DNA from: Thalassolituus maritimus | GTDB taxonomy: Bacteria; Pseudomonadota; Gammaproteobacteria; Pseudomonadales; Oceanobacteraceae | NCBI GenBank assembly: GCA_913019975.1 | Contig: CAJWBH010000007.1 | Coordinates: 62,001 to 126,000 of the forward strand | Length of the DNA stretch: 64,000 nucleotides | Reading direction: 5' to 3' | Shown: piece after piece, positions 1-64,000 of the stretch | Numbering within the stretch: position 1 is the stretch's first letter | Layout: the number at the start of each line of letters is the position of its first letter | Program-made: the position numbers and the translations under genes | Notes under the pieces: generated by a model | The model's database searches: none | What the model saw: the letters and a program-made list of their open reading frames with translations, nothing else | Told to the model about the DNA's origin: nothing

Positions 1-416
1 ACCGGGAGTCTGATACCTTTTCTTCGGGCAGTGACATCGTCAATATCGAAACACCTGTCGGCAATATCGGTCTGACGATTTGTTTTGATCTACGCTTCCC
101 TGAACAGTATCAGGCTCTGCGTGACGCCGGTGCAGATATTATTCTTGTGCCAGCCGCCTTTACACATACTACGGGCGAGGCGCACTGGGAAATTCTGTTG
201 AAGGCCCGGGCCATCGAAACGCAATGTTATGTACTCGCGGCTAACCAGTGTGGCTGGCATGACGACAAACGCCGCACCTGGGGGCACTCGATGATTATTG
301 ACCCCTGGGGTGAATCACTGGGAATGCTCCATGAGTCGCCGGGTGTGATTGTTGCCGACGTGGATCTGAAAGTGTTGGAAGACCTCAGAAAGAAAATGCC
401 ACTCACTCGTCCATAG
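1..416 (+). CDS. Carbon-nitrogen hydrolase (nitrilase family), C-terminal part
   Basis: The reading frame is open from the window edge (first full codon at base 3) to a TAG stop, so the N-terminus lies outside. The visible part contains ICFDLRFPE, in which the Cys is the nitrilase-family nucleophile, then PAAFTHTTGEAHWEILLKAR and a DPWGE segment typical of the family's C-terminus. These features match the Nit1/YbeM-like branch, whose members hydrolyse deaminated glutathione or small omega-amides in the cytosol. The substrate cannot be fixed from this fragment. The gene converges with the kinase gene downstream. A 7-bp inverted repeat (CGACTGG 430-436, CCAGTCG 456-462) sits at the junction and may help terminate transcription. 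Confidence 0.85.
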   Translation, partial: RESDTFSSGSDIVNIETPVGNIGLTICFDLRFPEQYQALRDAGADIILVPAAFTHTTGEAHWEILLKARAIETQCYVLAANQCGWHDDKRRTWGHSMIIDPWGESLGMLHESPGVIVADVDLKVLEDLRKKMPLTRP

Positions 417-450
417 TGAGTACTCTAAGCGACTGGCCTTGATGTCATCG

Positions 451-2181
451 TCAGACCAGTCGTTCGTAGAGCAGGCCGAGAACTAATATCAGTAAGATAA
501 AAGAAACCCCTTGCCAGAACCTGACCGGATCTCGCTCCATCACCGGTGGGCGTGATTTCTGAAGGTAGACTGAATTCGGATTTCTCAGATCATAAATAAA
601 TTCAGCCGGTTCTTTGTAGCGCATCGCTCGTTTAGGGTGGACCGCCTTTTTAATCGCCTCATCAACCCAGACGGGAATAGCACGTCCGCAACTTCGCACA
701 GAGGTGTAGTGCAGTTTATTCAGGTCCTTACGTTTGGTGATGCGGGCGACATCTGAGCCGTACGGTAAGCGCCCGGTCAGTAGTTCGTAAGTAATTGCAC
801 CGAGAGCGTACACATCGGATTCTGTAGAGCCCTGTGCTCCCAGAAAATATTCCGGGGCGGAGTATTGAGCCGTGCCAAGTAACGTCAGGCGCTCGAGCGG
901 TGTATCTATTTCGGTGATGCCTGCTACCTGCGTCGAGCCAAAGTCCAGAATTCGCACGGTGCCATCATTGCCGATCATTAAATTATCGGGTTTAAGGTCC
1001 TGATGCAGCATTTCCAGGCGGTGAAAGGCCTGAACGCCACGGGCGGCCTGTTCCATAATTTCCCGGACCTGTTCGAGGGTCGGCTCCGGATGATCACGCA
1101 TCCACTGGTCAAGTGTCTGGCCTTCGATGTATTCGGTGGTGACGTAAATAAAGTTGCGCACCCGATGTGATGGACCCGGACGAACTACGTAAGGGCTGTC
1201 GATCCTTCTGGCAATCCAGTCTTCCAGCAGAAAGCGTTCAAGGTACGCCGTGTTGTCACGCAGCTCACCGGATGGCGTTTTCAGGATGAGCGTTTGTTCT
1301 GTCTCTGTGTCTTTTGCAAGATACACATGGCTGCGTGGGCTGCTGTGTATCTTGCGCAGAATGTTGTAGCCGTCGAACTCATCGCGCGCCTTCAGAGAGG
1401 GAGGAAAGGGGAGCTCGGTGAGCTGTTGATGAACGTCCTCTTTATTCTGATCAAGCAGGTGATCAATACGTAAAATCTGGATCGTCAGGTTGTCGTTACT
1501 GTTGTTATCCCGTGCGGCTTCGAGGATTTCTCGTGCGGCACGATCAAGATCCGATGAATATTTATTGATCGTACTGATGACCAGCTCGTCGTTGACGAAC
1601 TCATAAATGCCATCGGTAGCACTGATAAAGATATCACCGACATTGACTGAGAGAGACAGATAATCAATTTCTAGCTGGGTATCCATGCCTAAGGCACGGG
1701 TCAGGTAGCTTTGGTCTTCGGAGGTATAAAAACGATGGTCTGTTGTCAGTTGTTCCAGCTGTTTATCTGCAACACGGTAAACACGGCTGTCACCGACGTG
1801 AAAAATATGGGCGGTACGGGATTTAATAACTAACCCATTAAAGGTGCAGACATAGCCTTTATTCGGGTCGTAGCTTCTCAGGTTTCTTCTGGCTTGTGCA
1901 TGTAGCCATGAGTTTGTTGCCTTCAGTACCCTTAGCCCCGAGGTCTTTACTGTCCATGCTTCTGAGGTGCTGAAATAGTCACTGAGAAAGCTCTGAACAG
2001 CGGTAGCGCTGGCGTCATGACTGACGTTGCTGCTACTGATGCCATCGGCGAGAGCCATGGCTACGCCTTTGCTTTCGAGAAGAGGGAGCGTTGGGGTGTG
2101 AACGGCGTGAAAGTCCTGGTTAATGGCTTTGACGCCTTTATCGCTGCATTGCCCTGTGCTGACTTTCAGCTGCTCTGACAT
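451..2181 (-). CDS. Fused PP2C protein phosphatase / Ser-Thr protein kinase, membrane anchored
   Basis: This 576-residue protein has a PP2C phosphatase domain at about 8-243 (ADGISSS, HVGDSRVY, TRALGM, SATDGIYEF, DNLTI). A eukaryotic-type kinase domain follows at about 270-520 (LILK lysine, HQDLKPDN catalytic loop, LDFG, SAPEY, SDVYALG). One membrane helix lies at about 553-575, which puts both enzymes in the cytoplasm. The glycine loop is degenerate (KIHSSPRSHVYLA has no glycine) and HRD reads HQD, so kinase activity is not certain. I chose the ATG at 2181 over the one at 2226 because GAGG lies 7 bases upstream of it. The gene follows the nitrite-type transporter on the same strand. Pseudomonas carries a similar fusion beside its nitrate/nitrite assimilation genes, so a role in controlling nitrogen uptake is inferred. 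Confidence 0.88.
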   Translation of the reverse strand: MSEQLKVSTGQCSDKGVKAINQDFHAVHTPTLPLLESKGVAMALADGISSSNVSHDASATAVQSFLSDYFSTSEAWTVKTSGLRVLKATNSWLHAQARRNLRSYDPNKGYVCTFNGLVIKSRTAHIFHVGDSRVYRVADKQLEQLTTDHRFYTSEDQSYLTRALGMDTQLEIDYLSLSVNVGDIFISATDGIYEFVNDELVISTINKYSSDLDRAAREILEAARDNNSNDNLTIQILRIDHLLDQNKEDVHQQLTELPFPPSLKARDEFDGYNILRKIHSSPRSHVYLAKDTETEQTLILKTPSGELRDNTAYLERFLLEDWIARRIDSPYVVRPGPSHRVRNFIYVTTEYIEGQTLDQWMRDHPEPTLEQVREIMEQAARGVQAFHRLEMLHQDLKPDNLMIGNDGTVRILDFGSTQVAGITEIDTPLERLTLLGTAQYSAPEYFLGAQGSTESDVYALGAITYELLTGRLPYGSDVARITKRKDLNKLHYTSVRSCGRAIPVWVDEAIKKAVHPKRAMRYKEPAEFIYDLRNPNSVYLQKSRPPVMERDPVRFWQGVSFILLILVLGLLYERLV

Positions 2182-2262
2182 GGTGTTGCCTCGCAGAAAA
2201 AACAGATCTGCCTGTGCAATGTGCACAGGCAGAGTGTATTGCTATCCGTCGAAGGGTAGCGA

Positions 2263-3072
2263 TTACAGAGTACGGTCGGCACTCTGACGTACGTGTGTAA
2301 AGTACAGTGGCAGAGCGACGAACACAAAACCACCGACAAGGTTACCCAGTGCGGTAGGCAGTTCGTTCCAGATGATGTAGTCCATCACAGTAAAGTCACC
2401 GCCCATGATCATTGAGAATGGGAACAGGAACATGTTGACGATGGAGTGCTCGAAACCCATGAAGAAGAACAGCATGATTGGCATCCACATAGCGAACATT
2501 TTAGAGATCGCAGAAGTAGATATCATGGCGCCAACAACACCCATAGATACCATCCAGTTGCACAGCATGCCGCGGATGAAAATAGTCAGCCAGCCGTCTA
2601 CGCCGTGCGATGCATAACCTACGGTACGTGATTCACCAATGGTTGATACTTTGGCTGCGATTGCGCCGCCGTCAGTGTTGTAGCCATAGGTCAGGATGAA
2701 AGAGATCATTACCGCAACAGACAGAGCACCCGCAAGGTTGCCGCAGAATACCAGGCCCCAGTTACGCAGCATCTGCGGAACGGTACAGCCAGGACGCTTG
2801 TCGATAATCGCCAGTGGCACCAGAGTGAATACACCGGTCAGCAGGTCGAACTTCATCAGGTAGAGCATGATGAAACCTACCGGGAACAGCACTGCCCCCA
2901 GAATTGGCGAACCACTTTTCATGGCGACGGTGATCGCGAATACAGCAGCCAGAGCCAGAATAGCCCCAGCCATAAAAGCACGGATCAACGTGTCTTTGGT
3001 CGACATGAATATCTTTTCTGCACCGCTATCCACCATTTTTGTGGCGAACTCAGAAGGCATTAAGTAGGACAT
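2263..3072 (-). CDS. Formate/nitrite transporter family (FNT) channel
   Basis: This 269-residue polytopic inner-membrane protein has about six hydrophobic helices and the FNT fold signatures LFPVGFIMLYLMKFDLLTG and FEHSIVNMFLFP. The family carries formate, nitrite or hydrosulfide as a pentamer. The neighbouring kinase/phosphatase and the nitrogen-type leader favour nitrite uptake for assimilation, as in the NirC or NasA contexts. No nirBD or nasA gene is inside the window. RBS GAGGAAAT precedes the ATG. The gene is first in a two-gene unit with the kinase/phosphatase 81 bp downstream. Expression is predicted to depend on the sigma-54 promoter and ANTAR-type leader described separately. Substrate choice cannot be settled from sequence, so no symbol is given. 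Confidence 0.88.
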   Translation of the reverse strand: MSYLMPSEFATKMVDSGAEKIFMSTKDTLIRAFMAGAILALAAVFAITVAMKSGSPILGAVLFPVGFIMLYLMKFDLLTGVFTLVPLAIIDKRPGCTVPQMLRNWGLVFCGNLAGALSVAVMISFILTYGYNTDGGAIAAKVSTIGESRTVGYASHGVDGWLTIFIRGMLCNWMVSMGVVGAMISTSAISKMFAMWMPIMLFFFMGFEHSIVNMFLFPFSMIMGGDFTVMDYIIWNELPTALGNLVGGFVFVALPLYFTHVRQSADRTL

Positions 3073-3109
3073 AGCATTTCCTCGTAATTTGGGGGGGGTC
3101 TATCGGCTT

Positions 3110-3167
3110 TAAAATGAAAAACGGCGTCGCCCCAGTCGGTGATTTACCGATGGGTGTCGACGCCGTT
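3110..3167 (-). terminator. Intrinsic terminator inside the leader of the FNT gene
   Basis: On the minus strand AACGGCGTCG (3167-3158) pairs perfectly with CGACGCCGTT (3129-3120). An inner stem TCGGT/ACCGA encloses a 5-base loop, and the hairpin is followed by TTTTTCATTTT. It lies upstream of the FNT start codon, so it would stop transcription before the gene unless it is prevented from folding. Its 5' arm overlaps the second hexaloop hairpin of the leader (3172-3157). Confidence 0.8.
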
Positions 3168-3208
3168 ATCGAATTTTTGTCTGATTTTTTGAGAGCCGTC
3201 GTTGGCTC
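3120..3208 (-). promoter_or_regulatory. Dual-hexaloop ANTAR-type antiterminator leader RNA
   Basis: The predicted leader RNA carries two short hairpins with six-base loops. The first is GAGCC-AACGAC-GGCTC (3208-3193), and the second is TCGAT-AACGGC-GTCGA (3172-3157). They are separated by a 20-base A-rich linker. Both loops have A at position 1 and G at position 4, the conserved bases of the RNA target of ANTAR-domain antiterminators (NasR, NasT, EutV). The second hairpin shares ten bases with the 5' arm of the following terminator, so the two folds exclude each other. Binding by an ANTAR protein would therefore allow read-through into the transporter and kinase genes. No ANTAR gene lies in the window. 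The structure is seen in the sequence; the regulator is inferred. Confidence 0.78.
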
Positions 3209-3219
3209 ACTCAGGACTC

Positions 3220-3235
3220 TGCAACCGTCGTGCCA
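3220..3235 (-). promoter_or_regulatory. Sigma-54 (-24/-12) promoter of the FNT-kinase unit
   Basis: The minus strand reads TGGCACG-ACGG-TTGCA, an exact match to the sigma-54 consensus TGGCACG-N4-TTGCW with correct spacing. The predicted start, about 12 bases after the -12 GC, falls near 3209. That is immediately before the first leader hairpin, so promoter and leader fit each other. Sigma-54 itself (rpoN) is encoded at 7479-9038. Confidence 0.88.
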
Positions 3236-3333
3236 TATTTTTTTGTTGGAGATAAAACCCTATTAAAACAGGGGCTTAAGTTATAGCAGTCGGTTCTCAG
3301 GCAATGGGCAAGAGTAATCACAGACGATGGCAG

Positions 3334-3350
3334 TGCGATACTCAGGTGCA
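3334..3350 (-). promoter_or_regulatory. Candidate NtrC enhancer site
   Basis: On the minus strand this 17-mer reads TGCACCTGAGTATCGCA. The left half TGCACC matches the NtrC consensus and the right half is imperfect (ATCGCA against GGTGCA). It lies about 125-141 bases upstream of the predicted sigma-54 start, a usual enhancer distance. Only one half-site is good, so support is moderate. Confidence 0.45.
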
Positions 3351-3351
3351 G

Positions 3352-3382
3352 GAAAAACAAAAAATGCGCACTAAGTGCGCAT
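3352..3382 (-). terminator. Terminator after darP
   Basis: The palindrome ATGCGCAC-tta-GTGCGCAT is followed on the minus strand by TTTTTTGTTTTT. It lies 48 bases after the darP stop and separates darP from the nitrogen unit downstream. Confidence 0.85.
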
Positions 3383-3429
3383 CTTTATAGCGAATAAAAA
3401 GTAAGCTGGCGGATCACCGGATGAAGCGT

Positions 3430-3942
3430 TCAGGCGTTGCTGTCGATCTCTTTAATCAGCTGAAAGAGTTTTTTGAATGCGGTGCCTGGCTTTGGTGGCT
3501 CGGCCTGCATCTCTTTCTGAGCATTCCGCACCAGATTACGTAATTGCTGGCGATCTGTATCTGGATAGGTATCAAGAAATTCGTTCATCGCCTTACCATC
3601 CTTGATCAGGCGATTACGCCATTGCTCTAACTGGCCCATACGACGACCGAAGGCCTCGCTGGATGGGTCGAGCATATCTATCGCCTCCTGAAGGGCGTCG
3701 ATGTCTTCCGAGCGCATCAGTTTGCCGATGTATTGAAAGTGACGGCGGCGGGCTTCGTGTTTTTTAATACGACGGCTCTCTTCCAGCGCGGCCATTAGCA
3801 CATCGGTAATCGGAAGGTCAGTCCATTTGGCAGGCGGAAGGTTGCACAGCGTTTCTCCGAGTTCCTGATAGCGATGCATTTCACGCTTCATTTCAGTCTT
3901 ACTGACCAGTTCGTATTCGATGTCGTCGTCTTCGTGGGTCAT
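3430..3942 (-). CDS. darP: Ribosome biogenesis factor DarP (YjgA, DUF615)
   Basis: This 170-residue, highly charged, mostly helical protein matches the DUF615/YjgA family (E. coli member about 183 residues). The start ELVSKTEMKREMHRYQELG and the WRNRLIKDG segment are recognisable. The family associates with late 50S ribosomal precursors. It has no signal peptide or membrane helix, so it is cytosolic. GGAG lies upstream of the ATG. It is separated from mgtE (which lies upstream in transcription) by 47 bp and may be cotranscribed with it. It ends at its own terminator. Confidence 0.88.
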   Translation of the reverse strand: MTHEDDDIEYELVSKTEMKREMHRYQELGETLCNLPPAKWTDLPITDVLMAALEESRRIKKHEARRRHFQYIGKLMRSEDIDALQEAIDMLDPSSEAFGRRMGQLEQWRNRLIKDGKAMNEFLDTYPDTDRQQLRNLVRNAQKEMQAEPPKPGTAFKKLFQLIKEIDSNA

Positions 3943-3989
3943 AAGAACTCCGGAGTATTCAGTGGTGATCAGCTCAGCGACTGGTCAGC

Positions 3990-5345
3990 TTACAGATAGA
4001 AGATTGTGGCGAGCCCGAGAAATGACAGGAAGCCGATCACGTCGGTGACGGTTGTCAGTACTACGCCACCGGCGAGTGCCGGGTCGATGCCACGGGCTTT
4101 GAGTATCAGTGGCAACGCCGCGCCCGTGACTGCAGCGACCAGTAAATTAATGATAATGGCGGCACCGATAATGGCGGCGATGCCCGGATCGTTGAACCAG
4201 AGCAGGGTAATGACCGCGATGACAGCCGCCCAGAGCACGCCGTTAATGCCTGCGACGATAATTTCCCGGTTAAACAGCCAGCGGAAGTTTGCGCTGGAGA
4301 GATGCCCCAGTGCCTGCCCACGAATAACCAGGGTCAGGACCTGACTGCCAGCGATGCCGCCCATACTGGCAACGATGGGCATCAGTACAGCAAGAGCGAC
4401 GACCTGTTCGATGGTTTTATCAAACAGGCCGATGACGGCGGAGGCAGCCAGTGCCGTAAGCAGGTTAATGCCCAGCCAGACAGCTCGACGGCGGCTGGTT
4501 TTCAGCGCCGGAGCAAAGGTATCTTCTTCTTCATCCAGACCCACGGAACTCATCAGCGAGTGGTCCGCGGTTTCCCGGATAACGTCAACCACGTCATCGA
4601 TGGTGATACGACCGATGAGTTTGCCCTCTGCATCGACAACCGGAGCCGATACAAGGTCGTGTCGTTCGAACAGTTTGGCAACGTCTGTGTCCTGCATGGT
4701 GGCAGGGATCACCCGGGCGTCGGTGGTCATCACCTCACGCACGGTCTGGTTGGGATCGCTGACAAGAAGCTTGTTGATGGTCAGGATGCCAATAAATTCG
4801 TTGTTCCGGTTTACGACCAGAAGGTTATCCGTCATTTCTGGCAGCGTCGGGTGGCGACGCAGGTAACGCATAACAACTTCGAGCGTGATGTCAGGACGGA
4901 TGGTCACCGTATCGGTGTTCATCAGACCACCGGCGCTGTCCTCCGGGTAGCCCAGTACCTGTTCAAGACGGGTACGGTCCTGCTGGTCCATCGCGTCGAG
5001 TACTTCCTGGGTAACGCGTTCAGGAAGTTGCTGCAGGATGTCGGCGACGTCATCGGCGTCGAGGTCTGAAGTGATGTCGACCAGTTCTTCGGCACTCAGG
5101 TCCGACAGGAAGTGTGCCTGCAGGTCTTCGCTTAAGTACTGGAGTACTTCACCTTCGAGTTCTTTGTCGACCAGATCCCAGAGCACTTTACGTGCTTTCG
5201 GCGGGGACGACTCGATCAGGTGAGCAATATCGGCAGGCGCGAGACCAGAATTCAGGATGCGCTCTACTTTATTCAGGGCACCACTTTCCAGGGCAGCATT
5301 AAGGCTGTGGAGTTTTGCTTTTGCCTTTTCTGTGTGCTGAGCCAT
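3990..5345 (-). CDS. mgtE: Magnesium transporter MgtE
   Basis: This 451-residue protein has the full MgtE layout: an N-terminal superhelical domain (about 1-130), two CBS domains (about 135-260, with LMNTDTVTIRPDITL and VREVMTTDARVIP) and five membrane helices from about 285 to the end (PIVASMGGIAGSQVLTLVIRG is the pore-lining family signature). The family forms a dimeric Mg2+ channel in the inner membrane, gated by Mg2+ bound to the cytosolic domains. The 129-bp upstream interval is too short for, and shows no sign of, an M-box riboswitch. The neighbouring PTS genes run in the same direction, but no functional link is evident. Confidence 0.95.
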   Translation of the reverse strand: MAQHTEKAKAKLHSLNAALESGALNKVERILNSGLAPADIAHLIESSPPKARKVLWDLVDKELEGEVLQYLSEDLQAHFLSDLSAEELVDITSDLDADDVADILQQLPERVTQEVLDAMDQQDRTRLEQVLGYPEDSAGGLMNTDTVTIRPDITLEVVMRYLRRHPTLPEMTDNLLVVNRNNEFIGILTINKLLVSDPNQTVREVMTTDARVIPATMQDTDVAKLFERHDLVSAPVVDAEGKLIGRITIDDVVDVIRETADHSLMSSVGLDEEEDTFAPALKTSRRRAVWLGINLLTALAASAVIGLFDKTIEQVVALAVLMPIVASMGGIAGSQVLTLVIRGQALGHLSSANFRWLFNREIIVAGINGVLWAAVIAVITLLWFNDPGIAAIIGAAIIINLLVAAVTGAALPLILKARGIDPALAGGVVLTTVTDVIGFLSFLGLATIFYL

Positions 5346-5474
5346 GGCCGGAATCCGGAGTAAATCGGGTTAACTGATTCTAGCCTGATTGCTCGGTTGA
5401 TACCACGAAAGTACTCGCAGTTTTGGGCCTAATCAGCTGTTTTAGCGGGGATAATCGTGAAATTTTCCTGAGGG

Positions 5475-5744
5475 CTATTCTTCTTCATCGAAGCGACGAT
5501 CAATGAGATCGGTAATGGCATCGACGGCAGCTCCTTCGTCACTGCCTTCCGCAGTCAGGATCAGCTCAGTGCCTTTGCTTGCGGCCAACATCATGACTGA
5601 CATGATGCTCTTGCAGTCGACCATACGCCCGTCCTTGCCAATTTTCAGCTGGCTGGAGAAGGCTGACGCGGTAGATACCAGTTTGGCCGCAGCACGGGCA
5701 TGCAGGCCGAGTTTATTTATTATTAGAACGCTTTTCTGGATCAT
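5475..5744 (-). CDS. ptsO: Nitrogen PTS phosphocarrier NPr (HPr family)
   Basis: This 89-residue HPr-fold protein has the phosphorylatable His15 in NKLGLHARAAAK. The regulatory region around residue 47 reads CKSIMSVMMLAAS. It passes phosphate from EI-Ntr (PtsP, not in the window) to EIIA-Ntr (PtsN), a chain that signals nitrogen and potassium status and does not transport sugar. It lies 12 bp after rapZ in the conserved rpoN-hpf-ptsN-rapZ-ptsO run, which supports NPr over sugar-PTS HPr. Confidence 0.93.
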   Translation of the reverse strand: MIQKSVLIINKLGLHARAAAKLVSTASAFSSQLKIGKDGRMVDCKSIMSVMMLAASKGTELILTAEGSDEGAAVDAITDLIDRRFDEEE

Positions 5745-5756
5745 ACGGTGTCCGGG

Positions 5757-6632
5757 TTATGGAGTGGGCAGATTCGCCGCTCGCGCTAGTTCACGGTGAC
5801 GTACCTGCACGTTCGGGTATTTCATACGGTATTCGGTGGCTAGCTGCTCCGCCAGGTAGACGGATCTGTGCTGACCACCGGTGCAGCCAATTGCGATGGT
5901 CATGTAGCTCCGATTTGCTTCGATCAGACGATCCGTCCAGCGAGTCAGAAAATCGCTGATTGATTTCCGCATTTCTCCAACAACATCATAGCTGTTCAGG
6001 AATAACTGTACTTCACTGTCGAGGCCTGTGAGTTTTCGCAGGTCTTCGCTCCAGTAGGGGTTCGGCAGGTGCCGTACATCGAAAACGTAGTCGGCGTCTG
6101 TCGGGATACCGTGTTTAAAGCCGAACGACTCAAACAGGATCGACATCTCACCGTTCGGACGATCTGCAACCCGCAGGCGAATCATGCTGCGCAACTCGTG
6201 AACAGACATGTGGGTGGTGTCTAAGGTCAGGTCCGCCATATTGGCGAGTGGATCAAGGAGGTCTTTCTCCTGGTCGATGGCTTCTGCCAGTGACAGTTCT
6301 GTGGTCGTGAGAGGGTGCTTTCGGCGTGTCGCGCTGAATCGTTGCAGCAGAACCTTTTCAGACGCATCAAGATAAACCACGTCGAGCTGATAGTGATCAT
6401 TAGGCAGATCGAACAGTAGTTGTTCGACAGGCTCTTCTGTCGCCGACAGGTTACGCGCGTCAATACTGACCGCTACCCGGGTGAGCTTGTCGTTAGCATC
6501 TGCCTGACTGGCCAATGCGGGTAGCAGCCCGATCGGCAGGTTATCGATGCAATAGAAGCCCAGATCTTCGAGAACGTGCAGAGCGCTCGATTTGCCCGAT
6601 CCTGATCTTCCGCTGATAACTACCAGGCGCAT
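5757..6632 (-). CDS. rapZ: RNase adapter / nucleotide-binding protein RapZ
   Basis: This 291-residue protein begins with a Walker A motif (SGRSGSGKSSA, residues 7-17). Family motifs GCTGGQHRSVY near residue 250 and FGFKHGIP near 170 are present. In E. coli RapZ binds the sRNA GlmZ and recruits RNase E, tuning glucosamine-6-phosphate synthesis. In Pseudomonas-type genomes its RNA target is less clear. It lies between ptsN (17 bp) and ptsO (12 bp) in the rpoN cluster, so it is probably cotranscribed with them. Confidence 0.95.
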   Translation of the reverse strand: MRLVVISGRSGSGKSSALHVLEDLGFYCIDNLPIGLLPALASQADANDKLTRVAVSIDARNLSATEEPVEQLLFDLPNDHYQLDVVYLDASEKVLLQRFSATRRKHPLTTTELSLAEAIDQEKDLLDPLANMADLTLDTTHMSVHELRSMIRLRVADRPNGEMSILFESFGFKHGIPTDADYVFDVRHLPNPYWSEDLRKLTGLDSEVQLFLNSYDVVGEMRKSISDFLTRWTDRLIEANRSYMTIAIGCTGGQHRSVYLAEQLATEYRMKYPNVQVRHRELARAANLPTP

Positions 6633-6649
6633 ATTCGACTCCGTGATGA

Positions 6650-7108
6650 CTACCGCTCTGCGATCGCTCGCTGGAAAAGATGTTTGGCGTCTGGCGCGTT
6701 GCGTAGAGCTTCGCGATATTCCGCCTGATTAAAGTTACTGGCGAGTGTCGCCAATATCTGAAGGTGTTCGTCGGTCGCTTCCTCGGGGACTAACAAAGCA
6801 AATACGAGGTCGACCGGATTACCATCAATAGAATCATAGTCTATCGGGGTATTTAATCTTAGTAGAATGCCCAACGCTTTCTGACACTGCAGCAGTCGGC
6901 AGTGTGGGATGGCGATGCCTTCTCCTATCCCTGTGCTCCCCATGCGCTCGCGTGCTAACAGGCGTTCGTATATATCGTCTGCGGAGGCGTCGCCGATTTC
7001 TTCAGCAACCAGAGATGAAAGTTGTTCTAACAGTTTTTTCTTACTGGAAACGGTCACGTCAATGACGGACCGCTCCGGTGTGAGGATATCCTCAATACTC
7101 AAAGACAT
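6650..7108 (-). CDS. ptsN: Nitrogen PTS protein EIIA-Ntr (PtsN)
   Basis: This 152-residue EIIA domain of the fructose/mannitol type carries the active His69 in GIAIPHCRL. It receives phosphate from NPr. In its two phosphorylation states it regulates potassium transport, sigma-54-dependent genes and stress responses by protein contact. It is the last acceptor here, since no EIIB or EIIC domain is present. It sits 3 bp after hpf and 17 bp before rapZ on the same strand, the classical arrangement. Confidence 0.95.
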   Translation of the reverse strand: MSLSIEDILTPERSVIDVTVSSKKKLLEQLSSLVAEEIGDASADDIYERLLARERMGSTGIGEGIAIPHCRLLQCQKALGILLRLNTPIDYDSIDGNPVDLVFALLVPEEATDEHLQILATLASNFNQAEYREALRNAPDAKHLFQRAIAER

Positions 7109-7111
7109 GCT

Positions 7112-7414
7112 TCAGCCTTGACCGTGTTGGCGCGCTACCAGCTTCTCTTTGTGTTTCAGAACCTGACGGTCCAGCTTATCCACCATCTGATCGATAGCGG
7201 TATACATATCTTCGTTTTCTGCTTTGGCGTGCAGGTCGTGACCTGTGATGTGAATTGTCGCTTCAGCCGTCTGTCGATCTTTAACGACAGTCAGTGTGAC
7301 TTGCCCTGTGGTGATGCTGTCACTGTGGCGCGTCAGTTTTGCCATTTTATCTTCAACGTGTGCCTGCATAGCTTCTGTTACTTCTACATGATGACCACTG
7401 ATATTGATTTGCAT
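7112..7414 (-). CDS. hpf: Short ribosome hibernation promoting factor (HPF)
   Basis: This 100-residue protein starts MQINISGHHVEVTEAMQAHV and has the beta-alpha-beta-beta-beta-alpha pattern of the HPF/RaiA family, including AENEDMYTAIDQMVDKL. It has the length of short HPF without the C-terminal dimerisation domain, so 100S formation would need RMF. It binds the 30S decoding centre in stationary phase. It lies directly after rpoN with 64 bp between, the usual rpoN-hpf arrangement. Confidence 0.93.
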   Translation of the reverse strand: MQINISGHHVEVTEAMQAHVEDKMAKLTRHSDSITTGQVTLTVVKDRQTAEATIHITGHDLHAKAENEDMYTAIDQMVDKLDRQVLKHKEKLVARQHGQG

Positions 7415-7478
7415 GCCAAGTCTCCTGTGTCGCTGGCGGTATGTGAATCAAAGTCTGTTGACTCTCAACTAACAGACT

Positions 7479-9038
7479 CTAAATCAGCTGCTTACGTTCA
7501 TTCGATGGTGGTATCAGCATAGCCTCGCGGTATTTCGCTACCGTGCGCCGTGCCACTTTGATGCCTTTCTCACCCAGCATCGTTGCTATCTTGTTGTCAC
7601 TGAGTGGCTTCCGCGTGTTTTCGTCCGCGATCAGTTTTTTGATCATCGCCCGGATGGCCGTCGATGAACACTCCCCGCCGCTGTCGGTGCTGACGTGGCT
7701 GGAGAAAAAATACTTGAGCTCAAAAATGCCGCGCGGCGTATGCATGTATTTCTGAGTCGTCACCCGCGAGATCGTTGACTCATGCATACCAACCGCTTCG
7801 GCGATGTCATGAAGCACCAGCGGTTTCATCCCTTCATCACCTTCTTCAAAGAAGTCTATCTGGAATTCAACGATTTTGGTTGCGACTTTGAGCAGAGTGT
7901 CATTGCGACTTTGCAGGCTTTTGATAAACCAGCGCGCTTCCTGCAGGTGATCTTTGAGGAAGGTATTGTCGGCACTGCTGTCTGAGCGGCGGATCAGCGA
8001 TGCATAATCGGCATTCACGCGCAGCTTGGGTGCAATTTCTGGATTCAGCTCAACACGCCACTCATCACGAATCTGGCGGACGATGACGTCTGGAATGACG
8101 TATTCAGATTCTTCTGAAGCGATACCGGCACCCGGCTTAGGGTTCAGCTCTTTAATCAGTCGCATGACGGATTTCAGGTCGTCTTCCTTTAATTTGGTAC
8201 GGCGCATCAGCGACTGATAATCACGGCTACCAAGCAGGTCAATATGATCACGAATGATCAGCTGAGCTTCGGTTAACCACGGGGTACCTTGTGGAAGCTG
8301 ATGCAGCTGAAGAAGCAGACATTCGCGCAGGTCGCGGCAGAAAACACCGGCCGGATCAAATTGTTGCAGGCGATGAAGAACTGCCATCACTTCTTCTTCT
8401 TCGATTTCGAGTGACGGGTCCATCGCTTCAATGACGTCTTCAACTGTCGTGTGAAGGTAGCCATCATCGTCTACACCATCAATCAGCATGGTCGCAACTT
8501 CGCGGTCAGCATCTGACATTGGGGTCAGGTTTAGCTGCCAGAGCAGGTGATCCTGCAGATTGTCGCTGGTGGCGTAGCGGGAATCGTAGTCAAAGTCTTC
8601 GTCTACCGGCCCGGAGCTTGATGCGACTCCGGCGCTGACCTGATAGGTATCTTCCCACTGGCTATCTACAGGCAGGTCATCGGGCAGTTTCTCGCTCGAC
8701 CATTGCTCATCGAGAGATTCCTGGCCGCTCTGATCGTCGTAGGAATTGTCATCGTAGGAATTGTCGTAATCCTGATTGTCAGAGCTGCTCTCACGGTCTT
8801 CGCGGCTGTCTCTGTCGTTGTTATCGGAATCAGAACTGCGGGAATCGTTGTCGGACTCGTTGCCTGAGTCGCTGTTGTCATCAAACTCTTCGCTTTCCAG
8901 CATTGGGTTGGAATCCAGCGCTTCCTGAATTTCCTGCTGAAGGTCCAGCGTTGAAAGCTGGAGGAGGCGGATGGCCTGTTGCAGCTGAGGCGTCATCGTC
9001 AGCTGCTGGCCCATCTTAATCTGAAGGGATGTCTTCAT
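7479..9038 (-). CDS. rpoN: RNA polymerase sigma-54 factor RpoN
   Basis: This 519-residue protein has a Gln/Leu-rich region I ([19 protein letters not shown]) that contacts bacterial enhancer-binding proteins. A very acidic region II lies at about 52-120. The core-binding domain and helix-turn-helix follow, and the RpoN box [12 protein letters not shown] near the C-terminus recognises the -24 element. Region II is an unusually long Asp/Ser/Asn-rich run that includes [11 protein letters not shown], encoded by a tandem 15-bp DNA repeat near 8735-8765. It directs promoters such as the one at 3220-3235. It is followed by hpf, ptsN, rapZ and ptsO. Confidence 0.97.
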
Positions 9039-9095
9039 ATAACTCGGTAATTACGACCTGAAAATCGAACCATCTTTTTGTTTGATGCACCTAGC

Positions 9096-9101
9096 ATTAT
9101 A
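9096..9101 (-). promoter_or_regulatory. -10 element upstream of rpoN
   Basis: The minus strand has TATAAT about 60 bases before the rpoN ATG. No good -35 hexamer is seen (GTTCCA at 17-base spacing). A housekeeping promoter in the 144-bp lptB-rpoN gap is likely, which would let rpoN be expressed apart from the lpt genes. Confidence 0.5.
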
Positions 9102-9182
9102 GGCAAAGTCCTTGTGTATGGAACCTATTTTGCTTACCAGAGTAAATAGATAACTCTACAGTACGTGACATCGGTCAGAGTT

Positions 9183-9908
9183 TCAAAGACGGAAATCGTC
9201 CCCAAGGTAGACTTCGCGCACCTGCTCATTGGCAAGCACATCTTCAGCCGTGCCTTCGGCAATGATGTGGCCGCCACCAACGATAAAGGCTTTCTCGCAG
9301 ATCGCGAGTGTTTCACGCACGTTGTGGTCGGTAATCAGTACGCCGATGCCCCGCGCCTTAAGCTGACGGATAATATCCATGATGTCCGAGACTGAGATCG
9401 GGTCGACACCGGCGAAGGGTTCGTCGAGCAGAATGAACGAGGGCTCTGCTGCCAGTGCTCTGGCAATTTCGACACGACGACGCTCACCGCCGGATAGCGC
9501 CATGCCGGCGCTGTCGCGGATGTGTTGAATATGAAATTCGTTGAGCAGCTGCTCGAGCTGTTCGGTGCGCTGCTGGCGATTGAGATCTTTACGGGTCTCC
9601 AGAATTGCCATGATGTTGTCGGCAACACTGAGCTTGCGGAAAATCGATGCTTCCTGCGGCAGGTAACCGATGCCTTTGCGGGCACGGCCGTGCATTGGCA
9701 GGTGGCTGATGTCTTCATCGTCAATCATGATGCGGCCACGATCCGCCTGCACCAGGTTGACGATCATATAGAAACAGGTCGTTTTGCCGGCGCCATTGGG
9801 GCCCAGCAAACCAACGATCTGGCCGCTTTCAACGCGGATAGACACGTCTTTAACGACTTCGCGGCCGCCGTAACTTTTGGCCAGATGTTCTGCCTTCAGT
9901 GTTTTCAT
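9183..9908 (-). CDS. lptB: LPS export ABC transporter ATPase LptB
   Basis: This 241-residue ABC ATPase has Walker [10 protein letters not shown], signature [10 protein letters not shown] and Walker [13 protein letters not shown]. The LptB-type start [20 protein letters not shown] is clear. It powers LptFG to extract LPS from the inner membrane and push it along the LptA bridge. It overlaps the end of lptA by 4 bp (translational coupling) and is the last gene of the lptC-lptA-lptB series before rpoN, an arrangement conserved in gammaproteobacteria. Confidence 0.96.
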
Positions 9909-10483
9909 TCTGTCGCTGCTTCCGGAGATTCTGTCGTGTCAGACTCTGAGTCAGATTCGGACTCAGGTTTTGGCGGCTGGATAACGACTTTGATCCGGCC
10001 GGAGTCTTCATCTGTGCTGTCGGTCGACGACTCGGCGGTGGTGCCATCAGCACGCACGGTCTCTGTTGCCATGTCGTAGGTGATGCGTTCGCCGCTGAAA
10101 ATATTGCCTTCCTGTTCCAGTTCAGCATCGCCAGTAATAATGATGCGGCGCTCGCTGGTGTAGTAATCGATGCGGTTGCCGAGGGCTGTGGTGAGCGGTT
10201 TACCGACCTCAATCTGCTGTTGGTAACGGGCACGGTCGCCTTCTGCGACGGCTTTTTCGAGGGTGTCGCCGTTGCGCAGAATCATCAGGCGGTCGGCTTC
10301 TATTTTCAGCGTGCCTTGGGTAAGAATGACGTTGCCTTCATACACAACTGTACCTGCGCGGCGGTCGATTTCTGCAGAATCCGAGAGGATCGTCATTTCT
10401 TTCTGCCAGTCATCCGGCAATGCGACTGTGTAGCTTGCGATCACTGACAGCGACATCACGGCCAGTTTATTGAACAGGTTCAT
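9905..10483 (-). CDS. lptA: Periplasmic LPS bridge protein LptA
   Basis: This 192-residue protein has an N-terminal signal peptide (about residues 1-21) and an OstA/LptA beta-jellyroll: [39 protein letters not shown] and [13 protein letters not shown]. The Asp/Glu/Ser-rich tail after about residue 150 is low complexity. It polymerises between LptC and LptD to carry LPS across the periplasm. It overlaps lptC by 17 bp and lptB by 4 bp. Confidence 0.94.
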
Positions 10484-11018
10484 AAGTCGTACGGACTCCT
10501 GTTTTCAGTTCGAGGCGCTGACGTGTGGCGTCAAACATCATTCCGGTGCCAGTCATGCGGCTGTTTTCACCCGTCATGGTAACCAGCTCATCAGTCTCTG
10601 CGATCTTGTCATCAATATGATAGGTCAGCCTTGAGGTTTCAAGGCGCATCGGGTCACTGCTGTCGAGCGGCCTGATTAATATGTTGCCTGATAATTTCAG
10701 TGCCTGTTCGTTGCCGCGCATAACACCTTCGTCAGCGGTCAGTACCCAGTCGTCTTTTGAACTGACCAGAAGACGTGGCTCACTGAATACGGTGAGGTCG
10801 CCCTCGGGAAAGTGCTCTGATTTTGCGGCGTAAAAAGTATCGGCCAGTGAGCCGTCTTTTTCGTAGCGGCGACTGAACAGTACTTCGCCATAATAATCCG
10901 GCTCGCGAACGACCTGTTCGGTCGTTTGCCCGGTAATATCGCGGGTGTAGCGATCTACTGCCAGAAAGGCAACGCCGAAAAATGCGGTGACTAATAGCAG
11001 TAGATAGCGCTTACGCAT
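10467..11018 (-). CDS. lptC: LPS export membrane protein LptC
   Basis: This 183-residue protein has one N-terminal membrane helix (RYLLLLVTAFFGVAFLAV) and a periplasmic LptC/YrbK jellyroll (YYGEVLFSRRYEKDGSLADT, DDWVLTADEGVMRG). It links the LptBFG pump to LptA. Its start overlaps the kdsD stop by one base. In Pseudomonas and E. coli the phosphatase gene kdsC sits between kdsD and lptC, and here it is absent. Confidence 0.92.
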   Translation of the reverse strand: MRKRYLLLLVTAFFGVAFLAVDRYTRDITGQTTEQVVREPDYYGEVLFSRRYEKDGSLADTFYAAKSEHFPEGDLTVFSEPRLLVSSKDDWVLTADEGVMRGNEQALKLSGNILIRPLDSSDPMRLETSRLTYHIDDKIAETDELVTMTGENSRMTGTGMMFDATRQRLELKTGVRTTYEPVQ

Positions 11019-11995
11019 CAGATGACGCCTGCTCGCAGAAGGTCGTGCATGTTAATAACACCGACGGTGCGGCCTTCGTCCTGCACGACGAGCGCGTTGA
11101 TCTTGCCGTCTTCCATGATTTTCAGGGCTTCTGCTGCGAGCATGCCCGGTGAGGTCGTTTTACATTCAACCGTCATCACATCTTTGATGGTGGCATTACG
11201 GATATCGACACCATGGTCGATGGCACGACGAAGGTCACCATCGGTGAAGATACCGGCGAGCTTGCCGTCCGGGTCTGCGACTGTGGTCATGCCCAGCCCT
11301 TTTGAGGTGGCGATCAGCAGCGCTTCAGGCAGTGAGGTTTCCGGAGAGACAACTGGAATCTGCTCGCCACTGTGCATGATGTTTTCTACTTTCAACAGCA
11401 GACGACGACCGAGGCTACCGCCCGGGTGAGAAAATGCGAAGTCTTCGGCAGTGAACCCTTTTGCTTCCAGTAGGGCAATCGCCAGCGCATCGCCCATCAC
11501 GAGTGCACACGTCGTCGAGGACGTCGGCGCCAGATCAAGAGGGCAGGCTTCCTGATCGACACCCGCATAAAGGTGGCTGTCTGCCGCTTTCGCCAGTGTG
11601 GATTCTTTATTCCCTGTCATGCTGATCAGCTGCGTACCCTGACGCTTCAGCAGTGGCAGCAGGCTGGTCACTTCGCTGGTTTCACCAGAGTTGGATAATG
11701 CAATGACAACGTCGGCAGCGGTGATCATCCCCATGTCACCGTGGCTGGCTTCGCCCGGGTGAACGAAAAAAGCAGGAGTGCCGGTACTGGCCAGTGTCGC
11801 TGCCATCTTGTTGCCAACGTGACCAGACTTGCCCATGCCGGTTACTACAACTCGACCACGGCACTGAATAATCAACTGGCAGGCGCGGGTGAAATTCTCA
11901 TCCAGATGGTTGCTCAGTAGGCCAACCGCTTCCTGTTCGAGTTTTACCGTGCGGCGTGCGGAGTCAATAAAGTTAAAAGTCGTTGATTCAGTCAT
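11018..11995 (-). CDS. kdsD: D-arabinose 5-phosphate isomerase KdsD
   Basis: This 325-residue protein has an N-terminal SIS sugar-isomerase domain (about 35-180, TGMGKSGHVGNKMAATLAST and ALSNSGETSE) and two CBS domains (about 205-325, FTDGDLRRAID and the C-terminal VGVINMHDLLRAG). It converts ribulose 5-phosphate to arabinose 5-phosphate, the first step of Kdo synthesis. It overlaps the exchanger gene upstream by 4 bp and lptC downstream by 1 bp, forming one tight operon. The later Kdo genes kdsA and kdsC are not in the window. Confidence 0.95.
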   Translation of the reverse strand: MTESTTFNFIDSARRTVKLEQEAVGLLSNHLDENFTRACQLIIQCRGRVVVTGMGKSGHVGNKMAATLASTGTPAFFVHPGEASHGDMGMITAADVVIALSNSGETSEVTSLLPLLKRQGTQLISMTGNKESTLAKAADSHLYAGVDQEACPLDLAPTSSTTCALVMGDALAIALLEAKGFTAEDFAFSHPGGSLGRRLLLKVENIMHSGEQIPVVSPETSLPEALLIATSKGLGMTTVADPDGKLAGIFTDGDLRRAIDHGVDIRNATIKDVMTVECKTTSPGMLAAEALKIMEDGKINALVVQDEGRTVGVINMHDLLRAGVI

Positions 11996-12954
11996 GCTTG
12001 ATTTGCCAGAAATAAGGTGAACATGTAGCCGAGGTAGCCGGCAGTAAGAATGATGCCTGGGATACGTCCCAGCGTCCCTCTGCGATAACAGATAATAAAG
12101 AACAGCAGCAGGGCAAAGGTAACGCCAGCCATCACTATGTAGTCACGGTAAAGTGCCATTGGTTCAACGGCGGTGACCGCCAGTATCCCCGGGATCGGCA
12201 TCACCGCGAGCAGGTTGAAAATATTTGAGCCAATGACATTACCGATAGCAATGTCATGGTGGCCTTTTAAAGCACTGGCGACGGACGCTGCAAGCTCGGG
12301 CAGGCTGGTGCCGATCGCAACAATGGTCAGGCCGATCACGAGATCAGACACACCAAAGGCCGTTGCGATACCGGTCGCGCCCCAGACCAGAGCTTTCGAA
12401 CTGGCCATCAGAGTGATCAGACCAACGATCAGCCAGAACACTGCTTTGCTGGTGGGTGTGCTTTCAATTTCGGCCGCTTCGTCTTCGTCGATCACAGATT
12501 CGCCGCTATCCGACGACTGCTGGAACATCAGGAAGAGAGCGAAGATCAGGGCTGCGATCAGGATCAGGGCGTCGACCAGATTCAGCTCAAGGTCGATCAG
12601 AACGACACCTGCGAGCAGGGTGATCATCATCAGCAGAGGGAGTTCTTTCTTGAGCAGGCCCTTCTGTAATGGGATCGGCGCGACAAGCGCGGTAATACCG
12701 AGTACCAGGGCGATGTTGGTGATGTTCGAGCCAATGGCGTTACCGATCGCCAGGTTGCCGGCGCCGTCGATCGAGGCCATGGCGGAGACAAACATCTCCG
12801 GTGCGGACGTGCCGATAGAGACAATGGTCAGACCAACCAGCATCTGAGACATGCCAAGGTGGCGGGCAGTGGCCGCGGCGCCGATAACGAATTTGTCGGC
12901 ACTCCAGACAAGAAAAATCAGGCCAACGAGGATTGCGCCTATTTCGGGATACAT
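11992..12954 (-). CDS. yrbG: Calcium/sodium antiporter (YrbG-like, CaCA family)
   Basis: This 320-residue inner-membrane protein has two homologous halves, each with an alpha-repeat: TIVSIGTSAPEMFVSAMASI plus AIGNAIGSNITN, and TIVAIGTSLPELAASVASAL plus AIGNVIGSNIFN. These are the ion-binding signatures of the Ca2+:cation exchangers. An acidic cytosolic loop (about 150-170) separates the halves. It is the first gene of the kdsD-lptC-lptA-lptB run and is divergent from mla, as in E. coli. Confidence 0.93.
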   Translation of the reverse strand: MYPEIGAILVGLIFLVWSADKFVIGAAATARHLGMSQMLVGLTIVSIGTSAPEMFVSAMASIDGAGNLAIGNAIGSNITNIALVLGITALVAPIPLQKGLLKKELPLLMMITLLAGVVLIDLELNLVDALILIAALIFALFLMFQQSSDSGESVIDEDEAAEIESTPTSKAVFWLIVGLITLMASSKALVWGATGIATAFGVSDLVIGLTIVAIGTSLPELAASVASALKGHHDIAIGNVIGSNIFNLLAVMPIPGILAVTAVEPMALYRDYIVMAGVTFALLLFFIICYRRGTLGRIPGIILTAGYLGYMFTLFLANQA

Positions 12955-13029
12955 AGCTAAAGATCACGCTCAGGAAATTAAGCCGCTCATTGTACCGGAG
13001 CGGTGAATCGGCGCAATTGCAACAGGATG

Positions 13030-13083
13030 TTCCGCCTGGCGGGCGGAATTGCCGTTGGTATGCCCAGAACAATCCGATATGCT
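13030..13083 (+). promoter_or_regulatory. Promoter for the mla operon with adjacent inverted repeat
   Basis: TTGGTA (13055-13060) and TATGCT (13078-13083) are spaced by exactly 17 bases and lie 40 bases before the mlaF ATG. A perfect 7-bp inverted repeat TTCCGCC-tggcg-GGCGGAA (13030-13048) lies just upstream. It may bind a regulator or limit transcription entering from the divergent side. Confidence 0.5.
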
Positions 13084-13122
13084 AGCGGTCAGTTAAAGTA
13101 CAGGGTAAATACAGGTCACCTG

Positions 13123-13935
13123 ATGTCTAACAGCAATAACCACGTCGAAGTGAAGGATGTCACCTTTTATCGTGGTAAACGAAAGATCTATGACGGTCTG
13201 AATGTCGCCTTTCCCCGCGGCAAGATCACCGCAATCATGGGCCCCAGCGGCACAGGTAAAACGACACTGTTACGCATGATTGGTGGCCAGCTGAAAGCGG
13301 ATTCCGGCGAAGTGCTGGTGGATGGCAGTAATGTCGGCACCATGAGTCGCGGAGACCTGTTTGAGCTGCGCAAAAACAAAATGGGTATGCTGTTTCAGAC
13401 CAGTGGCCTGTTTACAGACCTCAATGTGTTCGACAACGTCGCTTTCCCGCTACGCACCCATACCGATCTGCCTGATGACATGATCCGCGATCTGGTTCTG
13501 ATGAAACTTGAAGCTGTAGGCCTGCGTGGAGCGCGTGACCTGTTTCCGGCGGAGCTGTCCGGTGGCATGGTGCGCCGTGTTGCCTTAGCGCGCTCTATCG
13601 CGATGGACCCTGAGCTGATTATGTATGACGAGCCGTTTACCGGGCTCGATCCGATTTCTATGGGGATGATTCTGCGCCTGATCCGCGGTTTGAATGAAGC
13701 GCTCGGGCTGACCAGTTTGCTGGTGTCTCACGACGTTGAAGAGTCCTGTCAGATTGCCGATTACCTGTGCATCGTTTCAGGCGGAAAAGTCATCGGCTTT
13801 GGTACGCCAGATGAACTCAGAAATGGCGATAACGCCGAAGTACGTCAGTTCCTTAACGGTGATCCCGATGGCCCTGTGCCATTCCATTACCCGGCCGATG
13901 ACTATCGCGCTGATTTATTTGCGGGAGAGGCATAA
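13123..13935 (+). CDS. mlaF: Phospholipid transport ABC ATPase MlaF
   Basis: This 270-residue ATPase has Walker A GPSGTGKTTLLR, signature LSGGMVRRVALAR and Walker B LIMYDEPFTGLDP. It energises the MlaFEDB complex, which moves phospholipids between the inner membrane and the periplasmic carrier to keep outer-membrane lipid asymmetry. The start was set at 13123 (MSNSNNHVEV): the frame is open further upstream to 13003, but that extension would cover the predicted promoter and adds residues not found in the family. It overlaps mlaE by one base. Confidence 0.95.
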   Translation: MSNSNNHVEVKDVTFYRGKRKIYDGLNVAFPRGKITAIMGPSGTGKTTLLRMIGGQLKADSGEVLVDGSNVGTMSRGDLFELRKNKMGMLFQTSGLFTDLNVFDNVAFPLRTHTDLPDDMIRDLVLMKLEAVGLRGARDLFPAELSGGMVRRVALARSIAMDPELIMYDEPFTGLDPISMGMILRLIRGLNEALGLTSLLVSHDVEESCQIADYLCIVSGGKVIGFGTPDELRNGDNAEVRQFLNGDPDGPVPFHYPADDYRADLFAGEA

Positions 13936-14717
13936 TGCTTAAGCATGTTCGAAGCCTGGGACAGGTCGGCGTTCAGTCGATCCAGTCTATCGGTCGGGCC
14001 GGTATGCTGTTTACTCAGTCGGTGACCTGGGGTGGCCCGGGCAGCGCGGGTTTTCTTGATCTGATCCGACAGATTCACTCGGTTGGTGTGCGTTCACTGT
14101 CGATCATTATTGTTGCAGGTTTCTTTGTAGGAATGGTGCTTGCTCTGCAGGGCTACAACATTCTGGTGAAATTTGGTTCGGTTTCGGCGCTTGGGACTAT
14201 GGTGTCTCTGACTCTTTTGCGTGAACTCGGCCCGGTGCTTGCGGCACTGTTGTTTGCCGGGCGGGCAGGCTCAGCCTTGACCGCAGAAATCGGTCTGATG
14301 AAAGCCACTGAGCAGCTGTCTGCCATGGAGATGATGGGCGTCGACCCGCTCAAGCGTGTGATTACTCCGCGACTCTGGGCTGGCGTTATCAGTGTGCCGA
14401 TTCTGGCATTGTTATTCAGCACCGTAGGTATCTGGGGCGGAGCGTTTGTCGCTGTCGATATGCTGGGGCTGTACGACGGCGCCTACTGGAGCAATATGGC
14501 AAACACCGTGGAGTTTTACGAAGACGTTGTTCAGGGGCTGATTAAAGCCGCTGTATTTGGTGTGGTGGTGACATGGATTGCTGTCTATCAGGGCTACGAC
14601 GCCGCACCGACATCCGAAGGTATTGGTAAGGCAACAACACAAACGGTAGTGATCTCATCACTGGCGATTCTTGGACTGGATTTTATATTGACTGCGGTCA
14701 TGTTAGGAGGCGTGTAA
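13935..14717 (+). CDS. mlaE: Phospholipid transport permease MlaE
   Basis: This 260-residue integral membrane protein has the MlaE signatures FFVGMVLALQGY, LLRELGPVLAALLFAGRAGS and TAEIGLMKATEQL. It is the permease through which MlaD and MlaF couple. ATG overlaps the mlaF stop (TAATG), and mlaD starts 3 bp after its stop, so the operon is translationally tight. Confidence 0.95.
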   Translation: MLKHVRSLGQVGVQSIQSIGRAGMLFTQSVTWGGPGSAGFLDLIRQIHSVGVRSLSIIIVAGFFVGMVLALQGYNILVKFGSVSALGTMVSLTLLRELGPVLAALLFAGRAGSALTAEIGLMKATEQLSAMEMMGVDPLKRVITPRLWAGVISVPILALLFSTVGIWGGAFVAVDMLGLYDGAYWSNMANTVEFYEDVVQGLIKAAVFGVVVTWIAVYQGYDAAPTSEGIGKATTQTVVISSLAILGLDFILTAVMLGGV

Positions 14718-14720
14718 AAC

Positions 14721-15182
14721 ATGCGTATGCGTAATGTCGAACTCATGGTCGGCGGCTTTATGGTAATGGGCATTGTTGCTCTTGTGTTGATGGCCCTGCG
14801 GGTCAGCGGTCTGTCCATGGATGCAGCTGGCGAAACCTACACAATCAAGGCGCGCTTTGAGAATCTGGGTGGCCTGACAGACCGTGCGAAAGTCTCGCTT
14901 GCAGGTGTCACTATTGGCCGTGTAACCAATATTACTCTCGATCAGGAGTGGTATGCGGCCGTGGTTGAAATGGAAATAGACAAGTCGATGGACACACTGC
15001 CCATCGATACCAGTGCATCGATTCTTACGGCTGGCCTTCTGGGTGAAAAGTACATTGGTCTCAGCGTCGGTGCTGAAATTGACTACATGCAGGACGGTGA
15101 CTGGGTTCAGGATACGCAGTCTGCTGTTGTACTCGAAGAGCTGATCAGCCGCTTCCTGTTCAATAAGGCAGAGGGCGAATGA
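14721..15182 (+). CDS. mlaD: MCE-domain phospholipid binding protein MlaD
   Basis: This 153-residue protein has an N-terminal membrane anchor (VGGFMVMGIVALVLMALRV) and a single MCE domain (about 38-115, ARFENLGGLTDRAKVSLAGV, with LTAGLLGEKYIGL after it). It forms a hexameric ring in the periplasm on top of MlaE. It normally hands lipid to MlaC, but no mlaC gene follows. The next gene, mlaB, overlaps its stop by 4 bp. Confidence 0.94.
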   Translation: MRMRNVELMVGGFMVMGIVALVLMALRVSGLSMDAAGETYTIKARFENLGGLTDRAKVSLAGVTIGRVTNITLDQEWYAAVVEMEIDKSMDTLPIDTSASILTAGLLGEKYIGLSVGAEIDYMQDGDWVQDTQSAVVLEELISRFLFNKAEGE

Positions 15183-15505
15183 CCGCGCCCTCGTTATCGG
15201 TCGCTGACGGCGGAGAAATCCGGGTCGAAGGTGACTTGACGCTGCATACCGTAGCCAGCCTGATTAAGCCTGGCCACGACGCTATCGCTCAGGCAAATGG
15301 TAGGGTCATTATTGATTTTGCTGCCGTGAGCCGTTTCAGTAGTGCAGGCGTTGCTCTGATCCTGAATTGGCTCCGCGCTGCCGAGGCCAAAAAGGTCGCG
15401 CTAACGATCAAAAATCCGCCGGCGGACCTGCGTGCCATTATCGAGGTCTGTGATCTTGATGAGGTTTTCGGGCCAGTCCTGTCAGGTTCTGACCTGCCGG
15501 AGTAA
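15179..15505 (+). CDS. mlaB: STAS-domain protein MlaB
   Basis: This 108-residue STAS domain protein (EIRVEGDLTLHTVASL, FSSAGVALILNWLR) is the small cytosolic subunit that binds MlaF and stabilises the transporter. The Ser-Ser-Ala-Gly segment matches the STAS phosphorylation loop region. It overlaps mlaD by 4 bp, which leaves no room for the mlaC gene present at this point in E. coli and Pseudomonas. Confidence 0.88.
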   Translation: MTAPSLSVADGGEIRVEGDLTLHTVASLIKPGHDAIAQANGRVIIDFAAVSRFSSAGVALILNWLRAAEAKKVALTIKNPPADLRAIIEVCDLDEVFGPVLSGSDLPE

Positions 15506-15575
15506 GTCAGTACTTCGGTTCAGCGCCTAAATCCGCTATGATTGTGCGCTTTCTGAACTGAGTGGTAGTTACAAT

Positions 15576-15815
15576 ATGTCCTCGGATATTACCCCGAACG
15601 AAATCCTGGAAGTGTTACAGGCTGAAGCCCCGGATGTTACCTGGTCTGTCGTTGACGGCTACGTAAAGGAAATCACCGGTGTCGGGGAGGTTTTCGAAGG
15701 CCTGAACGCAGTGAAGCGTCAGCAGTTCGTCTACAAAATTCTGAATCCCTATATCGTTGATGGTCGGCTTCATGCAGTGTCCATCCAGACTTATACGCCT
15801 GCTGAAAAAGCCTGA
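15576..15815 (+). CDS. ibaG: BolA-family protein IbaG
   Basis: This 79-residue BolA-fold protein has the C-terminal signature QQFVYKILNPYIVDGRLHAV and VSIQTYTP. IbaG proteins bind monothiol glutaredoxin through a [2Fe-2S] cluster and affect acid resistance and envelope homeostasis. The position between the mla operon and murA is the conserved yrbA place. It lies 70 bp after mlaB and 15 bp before murA. Confidence 0.92.
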   Translation: MSSDITPNEILEVLQAEAPDVTWSVVDGYVKEITGVGEVFEGLNAVKRQQFVYKILNPYIVDGRLHAVSIQTYTPAEKA

Positions 15816-15821
15816 GCGTGA

Positions 15822-17096
<1,275 letters not shown>

Positions 17097-17155
17097 TGGC
17101 CACTATTGAAAGCCGTGACTGACACGCGAGTGAACTAAAGAGGATCAGCAAGACC

Positions 17156-17800
17156 ATGACTCAGCCTTTGACTATTGCTCTCTCAAAAGGGCGCATTCTG
17201 GATGACACACTTCCCCTGTTGGCGGAAGCAGGTATTCATCCGGCTGAAGATCTGAAGAAAAGTCGGAAGCTGATCTTCGACACTAATCATGAGCACATCA
17301 AGCTCGTGGTCATTCGTGCGACCGACGTCCCGACCTACGTGGAATACGGTGCGGCGGATCTGGGCGTTGCCGGTAAAGACGTGCTGATGGAATACAACAG
17401 CACCAACCTGTGTGAGCCACTGGATCTGAACATCGCGACCTGTCGTCTGATGACGGCCGCCTTAAAAGACGCAGAATTGCCAGCCGGGCGCTTAAAAGTA
17501 GCGACCAAGTTCGTCAACGTGGCGAAGCGCTACTTCGCCGAGCAGGGTCGTCAGGTCGATATTATTAAGCTTTACGGTGGCATGGAGCTGGCACCAATCA
17601 TGGGGCTGGCGGATCTGATCGTGGATATTGTCGATACCGGTAATACCCTCAAGGCAAACGGCCTGGAGCCGTGCGAACTGATTGCTCCAATCAGCTCAAG
17701 ACTGGTCGCATCCCGTGCCTCAATGAAAGTAAAATATGACCAGATCCAACCCATTATTGATCAGATGGCTGCCGCCGTTGAGCGTCAGCGTAACGCCTGA
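17156..17800 (+). CDS. hisG: ATP phosphoribosyltransferase HisG, short form
   Basis: The 214-residue length and motifs ([48 protein letters not shown]) identify the short HisG type. This type lacks the C-terminal histidine-binding domain and needs HisZ as partner; hisZ is not in the window. It makes phosphoribosyl-ATP, the first step of histidine synthesis. It is followed by hisD with an 11-bp gap, and the two are probably cotranscribed. Confidence 0.95.
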
Positions 17801-17811
17801 GGAGCACAGGT

Positions 17812-19116
17812 ATGAGTATTGAAATCCGTCGTTTCCGTTCGGATCAGTCAGATTTTGCAGCACAGATGGATGAACTTCTCGCCTGGGAAGCTGTGTCGGA
17901 TTCAGGCGTGCAGGAAGCCGTGACTAATATCGTCAATGATGTTCGCAGTCGCGGTGACGAAGCCCTGATTGAATACACCAACAAATTCGACCGCACCAGT
18001 GCCAGCACCATGGCTGACCTTGAACTGACTCAGGAGCAGTTGCAGGCGGCGTTAGACGGTCTCGACGAAAAGCAGCGCACGGCTCTGATTACAGCGGCCG
18101 ACCGTGTGCGCGACTATCACGAAAAGCAGAAACAGGATTCGTGGCAGTACACCGAAGCTGACGGCACTGTGCTGGGTCAAAAGGTCACACCGATGGATCG
18201 CGTTGGCATTTACGTGCCGGGCGGTAAGGCCGCTTATCCTTCCTCGGTATTGATGAATGCTATTCCTGCTCACGTCGCCGGCGTATCTGAAATCATCATG
18301 GTGGTACCGACCCCTGATGGTCAGCTTAATCAGCTGGTACTGGCCGCTGCGGCAGCCGCTGGTGTGTCACGGGTATTTACCGTGGGCGGTGCGCAGGCTG
18401 TCGCTGCACTCGCGTACGGCACTGAGACTGTTCCGGGCGTCGATAAAATTGTGGGCCCGGGGAACATCTTTGTGGCGACTGCCAAGCGCATGGTGTTTGG
18501 TCAGGTCGGCATTGATATGATCGCGGGCCCTTCTGAAATCCTCGTCGTGTGTGATGGCGATACCGATCCGGACTGGATCGCAATGGACCTGTTTTCACAG
18601 GCTGAGCACGATGAAGACGCACAGTCTATTCTGGTTGCGATGGATGAAAACTTCCTTGAACAGGTACAGGCCAGTATCGAAAAATTGCTGCCAACCATGG
18701 AACGTGAAGAGATTATCCGTAAATCACTCAGTGACCGCGGCGCGATGATTCTCGCGTCGGGTAAAGAAGACGCATTGAACCTGATCAACCGGATTGCGCC
18801 GGAACACCTTGAGTTGTCAGTCGAAGATCCTGACAGCTGGCTGCCGGGCATCCGCCACGCAGGCGCCATCTTTATGGGACGATACACGGCGGAAGCGCTT
18901 GGCGACTACTGTGCGGGACCAAACCACGTACTGCCGACTTCAGGCACGGCACGCTTCTCATCACCGCTGGGCGTTTATGACTTCCAGAAGCGTTCATCGC
19001 TGGTGAAATTCTCTGCAGACGGTGCGTCTGAGATGGGGAAAGTGGCATCTGTGCTGGCGCGCGGGGAGTTTTTGACTGCTCACGCGAGATCGGCGGAGTA
19101 TCGGATTAAAGACTGA
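17812..19116 (+). CDS. hisD: Histidinol dehydrogenase HisD
   Basis: This 434-residue enzyme has motifs [52 protein letters not shown] (Zn ligands) and IAPEHLEL, ending with [16 protein letters not shown]. It oxidises histidinol to histidine in two NAD-dependent steps. AGGAG precedes the ATG after hisG. A strong terminator follows 20 bp after the stop, so hisC downstream has its own promoter. Confidence 0.97.
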
Positions 19117-19135
19117 CGTTTTTTTTGCTTTGAAG

Positions 19136-19161
19136 AGCCCGGCGATGCCGGGCTTTTTTTT
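19136..19161 (+). terminator. Terminator after hisD
   Basis: AGCCCGGC-gat-GCCGGGCT is followed by a run of eight T. It closes the murA-hisG-hisD transcript before the repeat region. Confidence 0.93.
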
Positions 19162-19177
19162 GTTTTGGCTTGCTGTT

Positions 19178-19812
19178 GATCCTCAAGGTTTATAGCTGCC
19201 TTCGGCAGGGAGGTTTTTTTGGCTGCCGCCGAGTTCCTATGCCCTTGTTGGGGGACCTTGTCCCCCGGGCGGGCGGCCCATCCCCCTGCTTTCGCGCTTT
19301 CTGGGCCGTGAATCCGATATTTACTGGCTTTTCCGGCAACCGGCTCCGGCGGGCATCCATGCCCGTATGGAGCCTCGCTCGGCATCCTGCCTCACGTTGC
19401 CTACAAAGCTGGCGTAAATCCCGGCGGCCCCAGAGGCGCATTGCCATCCCGCGAAACCCTCTCACAATATGAAAACCGATGTCGCCGCGAAGCGCTGATA
19501 TAACCCGGCTTGTGATGCCCCCGCAGGATCGCAGATATCGATGGGTGCTAACCGGCAGGACGCCGGTTAAGCCTGCCCGCGGCCATGGATGGCCGCTGCA
19601 GGCGTGCCCCAATCGGTATCAAGAGACAAGGATCAGGGCATCACGCCGGAAAAGGGGATCGGAAGGGGCCTGCCCCTTGCAGAAAAAACAGAGGCTTGGC
19701 GGCAGCCAAAAAAGTCTCCCTGCCGAAGGCAGCTACTCCCAACAAGGGCATAGGTACCCGGCGGAAGCCAGACACGTGCCTCTGCCGAAGGCAGCTATAA
19801 ACCTTGAGGATC
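19178..19812. repeat. Mosaic repeat segment between hisD and hisC bounded by a 31-bp inverted repeat
   Basis: A perfect 31-bp inverted repeat (19178-19208 and 19782-19812) bounds a 635-bp segment without a credible gene. The core CTGCCGAAGGCAGCT occurs at 19720-19734 and 19782-19796, and inverted at 19194-19208. CCCAACAAGGGCATAGG at 19738-19754 is inverted at 19236-19252. A perfect hairpin TAACCGGC-aggac-GCCGGTTA lies at 19549-19569. The nested direct and inverted copies suggest repeated insertion or rearrangement of a short non-autonomous element. No transposase, and no target duplication I can be sure of, was seen. Confidence 0.8.
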
Positions 19813-19866
19813 GGAAGGGGCCTGCCCCTTGCAGAAAAAACAAAGGCCTAGCGGCAGCCAAAGAAG
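19657..19866 (+). repeat. Direct repeat pair near hisC
   Basis: A 34-bp exact direct repeat occurs at 19657-19690 and 19809-19842. Each copy continues for about 24 further bases with a few mismatches (to 19714 and 19866). Each copy contains AAGGGGC-ct-GCCCCTT followed by GCAGAAAAAACA, a small hairpin with an A-rich tail. The second copy overlaps the right end of the 31-bp inverted repeat. Confidence 0.85.
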
Positions 19867-19912
19867 CTCGCCCACCGCAGGTGGCCAATACCCTCGGCGG
19901 CGCCGATAAATG

Positions 19913-19918
19913 TATAAT
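19913..19918 (+). promoter_or_regulatory. -10 element of the hisC promoter
   Basis: TATAAT in the context TGTATAATGC lies 40 bases before the hisC ATG at 19958. The -35 region is weak. It overlaps a possible earlier ATG at 19910, which argues against that longer start. Confidence 0.6.
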
Positions 19919-19957
19919 GCGCTCACTAAATTCTCTGATTCAGTCAAGGCCATCAAT

Positions 19958-21058
19958 ATGTCCGTCAACGCACTAGTTGAACAACTCATTCGCCCCGAAA
20001 TCCGCGCCTTACAGGCGTACCCCGTCGGTAAGGCCGAGGGCATGATTAAGCTGGACGCTATGGAGAATCCATTTCGCTGGCCGGAGGATATGATCTCTGA
20101 GTGGCAGTCACTGCTCGCCGATTGCGCCCTCAACCGTTATCCAAACCCCGTCGCCCCGGAGGTTGTCGCAGGTCTGCGTGAGGCGATGCAGGTGCCGGAT
20201 AAATATGAGGTGCTTTTGGGTAATGGCTCGGATGAAATTATTCAGCTACTGGCGATGGCGGTTGCTCAGCCGGAGGCTTGTGCTCTGGCGCCTGAACCCG
20301 GGTTTGTAATGTATAAGATGATCGCGACCTTTGTGGGTATTGATTATTGCGGTGTGCCATTAAACGATGATTTTTCTCTGAATCGGGATGCCATGCTGGC
20401 GGCGATTAACGAGAAAAAACCGGCGCTGATTTTTCTGGCACAACCTAATAATCCGACCGGTAATTTATGGGCAGAAGACGATCTGGTCGCCATTATTGAG
20501 GCGAGTAATACGGCGGATCATAAAGGTCTGGTCGTATTGGATGAAGCGTATCTACCCTTTTCCAGTCGCAATCATCTGAGCTGGCTGGACCGTTTTGATA
20601 ACGTGCTGGTCATGCGCACGCTGTCGAAAGTCGGGCTGGCTGGTCTGCGTTTGGGCATGCTGTTTGGTCGTAAAGAGTGGTTGTCAGAGCTGGATAAAAT
20701 TCGCATGCCTTACAACATTAATGTGCTCACGCAGGCGTCTGCGGCATTCGCATTAAAACATTACGATGTACTGATGCAGCAGTGTGATGTATTAAAATCA
20801 GAGCGTGAAAAAATGCACGGGAAGCTCTCAGAGCTTGGCTTTTCTGCGTTTGATTCAGAGGCGAATTTTATTCTGGCACGTGTGCCAGAGGGTAAAGTAG
20901 CCCGCAATATATTTGAGGCATTAAAGCAGGAAAATATTCTGATCAAGTGCACCGATGGTGCTCACCCATTGTTAGCGAAAACGCTACGTTTTACAGTGGG
21001 AGCGCCTGAAGAGAATATTGCGCTTTATGCTGCGCTCGAGAAAGTCCTGGCTGCTTGA
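19958..21058 (+). CDS. hisC: Histidinol-phosphate aminotransferase HisC
   Basis: This 366-residue fold-type I PLP enzyme has the lysine that binds PLP in TLSKVGLAGLRLG, and AQPNNPTGN, VLDEAYLPFS and LLGNGSDEII as cofactor-site motifs. It transfers the amino group from glutamate to imidazole-acetol phosphate. The start at 19958 (MSVNALVEQL) was preferred because the ATG at 19910 lies on the -10 box. It is separated from hisD by the repeat segment. The gene order hisG-hisD-hisC-algW is that of Pseudomonas. Confidence 0.95.
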   Translation: MSVNALVEQLIRPEIRALQAYPVGKAEGMIKLDAMENPFRWPEDMISEWQSLLADCALNRYPNPVAPEVVAGLREAMQVPDKYEVLLGNGSDEIIQLLAMAVAQPEACALAPEPGFVMYKMIATFVGIDYCGVPLNDDFSLNRDAMLAAINEKKPALIFLAQPNNPTGNLWAEDDLVAIIEASNTADHKGLVVLDEAYLPFSSRNHLSWLDRFDNVLVMRTLSKVGLAGLRLGMLFGRKEWLSELDKIRMPYNINVLTQASAAFALKHYDVLMQQCDVLKSEREKMHGKLSELGFSAFDSEANFILARVPEGKVARNIFEALKQENILIKCTDGAHPLLAKTLRFTVGAPEENIALYAALEKVLAA

Positions 21059-21084
21059 GAAGGCAGCTTCAGGTTTACGCAAGA

Positions 21085-22254
21085 TCAGTTTTCTGGCTGG
21101 TCTCTTAGACCAGCAAACGCTGTGGTCGACAGCTGCTCTCCACTGCGCAGAAATTCTACAGATATTTTATCGCCGGGCCTGAGGCTGGCAATCCGGTTCA
21201 TGGCATCGACGGCGTTGTTCGCACTATCACCATTTAGACCGATGATAATATCACCCGCTGCCAGCCCAGCCTGTTCTGCTGGCCCTTCAGGAAATACACC
21301 CGTGACCAAAAGTCCGGTTAATTTCTCTGGAAGCTTCAGTGATTTGAGCAATTCTGGCGAAGCTTCCTGTACTTCAATGCCCAGCCAACCACGGATCGTT
21401 GTACCGTAACGTGCAATGTCAGCCATGGTTCTGTGGGCGATATCAGCAGGTATCGCAAAGCCTATGCCTTCACTGCCGCCAGACTGGGTGAAAATAGCGG
21501 TATTGATGCCAACGAGTTCGCCATAGGCATTAATCAGTGCGCCGCCCGAGTTGCCTGGATTAATGGCTGCATCGGTCTGGATATAGTCTTCGTAGGTATT
21601 AAGCCCAAGGCGATTTCTGCCTTTGGCCGAGATGATCCCCATGGTTACTGTCTGGCCGACACCAAATGGGTTGCCGATAGCCAGTACAACGTCACCGACA
21701 TCATGACCATCAACATTGGTGATGGTTGCCGGGGCAATATCGTCAGGAAGGTTGATCTGTAAGACCGCGAGGTCGGACTCGGGGTCGCTACCGACCAGTG
21801 TGGCTTCTTCATCCCTGCCATCGAACAGTGCAACCGTGATTTCATCCGCCCCTTCGATCACGTGGAAGTTGGTGATGATATGGCCTTCGCTGGACATAAT
21901 CACGCCCGAGCCGAGGCTGCTTTGCATGCGGTCACTGGGTTGTTCTGATTCGCCAAAGAAGCGACGTAGAGCTGGATCGTTGAGTAACGGATTGGTCCGG
22001 CGCTTCACGACCTTACGGGTATAGATATTCACCACGGCTGGTGCAGCTGCATTAACGGCATCCGCATAACTTACCGGGCCCTGCATCGCTGGTACATTCG
22101 ATGCAATATGTTGCTGCGGTTGTGGTTCCTGGACAGGAGTCGCGACCTGAGGCAATACCCACTCGGGTGCGATCAACAGTATCAGAGTGGCAATAAGGGC
22201 TCCGATGGCTGCTGGGAATAATATCCGTAATGCGAATGTCTGCGTTGGAGACAT
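21085..22254 (-). CDS. algW: Periplasmic site-1 serine protease AlgW/DegS
   Basis: This 389-residue protein has an N-terminal membrane anchor (about 8-30), a trypsin-like domain with catalytic His131 (TNFHVIEG), Asp161 (SDLAVLQ) and Ser236 (GNSGGAL), and one PDZ domain (about 285-375, GLLVTGVFPEGPAEQAGL). One PDZ domain and a membrane anchor are the DegS/AlgW layout, as opposed to DegP/MucD. It senses misfolded outer-membrane proteins and cleaves the anti-sigma factor RseA/MucA to release the envelope stress sigma factor. It converges with hisC and is divergent from the NIF3 gene, as in Pseudomonas. Confidence 0.9.
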   Translation of the reverse strand: MSPTQTFALRILFPAAIGALIATLILLIAPEWVLPQVATPVQEPQPQQHIASNVPAMQGPVSYADAVNAAAPAVVNIYTRKVVKRRTNPLLNDPALRRFFGESEQPSDRMQSSLGSGVIMSSEGHIITNFHVIEGADEITVALFDGRDEEATLVGSDPESDLAVLQINLPDDIAPATITNVDGHDVGDVVLAIGNPFGVGQTVTMGIISAKGRNRLGLNTYEDYIQTDAAINPGNSGGALINAYGELVGINTAIFTQSGGSEGIGFAIPADIAHRTMADIARYGTTIRGWLGIEVQEASPELLKSLKLPEKLTGLLVTGVFPEGPAEQAGLAAGDIIIGLNGDSANNAVDAMNRIASLRPGDKISVEFLRSGEQLSTTAFAGLRDQPEN

Positions 22255-22323
22255 TTGTCAGCGCTCCGCAATCTCTCTAAGATCAGTGAGCTGACATGTT
22301 ACAAACTTTTGGATGGCGCGACT

Positions 22324-23085
22324 ATGGCGGTTACACGTAAAGAGCTTATTTCTCATCTTGATCATATTCTACAGAGCCGCAAAATCCGCGATTACTGCCC
22401 AAATGGGTTGCAGGTATCGGGTAGCGAAACCATCCAGAAAGTGGTCACGGGTGTGACAGCGAACCAGGCCCTGATAGAAGCCGCTATTGCAGAAGAGGCG
22501 GATGCGATTTTTGTTCATCATGGTTACTTCTGGAAAGGTGAAGATGAGTGCATTACGGGGATTAAGAAAGAGCGCATTAAAGCGCTTCTGCTGAATGATA
22601 TTAACCTGATTGCTTACCACCTTCCGTTAGATATGCACCCGATCTACGGCAATAACATTCAGCTGGCCGATGTTCTGGGGATTCAGGTCGATGGCCCTCT
22701 GGATGAATCTGACCCATCCGTGCCGGGTAATATCGGTCGCTTGCCAAGACCTATGACGGGCGGTGAACTGAGTGCCTGGGTTGCACAGTGTCTGCAAAGA
22801 GAACCTCTGCATATCGGAGAATCAGGCGATACGATCGAAACGGTCGCCTGGTGCACTGGGGGCGCGCAAGGTTATCTTCAGAAGGCTATTGATGCAGGCG
22901 TTGATGCCTATATTACTGGTGAAGTGAATGAGCCTGCAGTTCATCTCGCGCGGGAAACTGGTACGCATTTTTTCAGCGCCGGACACCATGCAACTGAACG
23001 TTATGGCGCCAAAGCGGTGGGTGAGTATCTCGCCGATGAGTTCGATCTGGATGTTGTATTTATCGATATCGATAACCCGGTTTAA
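22324..23085 (+). CDS. NIF3 family dinuclear metal-binding protein (YbgI-like)
   Basis: This 253-residue protein has DYCPNGLQVSG at the start, FVHHGYFWKGE (metal-binding His pair), YHLPLDMHP and the C-terminal FSAGHHATERYGAKAV. Members form hexameric toroids with two metals per subunit. Their reaction is unsettled, though some are linked to GTP cyclohydrolase-like chemistry or DNA binding. The start at 22324 (MAVTRKELISHLD) was chosen; the frame is open to 22255, but that extension would overlap the divergent algW start. A NIF3 gene next to algW is the Pseudomonas order. Confidence 0.9.
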   Translation: MAVTRKELISHLDHILQSRKIRDYCPNGLQVSGSETIQKVVTGVTANQALIEAAIAEEADAIFVHHGYFWKGEDECITGIKKERIKALLLNDINLIAYHLPLDMHPIYGNNIQLADVLGIQVDGPLDESDPSVPGNIGRLPRPMTGGELSAWVAQCLQREPLHIGESGDTIETVAWCTGGAQGYLQKAIDAGVDAYITGEVNEPAVHLARETGTHFFSAGHHATERYGAKAVGEYLADEFDLDVVFIDIDNPV

Positions 23086-23115
23086 ATACTATCCAGATCT
23101 TTCTTTTGTAGCCGG

Positions 23116-24036
23116 TTAACTGCGCAGTTTATTTATCAGCTGTATGGGCACGACCAGAATGACACCGGTAGCAATGCCAGTCATGAGGTTCACCGTCATG
23201 CCGGAGATCAGCTCTGCGGCAGGGATGGCCAGGTAAGAGGCTGATTTTGCAATATCATGCGTCAGGTGCTCAATCGCGGGGATATGGTGGGCAATAATGC
23301 CGCCCCCAACCAGGAACATGGCGATGGTGCCTACAATTGAGAGAAAGCGCATCAGGCGCGGTGCTAACCCCAGTAAGAAACGCCCAAATGCAGCTTTGAA
23401 CATGCCCAGGCGGGCTTCTTTTTGTTCGGTTAGCCAGAGGCCAGCATCATCAAGCTTGACGATACCAGCGACCAGCCCGTAGACACAGAAGGTAAATAGA
23501 ATAGCGAGTAGTGACAACGCAATTATCTGTGTAAAGAGGGCAGCGCTGGCCATAGTGCCAAGAGAAATTACGATGATCTCTGCTGATAGAATAAAGTCGG
23601 TTCGGATAGCGCCTTTAATCTTTTCTTTTTCAAACGCCACCATGTCCGTTTCCGGGTTGTTGATGGCCTCCACTCTTGCCTGATGTTCTTCGGTTTTTTT
23701 ATGGAAGAATTTGTGAACCAGCTTCTCGACACCTTCGTAGCATAAATAGGCACCACCAACCATAAGAAGCCAGGCGATGGCCTGCGGTAGAAATGCGCTG
23801 ATCAGCAGCGCTGCAGGGACGAGAATAAGTTTGTTTAAAAGTGAGCCTTTGGTCACAGCCCATACGACGGGGAGTTCCCGCTCTGCACGAATACCCGTCA
23901 CCTGCTGCGCATTCAGTGCCAAATCGTCACCCAGGACACCACTGGTTTTCTTTGCCGCGACTTTGGACATCACAGCAACGTCGTCCAATACGGTAGCAAT
24001 ATCATCGAGTAACGCGAGTAGGCTGCCAGCGGCCAT
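23116..24036 (-). CDS. DUF808 family inner-membrane protein (YedI-like)
   Basis: This 306-residue protein starts MAAGSLLALLDDIATVLDDVAVMSKVAAKKTS in two overlapping typical motifs of DUF808/YedI. It has about six hydrophobic segments and contains GVLGDDLALNAQQV and GGAYLCYEGVEKL, both family hallmarks. The function of the family is not known. It is likely an inner-membrane protein. It converges with the NIF3 gene, and nothing in the context suggests a role. Confidence 0.88.
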   Translation of the reverse strand: MAAGSLLALLDDIATVLDDVAVMSKVAAKKTSGVLGDDLALNAQQVTGIRAERELPVVWAVTKGSLLNKLILVPAALLISAFLPQAIAWLLMVGGAYLCYEGVEKLVHKFFHKKTEEHQARVEAINNPETDMVAFEKEKIKGAIRTDFILSAEIIVISLGTMASAALFTQIIALSLLAILFTFCVYGLVAGIVKLDDAGLWLTEQKEARLGMFKAAFGRFLLGLAPRLMRFLSIVGTIAMFLVGGGIIAHHIPAIEHLTHDIAKSASYLAIPAAELISGMTVNLMTGIATGVILVVPIQLINKLRS

Positions 24037-24063
24037 GGTTTTACTTCCTGTGTTTGATAAAGA

Positions 24064-24723
24064 TCAGAATGCTAAGCCTAACATCAGACTGTTATAGCGG
24101 ATATCGAATGCTCGTCTTGTGTCGGAGAATACGTCGTTCAGTCGTTGATGATTGATTGATAGCATGAACATAATGTCATCATCCAGAGGGTGATACAGGC
24201 TGACCCCAGCGTAATACCCCTGGCCGCGGTCACTTTCTGAGGCCTCACCGGATGGGTATACGCCATCAAAGTATTCTTTTACCGTTAGTTGGGTGTGATA
24301 GATCAGCGTGCCACCTTTCACATATAACCTGGTCTTACTGTATTGAAAGGTCTCAACCTGCAACCCCAGCGCGACAATGTCAGAGGTCAGACTGTTTTTG
24401 TACTCGCCTGCGATATCCCGCTGCTTACTTGTTTCGGATTCGCGGTGACGGGTGTAATCCACTTCAAGCTTGAGCCAGGAAATAGCTGAATATTCCAGAG
24501 CCAGTCCATAATTTAAATTGGAGTCAAATTCGGGCTGGTTTGAGGTGCTTATTGCACTGTCTGTTTCGATATCTGCTTGCGAGATCCCGATATGGGGTGT
24601 CACAGAAAAGCGGGATAACAGGCTGCTTTGGGTTGTAGGGTAAGGCTCGCTGTTCGCCAGAGAGCAGATGAGAAGTAGTGCTGCAAGACTGATGAGTTTC
24701 GTAGAAACGGAGAAAGGCTTCAT
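24064..24723 (-). CDS. Predicted outer-membrane beta-barrel protein, unknown function
   Basis: This 219-residue protein has a signal peptide (about 1-25) and alternating hydrophobic strands (LNYGLALEYSAISWLKLEVDY, RLYVKGGTLIYHT, GYYAGVSLYHPL), ending in a terminal Phe (SLMLGLAF), which is the C-terminal signature of barrel proteins recognised by BamA. The size suits an eight-stranded barrel of the OmpA/OmpW class. I do not recognise the specific family. Its ATG overlaps the stop of the lipoprotein gene by 4 bp (ATGA), so the two are translationally coupled and probably act together at the outer membrane. Confidence 0.7.
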   Translation of the reverse strand: MKPFSVSTKLISLAALLLICSLANSEPYPTTQSSLLSRFSVTPHIGISQADIETDSAISTSNQPEFDSNLNYGLALEYSAISWLKLEVDYTRHRESETSKQRDIAGEYKNSLTSDIVALGLQVETFQYSKTRLYVKGGTLIYHTQLTVKEYFDGVYPSGEASESDRGQGYYAGVSLYHPLDDDIMFMLSINHQRLNDVFSDTRRAFDIRYNSLMLGLAF

Positions 24724-25637
24724 GGACGATACTCCACTTGAAGGTTATCGCTGCGGCTACCGGTGACACTGCCGCCACTGAAGTCTTCGCCTATCTGACC
24801 TTGCCGCTGACGCACAAGTGAAAGTTGAATGGTGCAGTAATCAAGCTCGAATTCACCGAAGTTGATTTCAGCGGGTTCGTAGAGACCCAGGGTCACGGCA
24901 CTGAGGGTGGCTTCGATAAAGAATTGAACAAAGCCTGTCACTACGCCTCCGAGGTTAGCTGACGTTTCAAGCGCACCCGTGGCGGGAATAATATCGCCTA
25001 TGCGGATATTTTCTTGCTGGTCATCATCCATCTGCGAAGTGTACACCCAGCTAAGGTCATCACTATCGGTAGTGGATCGGCAGCGGTTGTAGGTGACGAG
25101 TTTGAAGTCATCGGCAGGGGAGCCTGTCCATTCGAGTGGAATTATGTCGTCGCGGCTGGAATACGTCAGACCGGGCTGTGGTGCTGTGAGTTCGATGGCC
25201 GTCGGTAGCAGTAGAGTGGCTTCGAAGCCCTCGAACTCACCTGGGCCAGGGTCGACTAATATATCCTCTGTCGGATACCAGCGCTCCTGACGGGTTTCCT
25301 GAGGTCGGTGAACTATCGCTACCTTGATGGTATCTGTGTCTGGGTTCGGGATACCTATTTGTCCGGAGTAGAAATTGTCGCGTTCATCGATACCGGAAAG
25401 GATAGCCGCGACGCTCTCCGAGGTGACTTCCAGCACATTGCCACCAACCATAGGGGCCGGTTGTCCTGAGTCGTAAACGGCTGCGGCGACACTGGCATCG
25501 GTATCGCCGTTCGTGAGACTGGCCTCGACAATAATGGCCACCCCGGTATCTGGTATCTCTAAGTCAGGTACGGGTTCTGAGCAGCCGACGATGCAGGTGA
25601 TTAGGCTTAACGCAGAGAGAGCTGGCGTGACGTTCAC
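24720..25637 (-). CDS. Predicted lipoprotein, unknown function
   Basis: This 305-residue protein has a lipoprotein signal (LSLITCIVGC, lipidated Cys19) with Ser-Glu after the Cys, which suggests outer-membrane sorting. The mature part is acidic and beta-rich, with segments resembling extracellular Ig-like or carbohydrate-binding folds (ELTAPQPGLTYSSRDDIIPLEW). No known catalytic motif was seen. It is first of a two-gene unit with the barrel protein, overlapping it by 4 bp. Function is unknown. Confidence 0.65.
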   Translation of the reverse strand: MNVTPALSALSLITCIVGCSEPVPDLEIPDTGVAIIVEASLTNGDTDASVAAAVYDSGQPAPMVGGNVLEVTSESVAAILSGIDERDNFYSGQIGIPNPDTDTIKVAIVHRPQETRQERWYPTEDILVDPGPGEFEGFEATLLLPTAIELTAPQPGLTYSSRDDIIPLEWTGSPADDFKLVTYNRCRSTTDSDDLSWVYTSQMDDDQQENIRIGDIIPATGALETSANLGGVVTGFVQFFIEATLSAVTLGLYEPAEINFGEFELDYCTIQLSLVRQRQGQIGEDFSGGSVTGSRSDNLQVEYRP

Positions 25638-25715
25638 GTTCTATCTTCCATGAGCTTTATTGTCCAGCATACAGCGCCGGTGCATTAATCAAAAACAAAA
25701 AAGCCCGCCATTAAA

Positions 25716-25740
25716 AAAGCCCACCTTAAAGGTGGGCTTT
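25716..25740 (-). terminator. Terminator after the porin gene
   Basis: AAAGCCCACC-ttaaa-GGTGGGCTTT lies 34 bases after the porin stop. On the minus strand it is followed by TTT and then a second GC-rich/T-rich stretch. The symmetric sequence would also work for plus-strand transcripts. Confidence 0.85.
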
Positions 25741-25773
25741 GTTACTGCGTTAGCAGTGAATCACAGTACAGGA

Positions 25774-26829
25774 TCAGAAGTAGAAATCGATGGTTGCGTA
25801 AAGAGCATCGAAGTCACCTTCGAGAGCCATGCCATTTCTGTCGACGTACCCGTCTTGAGTGAGATATTCGAGATACATCCAGCCTGGGCCGTAGTCGTAG
25901 CTGAGGCCAGGTGCAAAGGCACGGATGGTGTCGGCATCATTACCGTCGGTATCAGGCTGAGCGTACGTCAGGTCTGCGTAGAAAGACCAGTTGCCCGTGT
26001 TCAGGCCGACTTCTGCTGCGTAGCGGTCGTTTTCAATAGTAACGTCTGCGACTTCATTCGGCAGGTTACGCTCGGTAGAGATGTAAGAGGCTTTTGCCCA
26101 GAGGCCACCGAAGTTAATGGTGTAGTAAAGTGCAGCAGCATTGTGGTCACCAGAGACTTCACCGTCACCGCTGACCAGTTCCTGCAGGCCACCGCTTTGC
26201 GCAGAAACACCGACTTTAGAAATATCGTTGAGTGCATAGCTCAGGTTACCGACAAAAGTCTGCACTTTGCGGTAAGTACTTTTACTGCCCCAGTGGCCAT
26301 TGTCGTCCATGGTGTCGGTGCTGGTTGACCAGTCATCCGCAAGGTACAAGGCAGCGTCATAGTGCAGTGCGCCCAGTGTTTGGGATACTTTTACACCGAC
26401 ATCCATCTGATCGCCGTATCCTGCGAGCAGCATATCGCCTGGCCAGAAGTTGTAGGTTTTCCAGGCGAATGGCACCTGGCTTTTACCAATGGTGATCATA
26501 GGACCGTCTTCAAACTGGTAGCCAACCCAGGCTTTGTGAATTCCAAACTGGCTAGCGGTGCTGTTGTTGTTTGCGTCTGTAAAACTGCCCGGACCAATGC
26601 GGGTCTCCGCAGAGTAAGTCCACGGGGTATCAGGCACATTGCCGTCGGCGTACAGAATCAGGGCTTCGCTGTCGATGACCCCCCAGGATTCCTGTTGTGC
26701 TTTATCATTCTGAGCGTACTGGTAGTTAAACCAAACTCCACCAGAGAGGTTAGGGCTCGCGTGTGCGGCGGTAGACAGTATCGCGGCTGCGGTCAGCGCT
26801 GATACCTTAAAGGCAACAGACTTCGTCAT
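25774..26829 (-). CDS. Outer-membrane porin
   Basis: This 351-residue protein has a signal peptide (cleavage likely after AHA, residue 24) and an N-terminus SPNLSGGVWFNYQYAQND. Repeated beta-strand pairs and a C-terminal DALYATIDFYF with final aromatic residue are typical of trimeric porins. The pattern resembles substrate-non-specific or phosphate-selective (OprO/P-like) porins of marine gammaproteobacteria. Substrate cannot be assigned. It is probably a single-gene transcript ending at its own terminator. Confidence 0.8.
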   Translation of the reverse strand: MTKSVAFKVSALTAAAILSTAAHASPNLSGGVWFNYQYAQNDKAQQESWGVIDSEALILYADGNVPDTPWTYSAETRIGPGSFTDANNNSTASQFGIHKAWVGYQFEDGPMITIGKSQVPFAWKTYNFWPGDMLLAGYGDQMDVGVKVSQTLGALHYDAALYLADDWSTSTDTMDDNGHWGSKSTYRKVQTFVGNLSYALNDISKVGVSAQSGGLQELVSGDGEVSGDHNAAALYYTINFGGLWAKASYISTERNLPNEVADVTIENDRYAAEVGLNTGNWSFYADLTYAQPDTDGNDADTIRAFAPGLSYDYGPGWMYLEYLTQDGYVDRNGMALEGDFDALYATIDFYF

Positions 26830-26943
26830 GGATAGCTCCTGGCTAGCTGTGTTTAAGATAGGTAATTATTAATTCCTGCTTTTTCAGATGCAGGACTTAT
26901 ACAAGTGTAGCAGTTTGTATAGAAAAATCAGTGTGGGAGGAGA

Positions 26944-26980
26944 GGATCGCCCGTTTTGTCCTGAAAAGATAGGGCGATCC
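26944..26980. repeat. 9-bp perfect inverted repeat between the porin and EamA genes
   Basis: GGATCGCCC (26944-26952) and GGGCGATCC (26972-26980) are separated by 19 bases. The repeat lies 8 bases beyond the EamA stop and upstream of the porin start. On the minus strand no U-run follows it, so it is a poor intrinsic terminator. It could be a Rho-assisted hairpin or an operator for the porin gene. Confidence 0.55.
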
Positions 26981-26988
26981 GGAAAAGC

Positions 26989-27903
26989 CTATTTCAGGCG
27001 GGACACGCCAATCATAACCAGGGTCATTCCAACGACGGCTGCCCAGCCGAATGGCTCCCCAAGAAACAGGATGGCCATGATCGTCGTCATCACCGGGCCA
27101 ATAGTGCCCGACACGCTGGCTTTGGCGGGGCCAATTCTTTTAATGGCCTCACTGACCATAAAAGAAGGAACAACCGTTGCGAGCAGTGCTAACAGCAGAG
27201 TGCCAGACCAGCGAGTTGCATCCATGTCGGGAAGACTCACTCCTTCGGTGAAGACGTAGTGAACCAGCGTAGCCAGTGTTGCAGAGGCCATCGACACGCA
27301 GGTGAAGAACAGACTCCCTAATTCAGCAATACCGCGCTTACTGAACAGAATGAACAGCGAAAACGATAGTGCACTTCCAATAATCAGTAGGGTGCCTTTG
27401 GTGATATCCGCATTGCTTGTGCCCGGAGGGGCAATCTGAAGGTCATGCCCATACATGACTCCGAGCCCCGCGTACGTAAGCAGTAGCGCAGGAATCACCG
27501 AGCGGCTGACCTTTGCACCGAAGAACAGTGCGCCAATCACCACGACCATACTTGGGTAGGCGTACAACATCAGGCGTTCGAGCTGGGCGCTGACATATTC
27601 AAGGCCTGACAGATCCAGTAAGGACGCAAGGTAATACCCCAGTAATCCGACAGCGGCGGCCCGCAGTATGGTCTTGCCTGCAGGCTTCTGTTCCATGCGC
27701 TTCCACAGCACCCAACCGATCACCAGATATACCGGAAGGGCAATCACCATGCGCAGCCCCATCAGCGGAAGCGCTGACATGCCAAGGCTGTAAAGCCACT
27801 TAATGATGATTGGCTTGGTAGAAAACAGAAACGCAGCTGTGAACGCCAGGGTTAAGCCGACTCTGAGATTTTTTTCCGCACTTGTGAGGCTGGCAGCCAT
27901 CAT
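26989..27903 (-). CDS. EamA/DMT family transporter
   Basis: This 304-residue protein has ten hydrophobic helices in two EamA repeats (AFLFSTKPIIIKWLYSLG and FSLFILFSKRGIAELGS mark repeat starts), ending with IGPVMTTIMAILFLGEPFGW, the typical DMT signature. Members export metabolites such as amino acids or nucleosides across the inner membrane. The substrate here is unknown. It is followed by the porin gene on the same strand after 159 bp. Confidence 0.88.
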   Translation of the reverse strand: MMAASLTSAEKNLRVGLTLAFTAAFLFSTKPIIIKWLYSLGMSALPLMGLRMVIALPVYLVIGWVLWKRMEQKPAGKTILRAAAVGLLGYYLASLLDLSGLEYVSAQLERLMLYAYPSMVVVIGALFFGAKVSRSVIPALLLTYAGLGVMYGHDLQIAPPGTSNADITKGTLLIIGSALSFSLFILFSKRGIAELGSLFFTCVSMASATLATLVHYVFTEGVSLPDMDATRWSGTLLLALLATVVPSFMVSEAIKRIGPAKASVSGTIGPVMTTIMAILFLGEPFGWAAVVGMTLVMIGVSRLK

Positions 27904-29951
<2,048 letters not shown>

Positions 29952-29975
29952 GTTTTAAATTTAAACCTTGTGATC

Positions 29976-30000
29976 GGCCTTCGCGTAAACAGCGAAGGCC
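29976..30000 (+). terminator. Hairpin between pyrG and eno
   Basis: GGCCTTCGC-gtaaaca-GCGAAGGCC is a perfect 9-bp stem 24 bases after the pyrG stop and 22 bases before the eno ATG. Only GCGTTAATTT follows, so termination would be partial. It may set the pyrG:eno expression ratio. Confidence 0.6.
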
Positions 30001-30007
30001 GCGTTAA

Positions 30008-31315
<1,308 letters not shown>

Positions 31316-31330
31316 AAAGCTAGTGCGCTC

Positions 31331-31416
31331 GGCTGAGCGTTGTTAAAAGTGCTTTCAGAATACTCATGTACAACTTGTACACTCCGTTTCTTCAAGCACT
31401 TTTGCCTAGCTCAGCC
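31331..31416. repeat. Nested inverted repeat downstream of eno
   Basis: Three concentric stems share one centre: GGCTGAGC (31331-31338) with GCTCAGCC (31409-31416), AAAAGTGCTT (31345-31354) with AAGCACTTTT (31394-31403), and TGTACAA-c-TTGTACA (31367-31381). Internal loops are almost symmetric (6/5 and 12/12 bases). It lies in the 3' region of eno, before the eno-distal terminator. It could be a structured 3' UTR, a small RNA or a short mobile element remnant. Confidence 0.75.
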
Positions 31417-31530
31417 ATCGCTCCTGACGCTTTTGCTACCTGCTGCGCTCGGATGGTCTTAAAAATCGCTACTGCGCTTGCAATGTGATTACCAGCTTGC
31501 GACACCGTTTATCGGTTGAGTGAGTTAAAA

Positions 31531-31560
31531 AACGCCGCTTTTTAGCGGCGTTTTTATTTT
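31531..31560 (+). terminator. Terminator 215 bp downstream of eno
   Basis: AACGCCGCT-tttt-AGCGGCGTT is followed by TTTATTTT. It is the first clear intrinsic terminator after eno and would leave an unusually long 3' UTR that includes the nested inverted repeat. Confidence 0.9.
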
Positions 31561-31668
31561 CTAAGTATCCATCGGAAAATCAGCGTTTCTCAAAGTGAGA
31601 TTGTATTTTTTGGGGTAACCCTCAGTCGTATTTCGACTCGACCACTACTATCTTGCCTCACTTCCCCT

Positions 31669-31695
31669 CCAGCGTTACCCTCTGAGTAACACTGG
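31669..31695. promoter_or_regulatory. Inverted repeat just upstream of mntA
   Basis: CCAGCGTTAC-cctctga-GTAACACTGG is a 10-bp inverted repeat with one mismatch, ending 8 bases before the mntA ATG. It may be an operator for autoregulation of the toxin-antitoxin pair, or a hairpin covering the RBS. The upstream 31561-31668 shows nothing else. Confidence 0.4.
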
Positions 31696-31703
31696 AGAGT
31701 CTG

Positions 31704-32090
31704 ATGTCCCCAACCGAATCTCATATCCTTGAATACTGCTCCAAGCGCCTGTCCGGCTTGCGTTTGCTGTACCTGTTCGGATCGCAGGCGAGTGGTGATG
31801 CCCGCCCTGACAGTGATTGGGATATCGCCTTTCTGGCGGATGTTAATCTGGATAACGTCAGTCGCTGGCACATCGCCGAAGAGTTAGCCGCCGAGCTTGG
31901 CCAGGATGTTGATCTCGTTGACCTGAAGGAAGCGAGTACGGTACTCAAGATGCAGATAGTGATGAATGGACGTCTGCTTTACGGAGAATCGCTGGAGGCG
32001 GATCTATTTGCAGCATCCACTATGACTCAGTATGGCCATCTTCAGGAATCCCGCGCTGACATCTTAAAGGCATATGAACGCAATGAATGA
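31704..32090 (+). CDS. mntA: MntA-type nucleotidyltransferase antitoxin
   Basis: This 128-residue minimal nucleotidyltransferase has the motif LFGSQASGDARPDSDWDIAF, i.e. GSxxxG followed by DxD, and a third Asp in DVDLVDL. Family members AMPylate a tyrosine of the partner HEPN toxin HepT and so neutralise it. The partner gene starts inside the mntA stop region (ATGAATGA overlap). The antitoxin looks intact while hepT is frameshifted. The pair sits in the accessory stretch between eno and ftsB. Confidence 0.88.
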   Translation: MSPTESHILEYCSKRLSGLRLLYLFGSQASGDARPDSDWDIAFLADVNLDNVSRWHIAEELAAELGQDVDLVDLKEASTVLKMQIVMNGRLLYGESLEADLFAASTMTQYGHLQESRADILKAYERNE

Positions 32091-32504
32091 CGTTATCTTG
32101 AATAAGCGTGCAACTGTCGAACGTTGTATTGCTCGTATTCGTGAAGAGTATGCGGATGAAGCAACTCTGCGAGGCAGCTTTACCAAGCAGGACTCAGTGA
32201 TACTGAATCTTCAGCGAGCCTGTGAAGCTTGCATTGATGTTGCCAATACAGTGATTAAACATGGTCGCTTAGGTGTTCCACAATCGAGTCGCGACAGCTT
32301 CGCCTTGCTTGAAAAATAGGGCATTTATCGTCAGCAATATCGTTGAAAATGCAGAAAATGGTCGGGCTTCGCAATATTGCTGTTCATGATTATCAGAAGT
32401 TGAACCTGGATATCGTAATTTCCGTTCTTGATAATCATCTGACAGACTTTATTGATTTTCTCGATGAGGCTGACAAGGCTTTAAACAGGCTAAGTAATAG
32501 CTGA
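32083..32504 (+). pseudogene. hepT: HepT (HEPN/DUF86) toxin gene, broken by a frameshift
   Basis: The first frame (MNDVILNKRATVERCIARI ... SFALLEK) stops at 32317-32319. HEPN sequence continues in another frame from about 32320: GHLSSAISLKMQKMVGLRN then IAVHDYQKLN, ending at a TGA (32502-32504). Restoring one base in the A-run at GAAAAATAG would rejoin both parts. The nuclease motif RNIAVHDY (R-x4-H plus the tyrosine that MntA modifies) lies only in the second part, so the product as read is inactive. Either the toxin has been lost or there is a sequencing error in the homopolymer. Confidence 0.82.
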
Positions 32505-32521
32505 TACCACCTGGGAGAAGT

Positions 32522-33682
32522 TTACGCCGTAACCACTTTATTCCGCCCGGTTTCCTTGGCTTCGTACAATGCTTTGTCTGCCGTTTTCAGCAGGTCGCTC
32601 ATCGCTTCAACATCAGGGGAGGGGTAACAGGCGACGCCGAAGCTTGCGGTCACATCAATCTTCTGGCCCTCAACCTCTACATTCATATTACTGATCCTCT
32701 TGCGGATACGTTCAGCGATCAGCTTCGCTTGCAGAAGAGTTGTGCCGGGCAGAAGCACCGCAAACTCTTCACCGCCATAACGACCGACTTCATCATTTGG
32801 CCGGGCACTGTCCATCATCACTTTGGATGCGGCGACCAGCACCTCGTCACCGGCATGGTGTCCCCAGGTATCGTTGATCTGTTTAAAGTGATCAAGGTCG
32901 ATCATGATGCATGACAGCGGGGGCATGGCGTCTGAAGCCCGGGCACGACGGATTTCTTCCTGTCCTCTGCTGATAAGAGAGTTGCGGTTTGAGAGTCGGG
33001 TCAGGCCGTCGATTGTCGACATTTCCAGATACAGGCTTTCACGTTCGGTCCAGCGCTTCATGGCCAGAATGCAGAGATAGATAAGCGGTGCAAGGATGAC
33101 GGCGACGGTCATCCTTACCATCATCCAGCCCTCAAGAGGGCGACCATCCTCTGCGTAAGGTGATCGCTCAAGTAGCATGGCATAAGGAACGGCTTCGCTG
33201 TAATCGAGTGCCGACATCAGGATAAGAATGGGAACAACGATCCAGAAGCAAAACTTGATTTTATTCACATCGGCGAGTGTGCAGGTAATGATGACACCGA
33301 GAAATATAATCAGGAGGGCCTCAGACAAGTGAGTGCCCGTCAGGTATCCCGTGGTCATCACGGTAACCAGAAAACTACTTATGATGGCATTCTCAAACAG
33401 GGGCCAGTCATGTGTATACTTTCTTAGTTTTATAGCGGTAATTATGAAGCTTCCCATAACCGCAATATGCATCACATACAGAACACTGAGCATCATCACC
33501 AACGTCTGGTTCAACCACTCAGGGGCCAGGATATTGGTTGCCCACATACTGACACCAAAAGACAGTGGTGCGAGGAGCACCAGGCTTGCGAGAAGGATAA
33601 AACGGTCAATGGCTTTCCAATCCATGGGGTTAGAAATGGCAATCAGGCCGGGTTCCTTCAATGTATTCGAATCCGTAGTCAT
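32522..33682 (-). CDS. Membrane diguanylate cyclase (GGDEF)
   Basis: This 386-residue protein has about six N-terminal membrane helices (about 28-215) and a C-terminal GGDEF domain (about 225-385). The active-site motif is intact (GRYGGEEFAVLLPG), and an RxxD inhibitory site (RPND) lies five residues upstream, so c-di-GMP synthesis with product inhibition is expected. The membrane part resembles an unspecified sensor module. A single gene on the minus strand, it converges with the mntA/hepT locus. Confidence 0.93.
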   Translation of the reverse strand: MTTDSNTLKEPGLIAISNPMDWKAIDRFILLASLVLLAPLSFGVSMWATNILAPEWLNQTLVMMLSVLYVMHIAVMGSFIITAIKLRKYTHDWPLFENAIISSFLVTVMTTGYLTGTHLSEALLIIFLGVIITCTLADVNKIKFCFWIVVPILILMSALDYSEAVPYAMLLERSPYAEDGRPLEGWMMVRMTVAVILAPLIYLCILAMKRWTERESLYLEMSTIDGLTRLSNRNSLISRGQEEIRRARASDAMPPLSCIMIDLDHFKQINDTWGHHAGDEVLVAASKVMMDSARPNDEVGRYGGEEFAVLLPGTTLLQAKLIAERIRKRISNMNVEVEGQKIDVTASFGVACYPSPDVEAMSDLLKTADKALYEAKETGRNKVVTA

Positions 33683-33779
33683 AGCGGTGTCTGTTATTCA
33701 GGTGACTTAATACTAGTCTAAGGCTTCCTGTTTGACCAAGTAACGAGGTCGGAAAGCACAGATAGCGGAGGCTGCTTTG

Positions 33780-34310
33780 ATGTACGCCAAGGAATTGTCT
33801 GGTAAATTGAGCGAAAGCCTGTCGCCGGATTCCAACATGTTGTTTGAACACAAAAATGAAGAACTTTTCACGTTAAACCGTAGTGATACTCAGCAGCCGC
33901 TGTCGTCGTATGCCTTATTTGCCTTTGAGCTGGATGGCGCAGAATGGCCGAGTGTTGAGCACTATTATCAGGCAATGAAGTTCGAAGACGAGGCTCACCG
34001 CGAGAAAATCCGTCAGGCGAAGACTGCCGAGGAGGCAGCGAAACTAGGTAAGAGCCGTAAGCCAAAGCGTCGCAAGGATTGGAAGAAGACCAGCACGGTA
34101 GTTATGACCCGTGGCACCTACATTAAGTGCCGCACTCATCGTGATATTGCCGAACAACTGTTAGAAACGGGCGAGCTGCGAATCGCGGAGCTGAGTGGTT
34201 ACGATTATTTCTGGGGCAGTGGCCGTGATATGCGAGGAAAGAACAACTTCGGCAAAGTGCTCATGGGTGTGAGAGACAAGCTGCGCTCTGAGCGGGAGCA
34301 GAGCGCCTGA
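33780..34310 (+). CDS. NADAR/YbiA-like domain protein
   Basis: This protein of about 176 residues has the NADAR signature: WPSVEHYYQAMKF, ARRKAKLG-type AKLGKSRKPKRRKDW, VMTRGTYIKCRTH, and the C-terminal GYDYFWGSGRDMRGKNNFGK. Members hydrolyse N-glycosidic bonds; some remove ADP-ribose from guanine in DNA, others act on early riboflavin intermediates (YbiA). The ATG at 33780 has GGAGG 8 bases before it. The Met at 33837 would give a product closer to the YbiA start. No ADP-ribosyltransferase gene is nearby. Confidence 0.82.
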   Translation: MYAKELSGKLSESLSPDSNMLFEHKNEELFTLNRSDTQQPLSSYALFAFELDGAEWPSVEHYYQAMKFEDEAHREKIRQAKTAEEAAKLGKSRKPKRRKDWKKTSTVVMTRGTYIKCRTHRDIAEQLLETGELRIAELSGYDYFWGSGRDMRGKNNFGKVLMGVRDKLRSEREQSA

Positions 34311-34337
34311 TCCTTCTTACTTCCTTCCTGCCTCTTG

Positions 34338-35189
34338 TCAGGGCAGTGGCGTAAATTCCTGGTTGTCTCCGGGAATATCCGGGAAGCGCTGCTCCTGCCA
34401 GTCTTGTTTAGCCTGTTCAATCCGTTCTTTGCTGAACGACACGAAATTCCAGTACATGTGTGGATGTTGAGACCATTGCTCGCCACCTAAGAATATGGTC
34501 CGGGCGTAGGCGTTACTCGAGACAGATTCGTCTGGAGACAGGAGAACAAAGTCTCCTTGTTGGTAGCGTTCTGAGCCGACCAGCACCTCCCCCTCGATGA
34601 CATACAATGCGCATTCCTGATCCGGATTCGGGCGCTTGAAAGTGCTACCGGCGCTAAAAATGACATCCAGAAAGAACATAGGGGAGTAGGTGCGGATCGG
34701 CGAGGTCATGCCCATGGCATCCCCAGCGATCAGCCTGGCAAAGACACCTTCTTTATTGAACTGAGGTAGCTGGCATTTTTTGTGGTGAGTGAAAGCAGGT
34801 TCAATCTCAGCAAACTTCTCAGGCAGCGCCACCCAGCACTGAAGCCCATTGAGCGCATGGTCGCTGGCTTTCGTTTCGTGAGTTTCACGTTCGGAGTGCA
34901 CGATGCCCCGGCCAGCGGTCATCCAGTTTACGTCACCCGGTAGAATCTCCATGTTGTTGCCGAGACTATCCCGGTGAAGTATCGAGCCTTCTGTAAGATA
35001 GGTCAGCGTCGCCAGCCCGATGTGTGGGTGAGGTCTTACGTCGATGCCCTCACCTGCGGCAAAGTGCGCAGGCCCCATGTGATCCAGAAATACGAAGGGG
35101 CCGACCATATGCTTCTCTGCATGCGGCAGGATGCGAGTAACACTGAAGCCATCAAGATCCTTCGTTTTACCTTTCAGAAGTATGCTCAT
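34338..35189 (-). CDS. Pirin family protein
   Basis: This 283-residue bicupin has the pirin N-terminal motifs PFVFLDHMGPAHF, DVRPHPHIGLATLTYLTEG (metal-binding His) and RGIVHSER. Pirins are Fe-binding cupins; some have quercetinase activity and others act as regulators. The biological role here is unknown. It is a single gene, divergent from the thioesterase and convergent with the NADAR gene. Confidence 0.9.
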   Translation of the reverse strand: MSILLKGKTKDLDGFSVTRILPHAEKHMVGPFVFLDHMGPAHFAAGEGIDVRPHPHIGLATLTYLTEGSILHRDSLGNNMEILPGDVNWMTAGRGIVHSERETHETKASDHALNGLQCWVALPEKFAEIEPAFTHHKKCQLPQFNKEGVFARLIAGDAMGMTSPIRTYSPMFFLDVIFSAGSTFKRPNPDQECALYVIEGEVLVGSERYQQGDFVLLSPDESVSSNAYARTIFLGGEQWSQHPHMYWNFVSFSKERIEQAKQDWQEQRFPDIPGDNQEFTPLP

Positions 35190-35292
35190 GGTCGTGCCTT
35201 CCCGGTTTCAATACCTTCTATCCTAAAGCTATGATGTAACTGGCACCAGTCATAGAAGAATGCTGGTACAAAGTGTTCTGAGAGGTAGATAT

Positions 35293-35700
35293 ATGGCGAG
35301 CAAGGCAGAGCTGGAGCATTTCTTTGCAACAGAATTTCCGCAAGCGGATTTTATGATCGAAGCATTGGGCAGCCGCTCGGCCACGATTCGAAAGCGTATC
35401 ACCGAGGCACACCTCAGGCCGGGAGGCACGGTATCGGGGCCAGTATTAATGGAGGTTGCCGATGCCGCTTTGTACGTCGCCATACTGGCCGAGCTGGGCT
35501 TGGTTGCGATGGCGGTTACAACGAGCCTGAACTTTAACTTCTTGCGGAAACCGGCTTCAGACCGCGACATCATCGCAGAATGTACTCTGATGAAAGTCGG
35601 CAAGGCCTTAGTGGTGGGAGAGGTTTCTATTTACTCCGAAGGGGATCAGGAACCCGTCGCGCATGCAGTAGGCAGTTACGCAATACCACCCCGGAAGTAA
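35293..35700 (+). CDS. PaaI-family hotdog thioesterase
   Basis: This 135-residue hotdog-fold protein has the PaaI/YdiI motif GGTVSGPVLMEVADAALYVA and the typical ALVVGEVSIYSEGDQEPVAHA near the C-terminus. Members hydrolyse acyl- or aryl-CoA esters. The start at 35293 follows AGAGG 6 bases upstream; an earlier in-frame start at 35260 lacks an RBS. Substrate is unknown. It stands alone before the unrecognised cassette. Confidence 0.82.
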   Translation: MASKAELEHFFATEFPQADFMIEALGSRSATIRKRITEAHLRPGGTVSGPVLMEVADAALYVAILAELGLVAMAVTTSLNFNFLRKPASDRDIIAECTLMKVGKALVVGEVSIYSEGDQEPVAHAVGSYAIPPRK

Positions 35701-35789
35701 GTCTCAGGTCTGGCCTGTATTGATTGATTTAACAGGCCAATCGTTTATCCTGTCGGCCAATAAAGGAACTGCATTGCAAAGGAAGCTTG

Positions 35790-36845
35790 ATGGCCGATAC
35801 GCCCTACACTGATTACCTTTTTTTAATGCCAAATCAGGACAGCGGTCGAAAGATTTATATAGACCCGTTTCTGATTGCTACGTTTGCTCATCATATCGAC
35901 CCACAGTCGGCATCCGGTGGTCAGCTGGTTGGTCGCCTTGTCCAAACCCTATCAGCACTTGCTGGTGGTATGACTTCTGGCCAGTCCACGAGTACAGCGG
36001 GCGAAGGATTCACTGATATTGGGGATGAAGGGGGGCACTTAGTACGGGTTTTCTATCGTGTTATTCAGGATGAAGCCCGGACCATGTCGAAGGGCTCTGG
36101 CGTATATATTCGGGATATTCTGAGATTTACTCGTGATGGTCGTAGTGTTGCGCCTGGGCTCTTTAGCGCGGAGTACAACTCAGGAAAGTGGGATGTTACT
36201 GAACGTCATAGTAAGGTACTTGAACAACCGGTATTAAGAATTGGCTCGGCCTCGAATGAGTCTGGTTTAATCGCGCTTTCCTTTCTTAGCGAATATATGC
36301 TGAAAGCATCGTCTCAGGAAACTTATAAGGACTCATTCAATCTTTATCACTGCCCTGTGGCGGTAGAATATGCTGGCGACAAGTACATCACTGCGGAAGA
36401 GCGCCGTAAAGTCGTTAGTCCAGATGAACTTGCTGAAATCTTGAAAGCTTCTATGAATTTGAACAATCAAGACGGCGAGTATCTGCAGAAATATAAAGTT
36501 TATTGCTACGATGATGCATCAAGAGTTTTGACAGGCGCGCTATCTAAGCTGCGTTCCCAGGGAATAAAACTCACAAAGTATCAATTTATTATCAATTCTC
36601 CTCATACCCCTTATTCGACGATGAAAGCATTAGCGACGGATTGCGGAGCAAAAATTGAAAATGATAAACCTGCTTCAAGTAGCCTTTCTCAGCGATATCA
36701 GAACTTTGATAATGGCTATACAACAAATGTACAGGCATCAAACAATAGCTTGATTATCGAAAACTATATTAATAGCAATCGTGACGGTAGTTTTTTTGAT
36801 ATGTGGCAGAAGTTCAAAGATGTCATTGCTTTGCCTAAGGGGTAA
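35790..36845 (+). CDS. Unrecognised protein, first gene of a three-gene cassette
   Basis: This 351-residue soluble protein has no signal peptide or membrane helix. I do not recognise the family. The first half is rich in Gly/Ser/Thr (SALAGGMTSGQSTSTAGEGF) and the second half is mixed alpha/beta with many Asn, Ser and Tyr. No nucleotide-binding or protease motif was seen. The ATG at 35790 follows AAGGAAG. The A+T content is higher than in the flanking core genes, which suggests recent transfer. The next gene starts 5 bp after the stop, and the stop region carries its RBS (AAGGGG). Confidence 0.75.
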   Translation: MADTPYTDYLFLMPNQDSGRKIYIDPFLIATFAHHIDPQSASGGQLVGRLVQTLSALAGGMTSGQSTSTAGEGFTDIGDEGGHLVRVFYRVIQDEARTMSKGSGVYIRDILRFTRDGRSVAPGLFSAEYNSGKWDVTERHSKVLEQPVLRIGSASNESGLIALSFLSEYMLKASSQETYKDSFNLYHCPVAVEYAGDKYITAEERRKVVSPDELAEILKASMNLNNQDGEYLQKYKVYCYDDASRVLTGALSKLRSQGIKLTKYQFIINSPHTPYSTMKALATDCGAKIENDKPASSSLSQRYQNFDNGYTTNVQASNNSLIIENYINSNRDGSFFDMWQKFKDVIALPKG

Positions 36846-36850
36846 TTCTT

Positions 36851-37657
36851 GTGCATCTCGAATCTGATAAAGCGAAGCAGTTTCCTGAGTTACGGTCTCT
36901 TAGTGAAGATCCGCATGGATTTGCTATCTACGTCTGCGAAATTGCTGATATCAGGTGTGTCTTTCCCTGCAATGATGACGCCAGAACGAAGCAGGATTTT
37001 CAGTTCAATTTTGATAAAAATGAAAATGCTCTGATTGATAATCCCAGTTATTCTGGGGAGATTCAGCTTATCCCACACGGGACGTTCTCTCTTGTGTCTT
37101 CCGAACTAAAGAAGGTCTATCCTAATTGGTTGGGCGATTTTTCAGTCGATATCTGGGCAAAGTCCGAAATCTCGATGATAGACCGAAGCTGGACCTCAGA
37201 GGCTGATATGGCAACGAGTGTTCTGTCTCACTACGACTACTATGAACGGCCTGATCATACTGAGCGGGGATATCACAGACCAAAATCAGCAAATGAAATG
37301 GATTATGTGGTAATTAATTCACGTCGATGGTGTATCTCTATTTGCGGCTATTACAATGATAGGTTCTTATTGATTGCAGAATTGAATGAGCACTTGATCG
37401 TTAAAATAGTGTTCCACGTTTCTTCCTGCTGGCCAGCTGACACTCTGCTACCTGAAGGTCTTAAAGAACACCTGCTGCCATTTCTATTAGACTATCTGTC
37501 TCTTACTCAAATCATCCCAACCGAGGGCGTTCCTGAGTCTGAACTGCCACCACTTGGTTTCTACCCTTCGAAGCGTGAAGAAAAAGAAATTGATAGCGAA
37601 GGTAATGCTGTTGCAGAGGACATACCCGCTAGCTCATCCAGTGAGTGGGGCTGGTAA
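36851..37657 (+). CDS. Unrecognised protein, second gene of the cassette
   Basis: This 268-residue soluble protein starts at GTG (36851) with AAGGGG in the preceding stop region. No family was recognised. It is rich in aromatic residues (SHYDYYERPDHTERGYHRP, WCISICGYYNDRF), and the C-terminal tail is Ser-rich and ends EWGW. It may be an immunity-like or adaptor-like beta protein, but this is only a guess from composition. The spacing of 5 bp before and 3 bp after places it firmly in one operon with its neighbours. Confidence 0.75.
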   Translation: MHLESDKAKQFPELRSLSEDPHGFAIYVCEIADIRCVFPCNDDARTKQDFQFNFDKNENALIDNPSYSGEIQLIPHGTFSLVSSELKKVYPNWLGDFSVDIWAKSEISMIDRSWTSEADMATSVLSHYDYYERPDHTERGYHRPKSANEMDYVVINSRRWCISICGYYNDRFLLIAELNEHLIVKIVFHVSSCWPADTLLPEGLKEHLLPFLLDYLSLTQIIPTEGVPESELPPLGFYPSKREEKEIDSEGNAVAEDIPASSSSEWGW

Positions 37658-37660
37658 GTT

Positions 37661-38656
37661 ATGGGTCTGTTAGGAAATATCCTTGTTACCTTTGCGCTCA
37701 TGCTCTGGCCCATGGTTTGGATCGTATCTATCATGGGCATGGGTGGTCCGGGTGCTTCTAACCGTCTGGACTGGATGATTCAGCTTCTGGTCTATATGTC
37801 GTATCCAATCTGGATGTTTGGTTTGCTGAGTCTCGCTGGAAAGTCTTTTTGGGGGCTGGCCAGTGGTTATTTTCTGATTGGCTGTCTGGTGCTGTTTATC
37901 ATCTTTAACGCAGGCATGTTCCGCAGCATTTCTAATCTTCTTCAAGGGATTCGGAACGAGGGCTACTCGGTAGCCAAGAACACCGCATATTTTAATGCCA
38001 AACCCATAGTTGAAGCTGACGCTAAGTCGTTTGATACGTTCAAGGGCGACCTGAGTTACTTTTTTGCTTACCACGCCTGGGATAATGAACACACGTATTA
38101 CCGTGGAGAGGTTATCGAGGGAGCTCCCGGCGGGCCTCTTGAAGCTTTGAATGATCTCAGCAGGAGCCGTGACTATGTCGCTAGCGGTGAAACTGTCATC
38201 TACGGGAATACAGTTTTACCTGGATGCATTCGAAGTAAACTCGAATTTTTAGATGAAATTCAAAGGCCTTGGGCGCGTTGTGAGGATAATATTTATCACG
38301 GGGGCGAGCTTGTCGAGGGCGCCGATGCCGAGTCATTCACCCCACTGAATAGCTGGTTGGCGCGTGATAAGCTTCAGTTTTTCGATCGCACTGAAGTAGT
38401 AAATACCACTGCTGATGCTTCGAGCTTCCAACGAATCGACGGGGGCTATTATCGTGATCATCATCGTATTTTCTATCTCCCTGACAGTACGATCTATGAG
38501 GTCGAAGGCGCTGACCCCGATACGTTTGAGGTTATCTACGAGGTCACCGAGGACGTCACCGACGACATTACCGACCACATTACCGACCACATTAGGAGCG
38601 ACGCCCGTGATGCTCACTCCCGATACTATAATGGCAAGAAAGTAGCCCCACGCTGA
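37661..38656 (+). CDS. Membrane protein with DKNYY-type repeats, third gene of the cassette
   Basis: This 331-residue protein has three N-terminal membrane helices (about 5-27, 38-58, 62-85). They are followed by a soluble domain with repeats of the DKNYY type, e.g. EGAPGGPLEALNDLSRSRD, EGADAESFTPLNSWLARDK and EGADPDTFEVI, in which a Tyr-rich strand alternates with an Ala-Asp-x-x-Ser/Thr-Phe turn. DKNYY proteins are found in varied bacteria and their role is not known. The C-terminal run of VTDDITDHITDHI is coded by short DNA repeats. Its ATG lies 3 bp after the preceding stop. Confidence 0.75.
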   Translation: MGLLGNILVTFALMLWPMVWIVSIMGMGGPGASNRLDWMIQLLVYMSYPIWMFGLLSLAGKSFWGLASGYFLIGCLVLFIIFNAGMFRSISNLLQGIRNEGYSVAKNTAYFNAKPIVEADAKSFDTFKGDLSYFFAYHAWDNEHTYYRGEVIEGAPGGPLEALNDLSRSRDYVASGETVIYGNTVLPGCIRSKLEFLDEIQRPWARCEDNIYHGGELVEGADAESFTPLNSWLARDKLQFFDRTEVVNTTADASSFQRIDGGYYRDHHRIFYLPDSTIYEVEGADPDTFEVIYEVTEDVTDDITDHITDHIRSDARDAHSRYYNGKKVAPR

Positions 38657-38820
38657 GGACGCACTGCCAGTCCGTGATTCCCTGTTCTCCCGGTGAGGGC
38701 CCCGTATAGAGACCTTGTTCAGGGAGCTTTTTGACGTGTGCTGTTGGTCAGGAGGCCTCGCTGGTTTACTATGTGGCCATTCTCAACGTCTGGTCTTCTC
38801 CGACCTGGAGCACCTTTTAC

Positions 38821-39114
38821 ATGGCATTCCGAGCTACACATTTCTGGACTGCAGTCGGCGTCTTTCTGTTGATTGTGCTGCAGTACCGTCTGTGGTTCGA
38901 CGATAGCGGCGTGATTGCGAACCGTGCACTGGAACGTCAGATAGAACAGTTGAAAACCTCTAACGAAAAACAGTCTGCCGACAATCATGCGTTACTCAAT
39001 CAGGTGATGGATCTTCGCAGTGGTGACGCCTTGCTCGAAGAAACGGCACGAGAACAGCTCGGGCTGGTTAAAGATGGCGAGACCTTTATTCTATTTGCAG
39101 AACCTGATTCATGA
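38821..39114 (+). CDS. ftsB: Cell division protein FtsB
   Basis: This 97-residue protein has one N-terminal membrane helix (FWTAVGVFLLIVLQYRLWF), a coiled coil (IANRALERQIEQLKTSNEKQ) and the C-terminal ETAREQLGLVKDGE typical of FtsB/DivIC. With FtsL and FtsQ it links early and late divisome proteins. The start at 38821 gives the normal family length; the frame is open upstream to 38731. It overlaps ispD by 4 bp. In relatives it lies directly after eno, but here about 7.5 kb separates them. Confidence 0.94.
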   Translation: MAFRATHFWTAVGVFLLIVLQYRLWFDDSGVIANRALERQIEQLKTSNEKQSADNHALLNQVMDLRSGDALLEETAREQLGLVKDGETFILFAEPDS

Positions 39115-39809
39115 CCGACTCTATATGGGCAGTGCTTCCAGCCGCGGGTGTTGGCAGCCGCATGCAGGCTGACCGGCCAAAACAGTACCTTCCTCTGAAA
39201 GGCCGCTTCCTTCTCGATCATACCCTTGAGTGTGTACTTTCTTACCCTTCTATTGAAAAGGCAGTGGTCGTGCTTTCTGAGGACGACCCCTATTGGCCAG
39301 ACAGTCAATTTGCCAGCCATTCTGATGTGATCAGGGCGGAAGGCGGAGCGGAACGTTGTCACTCGGTACTTAACGGTTTATGCGCACTTGAGGGGATAGC
39401 TTCGGACACTGACTGGGTAGCCGTGCATGATATTGCCCGCCCCTGTCTACGACACAGTGATCTTGATCTTCTGTTTGATGGGCTTGGTGACAGCGGGGCC
39501 ATTCTGGCGTCGCCAACGCGAGATACCATGAAACGGGGCACACTTCAGGCAGATGGCTCGGTGGTGATTGATCATACGGTAGAGCGTGACCAGCTCTGGC
39601 ACGCGCTTACCCCACAAGTGTTTCGTCTGGGTGAGTTAAGAACTGCACTCGAGCGAGCACTAGCGGACGGTTTTGAAGTGACAGATGAGGCGTCTGCAAT
39701 CGAATATGCTGGTGGCCGTCCGCGCTTAGTCTCGGGCCGGGCAGACAATATCAAAGTTACCAGACCGGAAGATCTGGCGTTGGCAGAACTCTTTCTATCG
39801 CAACATTAA
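39111..39809 (+). CDS. ispD: MEP cytidylyltransferase IspD
   Basis: This 232-residue enzyme has the nucleotide-binding start [19 protein letters not shown], and [18 protein letters not shown] and [16 protein letters not shown], all family motifs. It makes CDP-methylerythritol from MEP and CTP in the non-mevalonate isoprenoid pathway. It overlaps ftsB by 4 bp and is followed by ispF after 25 bp. The two enzymes act in the same pathway. Confidence 0.97.
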
Positions 39810-39834
39810 TTCGTATTTAATTCAGGAACAGGTC

Positions 39835-40317
39835 ATGCGCATCGGACACGGTTTTGACGTACACGCTTTTGATGAAGGCGATTTTATTACGCTTGGAGGT
39901 ATGAAAATTCCTCACTCGCACGGCCTTAAAGCGCACTCCGATGGTGATGTTGCATTACATGCATTGGCTGATGCGCTGCTGGGCGCGGCGGCACTGGGGG
40001 ATATCGGCCAACACTTCCCGGATACGGATGAACAATGGAAGGGCGCTGACAGTCGCATGCTGCTGCGTCATGTTGTTTCGCTGGTTGCTGACAAAGGTTA
40101 TCGCGTGGGTAATGTTGATGTCACCATCATCGCGCAAGCACCAAAGATGGCCCCTCATATCGCTGATATGCGCGCCGTAATCGCTGCAGATCTTCAGGTC
40201 AGAATCGACGACGTTAATGTGAAGGCCACCACAACTGAAAAGCTCGGTTATGTCGGTCGTAAAGAGGGTATTGCCGTTCACGCGGTAGCTCTGTTGCTGA
40301 ATAGTGAGACGCAATAA
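39835..40317 (+). CDS. ispF: MECDP synthase IspF
   Basis: This 160-residue enzyme has the metal-binding [12 protein letters not shown] (Asp-x-His), [29 protein letters not shown] and [15 protein letters not shown]. It forms the cyclic diphosphate in the MEP pathway. The ATG follows a GGAACAGGTC stretch. Its stop overlaps the truD start by one base (TAATG). Confidence 0.97.
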
Positions 40318-41303
40318 TGCAGGATTATTCAGTATTGCCGGAGTGGCCATCCGCGTACGAAGCGACAGGAGCTACGGCCGTATTAAAGCAGGAGAACAGT
40401 GACTTTGTGGTCACAGAGATTCCTCTTGGGTTGCCGTCGGGCGAAGGAGAGCATGTCTGGCTTGATGTCGCCAAAGATGGGGCGAATACGCAGTTTGTGG
40501 CCGCTCAGATTGCTGAATTCGCCGGTGTTCGCGAGCTGGATGTGGGTTATGCAGGCCTGAAAGACCGATACGCAGAAACGCGTCAGTGGTTCACTGTGTG
40601 GATGCCTAAAACAGAGGCGCCAGACTTTACAGCACTCGAACACCCTGAGTTTCGTGTAATAAGTCAGGCTCGGCATATAAAAAAGCTGCGCCCTGGAGAC
40701 CTGCTCGGTAATCGTTTTCAGATACTTTTACGTGAAGTCAAAGGAGACCGTACTGCCATCGAGCGTAATCTGTCGTTGGTTCAACAGTATGGCGTCCCGA
40801 ACTATTTTGGCCCCCAGCGGTTTGGTCTGGCAGGGGACAACGTGGCAAATGGCATGGCGATGCTGAAGCGTGAAATTCGCGTGCGTAATAAAAAGAAGAA
40901 AGGCATCTATCTGTCTTCGGTCCGGTCTTTCCTGTTTAACGAAGTTCTCGCCGCCAGAATACGTTCTGGGTTGTGGGGGCAGAGCCTGACTGGCGATATC
41001 CTGACGGATGAAGGTGTCGCAACAGGACCTATGTGGGGACGAGGGCGGCTGACAACTACCGATGACGCTCTGGCGCTTGAATCGGAGATTGCTGCACAAC
41101 ATCCTGAACTCTGTGAGGGGCTTGAATTCTCTGGTCTGAATCAGGATCGCCGTGCGTTGGCAGCAATGCCCGGTAATATGACCTGGAGCTGGCCAGAAGA
41201 GTCGCATTTACTACTCACATTTTCACTGCCTGCCGGTTATTATGCGACATCACTTATTCGTGAATGCATAGAAACAACTGAACCTGAAAGGTATGTACCC
41301 TGA
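40317..41303 (+). CDS. truD: tRNA pseudouridine(13) synthase TruD
   Basis: This 328-residue protein has the catalytic Asp83 in GYAGLKDRYAETRQW, the TruD-specific NYFGPQRFG and NRFQILLRE. It modifies uridine 13 of tRNA-Glu. It overlaps ispF and surE by one base each, so translation is coupled along the row. Confidence 0.96.
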   Translation: MQDYSVLPEWPSAYEATGATAVLKQENSDFVVTEIPLGLPSGEGEHVWLDVAKDGANTQFVAAQIAEFAGVRELDVGYAGLKDRYAETRQWFTVWMPKTEAPDFTALEHPEFRVISQARHIKKLRPGDLLGNRFQILLREVKGDRTAIERNLSLVQQYGVPNYFGPQRFGLAGDNVANGMAMLKREIRVRNKKKKGIYLSSVRSFLFNEVLAARIRSGLWGQSLTGDILTDEGVATGPMWGRGRLTTTDDALALESEIAAQHPELCEGLEFSGLNQDRRALAAMPGNMTWSWPEESHLLLTFSLPAGYYATSLIRECIETTEPERYVP

Positions 41304-42043
41304 TGACTCTGCTGCTTTCCAATGATGACGGTGTTCATGCGCCCGGCTTGAAGATGCTGGCCAGGACGTTGTCTGCGGCGGGCTACGATATTCGCGTCAG
41401 TGCGCCAGACCGTGACCGTAGTGGCGCAAGTAACTCTCTGACGCTCGACCGGCCCCTGCAGGTCATTCACCATGAGAACGGTTTTCATAGTGTTGATGGC
41501 ACCCCGACCGATGCGGTGCACCTGGCTCTCAACGAATTTCATGCGGACACGTGCGAACGGGTGATTGCAGGCATCAACAGCGGCGCCAATCTGGGGGACG
41601 ACGTTCTCTATAGTGGTACCGTTGCCGCTGCCACCGAAGGGCGTTTTCTGAAGCGCACACCCATAGCGGTTTCTTTATGTGGAAAGACCCACTTTGAAAC
41701 AGCTGGCCGGGTACTGATCGATATTCTGCCGCAATTTGAATCTCTGGCCTTGCCGCGCAACGCCGTGATTAATGTGAACGTTCCGGATCTACCCTACGAG
41801 GACATTACCGGTGTTGAGGTGACTCGTCTGGGGCACCGAAATAAAGCGGATAATCCGGTTAAAACAACCAACCCTCGTGGCAAAGAATTATTCTGGATCT
41901 CGGCGGCGGGCGACGTTGCTGATGCCGGGCCGGGTACTGATTTTTATGCGATTGAGCAGGGGCGGGTCTCGATCACCCCGATTCAGATCGATATGACGCT
42001 ACATAGCATGTTGGTTCCGATGTCGGAATATTTTGAGAAGTGA
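41303..42043 (+). CDS. surE: 5'/3'-nucleotidase SurE
   Basis: This 246-residue enzyme has the metal-site [42 protein letters not shown]-like [11 protein letters not shown] and [21 protein letters not shown]. It removes phosphate from nucleoside monophosphates and is linked to survival in stationary phase. The position between truD and pcm is the common one. Confidence 0.97.
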
Positions 42044-42059
42044 GAGTGCAGGAAGCAAG

Positions 42060-42722
42060 GTGAACGAACACTACTTATCTGGCATTGGAATGACCTCGCA
42101 ACGCACCCGCAACCGTCTGGTGCAGCGTTTACAGGAAGCTGGCATCAGAAACGAAGAAGTGCTGAATGTCATTGCCACAACTCCAAGACACCTTTTCGTC
42201 GACGAAGCGCTCGCGCACCGCGCGTATGAAGATACTGCTTTGCCCATCGGCAACGGCCAGACCATCAGCCAGCCTTATACCGTTGCACGCATGACAGAAA
42301 CACTGCTGGCGAACGGGCCGTTGGAACGGGTGCTGGAAATTGGTACCGGCTCGGGTTACCAGACAGCCGTGCTCAGCCCGCTTGTCAGAACATTATATAG
42401 TGTCGAACGTATCGAACCACTGCACAATCGGGCCGTTGAGCGTCTGCAAAGCCTGGGCTACGACAATGTGCACCTTGCCTTATCTGATGGCACCTGGGGG
42501 TGGCCAGAGCATGGGCCTTACGATGGTATTCTTGCTGCTGCTGCGCCGGAAGAGGTGCCTGAATCATTACTGGCACAGCTCGCTGATGGTGGACGTATGG
42601 TCATCCCGGTCGGTGGCAAAGAGCAGAAGCTGGTGCTGATCACCCGACGCGGTGATCACTTCGCACGAAAAACTCTGGAAACGGTGCGTTTTGTGCCCTT
42701 TCTACCCGGAGTTCAGAATTAA
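42060..42722 (+). CDS. pcm: Protein-L-isoaspartate O-methyltransferase Pcm
   Basis: This methyltransferase (220 residues from the GTG at 42060, 210 from the ATG at 42090) has [19 protein letters not shown] as the AdoMet motif, [20 protein letters not shown] (PCMT hallmark) and [17 protein letters not shown]. It repairs isoaspartyl residues in aged proteins. AGGA lies 6 bases before the GTG. The ATG at 42090 ([14 protein letters not shown]) has a weaker RBS but matches the start in relatives, so the start remains open. It follows surE and precedes the DUF368 gene. Confidence 0.95.
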
Positions 42723-42824
42723 TCAGAGGGCGCTACGGCGTCCTTTTCTTTATCTGTCACTCAATCGAATACACGATTTACAACAACGACATTTGCGCAG
42801 GGGCTGCGCACCAACGGAGATACA

Positions 42825-43730
42825 ATGGAGCATCTGAAAATTTTTCTTAAGGGTATGGCAATGGGGGCGGCGGATGTTGTCCCTGGTGTGTCGGGTGGCA
42901 CTATCGCATTTATCACCGGTATCTATACCCGCTTATTGGATGCCATTTCCAGCGTCAATCTGGAGGCTTTAAGGAAGCTCAGAGCCGAGGGCTTCAAATC
43001 AGCCTGGACTCATATCGATGGAACCTTTCTGCTGGCATTAGGCGCAGGCATTCTGACGGCCATCATCAGTCTGGCCAAGGTAATTCACCACCTGCTCATG
43101 ACTCATCCGGTTCTGCTGTGGTCATTTTTCTTCGGTTTAATTATCGCCTCATGCGTACATATTGGTCGTACGATTCCACAATGGCGGTTAAAAGAAATCG
43201 CAATGCTGGTGGCTGGGGCCATCATCGCCGCCTTTATCAGCCTCGCATCACCTACCGAAACTGCCGTGACGCTACCAATTATCTTCGCCGCTGGCAGCAT
43301 AGCTATCTGCGCCATGATTCTTCCCGGCATATCCGGCAGCTTTATTCTGCTACTGATGGGCCTCTATACCCCTGTGATTGCCGCGATTAAGGGGTTTGAT
43401 CTTCCGGTGCTACTGACCTTTGCAGCAGGAGCGGGCCTTGGACTTTTGTTGTTCTCCCGCTTGCTCAGCTGGCTTCTGCATCACTATGCATCCGTAGTAC
43501 TCGCACTTCTGACGGGTTTTATGGTCGGATCATTAGTAAAAGTCTGGCCATGGAAAGAAACGCTGTCGACACGCATCAACAGCAAAGGAGAAGAAGTGCC
43601 ATTCGTACAGCAGATGGCACTGCCCGTATTTGATGAAATGGTTGTGGTTTCAATTTTTTTGATGTTCTCAGGGGCCATTCTTGTTATCGGACTTGAACGC
43701 TTCGGAAATGGGAATTCAGCGGAAAAATAA
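42825..43730 (+). CDS. DUF368 membrane protein (PopT-type undecaprenyl phosphate translocase)
   Basis: This 301-residue polytopic protein starts MEHLKIFLKGMAMGAADVVP and has GVSGGTIAFITGIYTRL and ILPGISGSFILLLMGLY, the twin DUF368 repeat motifs. DUF368 members (PopT) have been reported to return undecaprenyl phosphate to the cytoplasmic face, supplying peptidoglycan and other envelope glycan synthesis. Assignment here is by family only. It lies between pcm and nlpD, two genes with envelope and stress roles. Confidence 0.88.
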   Translation: MEHLKIFLKGMAMGAADVVPGVSGGTIAFITGIYTRLLDAISSVNLEALRKLRAEGFKSAWTHIDGTFLLALGAGILTAIISLAKVIHHLLMTHPVLLWSFFFGLIIASCVHIGRTIPQWRLKEIAMLVAGAIIAAFISLASPTETAVTLPIIFAAGSIAICAMILPGISGSFILLLMGLYTPVIAAIKGFDLPVLLTFAAGAGLGLLLFSRLLSWLLHHYASVVLALLTGFMVGSLVKVWPWKETLSTRINSKGEEVPFVQQMALPVFDEMVVVSIFLMFSGAILVIGLERFGNGNSAEK

Positions 43731-43945
43731 AATGAACGTCTGTTTAGTCACTTCTTTTCTTTGAAAAGCAGGTTTGAAATCCTGTATACAGTGGCTACGG
43801 ATAAAAAAATCCTGATATTTTTTAGAATACTTTGGAATTAAAAAATACGTTTTTTATTCACCTGAGTTGCAAAGGTTGCAAACCGTTACATGGGCGGAAA
43901 GCCGTCACTATCGGGTGTCAAAAAGTCGTAAACTTGTCAGAACCT

Positions 43946-44722
43946 ATGAAAACTGCCCGGCTTGTCATATTAGTCATAACCTCAACGATAGTTACTGCTT
44001 GTACATCTGGCGGTGGCTTCGTCTCAGTTGATCAAAAATTCGGCAGAGACAAAACGGCGTCAGGTTTTCATCTCGTTCGCGAAGGTGAGACGTTATATTC
44101 CATTGCATGGCGCTATGGACTGGACTATCGCGAGTTGGCGAACGCTAACTCCATTTCTTCCCCACACACGATTTACCCTGGACAGAAAATTGACATCGAC
44201 TATACCGCCGCAGAAGCCGCCCGCGCGCCGCGTGTCACTGTCAGAAACCCGTCAAATTCACCGCCTACAGCGGTACAGCCGAAAGTAGCGAAACCTAAAA
44301 ATGGTCATATATCGCCAAAACCGGTGCCGACCGGGCCGGTTTCAGGGTGGCAGTGGCCCTCTGATGGCAAAATGATTGGTCGATTTTCGACCAGAAAGCC
44401 CGTCAACAAGGGGATTGATCTTGCCGGGTCGATGGGGGAATCTATTTTGGCAGCAGCGGCGGGGACAGTGGTCTACGCAGGCACCGGACTCCGGGGATAC
44501 GGCAACCTTGTCATCATCCGGCACAACGAAAAGTTCCTGAGTGCATACGCCCACGCCAGCCGCATCACCGTCAGCGAAGGCCAAGAAATTAAAGCGGGCG
44601 GAAAAATTGCCGAAAAAGGATCTACTGGTACCGACAAAGTGAAACTTCACTTTGAGATCCGGGAAAACGGCAAGCCGGTCAATCCACTGAAGTATCTGCC
44701 TAAGCGCAGAGGGGGTGGATAA
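43946..44722 (+). CDS. nlpD: Amidase activator lipoprotein NlpD
   Basis: This 258-residue lipoprotein has a lipobox (ITSTIVTAC), a LysM peptidoglycan-binding domain (about 41-85, HLVREGETLYSIAWRYGLDY) and a C-terminal M23/LytM domain. Catalytic positions are degenerate: NKGIDL replaces HxGxD and KLHFEIR replaces HxH. This is expected for NlpD, which activates AmiC and does not cut the wall itself. The start at 43946 gives the signal peptide MKTARLVILVITSTI; earlier in-frame starts do not. It is followed by rpoS, whose main promoter usually lies inside nlpD. Confidence 0.94.
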   Translation: MKTARLVILVITSTIVTACTSGGGFVSVDQKFGRDKTASGFHLVREGETLYSIAWRYGLDYRELANANSISSPHTIYPGQKIDIDYTAAEAARAPRVTVRNPSNSPPTAVQPKVAKPKNGHISPKPVPTGPVSGWQWPSDGKMIGRFSTRKPVNKGIDLAGSMGESILAAAAGTVVYAGTGLRGYGNLVIIRHNEKFLSAYAHASRITVSEGQEIKAGGKIAEKGSTGTDKVKLHFEIRENGKPVNPLKYLPKRRGGG

Positions 44723-44798
44723 AAAGTAAACAGTCGTTCTGGCACAAAACCTGTTTCGGTTCAGGTTCAGGATGACCAACCCAAAGGTGGGACTAAAC

Positions 44799-45755
44799 AT
44801 GGCAGTACAGCAACGCGATATTAGTGAAGAAGTGTTCGATGACGTAGAAACAGCCTCTGCTGATGAATCTACTGAAGAAAGCGGCCAGGAAAGGTTTGCT
44901 GCGGACACATCCGGGAAAACTCTTGATGCCACCCAGATGTATCTCAATGAGATTGGTTTCTCTCCGCTGTTGTCTGCCGAAGAGGAAGTGCACTACGCTC
45001 GCCTGGCTCGTAAAGGTGACGAAATGGGCCGCCGACGCATGATCGAAAGTAACCTCCGTCTGGTGGTGAAGATCTCACGTCGTTACGTTAACCGTGGTCT
45101 TTCTCTTCTTGATCTGATTGAAGAAGGTAACCTGGGTTTGATCCGCGCAGTAGAGAAGTTTGATCCGGAACGTGGCTTCCGCTTCTCGACTTACGCAACC
45201 TGGTGGATTCGTCAGACCATCGAACGTGCAATTATGAACCAGACTCGCACCATTCGTCTGCCGATTCACGTAGTAAAAGAACTGAACGTCTATCTGCGTG
45301 CTGCCCGTGAGCTGGCTCAGAAGCTTGATCACGAGCCGACGGCAGAAGACATCGCAGAACTGCTCGATAAGCCGGTCGCTGACGTTAAGCGCATGCTGAA
45401 GCTGAATGAGCGTGTTACTTCGGTTGATACCCCACTGGGCCCGAATTCTGATAAGTCGATTCTCGACACCATCGCTGATGAGCGTATGGAAGATCCGGGT
45501 ACAGAGCTGCAGAACGACGATATACAGAGCAACCTGTCACAGTGGATCGAAGAACTGCCTGAAAAGCAGCGAGAAGTACTCTCCCGTCGTTTTGGTCTGC
45601 GCGGCTATGAGCCAAGCACACTGGAAGATGTAGGCCGCGAAATCGGACTCACCCGTGAGCGAGTGCGTCAGATTCAGGTAGAAGCACTGAAGCGTCTGCG
45701 CGAAGTATTTGAAAAGCACGGTCTGAACGCAGAAGTGCTGTTCGGTATGGCATAA
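44799..45755 (+). CDS. rpoS: Stationary-phase sigma factor RpoS
   Basis: This 318-residue sigma-70 family protein has region 1.2 ([20 protein letters not shown]), region 2 ([37 protein letters not shown]), region 3 and region 4 ([13 protein letters not shown]-type [33 protein letters not shown]). The short N-terminus separates it from RpoD. The start at 44799 has AGGTGG 8 bases upstream and is preferred over the ATG at 44772. It directs general stress and stationary-phase genes. Confidence 0.97.
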
Positions 45756-45771
45756 GCCGACCACCGAAAAC

Positions 45772-45798
45772 AAAAAACCGGCCATTGGCCGGTTTTTT
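45772..45798. terminator. Bidirectional terminator between rpoS and the MaoC-like gene
   Basis: AAAAAACCGGCCA-t-TGGCCGGTTTTTT serves rpoS on the plus strand and the MaoC-like gene on the minus strand, each with its own U-run. Confidence 0.94.
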
Positions 45799-45816
45799 TA
45801 TGTCTGCTCTTTGGGC

Positions 45817-46680
45817 TTAGATGTATTTCACCTGACCCGCGAGGAATGGCTTGCCATCTTCTGGATCGGTTAAGCCGAAGTCCACACCGTCTTTACGGAC
45901 GTTATAGCCCAGCTGCGCTTGTCCCGGCAGGAAGATAGGTAGCTTGAAGTCTACAGTGACTTCCGCAGGACGCCCTTTCAGGTGAGATTCGATCGACGCC
46001 ATGGCGCGTGCTTTTGCCCACATACCATGAGCAATCGGACGCTTGAAGCCGAATGCCCGTGCCGTGAACGGGAACAGATGAATAGGGTTGATATCCCGCC
46101 CGAGAAGCGCGTACTTAACGCCTGTCAGGGCCGGTACTTCCCAGTCTACGATACGTTCAGGATTCTCAAGGACATCCAGCGTTGGCGCTTTTTCCATATC
46201 CGGGTTCTTCTTTCCACGCTTGAGGAGCACGCTACGGCACTCCCAGACGAGTTCGCCGTCCATGTGCATGCGAGTGTAGAAAGTGAAGAGTTCACCGTTG
46301 TGGACCTTTTCCGGGCCGATCAGGGTGCAATCGGTATCCAGGGTAGCGTCGACAGGAATCTGTTTGTGCTGAGTGATGATATTACGGATATGCACCAGGC
46401 CCATGACCGGGTAAGGGTAAGCATCCGACAAAAACAGCGCACTCTGCAGTGGGAAGGTCAGCAGAAAAGGAAAAGTGAAAGGCAGGTACTTACTTTTCTC
46501 AAAGCCACACTGGCGACGGTACTCTTCCAGTTTGGAAGGATCGATCCTGACGTTTTTACGGGAGAAACGTGCACGTTCTTCACAGACCAGTTCTTGCTTC
46601 GGTTTTGCTGGGTTCTTGAGGGCAATACGAATGTACTGAATGACTGGTGGAGTAGGGTTCTTGATCTCTTTCGTTAACAT
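45817..46680 (-). CDS. MaoC-like double-hotdog hydratase
   Basis: This 287-residue protein has the C-terminal MaoC motif GRDINPIHLFPFTARAFGF followed by RPIAHGMW, where the Asp-x-Asn-Pro-x-His set forms the hydratase active site. The N-terminal half is a second hotdog without the motif. It is expected to hydrate enoyl-CoA or enoyl-ACP substrates. The start at 46680 (MLTKEIKNPTPP) was chosen. TATAAT on the minus strand (46765-46760) marks a probable -10 element. The role in metabolism is not clear from neighbours. Confidence 0.85.
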   Translation of the reverse strand: MLTKEIKNPTPPVIQYIRIALKNPAKPKQELVCEERARFSRKNVRIDPSKLEEYRRQCGFEKSKYLPFTFPFLLTFPLQSALFLSDAYPYPVMGLVHIRNIITQHKQIPVDATLDTDCTLIGPEKVHNGELFTFYTRMHMDGELVWECRSVLLKRGKKNPDMEKAPTLDVLENPERIVDWEVPALTGVKYALLGRDINPIHLFPFTARAFGFKRPIAHGMWAKARAMASIESHLKGRPAEVTVDFKLPIFLPGQAQLGYNVRKDGVDFGLTDPEDGKPFLAGQVKYI

Positions 46681-46866
46681 CTGAGGCTTCCTTAATTGAA
46701 TACCTGAGTCGGAGTGTGTCTGGCCTATTATGCCCATTAGTCTGTAGTGAATGCGCAGCATTATAGAGTCTTAATGCGGCATTAGACTTGGCCTCAGAGA
46801 CATACAGTTAACGTCGAATCTGACGTTTTGTCAGACAGGTGTCTTTTAAGTTTCTGGGGCCAGATA

Positions 46867-46893
46867 TAAAAAACGGGGCCGAAGCCCCGTTTT
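46867..46893 (-). terminator. Terminator after ssb
   Basis: On the minus strand AAAACGGGGC-ttcg-GCCCCGTTTT is a perfect stem closed by a stable TTCG tetraloop and followed by a T-run. It lies 9 bases after the ssb stop. Confidence 0.92.
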
Positions 46894-46901
46894 CAATTCC
46901 C

Positions 46902-47537
46902 TTAGAACGGGATGTCGTCGTCAAAATCATCAAAGCTATTGCTTGGCTGCGGAGCAGGCTGCTGAGGTGCCTGTTGCGGAGGTTGCTGATAACCACCTTG
47001 ATTGCCATATCCGCTCTGAGCCGGTTGCTGTGCAGGCTGAGGCGGGCGCTGTGGCGCCTGTTGATAACCGCCTGGCTGTTGAGCCGGCTGCTGCGGAGCC
47101 TGGCGTGGCTGCTGAGGTGGTTGCTGGTAACCGCCCATTCCGCTACCCATGCCACCACTCATGTTGCCTGGCATCTGCCCTGCACCAGAGCTCATGGCGT
47201 CGCCGCGTGAATCCAGCATCATCATCTCGTTGGTGATGATCTCTGTGGTGTAGCGTTTTACGCCGTCTTTTTCCCATTCGCGGGTACGCAGCTTGCCTTC
47301 GAAGTAGGCGCGTGAACCTTTTTTCAGGTATTGCTGGCAGATTTCAGCAAGACGTCCATAGACGGTCAGGCGGTGCCATTCCGTCTGCTCGACCTTCTGG
47401 CCGGTTGCCTTGTCGTTGTAACTTTCATCTGTTGCCAGTGACAGGTTGGCTACGGCATTGCCATTCGGAAGGTAACGCACTTCAGGGTCGCGACCCAGGG
47501 TGCCGATGAGAGTGACTTTATTAACACTGCGAGCCAT
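46902..47537 (-). CDS. ssb: Single-stranded DNA-binding protein SSB
   Basis: This 211-residue protein has an OB fold at about 1-110 ([41 protein letters not shown]). A long Gln/Pro/Gly-rich linker follows, and the conserved acidic tail DDDIPF recruits repair and replication proteins. The linker is richer in QQP repeats than that of E. coli. It overlaps the MFS gene by 17 bp on the same strand. This MFS-ssb pair beside uvrA is the Pseudomonas arrangement. Confidence 0.97.
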
Positions 47538-48888
47538 GTTTTTCTCCTGTGGATTCGATCAAGGTCAGTGCGTCTTCGCGGCTGAATTCATCCGCACTGA
47601 CTTTCAGATATACCGCGTCTTCTGCCGGAAGATAAAGTGCTTCAGCAACGCCGGGCAGAGCTTCAAGTGATGCCAGGGCTGAATTATCGAGATGGCGATG
47701 GCCCGGCAGGCGGACACTGACCAGATGACGCGGTGCATTGGTCTGAGACATTAACAGCGCCCAAAGTACCACCAATGCCCCCAGTCCGACAAACAGAATT
47801 GGTGCACCATAGTGGCTGAGAACCCAGCCCCCGATACTGCCACCGAAGAAGGCTCCCAGAAACTGCATGCTGGAGTAGATTCCCATCGCACTGCCTTTGG
47901 CTCCGGCCGGTGCGATCTTGCTGAGCCAGGATGGCAAGCTGGCTTCCATAAGGTTGAAGCCCCAGAAGTACAACAACAGCAATACGATCCAGTGCCAGAG
48001 TGAGGAAGCTGCGCCCATGAGCAGAAGTGCGGCAGCAATGATCAGTGCGCCTGTAATAACGACACCCTTCATGCGTTGGCGTTTCTCGGCAATGATGATG
48101 AGTGGCACCATCAAGACAAAGGCGACCAGCAGTACGGGCAGGTATAGCCAGCTGTGGTGATCCGCCGTCAGACCTGCTTCAACCAATTGAGCAGGGATAG
48201 CGACGAAAATAGCGACCATCAGAGCATGGAGTAAGAAAATCCCCAGGTTCAGGGGCCACATGCGGCGATTTTTAAGTTGTTCGATAATGACAGGGAGTGC
48301 CGCGCTGGCGTCTCTGTGCTGTTTGGCCGGGGGAGCAGGAATAACCCAAAGAGTAACCAGAACGCCGCCGATGGCCAGTACTGCGGTGACAGCAAAAATC
48401 AGGTGAAGGCCACCGAAGGAAGCCAGCCAGGGCCCGAGTATGAGAGCGACGGAGAAGGATAGGCCGATACTGGCACCAATGGAAGCCATGGCTTTCATCC
48501 GGTGCTCTTCGCGAGTCAGGTCAGTGACCAGGGCCATAATCGCACTGGCGATAGCGCCACCGCCTTGCAATGCGCGCCCTATGATCACTCCCCAGACACT
48601 GTCTGAGGTGGCCGCGATAACGCTGCCCAGGGCAAAGATCAGCAAACCGCCGATGATGACAGGCTTGCGGCCAATCCTATCGGAGAGTGCGCCGGCAGGG
48701 ATCTGTAACAGCGCCTGGGTCAGGCCGTATACGCCCATAGCCAGCCCCAGCAACTGAGGTGTTGCACCTTCCAGTTGCTCGCCTTCGAGCATCATGACGG
48801 GCAGAACCATGAACAGGCCCAACATACGAAGAGCGTATAGTGAGGCGAGGGAGATCACGGCGCGTTGTTCGGTTTTATCTGGGGTCAC
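47521..48888 (-). CDS. MFS transporter with C-terminal HMA-like domain
   Basis: This 455-residue protein has 12 predicted membrane helices, with the MFS loop motif [16 protein letters not shown] between helices 2 and 3. A soluble tail of about 65 residues follows ([33 protein letters not shown] in two parts). The tail has the beta-alpha-beta pattern of an HMA domain but lacks the metal-binding CxxC. The substrate is unknown. The end overlaps ssb by 17 bp, so the two are cotranscribed. Confidence 0.88.
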
Positions 48889-49076
48889 TGTGCGGCCAAT
48901 CGATAACTGTGAAACAGGGCGGCTAGTCTACCAGATTGTCGGCGCTGGAGGGGGAGTCTTGATGACGCCAAATCCCATTACCATCTTAGTCTGATTGCGG
49001 TAAACTCCTTTAGGGGTATAAGGGATATACCAAGACGGAAGCGACTAGCTTGGGCGAAAGTACATGGAGAGACTTT

Positions 49077-49769
49077 ATGGACCAGAGATCACCTGCCATC
49101 GAACGAAGAATACTTCTTTTTGGTCAGACAAACCTTGAGAACTCGATACTGATCGGCAATGTTCATCAGAACACAGGTATTGAGTGTCAGCTGATAGATG
49201 TTCGTCACTGGCGGGCAGAGTGGGAATTCGAAGCAGACAGAGTGATTGCTTTGATTGATTCCGGGAGCGCAGCTCCAGAACGTATCCGCGAGCTGGTGGA
49301 TTGTCTTCATGACCTGCAAGCCGATGTTGGTATTGCCGTATTTAATGTGGCGAAACGACACCCCTCCGAACAGCTGATAAGTTGGCCTAAACTGAATGGT
49401 CTATTCTACATCGGTACGACCCACAGCCAGTTGTGTCGAGGCATTGAAAGTCTGTTTCTCGGCGAGCTCTGGCTACCACGCCATCTCATGGCGGCTTTTC
49501 TTGAGAGAACCCGCGAGCGCCCTAAAAACGCCACCGGCTTTGCCGGTATTCTCACTCGTCGTGAAAAGCAGATACTGCGCCTGACGGCAACAGGGGCGAC
49601 AAACGCTGAAGTGGCTGATGAACTCAACGTCAGCATGCATACGGTAAAAACTCACGTTTATAACCTGTTCCGGAAAATCGGCGTGACCAACCGAATTCAG
49701 GCGGTGAACTGGGCAAAAGAAAATATGCACGAGCTGCATGACAAGGAAGAAGCAGAAGCAACAGGATAA
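49077..49769 (+). CDS. LuxR-family (CsgD-like) transcription regulator
   Basis: This 230-residue protein has an N-terminal receiver-like region without a clear phosphoacceptor (RRILLFGQTNLENSIL) and a C-terminal LuxR helix-turn-helix (LTRREKQILRLTATGATNAE, ELNVSMHTVKTHVYNLFRKI). The layout resembles CsgD, which controls biofilm matrix genes. GGAG lies 7 bases before the ATG at 49077. It lies 77 bp upstream of uvrA on the same strand. Target genes are unknown. Confidence 0.85.
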   Translation: MDQRSPAIERRILLFGQTNLENSILIGNVHQNTGIECQLIDVRHWRAEWEFEADRVIALIDSGSAAPERIRELVDCLHDLQADVGIAVFNVAKRHPSEQLISWPKLNGLFYIGTTHSQLCRGIESLFLGELWLPRHLMAAFLERTRERPKNATGFAGILTRREKQILRLTATGATNAEVADELNVSMHTVKTHVYNLFRKIGVTNRIQAVNWAKENMHELHDKEEAEATG

Positions 49770-49846
49770 TTCACAGTAAAAGCGGCTGAACCCGTCTTCG
49801 CCTTGCTTTACAATGGGGGTTTTGACTCAGGTAGTGAAAGCTCCAC

Positions 49847-52678
49847 ATGGATAAAATTCTCGTTCGCGGCGCACGTACACACAACCTCAAAAACGTCGAT
49901 ATTGATATTCCACGGGATAAGCTCGTGGTAATCACGGGTCTCAGTGGCTCGGGCAAATCCTCTCTGGCGTTTGACACTCTGTACGCTGAAGGGCAGCGGC
50001 GCTACGTTGAGTCACTATCTACTTATGCTCGCCAGTTCCTGTCGATGATGGAAAAGCCCGACGTCGATCTGATTGAAGGCTTATCTCCGGCGATTTCTAT
50101 TGAACAGAAATCGACCTCTCATAATCCTCGCTCGACCGTTGGTACTGTCACCGAAATCTACGATTACCTACGTCTGCTGTTTGCGCGTGTCGGAACGCCG
50201 CGCTGCCCGGATCATGATGTGCCTCTGGAAGCTCAGACTGTGAGCCAGATGGTTGATGAAATTATGCTGCTACCCGCAGACAGTAAATGCATGATTCTCG
50301 GGCCTGTAATCCGGGATCGAAAAGGTGAGCACCTGCATGTATTTGAAAGCCTGCGTGCACAGGGTTTTATTCGTGTTCGTGTAGACGGCACTGTGTGTGA
50401 CCTCGATGATACTCCCGACCTTGATAAGCGCAAAAAGCACACGATCGAGGTCGTGGTAGATCGTTTTAAAGTCAAAGAAGGTATTGAGCAGCGCCTGTCA
50501 GAATCCATCGAGACCTGTCTCGAACTCAGTGGTGGTCTGGTGCTGGTCGCTGATATGGATGCGCCCGAGAAAGAACCCATGATGTTCTCTTCTCAGTTTT
50601 CCTGTCCGCACTGTGGTTACAGCCTTTCAGAGCTGGAGCCTCGTCTCTTTTCATTTAACAACCCGGCCGGTGCCTGTCAGACGTGTGATGGTCTGGGTGT
50701 GAAACAGTATTTCGACCCTGACCGCGTCGTACACGATGATTCTCTGAGTGTGGGCGAAGGCGCGATTCGCGGCTGGGACCGTCGTAGCGTTTATTACTAT
50801 CAGATGTTGTGTTCAGTGGCGGATCATTATGGCTTTGATATTGATACGGCTCTGGCAGACCTGAAGCCTGAACATCGCGATGCAATACTGCGTGGCTCTG
50901 GTGATGAAAAAATCGAATTTATTTACGTGAATTCCCGTGGTGATCGCGTCAGCAAATCTCACCCGTTTGAAGGGGTGCTGCCAAACCTTGAGCGGCGTTA
51001 CCGCGAAACCGACTCTCAGATGGTGCTTGAGGAATTGTCTAAGTACCTGAGCATTCAGCCGTGCCCTGCGTGTGATGGTTCACGTCTGCGACGTGAGGCC
51101 CGTAACGTTTTTGTGGGCGATAAAACCATTCATGCCTGCACCAGCATGCCGGTCGAAGATGCTCATAACTATTTTTCAGAATTTCAGATGGATGGCCATA
51201 AAGGTGAAATTGCTGAAAAAATTCTGAAAGAAATTCGTGATCGTCTGCAATTTCTGGTCAATGTCGGTCTTGAATATCTGACACTTAACCGTAGCTCTGA
51301 CACGCTCTCGGGTGGTGAAGCTCAGCGGATTCGCCTGGCTTCTCAGATCGGTGCTGGTCTTGTTGGGGTGATGTATATTCTTGATGAACCATCGATTGGT
51401 CTGCATCAACGTGACAATGACCGCCTGCTTAAAACCCTGTTCCACCTTCGTGATCTTGGTAATACCGTACTCGTTGTCGAACACGATGAAGACGCAATTC
51501 GTAGTGCCGATCATCTGATCGATATTGGCCCGGGTGCTGGTGTGCATGGCGGTGAAGTGATTGCGCAAGGCACACCCGCTCAGGTGATGAAGAATAAAAA
51601 CTCTGTCACGGGGGAATACCTCAGCGGCAAACGGGCTATCGCTCTTCCGGAAAAGCGTACGCCATATGACAAGAAAAAAGTCATGACGTTAAAAGGCGCT
51701 AACGGTAACAACCTGGACAGTGTTGATCTGACCATTCCTTTGGGGCTGATGACCTGTATCACCGGGGTTTCCGGTTCGGGTAAATCAACCCTGATTAACC
51801 GCACTTTATACCCGCTGGCTGCGACAGCACTGAACGGTGCAACCACGCTTAAGCCTTCGGAGCATAAAAGTATCACGGGGCTGAATCAGCTCGATAAAGT
51901 CGTGGATATTGATCAGTCTCCGATTGGTCGTACTCCGCGCTCCAACCCTGCGACTTACACCGGGATATTCACTCCGGTTCGTGAAATATTCGCTGGAACA
52001 CAGGAAGCGCGCTCACGCGGTTATAAAGCCGGTCGTTTTTCTTTCAATGTGAAAGGCGGACGTTGTGAGGCCTGTCAGGGCGATGGTGTGATCAAAGTCG
52101 AAATGCACTTCCTGGCTGATATCTATGTGCCGTGCGATGTCTGTAAAGGTAAGCGTTACAACCGTGAAACTCTGGATATCCGCTACAAGGGTAAGAATAT
52201 CCATGAGGTGCTGGATATGACGGTCGAAGATGCGCGTGAGTTCTTTGATGCTATCCCGGCAGTGGCACGTAAGCTTCAGACACTGATGGACGTCGGTCTC
52301 AGTTATATTCGCCTTGGTCAGGCAGCGACCACGTTGTCCGGTGGTGAAGCGCAGCGTATTAAGTTAGCGAAAGAACTGTCTAAGCGGGATACCGGTAAGA
52401 CACTCTACATTCTTGATGAGCCGACCACGGGCCTTCACTTTCATGACATCGAACAGCTGTTAGTTGTTCTGCATCGTCTTCGTGATCATGGTAATACCGT
52501 GGTGGTGATCGAGCATAACCTTGATGTCATCAAAACCGCCGACTGGATTGTTGATCTGGGCCCAGAAGGTGGTTCGAAGGGCGGCTTGATTATCGGTGAA
52601 GGTACTCCTGAAGACATCGGTGCGATGGAGCACTCGCATACCGGGCGCTTCCTGCAGCCTCTTCTCGAACGTGGGTAA
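49847..52678 (+). CDS. uvrA: Excinuclease ABC subunit A, UvrA
   Basis: This 943-residue protein has two ABC ATPase modules (Walker [13 protein letters not shown] and [12 protein letters not shown], signatures [12 protein letters not shown] and [12 protein letters not shown]). It has zinc-finger cysteine pairs ([29 protein letters not shown]). It scans DNA for bulky lesions in nucleotide excision repair with UvrB. No LexA box (CTGT-N8-ACAG) was found upstream, so SOS control is not evident from this window. Confidence 0.98.
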
Positions 52679-52696
52679 AGCTTTGATGAGGCTGCG

Positions 52697-53251
52697 ATGA
52701 GCAGGTCGGTCTGTGATGGCTGCGGGAGGCCAGAGAAGGTCTGCCTCTGCAGCCATCTGATTCATTATGAGCTGCCGTTTCGTTTGGTGATCTGGCAGGA
52801 TCCGGACGAAGCTAAGCATCCATTGTCCACAGCGCCCTTACTCGAACGCAGTATCAAGGGGTGCGAACTGAAAGTTGGCGATCAATTTACCTTTGAAGAA
52901 GTATTCGCGGTGCCAGCAGACGCTGGTGTTGCGCTCCTCTACCCATCGGACGAATGCTCAATCGAAGCAGATGTGCAAGCCATTCATACGGTGTTGGTAC
53001 TCGACGGCACCTGGCGCAAAGTCCGGCGCTTAACGTTACTTAATCCCTGGTTATTATCGCTTCCCAGATTATCGCTCAGCCCGGACGGACCGTCTGAATA
53101 TCTCCGTACCAGTCAGGTGGAAGGCGGCGTCAGTACGCTGGAGGCTGTGTTGATGATGGCGCATCAGTGCGCGCCTGAAGGTAACTACCTTGAGGGGATT
53201 GGTGTCCTGCAACGTATGGCAGAGTTGCAGGAGCAGATGCGTCGTCGGTAA
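52697..53251 (+). CDS. DTW-domain tRNA aminocarboxypropyltransferase (TapT/YfiP-like)
   Basis: This 184-residue protein has an N-terminal zinc-binding CDGCGRPEKVCLC and the DTW motif LDGTWRKVRRL, followed by YLRTSQVEGGVSTLEA. TapT makes the acp3U modification in tRNA from AdoMet. It follows uvrA by 18 bp and may be cotranscribed. It converges with the cyclase-like gene. Confidence 0.9.
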   Translation: MSRSVCDGCGRPEKVCLCSHLIHYELPFRLVIWQDPDEAKHPLSTAPLLERSIKGCELKVGDQFTFEEVFAVPADAGVALLYPSDECSIEADVQAIHTVLVLDGTWRKVRRLTLLNPWLLSLPRLSLSPDGPSEYLRTSQVEGGVSTLEAVLMMAHQCAPEGNYLEGIGVLQRMAELQEQMRRR

Positions 53252-53266
53252 GTGAGGTGCTGGTGG

Positions 53267-54607
53267 TCAGGCGCTTTCAGTCATACTGGTGATGTGTTTC
53301 ATCTGGCGCTGAATCAGAGATTCTGTTTTCTCTGGTAGCTGGTTAAGCCAGTAGGTTGGCTGCACGCCACCATGCAGGTCACGAATATTCGGACCCTCGC
53401 TCCAGATGATATCGTGGCCGTCTTCAAGCATTTCTATCAAGGTCTGGCTGGCAATGATCCGGCGTTCTTCACTTTGCGCCGCCAGGTGGTATGCCCAGTG
53501 CACAGCATCACCAATCAGGCTGTATTGAGTCGACACGCCATCCTGAAGAGGCGCCATAAGTACCGGGCCCCAGTGAGCTGCAACGTTAAACTCAAGCGGA
53601 AGTACCCCAGAGCTCGTTTCGTGCAGGTGATTAACCAGGCTGGTAAACAGGCGCGCCGCATACAGACAGTGCATGGCGGCGTTGCGGTCACGGCCGGGTA
53701 CGCCAAACAGCATAACGACACCGTCGCCCAGGTAGCGGTCAACTTTACCGTTGTAGAGCTTAGCGGCTTGAGAGAGCAGGCGATGATATTGATTCAGCGT
53801 GGTGGTCAGCTCTTCAGCGCTGAGACGTTGCTGAAGTAGTTCAAGGTCCTGAATCTCAATAAAAAGCATGGCGCAGTCGTAGTACTTCATCGGGTCAGGG
53901 AATGGGGTGTCTTCATTGCCCATGAACTGCCCGAGAGCAACCTCAACCGCGCGACGTTGTTGCTCACGTTTGGATATGTCGCCCAGAACGGAGTGCAGTG
54001 ACTGCAGGTCTGGGTCTCCCGGCCCCATCGGTAGGGTCAGCTCTTCACCATCGCGCCAGCCGCTGAGTTTCGTTCGCAGCTGGCGTAGGTAGCGTGCGTA
54101 CTTCTCACTTAGCATCCAGCCCGCCAGGCCCGCAATCAGACTCAGGGCTGCAGTGACCAGCAGACTTTGCGAAGCCACTCGTGTCGCTGCTGTCTGCGCC
54201 GGAGCATCTGTTGTATAACCTTCCAGTGAGCCATAAAGAGTACCGTCCTGGCGGATCTCGACGGGCATCATGGTCAGTTCTGCGTTAATACGCCCGGCAC
54301 TGGCTGCTGGCTTGCCTTCGCGGTCAAGCACGCGAATGGCAGGCATAGCATTACCGGCGTCCCATTCACTCAAGGTCAGGTTCAGGGTAATCCGGTCGTC
54401 CCGCACTAATGCTGGAGTCAGTAATGCACCGAGATGTTGCAGCTGACGCGTGTTTTCTGAAGTGAGTTGCTGGTGGGCGTAACTGCGTACCTCGGTATAG
54501 GCGAGAGCGCTCAGTACGATGCCCGCAATCAGGACCATGACCGCTGCCAGTAGACCAGCGCGCTGGCTGGTGTTGAGTGTTTCGCTGAATGTGCGGAGAT
54601 TGGGCAT
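53267..54607 (-). CDS. Class III adenylate/guanylate cyclase-like membrane protein
   Basis: This 446-residue protein has two membrane segments (about 18-38 and 150-170) flanking a periplasmic sensor region, then a HAMP-like linker and a cyclase homology domain (about 235-420). The second metal site is present (YLGDGVVMLFG), but the first reads MLFIEIQDLELL with Glu where Asp is normal, so activity is uncertain. An opposing-subunit Asn/Arg region is visible at SLIGDAVHWAYHLAAQSEER. It is divergent from the small gene at 54752. Confidence 0.82.
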   Translation of the reverse strand: MPNLRTFSETLNTSQRAGLLAAVMVLIAGIVLSALAYTEVRSYAHQQLTSENTRQLQHLGALLTPALVRDDRITLNLTLSEWDAGNAMPAIRVLDREGKPAASAGRINAELTMMPVEIRQDGTLYGSLEGYTTDAPAQTAATRVASQSLLVTAALSLIAGLAGWMLSEKYARYLRQLRTKLSGWRDGEELTLPMGPGDPDLQSLHSVLGDISKREQQRRAVEVALGQFMGNEDTPFPDPMKYYDCAMLFIEIQDLELLQQRLSAEELTTTLNQYHRLLSQAAKLYNGKVDRYLGDGVVMLFGVPGRDRNAAMHCLYAARLFTSLVNHLHETSSGVLPLEFNVAAHWGPVLMAPLQDGVSTQYSLIGDAVHWAYHLAAQSEERRIIASQTLIEMLEDGHDIIWSEGPNIRDLHGGVQPTYWLNQLPEKTESLIQRQMKHITSMTESA

Positions 54608-54751
54608 CGGCTGTCCTGATAATTCTAAATTTCCATAACTTTAATGGTATTATATGCCGCGCTTGTCGCAACGCCAGCACCGAACACGACTTCTGTGATG
54701 GATGACAGCTAGTAAATTACAGTTTAGATATAGTTTAGATGAGGAATGACC

Positions 54752-54922
54752 ATGAGTGATGTGAAACAGTCTCTGCAGGACAAACTGGCACAACTTGAGA
54801 AAGGTCTGTTTCTGATGAGTGTTGACCGCGTGCGTGCTCTGTCTGTACACGAGACCGTTGAACTGATCGAAGAACTGCGTGCCGTGGTTGCCGCAGCGAA
54901 ATCAGACACCGACAAACTCTGA
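54752..54922 (+). CDS. Small unknown protein (56 residues)
   Basis: ATG at 54752 follows GAGGA with 6-7 base spacing, and the frame is open to TGA at 54920-54922. The 56-residue product (MSDVKQSLQDKLAQLEKGLF at the start) is predicted helical, with a possible coiled coil and no membrane segment. A tandem repeat AGTTTAGATAT-AGTTTAGAT lies just upstream. It is followed by serB 23 bp later on the same strand. I do not recognise a family. Codon use is like that of the neighbours, which supports a real gene. Confidence 0.65.
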   Translation: MSDVKQSLQDKLAQLEKGLFLMSVDRVRALSVHETVELIEELRAVVAAAKSDTDKL

Positions 54923-54945
54923 TCTGCAGATTAAGCGAGACCTCC

Positions 54946-56154
54946 GTGACGGAATTAGTGCTCATTCGTATCACCGGTGCTGACAAGCCCGGTGTTACTG
55001 CGACCATCAGTAGTATCCTTGCACAGTATGAAGTGACAGTACTGGATATCGGTCAGGCCGAAATCCACGACTCGCTTTCGTTAGGGATACTGGCAGCCAT
55101 CCCGTCAACGGCGGAAGCAGCTCCGGTTCTGAAAGACGTACTTTTCAGAATCCACGAAATGGGGCTGTCAGTCTCGTTCACTCCGGTGACGCCTGAAAGC
55201 TACGAGCACTGGGTCGCTGGTCAGGGGAAACCCCGTCATATCATCACGCTGTTAGCGCGGACCATTCAGGCCGACGCTATCGCACGCGTGACTTCTATTG
55301 CTGCCGAGCACAACCTCAATATTGACCAGATCAGTCGCCTTTCTGGCCGTGTCCCGCTGGATAAGCAAAGCGAGACAACCCGCGCCTGTGTCGAGTTTTC
55401 TGTTCGCGGTGAAGCAAATCAGACTGCCATGCGAGCGCAGTTTCTGGAAGCCGCCAACGATCTGAACGTTGATATCGCCTTCCAGGAAGATGATGTGTAC
55501 CGACGTACCCGTCGCCTTGTCTGCTTCGATATGGATTCGACCCTGATCGAAACCGAAGTGATCGACGAACTTGCTCACGCCGCCGGCGTAGGTGAGCAGG
55601 TGGCTGAAATCACCGAGCGGGCAATGCAGGGAGAACTCGACTTCACACAGAGTTTTGAACAGCGGGTTGCGCTATTGAAAGGTCTGAGTGGGGACGTGTT
55701 GCAGGGCATTGCTGAGCGCCTGCCTGTTACAGAGGGTGCTGAGCGTCTGATCCGTAACCTGAAAGCGCTGGGCTACAAAACCGCGATTCTGTCAGGTGGC
55801 TTTACCTATTTCGGGCGTTATCTCCAGTCTCAGCTGGGCATTGATTACGTCTACGCGAATGAGCTTGAGATGGAAGGCAACGTCGTGACGGGGCGCGTGA
55901 CCGGGCGTGTTGTTGATGGTCAGCGTAAAGCTGAGCTACTACGTGAACTCGCCGAGCGTGAGGGCATCCGCCTCGAGCAGACCATCGCCGTGGGTGATGG
56001 TGCGAATGATCTGCCGATGTTATCGGTGGCTGGTCTTGGCATCGCGTTCCGTGCGAAGCCACTGGTACGTGAAAACGCCAAACATGCGATCTCAACACTG
56101 GGGTTGGATGGGCTACTTTATCTTCTTGGTTACCACGACCGCGATATTCATTAA
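54946..56154 (+). CDS. serB: Phosphoserine phosphatase SerB with N-terminal ACT domains
   Basis: This 402-residue enzyme has two ACT-like domains (about 5-170; VLIRITGADKPGVTATISSI) and a HAD phosphatase (about 185-395) with the nucleophile in CFDMDSTLIETEVIDELA, SGGFTYF and VGDGANDLPML. It makes serine, and the ACT part probably senses serine. GTG at 54946 is the start. It is followed by a terminator and the convergent fimX-like gene. Confidence 0.95.
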   Translation: MTELVLIRITGADKPGVTATISSILAQYEVTVLDIGQAEIHDSLSLGILAAIPSTAEAAPVLKDVLFRIHEMGLSVSFTPVTPESYEHWVAGQGKPRHIITLLARTIQADAIARVTSIAAEHNLNIDQISRLSGRVPLDKQSETTRACVEFSVRGEANQTAMRAQFLEAANDLNVDIAFQEDDVYRRTRRLVCFDMDSTLIETEVIDELAHAAGVGEQVAEITERAMQGELDFTQSFEQRVALLKGLSGDVLQGIAERLPVTEGAERLIRNLKALGYKTAILSGGFTYFGRYLQSQLGIDYVYANELEMEGNVVTGRVTGRVVDGQRKAELLRELAEREGIRLEQTIAVGDGANDLPMLSVAGLGIAFRAKPLVRENAKHAISTLGLDGLLYLLGYHDRDIH

Positions 56155-56212
56155 GCGCGGGTGCTGCTCAGCCAGTTCCCAGGTCCTTTTATCGAGCTCG
56201 CATTATAGAGAG

Positions 56213-56240
56213 CAGAGCTTCTACTGATGTAGAAGCTCTG
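56213..56240. terminator. Hairpin between serB and the fimX-like gene
   Basis: CAGAGCTTCTAC-tgat-GTAGAAGCTCTG is a perfect 12-bp stem between the convergent stops. The T-runs on each side are weak, but position and stem suit a two-way terminator. Confidence 0.75.
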
Positions 56241-56242
56241 GC

Positions 56243-58333
56243 TTATTCTTCTGAGAAGTTATACGTCATATCCGCCTGTGGCGCCTGAACGTAATAGCCC
56301 TGAATAAAGTGAACACTGTAGTGCCAGATATTGGCCACGGTGGATGAATTTTCGATGAATGGGGCGATACTGATTTTCCCTGCCTCGTGTACCTCGCTGA
56401 GCAGCTCTTTCAACGCTTTGTTGCCGTTAGCGTTATCGCCACCAATCTCGCGGATATATGAACCGTCGACTTTTACGTAATCAATATCTACCTGTTGCAG
56501 TAGGCGCATCGGCTCCAGCTCGCAGCCAAAACGACTGACAGCGGTGCTGATGCCAAGCGCGCGTACCAGATAACAGAAGCGCTTGGCAGGCGCTGCATGG
56601 CGTACGGCATCTTCTTCAGAAAACTGAAAAATGATCGCGTTGTGATTGAGTCCGGCGGCTTTCAGTGCGACCTGAACCCAGGCGGGTAGCTTCTCATCGC
56701 GCAGAGACGCCCCAGTAATATTGATAAAGAGCTTGGTGTCTTTACCTTGTTTCTGACGCTCAGAAAGAAGCTTGGTAGCATGCAGGATGACCCAGCGATC
56801 CAGTTTCCGTTTGAGCGTATCACTTACCTCGGCGCTGTTAATAAATGCCCCGGCCTGAGAGTCTGAGGCATCTCCTCCGGGTAATCGAAGCAGCACTTCG
56901 TAATGCTCGGCATCATCCCCCCGCATACTGATCAGAGGCTGAAACAGTAAACGTAACTGATTACGTGACAGTGCCGTCGTGATCTGCTTTTCCATCGAGC
57001 GCGTTTGTCGTGCCTCCGATTTGTCTTCCGGCATAAACAGGTGAGCGCTGCTGCTCGCCTGTTTGTTTTCTTCGGCAGCTGCATCGCAGGCAAGGTGAGC
57101 CTGCTGCAGGATCTCGGTCGGTACTGGGCTGGCGTCTGTGATCAATGTTATGCCAAGGCTGAGTGTTGGCTGTACGGTACGCTGTTCCAGATCAATGAGG
57201 AGATTATTGACCGTGCTGATCAGTTTCTGGGCTTGCTGACGTGCCTTGGCTGGGTCACCACCTGGCATCATCCAGATAAAAGTATCGTCTGATATGCGTG
57301 CGGTGACATCGTATTCATGCGCGATGCTGCTCAGGCACTGACTGATTTCGCGGATCACCGTATCGCTGGATTCAATACCAACATCGCGGCGTATAGTATC
57401 GAAGCCATTAATTTCCGCGTAAACCAGAGTGCTGTACTGTTTTTCGAGAACGGCGTGATCGACAGCGCGTGTCAGGCGTTCCAGGAAATATTCCTTGTTG
57501 TGTAACTGCGTGACCACATCGCGGTGTCGCAGTTCTGTCAACTCAGCAGCCAATTCGCTCTCTGTATCACGACGACTGATCTGAATCTGATTACATGGCT
57601 CGTCGCTGTAGGTGGCGTCACTGAAGCTCATGGTCATCGGAAATTGCTCACCATCCGGCAGAACGCCCGTGGTTTCGAGCTCAAAGCTATCAGGTATGCC
57701 GGTGCGGTATTGCTTCAGGAAATCCTTAAAACTCGCCTGGCTGTCCGAGGCAATCATGTCCATGATCGGCATACCCTCGAGGTCTTCAACTGATTCATAA
57801 CCGAACATTTCAAGATAGGCAGAATTTGCATGGACATGCATACCATCGTGAATGTAGGCGATCGGGTCGCGTGAACTTTCCAGCAGCATGCGCGAGCGCT
57901 TCTCTGCGTCTCGTAGTTTAACCTTTAACAGCCGGACTTCCTGGCGGTTGCGCAAGTGCTCGACTTCGCGTCGGATGGTCTGCATCAGGATGTTGCTTTC
58001 ATCAAAAGCAACTACAGCACTGGCGCCTTTGGTCAGAGCACTTTCGAGAAGAGCGTTGCTGGAATTTGCCGGTATGAGGATCAAAGGAATATCGTAGTTC
58101 AGTCGATGAATCTGACTCAGCAACTCAGTGAACTCAATGTTCTCCAGATCCGGGTCAGCCACAACGACGTCCCACTGGGCGGACTTCAGGGCTTCCTCAA
58201 ACTGCTCATGAGTAATCACTGTCCGCGCACGTGTACTGAACCCGGAATTACGCATCAGACTGACGAGCTGTTCTGCGTCGTTCTGAGTCTGCGTCAGTAA
58301 CAGGAGTTGCAATGTGTCACGGGATAGCGACAT
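56243..58333 (-). CDS. fimX: FimX-like c-di-GMP receptor (REC-PAS-GGDEF-EAL)
   Basis: This 696-residue protein has a receiver-like N-terminus (about 8-125), a PAS domain (about 145-265), a degenerate GGDEF domain (SDDTFIW in place of GGDEF, about 285-430) and a degenerate EAL domain (YEVLLRLPGG in place of EAL, about 445-690). This is the layout and length of FimX, which binds c-di-GMP without turning it over and promotes type IV pilus assembly at the pole. It lies next to serB as in Pseudomonas aeruginosa. The next gene on this strand is a PilZ-like protein. Confidence 0.88.
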   Translation of the reverse strand: MSLSRDTLQLLLLTQTQNDAEQLVSLMRNSGFSTRARTVITHEQFEEALKSAQWDVVVADPDLENIEFTELLSQIHRLNYDIPLILIPANSSNALLESALTKGASAVVAFDESNILMQTIRREVEHLRNRQEVRLLKVKLRDAEKRSRMLLESSRDPIAYIHDGMHVHANSAYLEMFGYESVEDLEGMPIMDMIASDSQASFKDFLKQYRTGIPDSFELETTGVLPDGEQFPMTMSFSDATYSDEPCNQIQISRRDTESELAAELTELRHRDVVTQLHNKEYFLERLTRAVDHAVLEKQYSTLVYAEINGFDTIRRDVGIESSDTVIREISQCLSSIAHEYDVTARISDDTFIWMMPGGDPAKARQQAQKLISTVNNLLIDLEQRTVQPTLSLGITLITDASPVPTEILQQAHLACDAAAEENKQASSSAHLFMPEDKSEARQTRSMEKQITTALSRNQLRLLFQPLISMRGDDAEHYEVLLRLPGGDASDSQAGAFINSAEVSDTLKRKLDRWVILHATKLLSERQKQGKDTKLFINITGASLRDEKLPAWVQVALKAAGLNHNAIIFQFSEEDAVRHAAPAKRFCYLVRALGISTAVSRFGCELEPMRLLQQVDIDYVKVDGSYIREIGGDNANGNKALKELLSEVHEAGKISIAPFIENSSTVANIWHYSVHFIQGYYVQAPQADMTYNFSEE

Positions 58334-58400
58334 GAGTGGACATACCTCGGTTGAAGAAAACCCGGAATTATAGGTGCTGTCGAATCAAAGAAAAACGGCA

Positions 58401-58423
58401 CAGGTGACAAATTTTGTCACCTG
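58401..58423 (-). terminator. Terminator after the PilZ-like gene
   Basis: CAGGTGACAAA-a-TTTGTCACCTG on the minus strand is followed by TGCCGTTTTTCTTT. It lies 10 bases after the stop of the 603-residue protein and before the fimX-like gene, which has its own start. Confidence 0.85.
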
Positions 58424-58432
58424 TTGGCCCGA

Positions 58433-60244
58433 TCAGAGTTTATTCCAGAGAGAATCAAAATCATCTTCAATCAGAGCATCACTAACACTGGTGGCCACCT
58501 GGCGTTTTTGCTCGGATGAGACTCCGGAAGCTCTGAACTGGAATTGCCCAAAGCTATTAGTAGACGCCAGGCTTTTGCTTAACTGATAGCGTCCGCTGAG
58601 TTTCTCATGCATCAACTCAATCTTATTTCCGGTACGGAAGGGCACCCGCGGCAGTATGACGCTGGCAGGCTGAGCGATCGCTTTAATCGCAGGCAGAACC
58701 AGAGCGCGCATTTGCGGACCGTTGCTGCCGGTTTTTTGCAGCAGGCGGGCGATAGCGACTTCGGCACGCGGTGCCAGAAGTTCAACGCCCAGCTGAGTCC
58801 CCTGACCTCGCAGGTGACGAATCCAGCGGATTGCTCCGACAGACCAGTGGCGTACGCCACGCTCCTGAATGCCGATCAGCTCGCCGGCCTGAATGGCGCT
58901 GGGTAGCTCACCTTTCCATTGCAGGCAATAGCCACCCGGGCTGGTGTTAATCAGAATTACGCCATAGCTGCTGTAGCGGGTTTTGGGCTCGCTGTTTTCT
59001 TCTTCTTCGACCTGATGGCGGTTGATAAACTCAATAGCATCAAGATTCATCGCTTTGTTATCGGGCATGCGTGAACCGCCAGCATCAAACGCATCGGCCC
59101 AGACATCGTCAGACACAGTGGCGCCGGTATCAACAGATTTACCGGCAGGGCCCTGATCAACAGGTTTCATCTTCAGGGAAACCTGATCAAAGTCGCGTTT
59201 CCCTGCCGTGTAGTAGTGCAATGCAGACAGACCGACGCAGACACTTAGTTGACCATCGGTAGGCACGCGACGGAATGAACGCTGCCAGTGGATTCCCCAG
59301 GATTGAATCGCATGGGCAATCAGCGTTTCGCTGGTCTTATCTGGCACGGTAATCCGGCCATCGCTGCCCGCAGACGCATATAGCTTCAGCGCCTGAACCA
59401 GTTTTTGCGTGTTCAGGCTGCGGAAATTTATCTTTTGGTTATCGCGCAGATGCTGGCGATACTGGCCTGGGCGGTCGCGATGAAGGTTGATGATAAACAG
59501 AGCGCTTTCATCGTCAGCCGGCGTCAGTTCAGCGTGAGGTGCCCAGTATTCACATACTTCATACAGTTGTGCCAGATCCTGCTGGCGCAGGTTGCTGGGT
59601 TTCGCTGTCCCCAAAAGGTGTATGCGTGCGAAGGCGTCACGGATTGTAGATTTGTAAACGTACCGTGCTTGTTGATCTTCAATAGTGATGTTTTCCAGAC
59701 GGCGCGCTTCTGCCATCAGGTAGATCTGGTTCACGTCCAGCCAGGTTCTGTCTGGCGGCTGAAAATACAGCTGGTAGGCCCGCAGAATAATCTGACTGCT
59801 GTCGACAATTGCTCGGTGAATAGCCGGTGCAAAGTGCTTGGGCGGACGATCTCCGGCGCCAAGCAGATCAACACTGTGTGCGACCACCATTTTGTAACCA
59901 GTCGCGAGATGCCCTTGCAACGCCTGGCTCAGATTAGCGATCTTAAGTTGCTTATCATTCAGGGATACAGAGGACTGCAAAAAGTGCTTATTCAGGACTT
60001 TGCAGACCGAGTGTATATAAGGACGGATAACTTCGAGGAGTTCAAATCGCTGTGCCGCAGGGCAGCTTAATGCGTTTAACTCGCGGATGGCCTGATAGAG
60101 GCGTCGGGAAGCTTCCCCGGTATTTGCCATTGGCAGGCTTTTGGCCCACTGTGAGAACGCCGGAAGTCCCGAACCACAGAACGACAACTCGCCTTGAGTT
60201 GCATTCGGGATATGCAATGTTATCGGTGTGCTCTGGCTGTCCAT
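58433..60244 (-). CDS. Large protein with C-terminal PilZ-like domain
   Basis: This 603-residue soluble protein has an uncharacterised helical N-terminal region and a PilZ-like region at about 430-510 (SSYGVILINTSPGGYCLQWK, AIRWIRHLRGQGTQLGVELL). The usual RxxxR c-di-GMP motif is not obvious. A protein of this kind lies beside fimX in Pseudomonas, so a shared role in c-di-GMP-controlled surface behaviour is inferred. No membrane segment was seen. Confidence 0.75.
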   Translation of the reverse strand: MDSQSTPITLHIPNATQGELSFCGSGLPAFSQWAKSLPMANTGEASRRLYQAIRELNALSCPAAQRFELLEVIRPYIHSVCKVLNKHFLQSSVSLNDKQLKIANLSQALQGHLATGYKMVVAHSVDLLGAGDRPPKHFAPAIHRAIVDSSQIILRAYQLYFQPPDRTWLDVNQIYLMAEARRLENITIEDQQARYVYKSTIRDAFARIHLLGTAKPSNLRQQDLAQLYEVCEYWAPHAELTPADDESALFIINLHRDRPGQYRQHLRDNQKINFRSLNTQKLVQALKLYASAGSDGRITVPDKTSETLIAHAIQSWGIHWQRSFRRVPTDGQLSVCVGLSALHYYTAGKRDFDQVSLKMKPVDQGPAGKSVDTGATVSDDVWADAFDAGGSRMPDNKAMNLDAIEFINRHQVEEEENSEPKTRYSSYGVILINTSPGGYCLQWKGELPSAIQAGELIGIQERGVRHWSVGAIRWIRHLRGQGTQLGVELLAPRAEVAIARLLQKTGSNGPQMRALVLPAIKAIAQPASVILPRVPFRTGNKIELMHEKLSGRYQLSKSLASTNSFGQFQFRASGVSSEQKRQVATSVSDALIEDDFDSLWNKL

Positions 60245-60395
60245 GCGATCCTGCTGTTAACTTTCGGGGTTAGCGATTTATATAGCCTCTATGGCGTGTA
60301 TTTTCCAGCAACTACACGACATTTAACCGTTTCAAAAGAGAAATGTGAATTTCTTTTACACGAACTGGCTACGCTATCACAAAATACCGGTGCGA

Positions 60396-61424
60396 TCAGG
60401 CCAGAACGGGGTGGGGACGCTTGTAGGGGTCTCCGGGCACTTCTCTCACAAGTTGTGGGACAAGGTAGCCCGGCAATTGTTCTCTTATACCGAGATAGAG
60501 CGCGGTGGCGTCCTTGTCGTCGACGAAATAATGCTGCGTCCCTTCAACTTTATCTGGAAGGTGAAGGTAATAGGGCAGTACCCCCATTGTAAAGAGCTTC
60601 TCGCTTAATTCGGCCAAAATAACAATGTCATCATTAACGCCCTTCAGGAGCACGCTCTGGTTGAGAAGCGTTACGCCACTGCTTCTGAGTTCACGCAGAC
60701 GTTCCGCATGGAGAGCGGTCAGCTCGTTCGGGTGATTCACATGGAGCACCATGGCGTTATCTGTACGGGTATGACTGAGCGCTGTCTGCAGTTCCGGTGT
60801 CAGGCGCTGAGGAATGACCACCGGCAGGCGGGTGTGTATACGGATTCGTCTTACGTGGCTTATTTCATCAATGGCTTCAATCAGCTCTGCGAGGGCTGTG
60901 TCCTGAAGCATCAGTGGGTCGCCACCGCTGAGTATGACTTCAGAGATGCTGGCGTCGGCACGGATATAGTCCAGAGCCGATTTTCTTTCCTCCCGACTCA
61001 AGCGGTTGTCGGCATAGTCGAAGTGTCTGCGGAAGCAGTAGCGGCAGTTAACGGCGCAGCCGGTTGCTGCCAGCATCAGCACCCGCCCCTGGTATTTGTG
61101 AATAATCCCAGGGCGTATGTTCGTCTGACGCTCACCAAGGGGGTCGATACTGTAGCCTGGTAGGTCTGATGCATAGGTTTCGCTGGCGATGGGCAGAACC
61201 TGTCGCAACAGAGGGTCATTCAGATCACTACGAACCATCTGATCAGCAAAGGGTCGGGGTACCAGTAACGGGAACGTCAGGGCCGGGTGGCCGGCCTTAA
61301 GAGCTTTATCTACCGGAATATCCAGATAGCTGAGCAGGCGCTCTCCATTGCGGAAAGAGTCAGCGAGAATCTGTCGCCAATCCTGCATCTCTACAGGCGG
61401 CTCTGTTCGCGTTATGATACGCAC
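60396..61424 (-). CDS. epmB: EF-P (R)-beta-lysine formation enzyme EpmB
   Basis: This 342-residue radical SAM enzyme has the cluster motif CAVNCRYCFRRHF (CxxxCxxC), SGGDPLM (AdoMet) and a C-terminal HLPDKVEGTQHYFV that fits the lysine 2,3-aminomutase family. EpmB turns lysine into (R)-beta-lysine for EpmA to attach to EF-P. It is divergent from efp with only 35 bp between the start codons. All three modification partners are adjacent. Confidence 0.95.
   Translation of the reverse strand: MRIITRTEPPVEMQDWRQILADSFRNGERLLSYLDIPVDKALKAGHPALTFPLLVPRPFADQMVRSDLNDPLLRQVLPIASETYASDLPGYSIDPLGERQTNIRPGIIHKYQGRVLMLAATGCAVNCRYCFRRHFDYADNRLSREERKSALDYIRADASISEVILSGGDPLMLQDTALAELIEAIDEISHVRRIRIHTRLPVVIPQRLTPELQTALSHTRTDNAMVLHVNHPNELTALHAERLRELRSSGVTLLNQSVLLKGVNDDIVILAELSEKLFTMGVLPYYLHLPDKVEGTQHYFVDDKDATALYLGIREQLPGYLVPQLVREVPGDPYKRPHPVLA
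61390..61418 (+). promoter_or_regulatory. Promoter of efp inside the start of epmB
   Basis: TCTACA (61390-61395) and TATGAT (61413-61418) are spaced by 17 bases and lead to the efp ATG at 61460. The promoter overlaps the first codons of the divergent epmB gene. Confidence 0.5.
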
Positions 61425-61459
61425 CTTAATTTATTACCTGACAGTAAGCGGAAGTCAAA

Positions 61460-62026
61460 ATGGCTAACTATTCTACCAACGAATTTAAATCGGGTCTCAA
61501 AGTGATGCTCGACAATGAGCCGTGCTCTATTGTGGAAAACGAGTACGTTAAGCCGGGCAAAGGCCAGGCATTCAATCGCGTGAAGCTCCGTAACCTGCGT
61601 AACGGTCGCGTTCTTGAGAAAACCTTCAAGTCAGGCGACAGCCTGGAAGGCGCTGACGTGATGGAAGTGGACATGGAATACCTCTACACCGACGGTGAAT
61701 TCTGGCACTTCATGGCTACCGACGGTTCTTTCGAGCAGCACGGCGCTTCTCAGGAAGCCGTAGGCGACACCGTTAAGTGGCTGAAAGAGCAGGACGTGTA
61801 CACCGTTATCCTGTTTAATGGCGCTGTTCTTACCGTTGCACCGCCTAACTTTGTAGAGCTTGAAGTAGTTGAGACTGATCCGGGTGTAAAAGGTGATACC
61901 GCGAACGGTGGCAGTAAGCCTGCAACTCTGTCGACCGGTGCGGTTGTTAAAGTCCCACTGTTTATCAATATCGGTGAAGTGCTGAAGATTGATACCCGTT
62001 CGGGCGAATACGTCGGCCGTGCCTGA
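61460..62026 (+). CDS. efp: Translation elongation factor P
   Basis: This 188-residue protein has the KOW/OB layout of EF-P. Lys34 in [14 protein letters not shown] is the site for beta-lysylation. It enters the ribosomal E site to rescue stalling at polyproline. AGCGGAAG precedes the ATG. The stop overlaps the start of epmA. Confidence 0.97.
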
Positions 62027-62951
62027 TACGCGCTGGCAACCCTCTTGCGATCGGGCAGCTCTGGCTGCCCGATCTGCGTTTTACCGCACTATTCGTGAGT
62101 TCTTTTACGCACGCGACGTGCTTGAGGTCGACACTCCTCTGTTAGGAAACGCGCCTGTTTCTGATCCCAATATTGAACCGATGCAGACCCGGGAAGGACG
62201 GTGGTTACACACCTCGCCTGAGTACGCAATGAAGCGTCTGCTGTGTGCAGGAAGCGGAGATATCTGGCAGTTATGTAAGGTGTTTCGTGCGGGGGAAGCA
62301 GGGCGTCGTCATAACCCTGAGTTTTCCATGCTCGAATGGTACCGGGTCAGTTGGTCGCTGGATCGTCTGATGGACGAAGTCCGGGACCTCGTGCGGGCGC
62401 TGTTTCAAACCCGCTGGGCCGAGCTGCCCGAAGTGCGTATGAGCTACGCCAGTGCGCTGAAGCAGTTTGCTGGTATCGATGTCCATAAGGCATCGGATGA
62501 CGACATCGCTGCGGTCGGTATTTCTGCCGCAGGGCAGGATCTGCAACTGGGCCGTGACGGCTGGTTAGATATCATTATGAGTCATAGGGTCGAACCAGCT
62601 TTGTCCGAAGAAACTCTGGTGTTTATTTATGACTTCCCCGCGAGTCAGGCAGCGCTTGCGAAGGTGAGTTGCGATGCCGATGGCAACCCGGTGGCAGAAC
62701 GTTTCGAATTGTTCTTTAACGGCACTGAATTAGCTAATGGATATCACGAACTGACCGATGCAGAGGAACAGCGTCGTCGCTTTGAAAAAGAAGCCGACGG
62801 GCGCCCTCTGGATGAGCAGTTATTGTCGGCGATTGAACAAGGCTTGCCGGAATGCTCCGGCGTAGCCATGGGCGTAGATCGCTTATTGATGCATTTACTA
62901 CAGGCTGAGCACATCAGTGATGTACTCAGTTTCGACTGGCCGAGAGCCTGA
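62019..62951 (+). CDS. epmA: EF-P lysine ligase EpmA (GenX/PoxA)
   Basis: This 310-residue paralogue of the class II lysyl-tRNA synthetase catalytic domain has the class II motifs [40 protein letters not shown] and [15 protein letters not shown]. It lacks the N-terminal anticodon-binding domain, as expected for EpmA. The GTG at 62019 overlaps the efp stop and gives the family start MPDTRWQPS. Confidence 0.95.
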
Positions 62952-63000
62952 TCACGACTGGATCAGGCCAAGGCCAGAGGTAAGTCGGGTTTGAGTCAGA

Positions 63001-63858
63001 TCACGAAAGGTCCGCGATGGCCTCGCCCATTCTTACCGGTGAGCCCGCTTCAAAGGCATCCTTCCAGTCCACAACGCCTTTCGGGTGACACAGAATGACG
63101 GTCGAACCGAGTTTGAAACGCCCCATTTCTGCGCCCTTGTCCAGTGATACGTCAACAGGTGCGCCATACTCACTGACTTTGAGTTCGCGGCGCGGTGGAG
63201 CAATATGGCCAGCCCAGACGGTTTCAACGGCAGCGACGATCATAGCGCCGACCAGCACCATAGCCATCGGTCCTTTGTCGGTATCAAAAATACAGACAAC
63301 CCGTTCGTTGCGAGCGAACAGGCGAGGTACATTCTCGGCGGTTACCTGATTTACAGAGAACAGGTCGCCGGGAACATAAATCATGTCACGCAGTTTGCCG
63401 GCCATCGGCATGTGTACCCGGTGGTAATCCTTCGGTGACAGATAGATGGTCGCGAATTCACCGCCCATAAAAGGCGCTGCCCGTTTGGCATCTCCACCGA
63501 GTAGCTCAGTCAGGCAGTAATCCTGACCTTTCGCCTGAAAAATACGGCCATCAACGATTTCACCGCGCTGTGATACGGCACCGTCAGCAGGTGAGCACAG
63601 GACAGAGGCATCACCTTCGATCGGGCGTGCACCATCAATTAATTCGCGTGTAAAAAAGTCGTTAAAACAGGAGAACTCAGAGGCCGTCTGACGCTGAGCT
63701 TCGCTCATGTTGACGCCAAACTTTTTGATGAACAGATTAATGAGCGGATTTTTTACCCATTCCATTTCTGTCTCAGCCAGAGCACCCACAGCACGAGAGA
63801 GCAGGTGCTGCGGAACAACGTATTGGCTGGCGATAAACAGATTGTCTTTAAAACTCAT
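63001..63858 (-). CDS. psd: Phosphatidylserine decarboxylase proenzyme Psd
   Basis: This 285-residue protein has the self-cleavage motif FKLGSTVILC (the Ser gives the pyruvoyl cofactor) and DGAVSQRGEIVDGRIFQAKG and YHRVHMPMAGKL near the catalytic sites. It makes phosphatidylethanolamine in the inner membrane. It converges with epmA. The rhodanese gene lies just upstream on the same strand, as in Pseudomonas. Confidence 0.96.
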   Translation of the reverse strand: MSFKDNLFIASQYVVPQHLLSRAVGALAETEMEWVKNPLINLFIKKFGVNMSEAQRQTASEFSCFNDFFTRELIDGARPIEGDASVLCSPADGAVSQRGEIVDGRIFQAKGQDYCLTELLGGDAKRAAPFMGGEFATIYLSPKDYHRVHMPMAGKLRDMIYVPGDLFSVNQVTAENVPRLFARNERVVCIFDTDKGPMAMVLVGAMIVAAVETVWAGHIAPPRRELKVSEYGAPVDVSLDKGAEMGRFKLGSTVILCHPKGVVDWKDAFEAGSPVRMGEAIADLS

Positions 63859-63873
63859 TGGGTCATCTCTTAG

Positions 63874-64000
63874 TTAGGTTCAGTGCCGGTCACAACCGGT
63901 GTGTTTTCGTCATTGCCCCACTCAGACCACGAGCCAGCATAACCCCTGATATCGAATCCCAGAATTTTACCAACCAGGTAGGTATATCCGGAACGATGGT
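63874..64000 (-). CDS. Rhodanese-like sulfurtransferase, C-terminal part
   Basis: The frame from the window edge to the TAA at 63874-63876 reads GYTYLVGKILGFDIRGYAGS then WSEWGND, the C-terminus of a tandem-domain thiosulfate/3-mercaptopyruvate sulfurtransferase (RhdA/SseA type). The catalytic cysteine lies outside the window. It ends 15 bp before the psd start. The position supports RhdA. Confidence 0.8.

Follow-up and report, generated by a model that had tools for sequence, protein, structure and literature searches.

Which signal decides whether a transporter gene of Thalassolituus maritimus and the kinase gene behind it are transcribed? The question is raised by positions 3110..3208 of the window, the whole stretch of 64,000 nucleotides analyzed here, which the first-pass annotation had taken for an ANTAR-type antitermination leader in front of a nitrite-type transporter and a kinase/phosphatase. 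On the minus strand, a sigma54-type core is followed by the hairpin P1, the overlapping structures P2 and terminator, a U-run, an FNT gene and the gene of a PP2C phosphatase-kinase fusion (PPK) (Table 1).

Table 1. Coordinates of the leader, the adjacent genes and the related elements elsewhere in the genome (window positions unless a locus, L, is given).
Feature	Position	Strand	Details and basis
Sigma54-type promoter core TGGCACGACGGTTGCA	3220..3235	-	-24 TGGCAC, -12 TTGCA; sequence match
P1 hairpin GAGCC[AACGAC]GGCTC	3193..3208	-	Hexaloop 3203-3198; sequence and covariation
P2 hairpin TCGAT[AACGGC]GTCGA	3157..3172	-	Hexaloop 3167-3162; U-G closing pair; sequence and covariation
Intrinsic terminator hairpin	3120..3167	-	5' arm AACGGCGTCG 3167-3158, 3' arm CGACGCCGTT 3129-3120; sequence, fold, alignment
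Terminator T-run	3117..3121	-	First two T paired with the 5' arm; sequence
FNT-family channel/transporter, 269 aa	2263..3072	-	PF01226
PPK, PP2C phosphatase and Ser/Thr kinase fusion, 591 aa from GTG	451..2226	-	Profile match and motifs by eye
NasR gene, 423 aa	L004:8988-10259	-	NIT and ANTAR; another contig of the window's genome
Second hexaloop-pair leader, before nasC	L273, about 8821	-	P2 loop ATTGGC
PP2C-kinase paralogue directly after an MFS gene	L273:13859-15619	+	Further non-FNT copies in other genomes at L275, L277 and L363-L400; 32 of all 41 directly after an MFS gene

The two hexaloop hairpins of the first-pass annotation (AACGAC and AACGGC, with A1 and G4 in both) were recovered from the minus-strand sequence, separated by a linker of 20 bases. 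P2 does have ten bases in common with the 5' arm of the terminator (3167-3158), as had been stated; this arm is made of the P2 loop and four bases of the P2 3' strand. The terminator and its U-run also lie, as described, before the FNT start codon (T-run at 3121-3117, ATG at 3072). Absent from that description was the sigma54-type core just upstream of the leader, a pure sequence match to TGGCAC-N5-TTGC. This pattern is the consensus of sigma54 promoters and, at the distance that separates such promoters from their start sites, the leader transcript is expected to begin at about position 3209, at the foot of P1. The full leader RNA folds as P1 plus terminator with -43.3 kcal/mol (z -6.9; none of 200 shuffles as good), and a transcript ending after P2 folds as P1 plus P2 with -14.5 kcal/mol (z -2.3; 7 of 200 shuffles as good). 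Because ten bases are common to both, the two states are mutually exclusive.

Taken alone, the site is only moderately surprising, since simulated sequence also yields detector matches. A strict detector (both stems at least 5 bp, terminator at least 8 bp, T4) gave one match in the real 64 kb and one in 60 Markov-simulated windows; a relaxed version (4 and 6 bp) gave one real match against a simulated mean of 0.35 and a maximum of 2. Such a chance match, the position of DarP upstream on the same strand and a strong terminator fold that exists whatever the regulator NasR does are what could be expected of an unregulated terminator of the DarP transcript, which runs in the same direction, with a hexaloop pair formed by accident. 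This explanation is nevertheless highly improbable. A separate terminator-like repeat is found behind DarP, about 280-310 bases before FNT, in two relatives (G027 and G030), and the leader stays with FNT in others, such as G017, G038, G040 and G041, where NasR, not DarP, was found next door. A sigma54-type core also stands between DarP and the leader, and the stems of the leader covary.

A search of relatives speaks even more directly to chance. With stems of at least 4 bp and a terminator of at least 8 bp, a setting that misses leaders with interrupted stems, 19 matches were obtained in the loci of 33 relatives (795,614 strand-bases, window excluded). All of them lie in front of FNT and none was found elsewhere in these loci, which makes the leader firmly more than a chance pattern. 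The 19 matches represent 14 distinct loci; five of them are additional pairings in which the promoter core serves as first loop.

To look for compensatory changes in relatives had been proposed from the outset, and a loss of the A1/G4 loops in close relatives had been named as counterevidence. In an alignment of 18 leaders (alignment A1), hexaloops and stems are kept with compensatory changes; G037 was left out because G035 has the same core, as were G043, G014, G015 and G020, which have no strict A1/G4 pair. The FNT fragment of G002 was excluded from the family counts. In P1 and P2 together 93.3% of the cells are paired, and seven of the ten pairs changed on both sides (four of five in P1, three of five in P2), a value reached by 4 of 500 shuffles. 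Both-side changes occur in 34 cells, compared to 2 to 8 in slid controls and a mean of 10.1 in shuffles, none of 500 reaching 34. The 'further pair types' measure for P1 and P2 is no better than shuffles (118 of 500 reach it). All 18 rows have A1, A2 and G4 in each of the two loops; since the rows were chosen for A1 and G4, only the invariance of A2 is independent evidence. In G043, which is not among these rows, the P1 loop starts with G instead of A1.

The terminator is 91.6% paired, with both-side changes in three of ten pairs and in 8 cells. Counted in one register, at least eight of its ten pairs are formed in 16 of 19 leaders, and a T5 run is present in all 19. G040 and G041 form 10/10 pairs in a register shifted by three; G043 is unpaired in both registers counted and has an 11-bp terminator in another one. 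In the 19-row alignment A3, which includes G043, column 15 is a base of the P2 3' strand that finds a partner within P2 in 19/19 rows and within the terminator in 15/19, a double partnering as expected if both structures matter. The leader is preceded by a promoter core matching the search pattern in 17 of the 19 relatives with P2. This persistence of terminator pairs, shifted or not, and of the T5 run is difficult to reconcile with hairpins that act otherwise, for example on translation, and whose ANTAR likeness is inherited and no longer used in the genus. Such a role is improbable, even though G014, G015 and G020 (L107, L108, L112) keep P1 and P2 by eye with no clear U-run and the regulator lacks the off-switch residues known from Klebsiella oxytoca (see below). 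These three leaders possibly use a different stopping mode or have decayed. A possible pairing partner of P2 is seen further down in each of them.

A covariance model (R1) was built from 18 leaders, the window leader among them, for which reason its score of 4.3e-16 at the window is not independent. R1 matches with E values of at most 1e-9 were obtained in front of 19 of the 33 full-length FNT genes of the family, own gene included. Eighteen of these leaders built the model and the nineteenth (G037) has the core of G035, so that independent support lies elsewhere. The R1 match of G043 is weak, as are those of G014 and G015. Among 80 named loci, R1 was found in front of FNT in 11, three of them from genomes used in the model and eight not; the latter include Marinomonas, Neptuniibacter, two Amphritea, a Marinobacterium and two Paraglaciecola. 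Matches occur in 28 genomes, of which only some were examined for their neighborhoods, and at two distant loci, G293 and G183, the leader likewise precedes FNT and PPK.

The regulator was sought in the genome of the window, as suggested by the first-pass annotation, and an ANTAR gene of the NasR type was found. Its product has a NIT domain (176 bits) followed by an ANTAR domain (71.6 bits), and its best solved relative is K. oxytoca NasR (4akk, E 1.9e-55). No other ANTAR protein of this genome, which is 99.9% complete, passes the Pfam cut-off of 27.3 bits; a second place reached 12.7 bits. Two arginines, R340 and R366, are reported to be needed for RNA binding in K. oxytoca NasR (Goodson 2020, PMC7496416). 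Both are kept, together with K341, in 17/17 aligned NasRs (own included), N373 is kept in 13/17, and W362 is replaced by Y in all 17. Alanine changes at the NIT residues E191 and R193 render that protein constitutive (PMC7496416). The off-switch residues E191, R193 and Q194 are not kept (A, Q and D in the own NasR) and vary among the 17 proteins, so the off-switch may differ from that of K. oxytoca; these residues are a feature studied in one protein and do not define the family. A1/G4 hexaloops, P2-terminator overlap, covarying stems and a genomic ANTAR protein are all present, and the leader is very probably a member of the ANTAR dual-hexaloop class.

NasR and FNT are also connected by gene order and by co-occurrence. 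The NasR gene adjoins FNT in nine relatives, right upstream in six (G017, G020, G038, G040, G041, G043), upstream with an intervening open frame of 160 codons in G014 and G015, and between two FNT genes in G018. Among the FNT genomes of the family, an ANTAR protein was found in 22/22 with a leader versus 5/11 others (Fisher p 4e-4), or in 19/19 versus 8/14 when only strong leaders are counted (p 0.003); among named genomes the figures are 10/10 versus 26/38 (p 0.048). Kinship is ignored in all three values, and G020 was counted as leaderless. The named genomes come from 50 of the 80 loci, picked by hand and including all 11 with R1, of which 48 were searched (L258 and L209 out). All six family FNT genomes without ANTAR are without leader, two of them being incomplete (G024 71%, G006 89%).

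The type of ANTAR protein is less strictly coupled to the leader. Leaders are also present in genomes where the ANTAR open frame has only 206-261 codons (G028, Neptuniibacter, Paraglaciecola, Amphritea, Marinobacterium) and the leader is therefore not specific to NasR. It could then be an ANTAR target that answers to another protein or signal, for example a NasT-type regulator. For the window this is an improbable alternative, given that in its genome the Pfam cut-off is passed by the NIT-ANTAR protein alone. No leader was found in four FNT genomes that have only a NasT-sized ANTAR frame. A leaderless sigma54-type core, located 60-88 bases before the start codon, is present in all four of these genomes and in five of the six FNT loci of ANTAR-less genomes, as if the attenuator had been gained or lost as a module.

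A second leader was encountered at the nitrate assimilation genes. The own nasC gene is divergent from nirB and has in front of it a hexaloop pair and a terminator, together with a sigma54-like core. It encodes an assimilatory nitrate reductase-like protein that reaches 441 bits with NCBIfam NasC, less than the cut-off of 1100, and the best match, Fdh-alpha, is also below its cut-off. A scan of 17 nirB-upstream stretches, 13 of them with nasC, returned a nasC-ward leader in 10/13 loci with nasC beside nirB (own included) and in 0/4 without it. The P2 loop ATTGGC is identical in all ten, and a promoter-pattern core accompanies seven. The regulon of the window's genome thus probably comprises at least two leaders. 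Toward nirB no match passed the filter in the 17 loci; a leader on the own nirB was dropped, although a sigma54-like core can be seen there by eye, as can a weak hexaloop pair that has no terminator.

What would be controlled by the leader of the window is a channel and a kinase. The FNT protein is a clear member of PF01226 (221.3 bits against a gathering score of 34.6) and is found 99% identical in Thalassolituus maritimus and an Oceanospirillaceae MAG. It remains below the NCBIfam cut-offs for FocA (TIGR04060, 135.7/290.1 bits), fnt (TIGR00790, 152/232.3) and NirC (NF008595, 53.6/293); the name NirC was rejected, and the earlier designation as a nitrite-type transporter is putative. The true start of PPK may be the ATG at 2181. 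Its translation contains, by eye, a hydrophobic C-terminal segment and motifs that we take to be K, HQD and DFG of the kinase and DG/GDS/DG/ND of the PP2C domain.

FNT has PPK close behind it in 31 of 32 full-length loci of relatives in the family, the other one ending at a contig edge, and in 75 of 77 named loci (3 of the 80 were too short to tell). That it directly follows FNT everywhere was rejected: a small open frame of 147-155 codons intervenes in G004, G006, G007 and G009, and the starts of FNT and PPK are more than 1,300 bases apart in 7 of the 75 named loci. Another PPK copy of the own genome, with 38% identity, is located in the nas cluster, where an MFS transporter gene immediately precedes it. 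Of 41 PPK copies in the family that do not belong to FNT (38 loci plus own, G035 and G016; a G010 copy at a contig end was left out), 32 have an MFS gene directly in front, 1 has another PPK there and 8 have neither (G014, G015, G020, G021, G023, G024, G025, G026), and the generalization that PPK always follows a transporter was discarded. These counts establish that the transporter-PPK order recurs with two unrelated folds, in part behind an ANTAR leader. Since PPK stands just behind FNT or MFS at most loci examined, it may act on the adjacent transporter.

The covariance search in Rfam that had been recommended gave a divided answer. The best match of the window leader is the narK RNA (RF03032), with 29.6 bits in a 1,001-base search (E 0.0019), below the gathering score of 43.2 that defines membership; a separate search listed no narK match. 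Sub-threshold narK matches were returned for 10 of 20 loci sent to Rfam (E 0.001 to 0.28). In 293 genomes of the order, 24 narK matches were collected (L308-L331), 15 of them at or above the gathering score; two of the 24 are FNT leaders. At the model start a TGGC-type core is present in every match (ending in TGA in L319), as are a C-loop-G pattern for P1 and the P2 loop pattern, both loop patterns being sought with G4; A1 of P2 is present in 22, and a run of T4 or longer follows in 22. Both hairpins have an A1/G4 loop on an unbroken stem of 4 bp or more in 14 matches, one hairpin does in 9 and neither does in 1 (L330). P1 is the sole helix of the RF03032 consensus, which also takes in apparent promoter DNA. 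With core and both loop patterns in its matches, the narK RNA is best read as a sigma54-like promoter plus an ANTAR dual-hexaloop leader, which would give a simple mechanism to a family whose model draws one hairpin. The literature searched gave no paper on the narK motif, which has reportedly been described.

The neighborhoods of the narK elements fit this reading. Of 14 loci fetched (13 from f21, 1 from f37), ten have an MFS gene and then a PP2C-kinase gene behind the element, with nirB, nasC and a gene for a TP-methylase further on in nine of these ten. In four of the 14, an ANTAR-like match ends at most 300 bases upstream of the element, and in six it lies elsewhere in the stretch; none was found in the other four stretches. 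A similar order of leader, transporter and kinase is thus seen in other bacteria with a transporter unrelated to FNT. Among the 20 loci sent to Rfam, four (L134, L138, L139, L141) have a match to Pseudomonas sRNA P11 (RF00625) over the leader, with 26-32 bits where the gathering score is 70. Either P11 may have a relationship to the ANTAR leader class, or the match may only reflect a common hairpin-terminator layout. Elsewhere in the window, a TwoAYGGAY RNA (RF01731) was detected at 19497-19657 on the plus strand with 43.6 bits, just above its gathering score of 43.

The original proposal of ANTAR-type antitermination is supported by the NIT-ANTAR gene and the covarying hexaloop hairpins, and judged from these sequence data the leader very probably mediates NasR-controlled transcription antitermination of FNT-PPK. 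Transcription would start at the sigma54-type promoter, probably driven by NtrC under nitrogen limitation. Without signal, the nascent RNA would fold P1 and then the strong terminator that uses the P2 sequence, and transcription would stop about 45 bases before the FNT start codon. In the presence of nitrate or nitrite, the NIT-ANTAR protein is predicted to bind the hexaloops of P1 and P2, to hold P2 and to prevent the terminator, and FNT and the downstream PP2C-kinase would then be made, by analogy with NasR of K. oxytoca. The same protein would also read the leader before nasC. A physically separate transporter-kinase unit would hereby be added to the likely NasR regulon.

The PP2C-kinase may in turn tune the transporter, or its coupling to the nitrogen state, by reversible phosphorylation. 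A tentative generalization, to which we give somewhat less than even chances, is a cassette for nitrogen oxyanions in which an ANTAR leader precedes an FNT or MFS gene and a PP2C-kinase that toggles the transporter by reversible phosphorylation, the narK element being the same RNA class. Nitrate would then be sensed twice, first by way of the RNA and then through the protein. The transporter-kinase pair itself appears to occur both within Pseudomonadaceae-like nas operons (f21) and, in genomes of gamma- and epsilonproteobacteria, as stand-alone FNT-kinase units, and the leader is found on only part of these pairs. For the widespread PP2C-kinase family, the transporter encoded next door becomes a candidate partner. 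If the kinase acts on it, Ser/Thr phosphorylation would control nitrite/nitrate uptake in many marine bacteria; no report of such control was found in the literature on nitrite transporters with kinases, and the literature on PA1782/PA1783 yielded no title on the function of that kinase.

The first-pass annotation knew of no description of this leader at an FNT-kinase unit. None was found in the literature searched on NasR, NasT and ANTAR leaders, nasF, narK and nirBD; the supplementary tables of Ramesh 2012 may list one. ANTAR RNAs already known precede nitrate and nitrite transporter genes, among others (Ramesh et al., 2012, PMC3369931), so that at most the FNT-kinase unit is new. The FNT-PPK leader is a well-supported candidate for a new target of a known mechanism.

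Among the closest known systems is that of K. oxytoca, where nasF has a sigma54 promoter. The leader and NasR of this species were reportedly studied by Chai and Stewart in 1998 and 1999. Likenesses are a NIT-ANTAR regulator, two A1/G4 hexaloop hairpins, nitrate antitermination (predicted here) and a context of nitrogen assimilation (Goodson 2020, PMC7496416). In contrast, the target there is the nasFEDCBA operon and not FNT plus PP2C-kinase, and here the regulator gene lies on another contig and the NIT off-switch contacts are not conserved. In K. oxytoca, SELEX gave a C:G closing pair, whereas the P2 loop of the window is closed by U-G. The eut leaders bound by EutV and the ANTAR dual-hexaloop class in general share the paired A1/G4 hexaloops and a P2 that overlaps the terminator stem (Ramesh 2012, PMC3369931; PMC8934654); EutV is a two-component response regulator for ethanolamine and NasR a one-component protein. 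For nasABGHC of Paracoccus, an ANTAR regulator has likewise been proposed to act on leader hairpins and the operon has a nitrite transporter, NasH; there, NasT/NasS take the place of NasR, the transporter gene is a member of the nas operon, and no kinase/phosphatase gene is named in the part of the source consulted (PMC5424462). The narK RNA (RF03032) shares with the leader the sigma54-like core and both loop patterns and differs by the MFS gene that takes the place of FNT before PPK in 10 of 14 narK-type loci.
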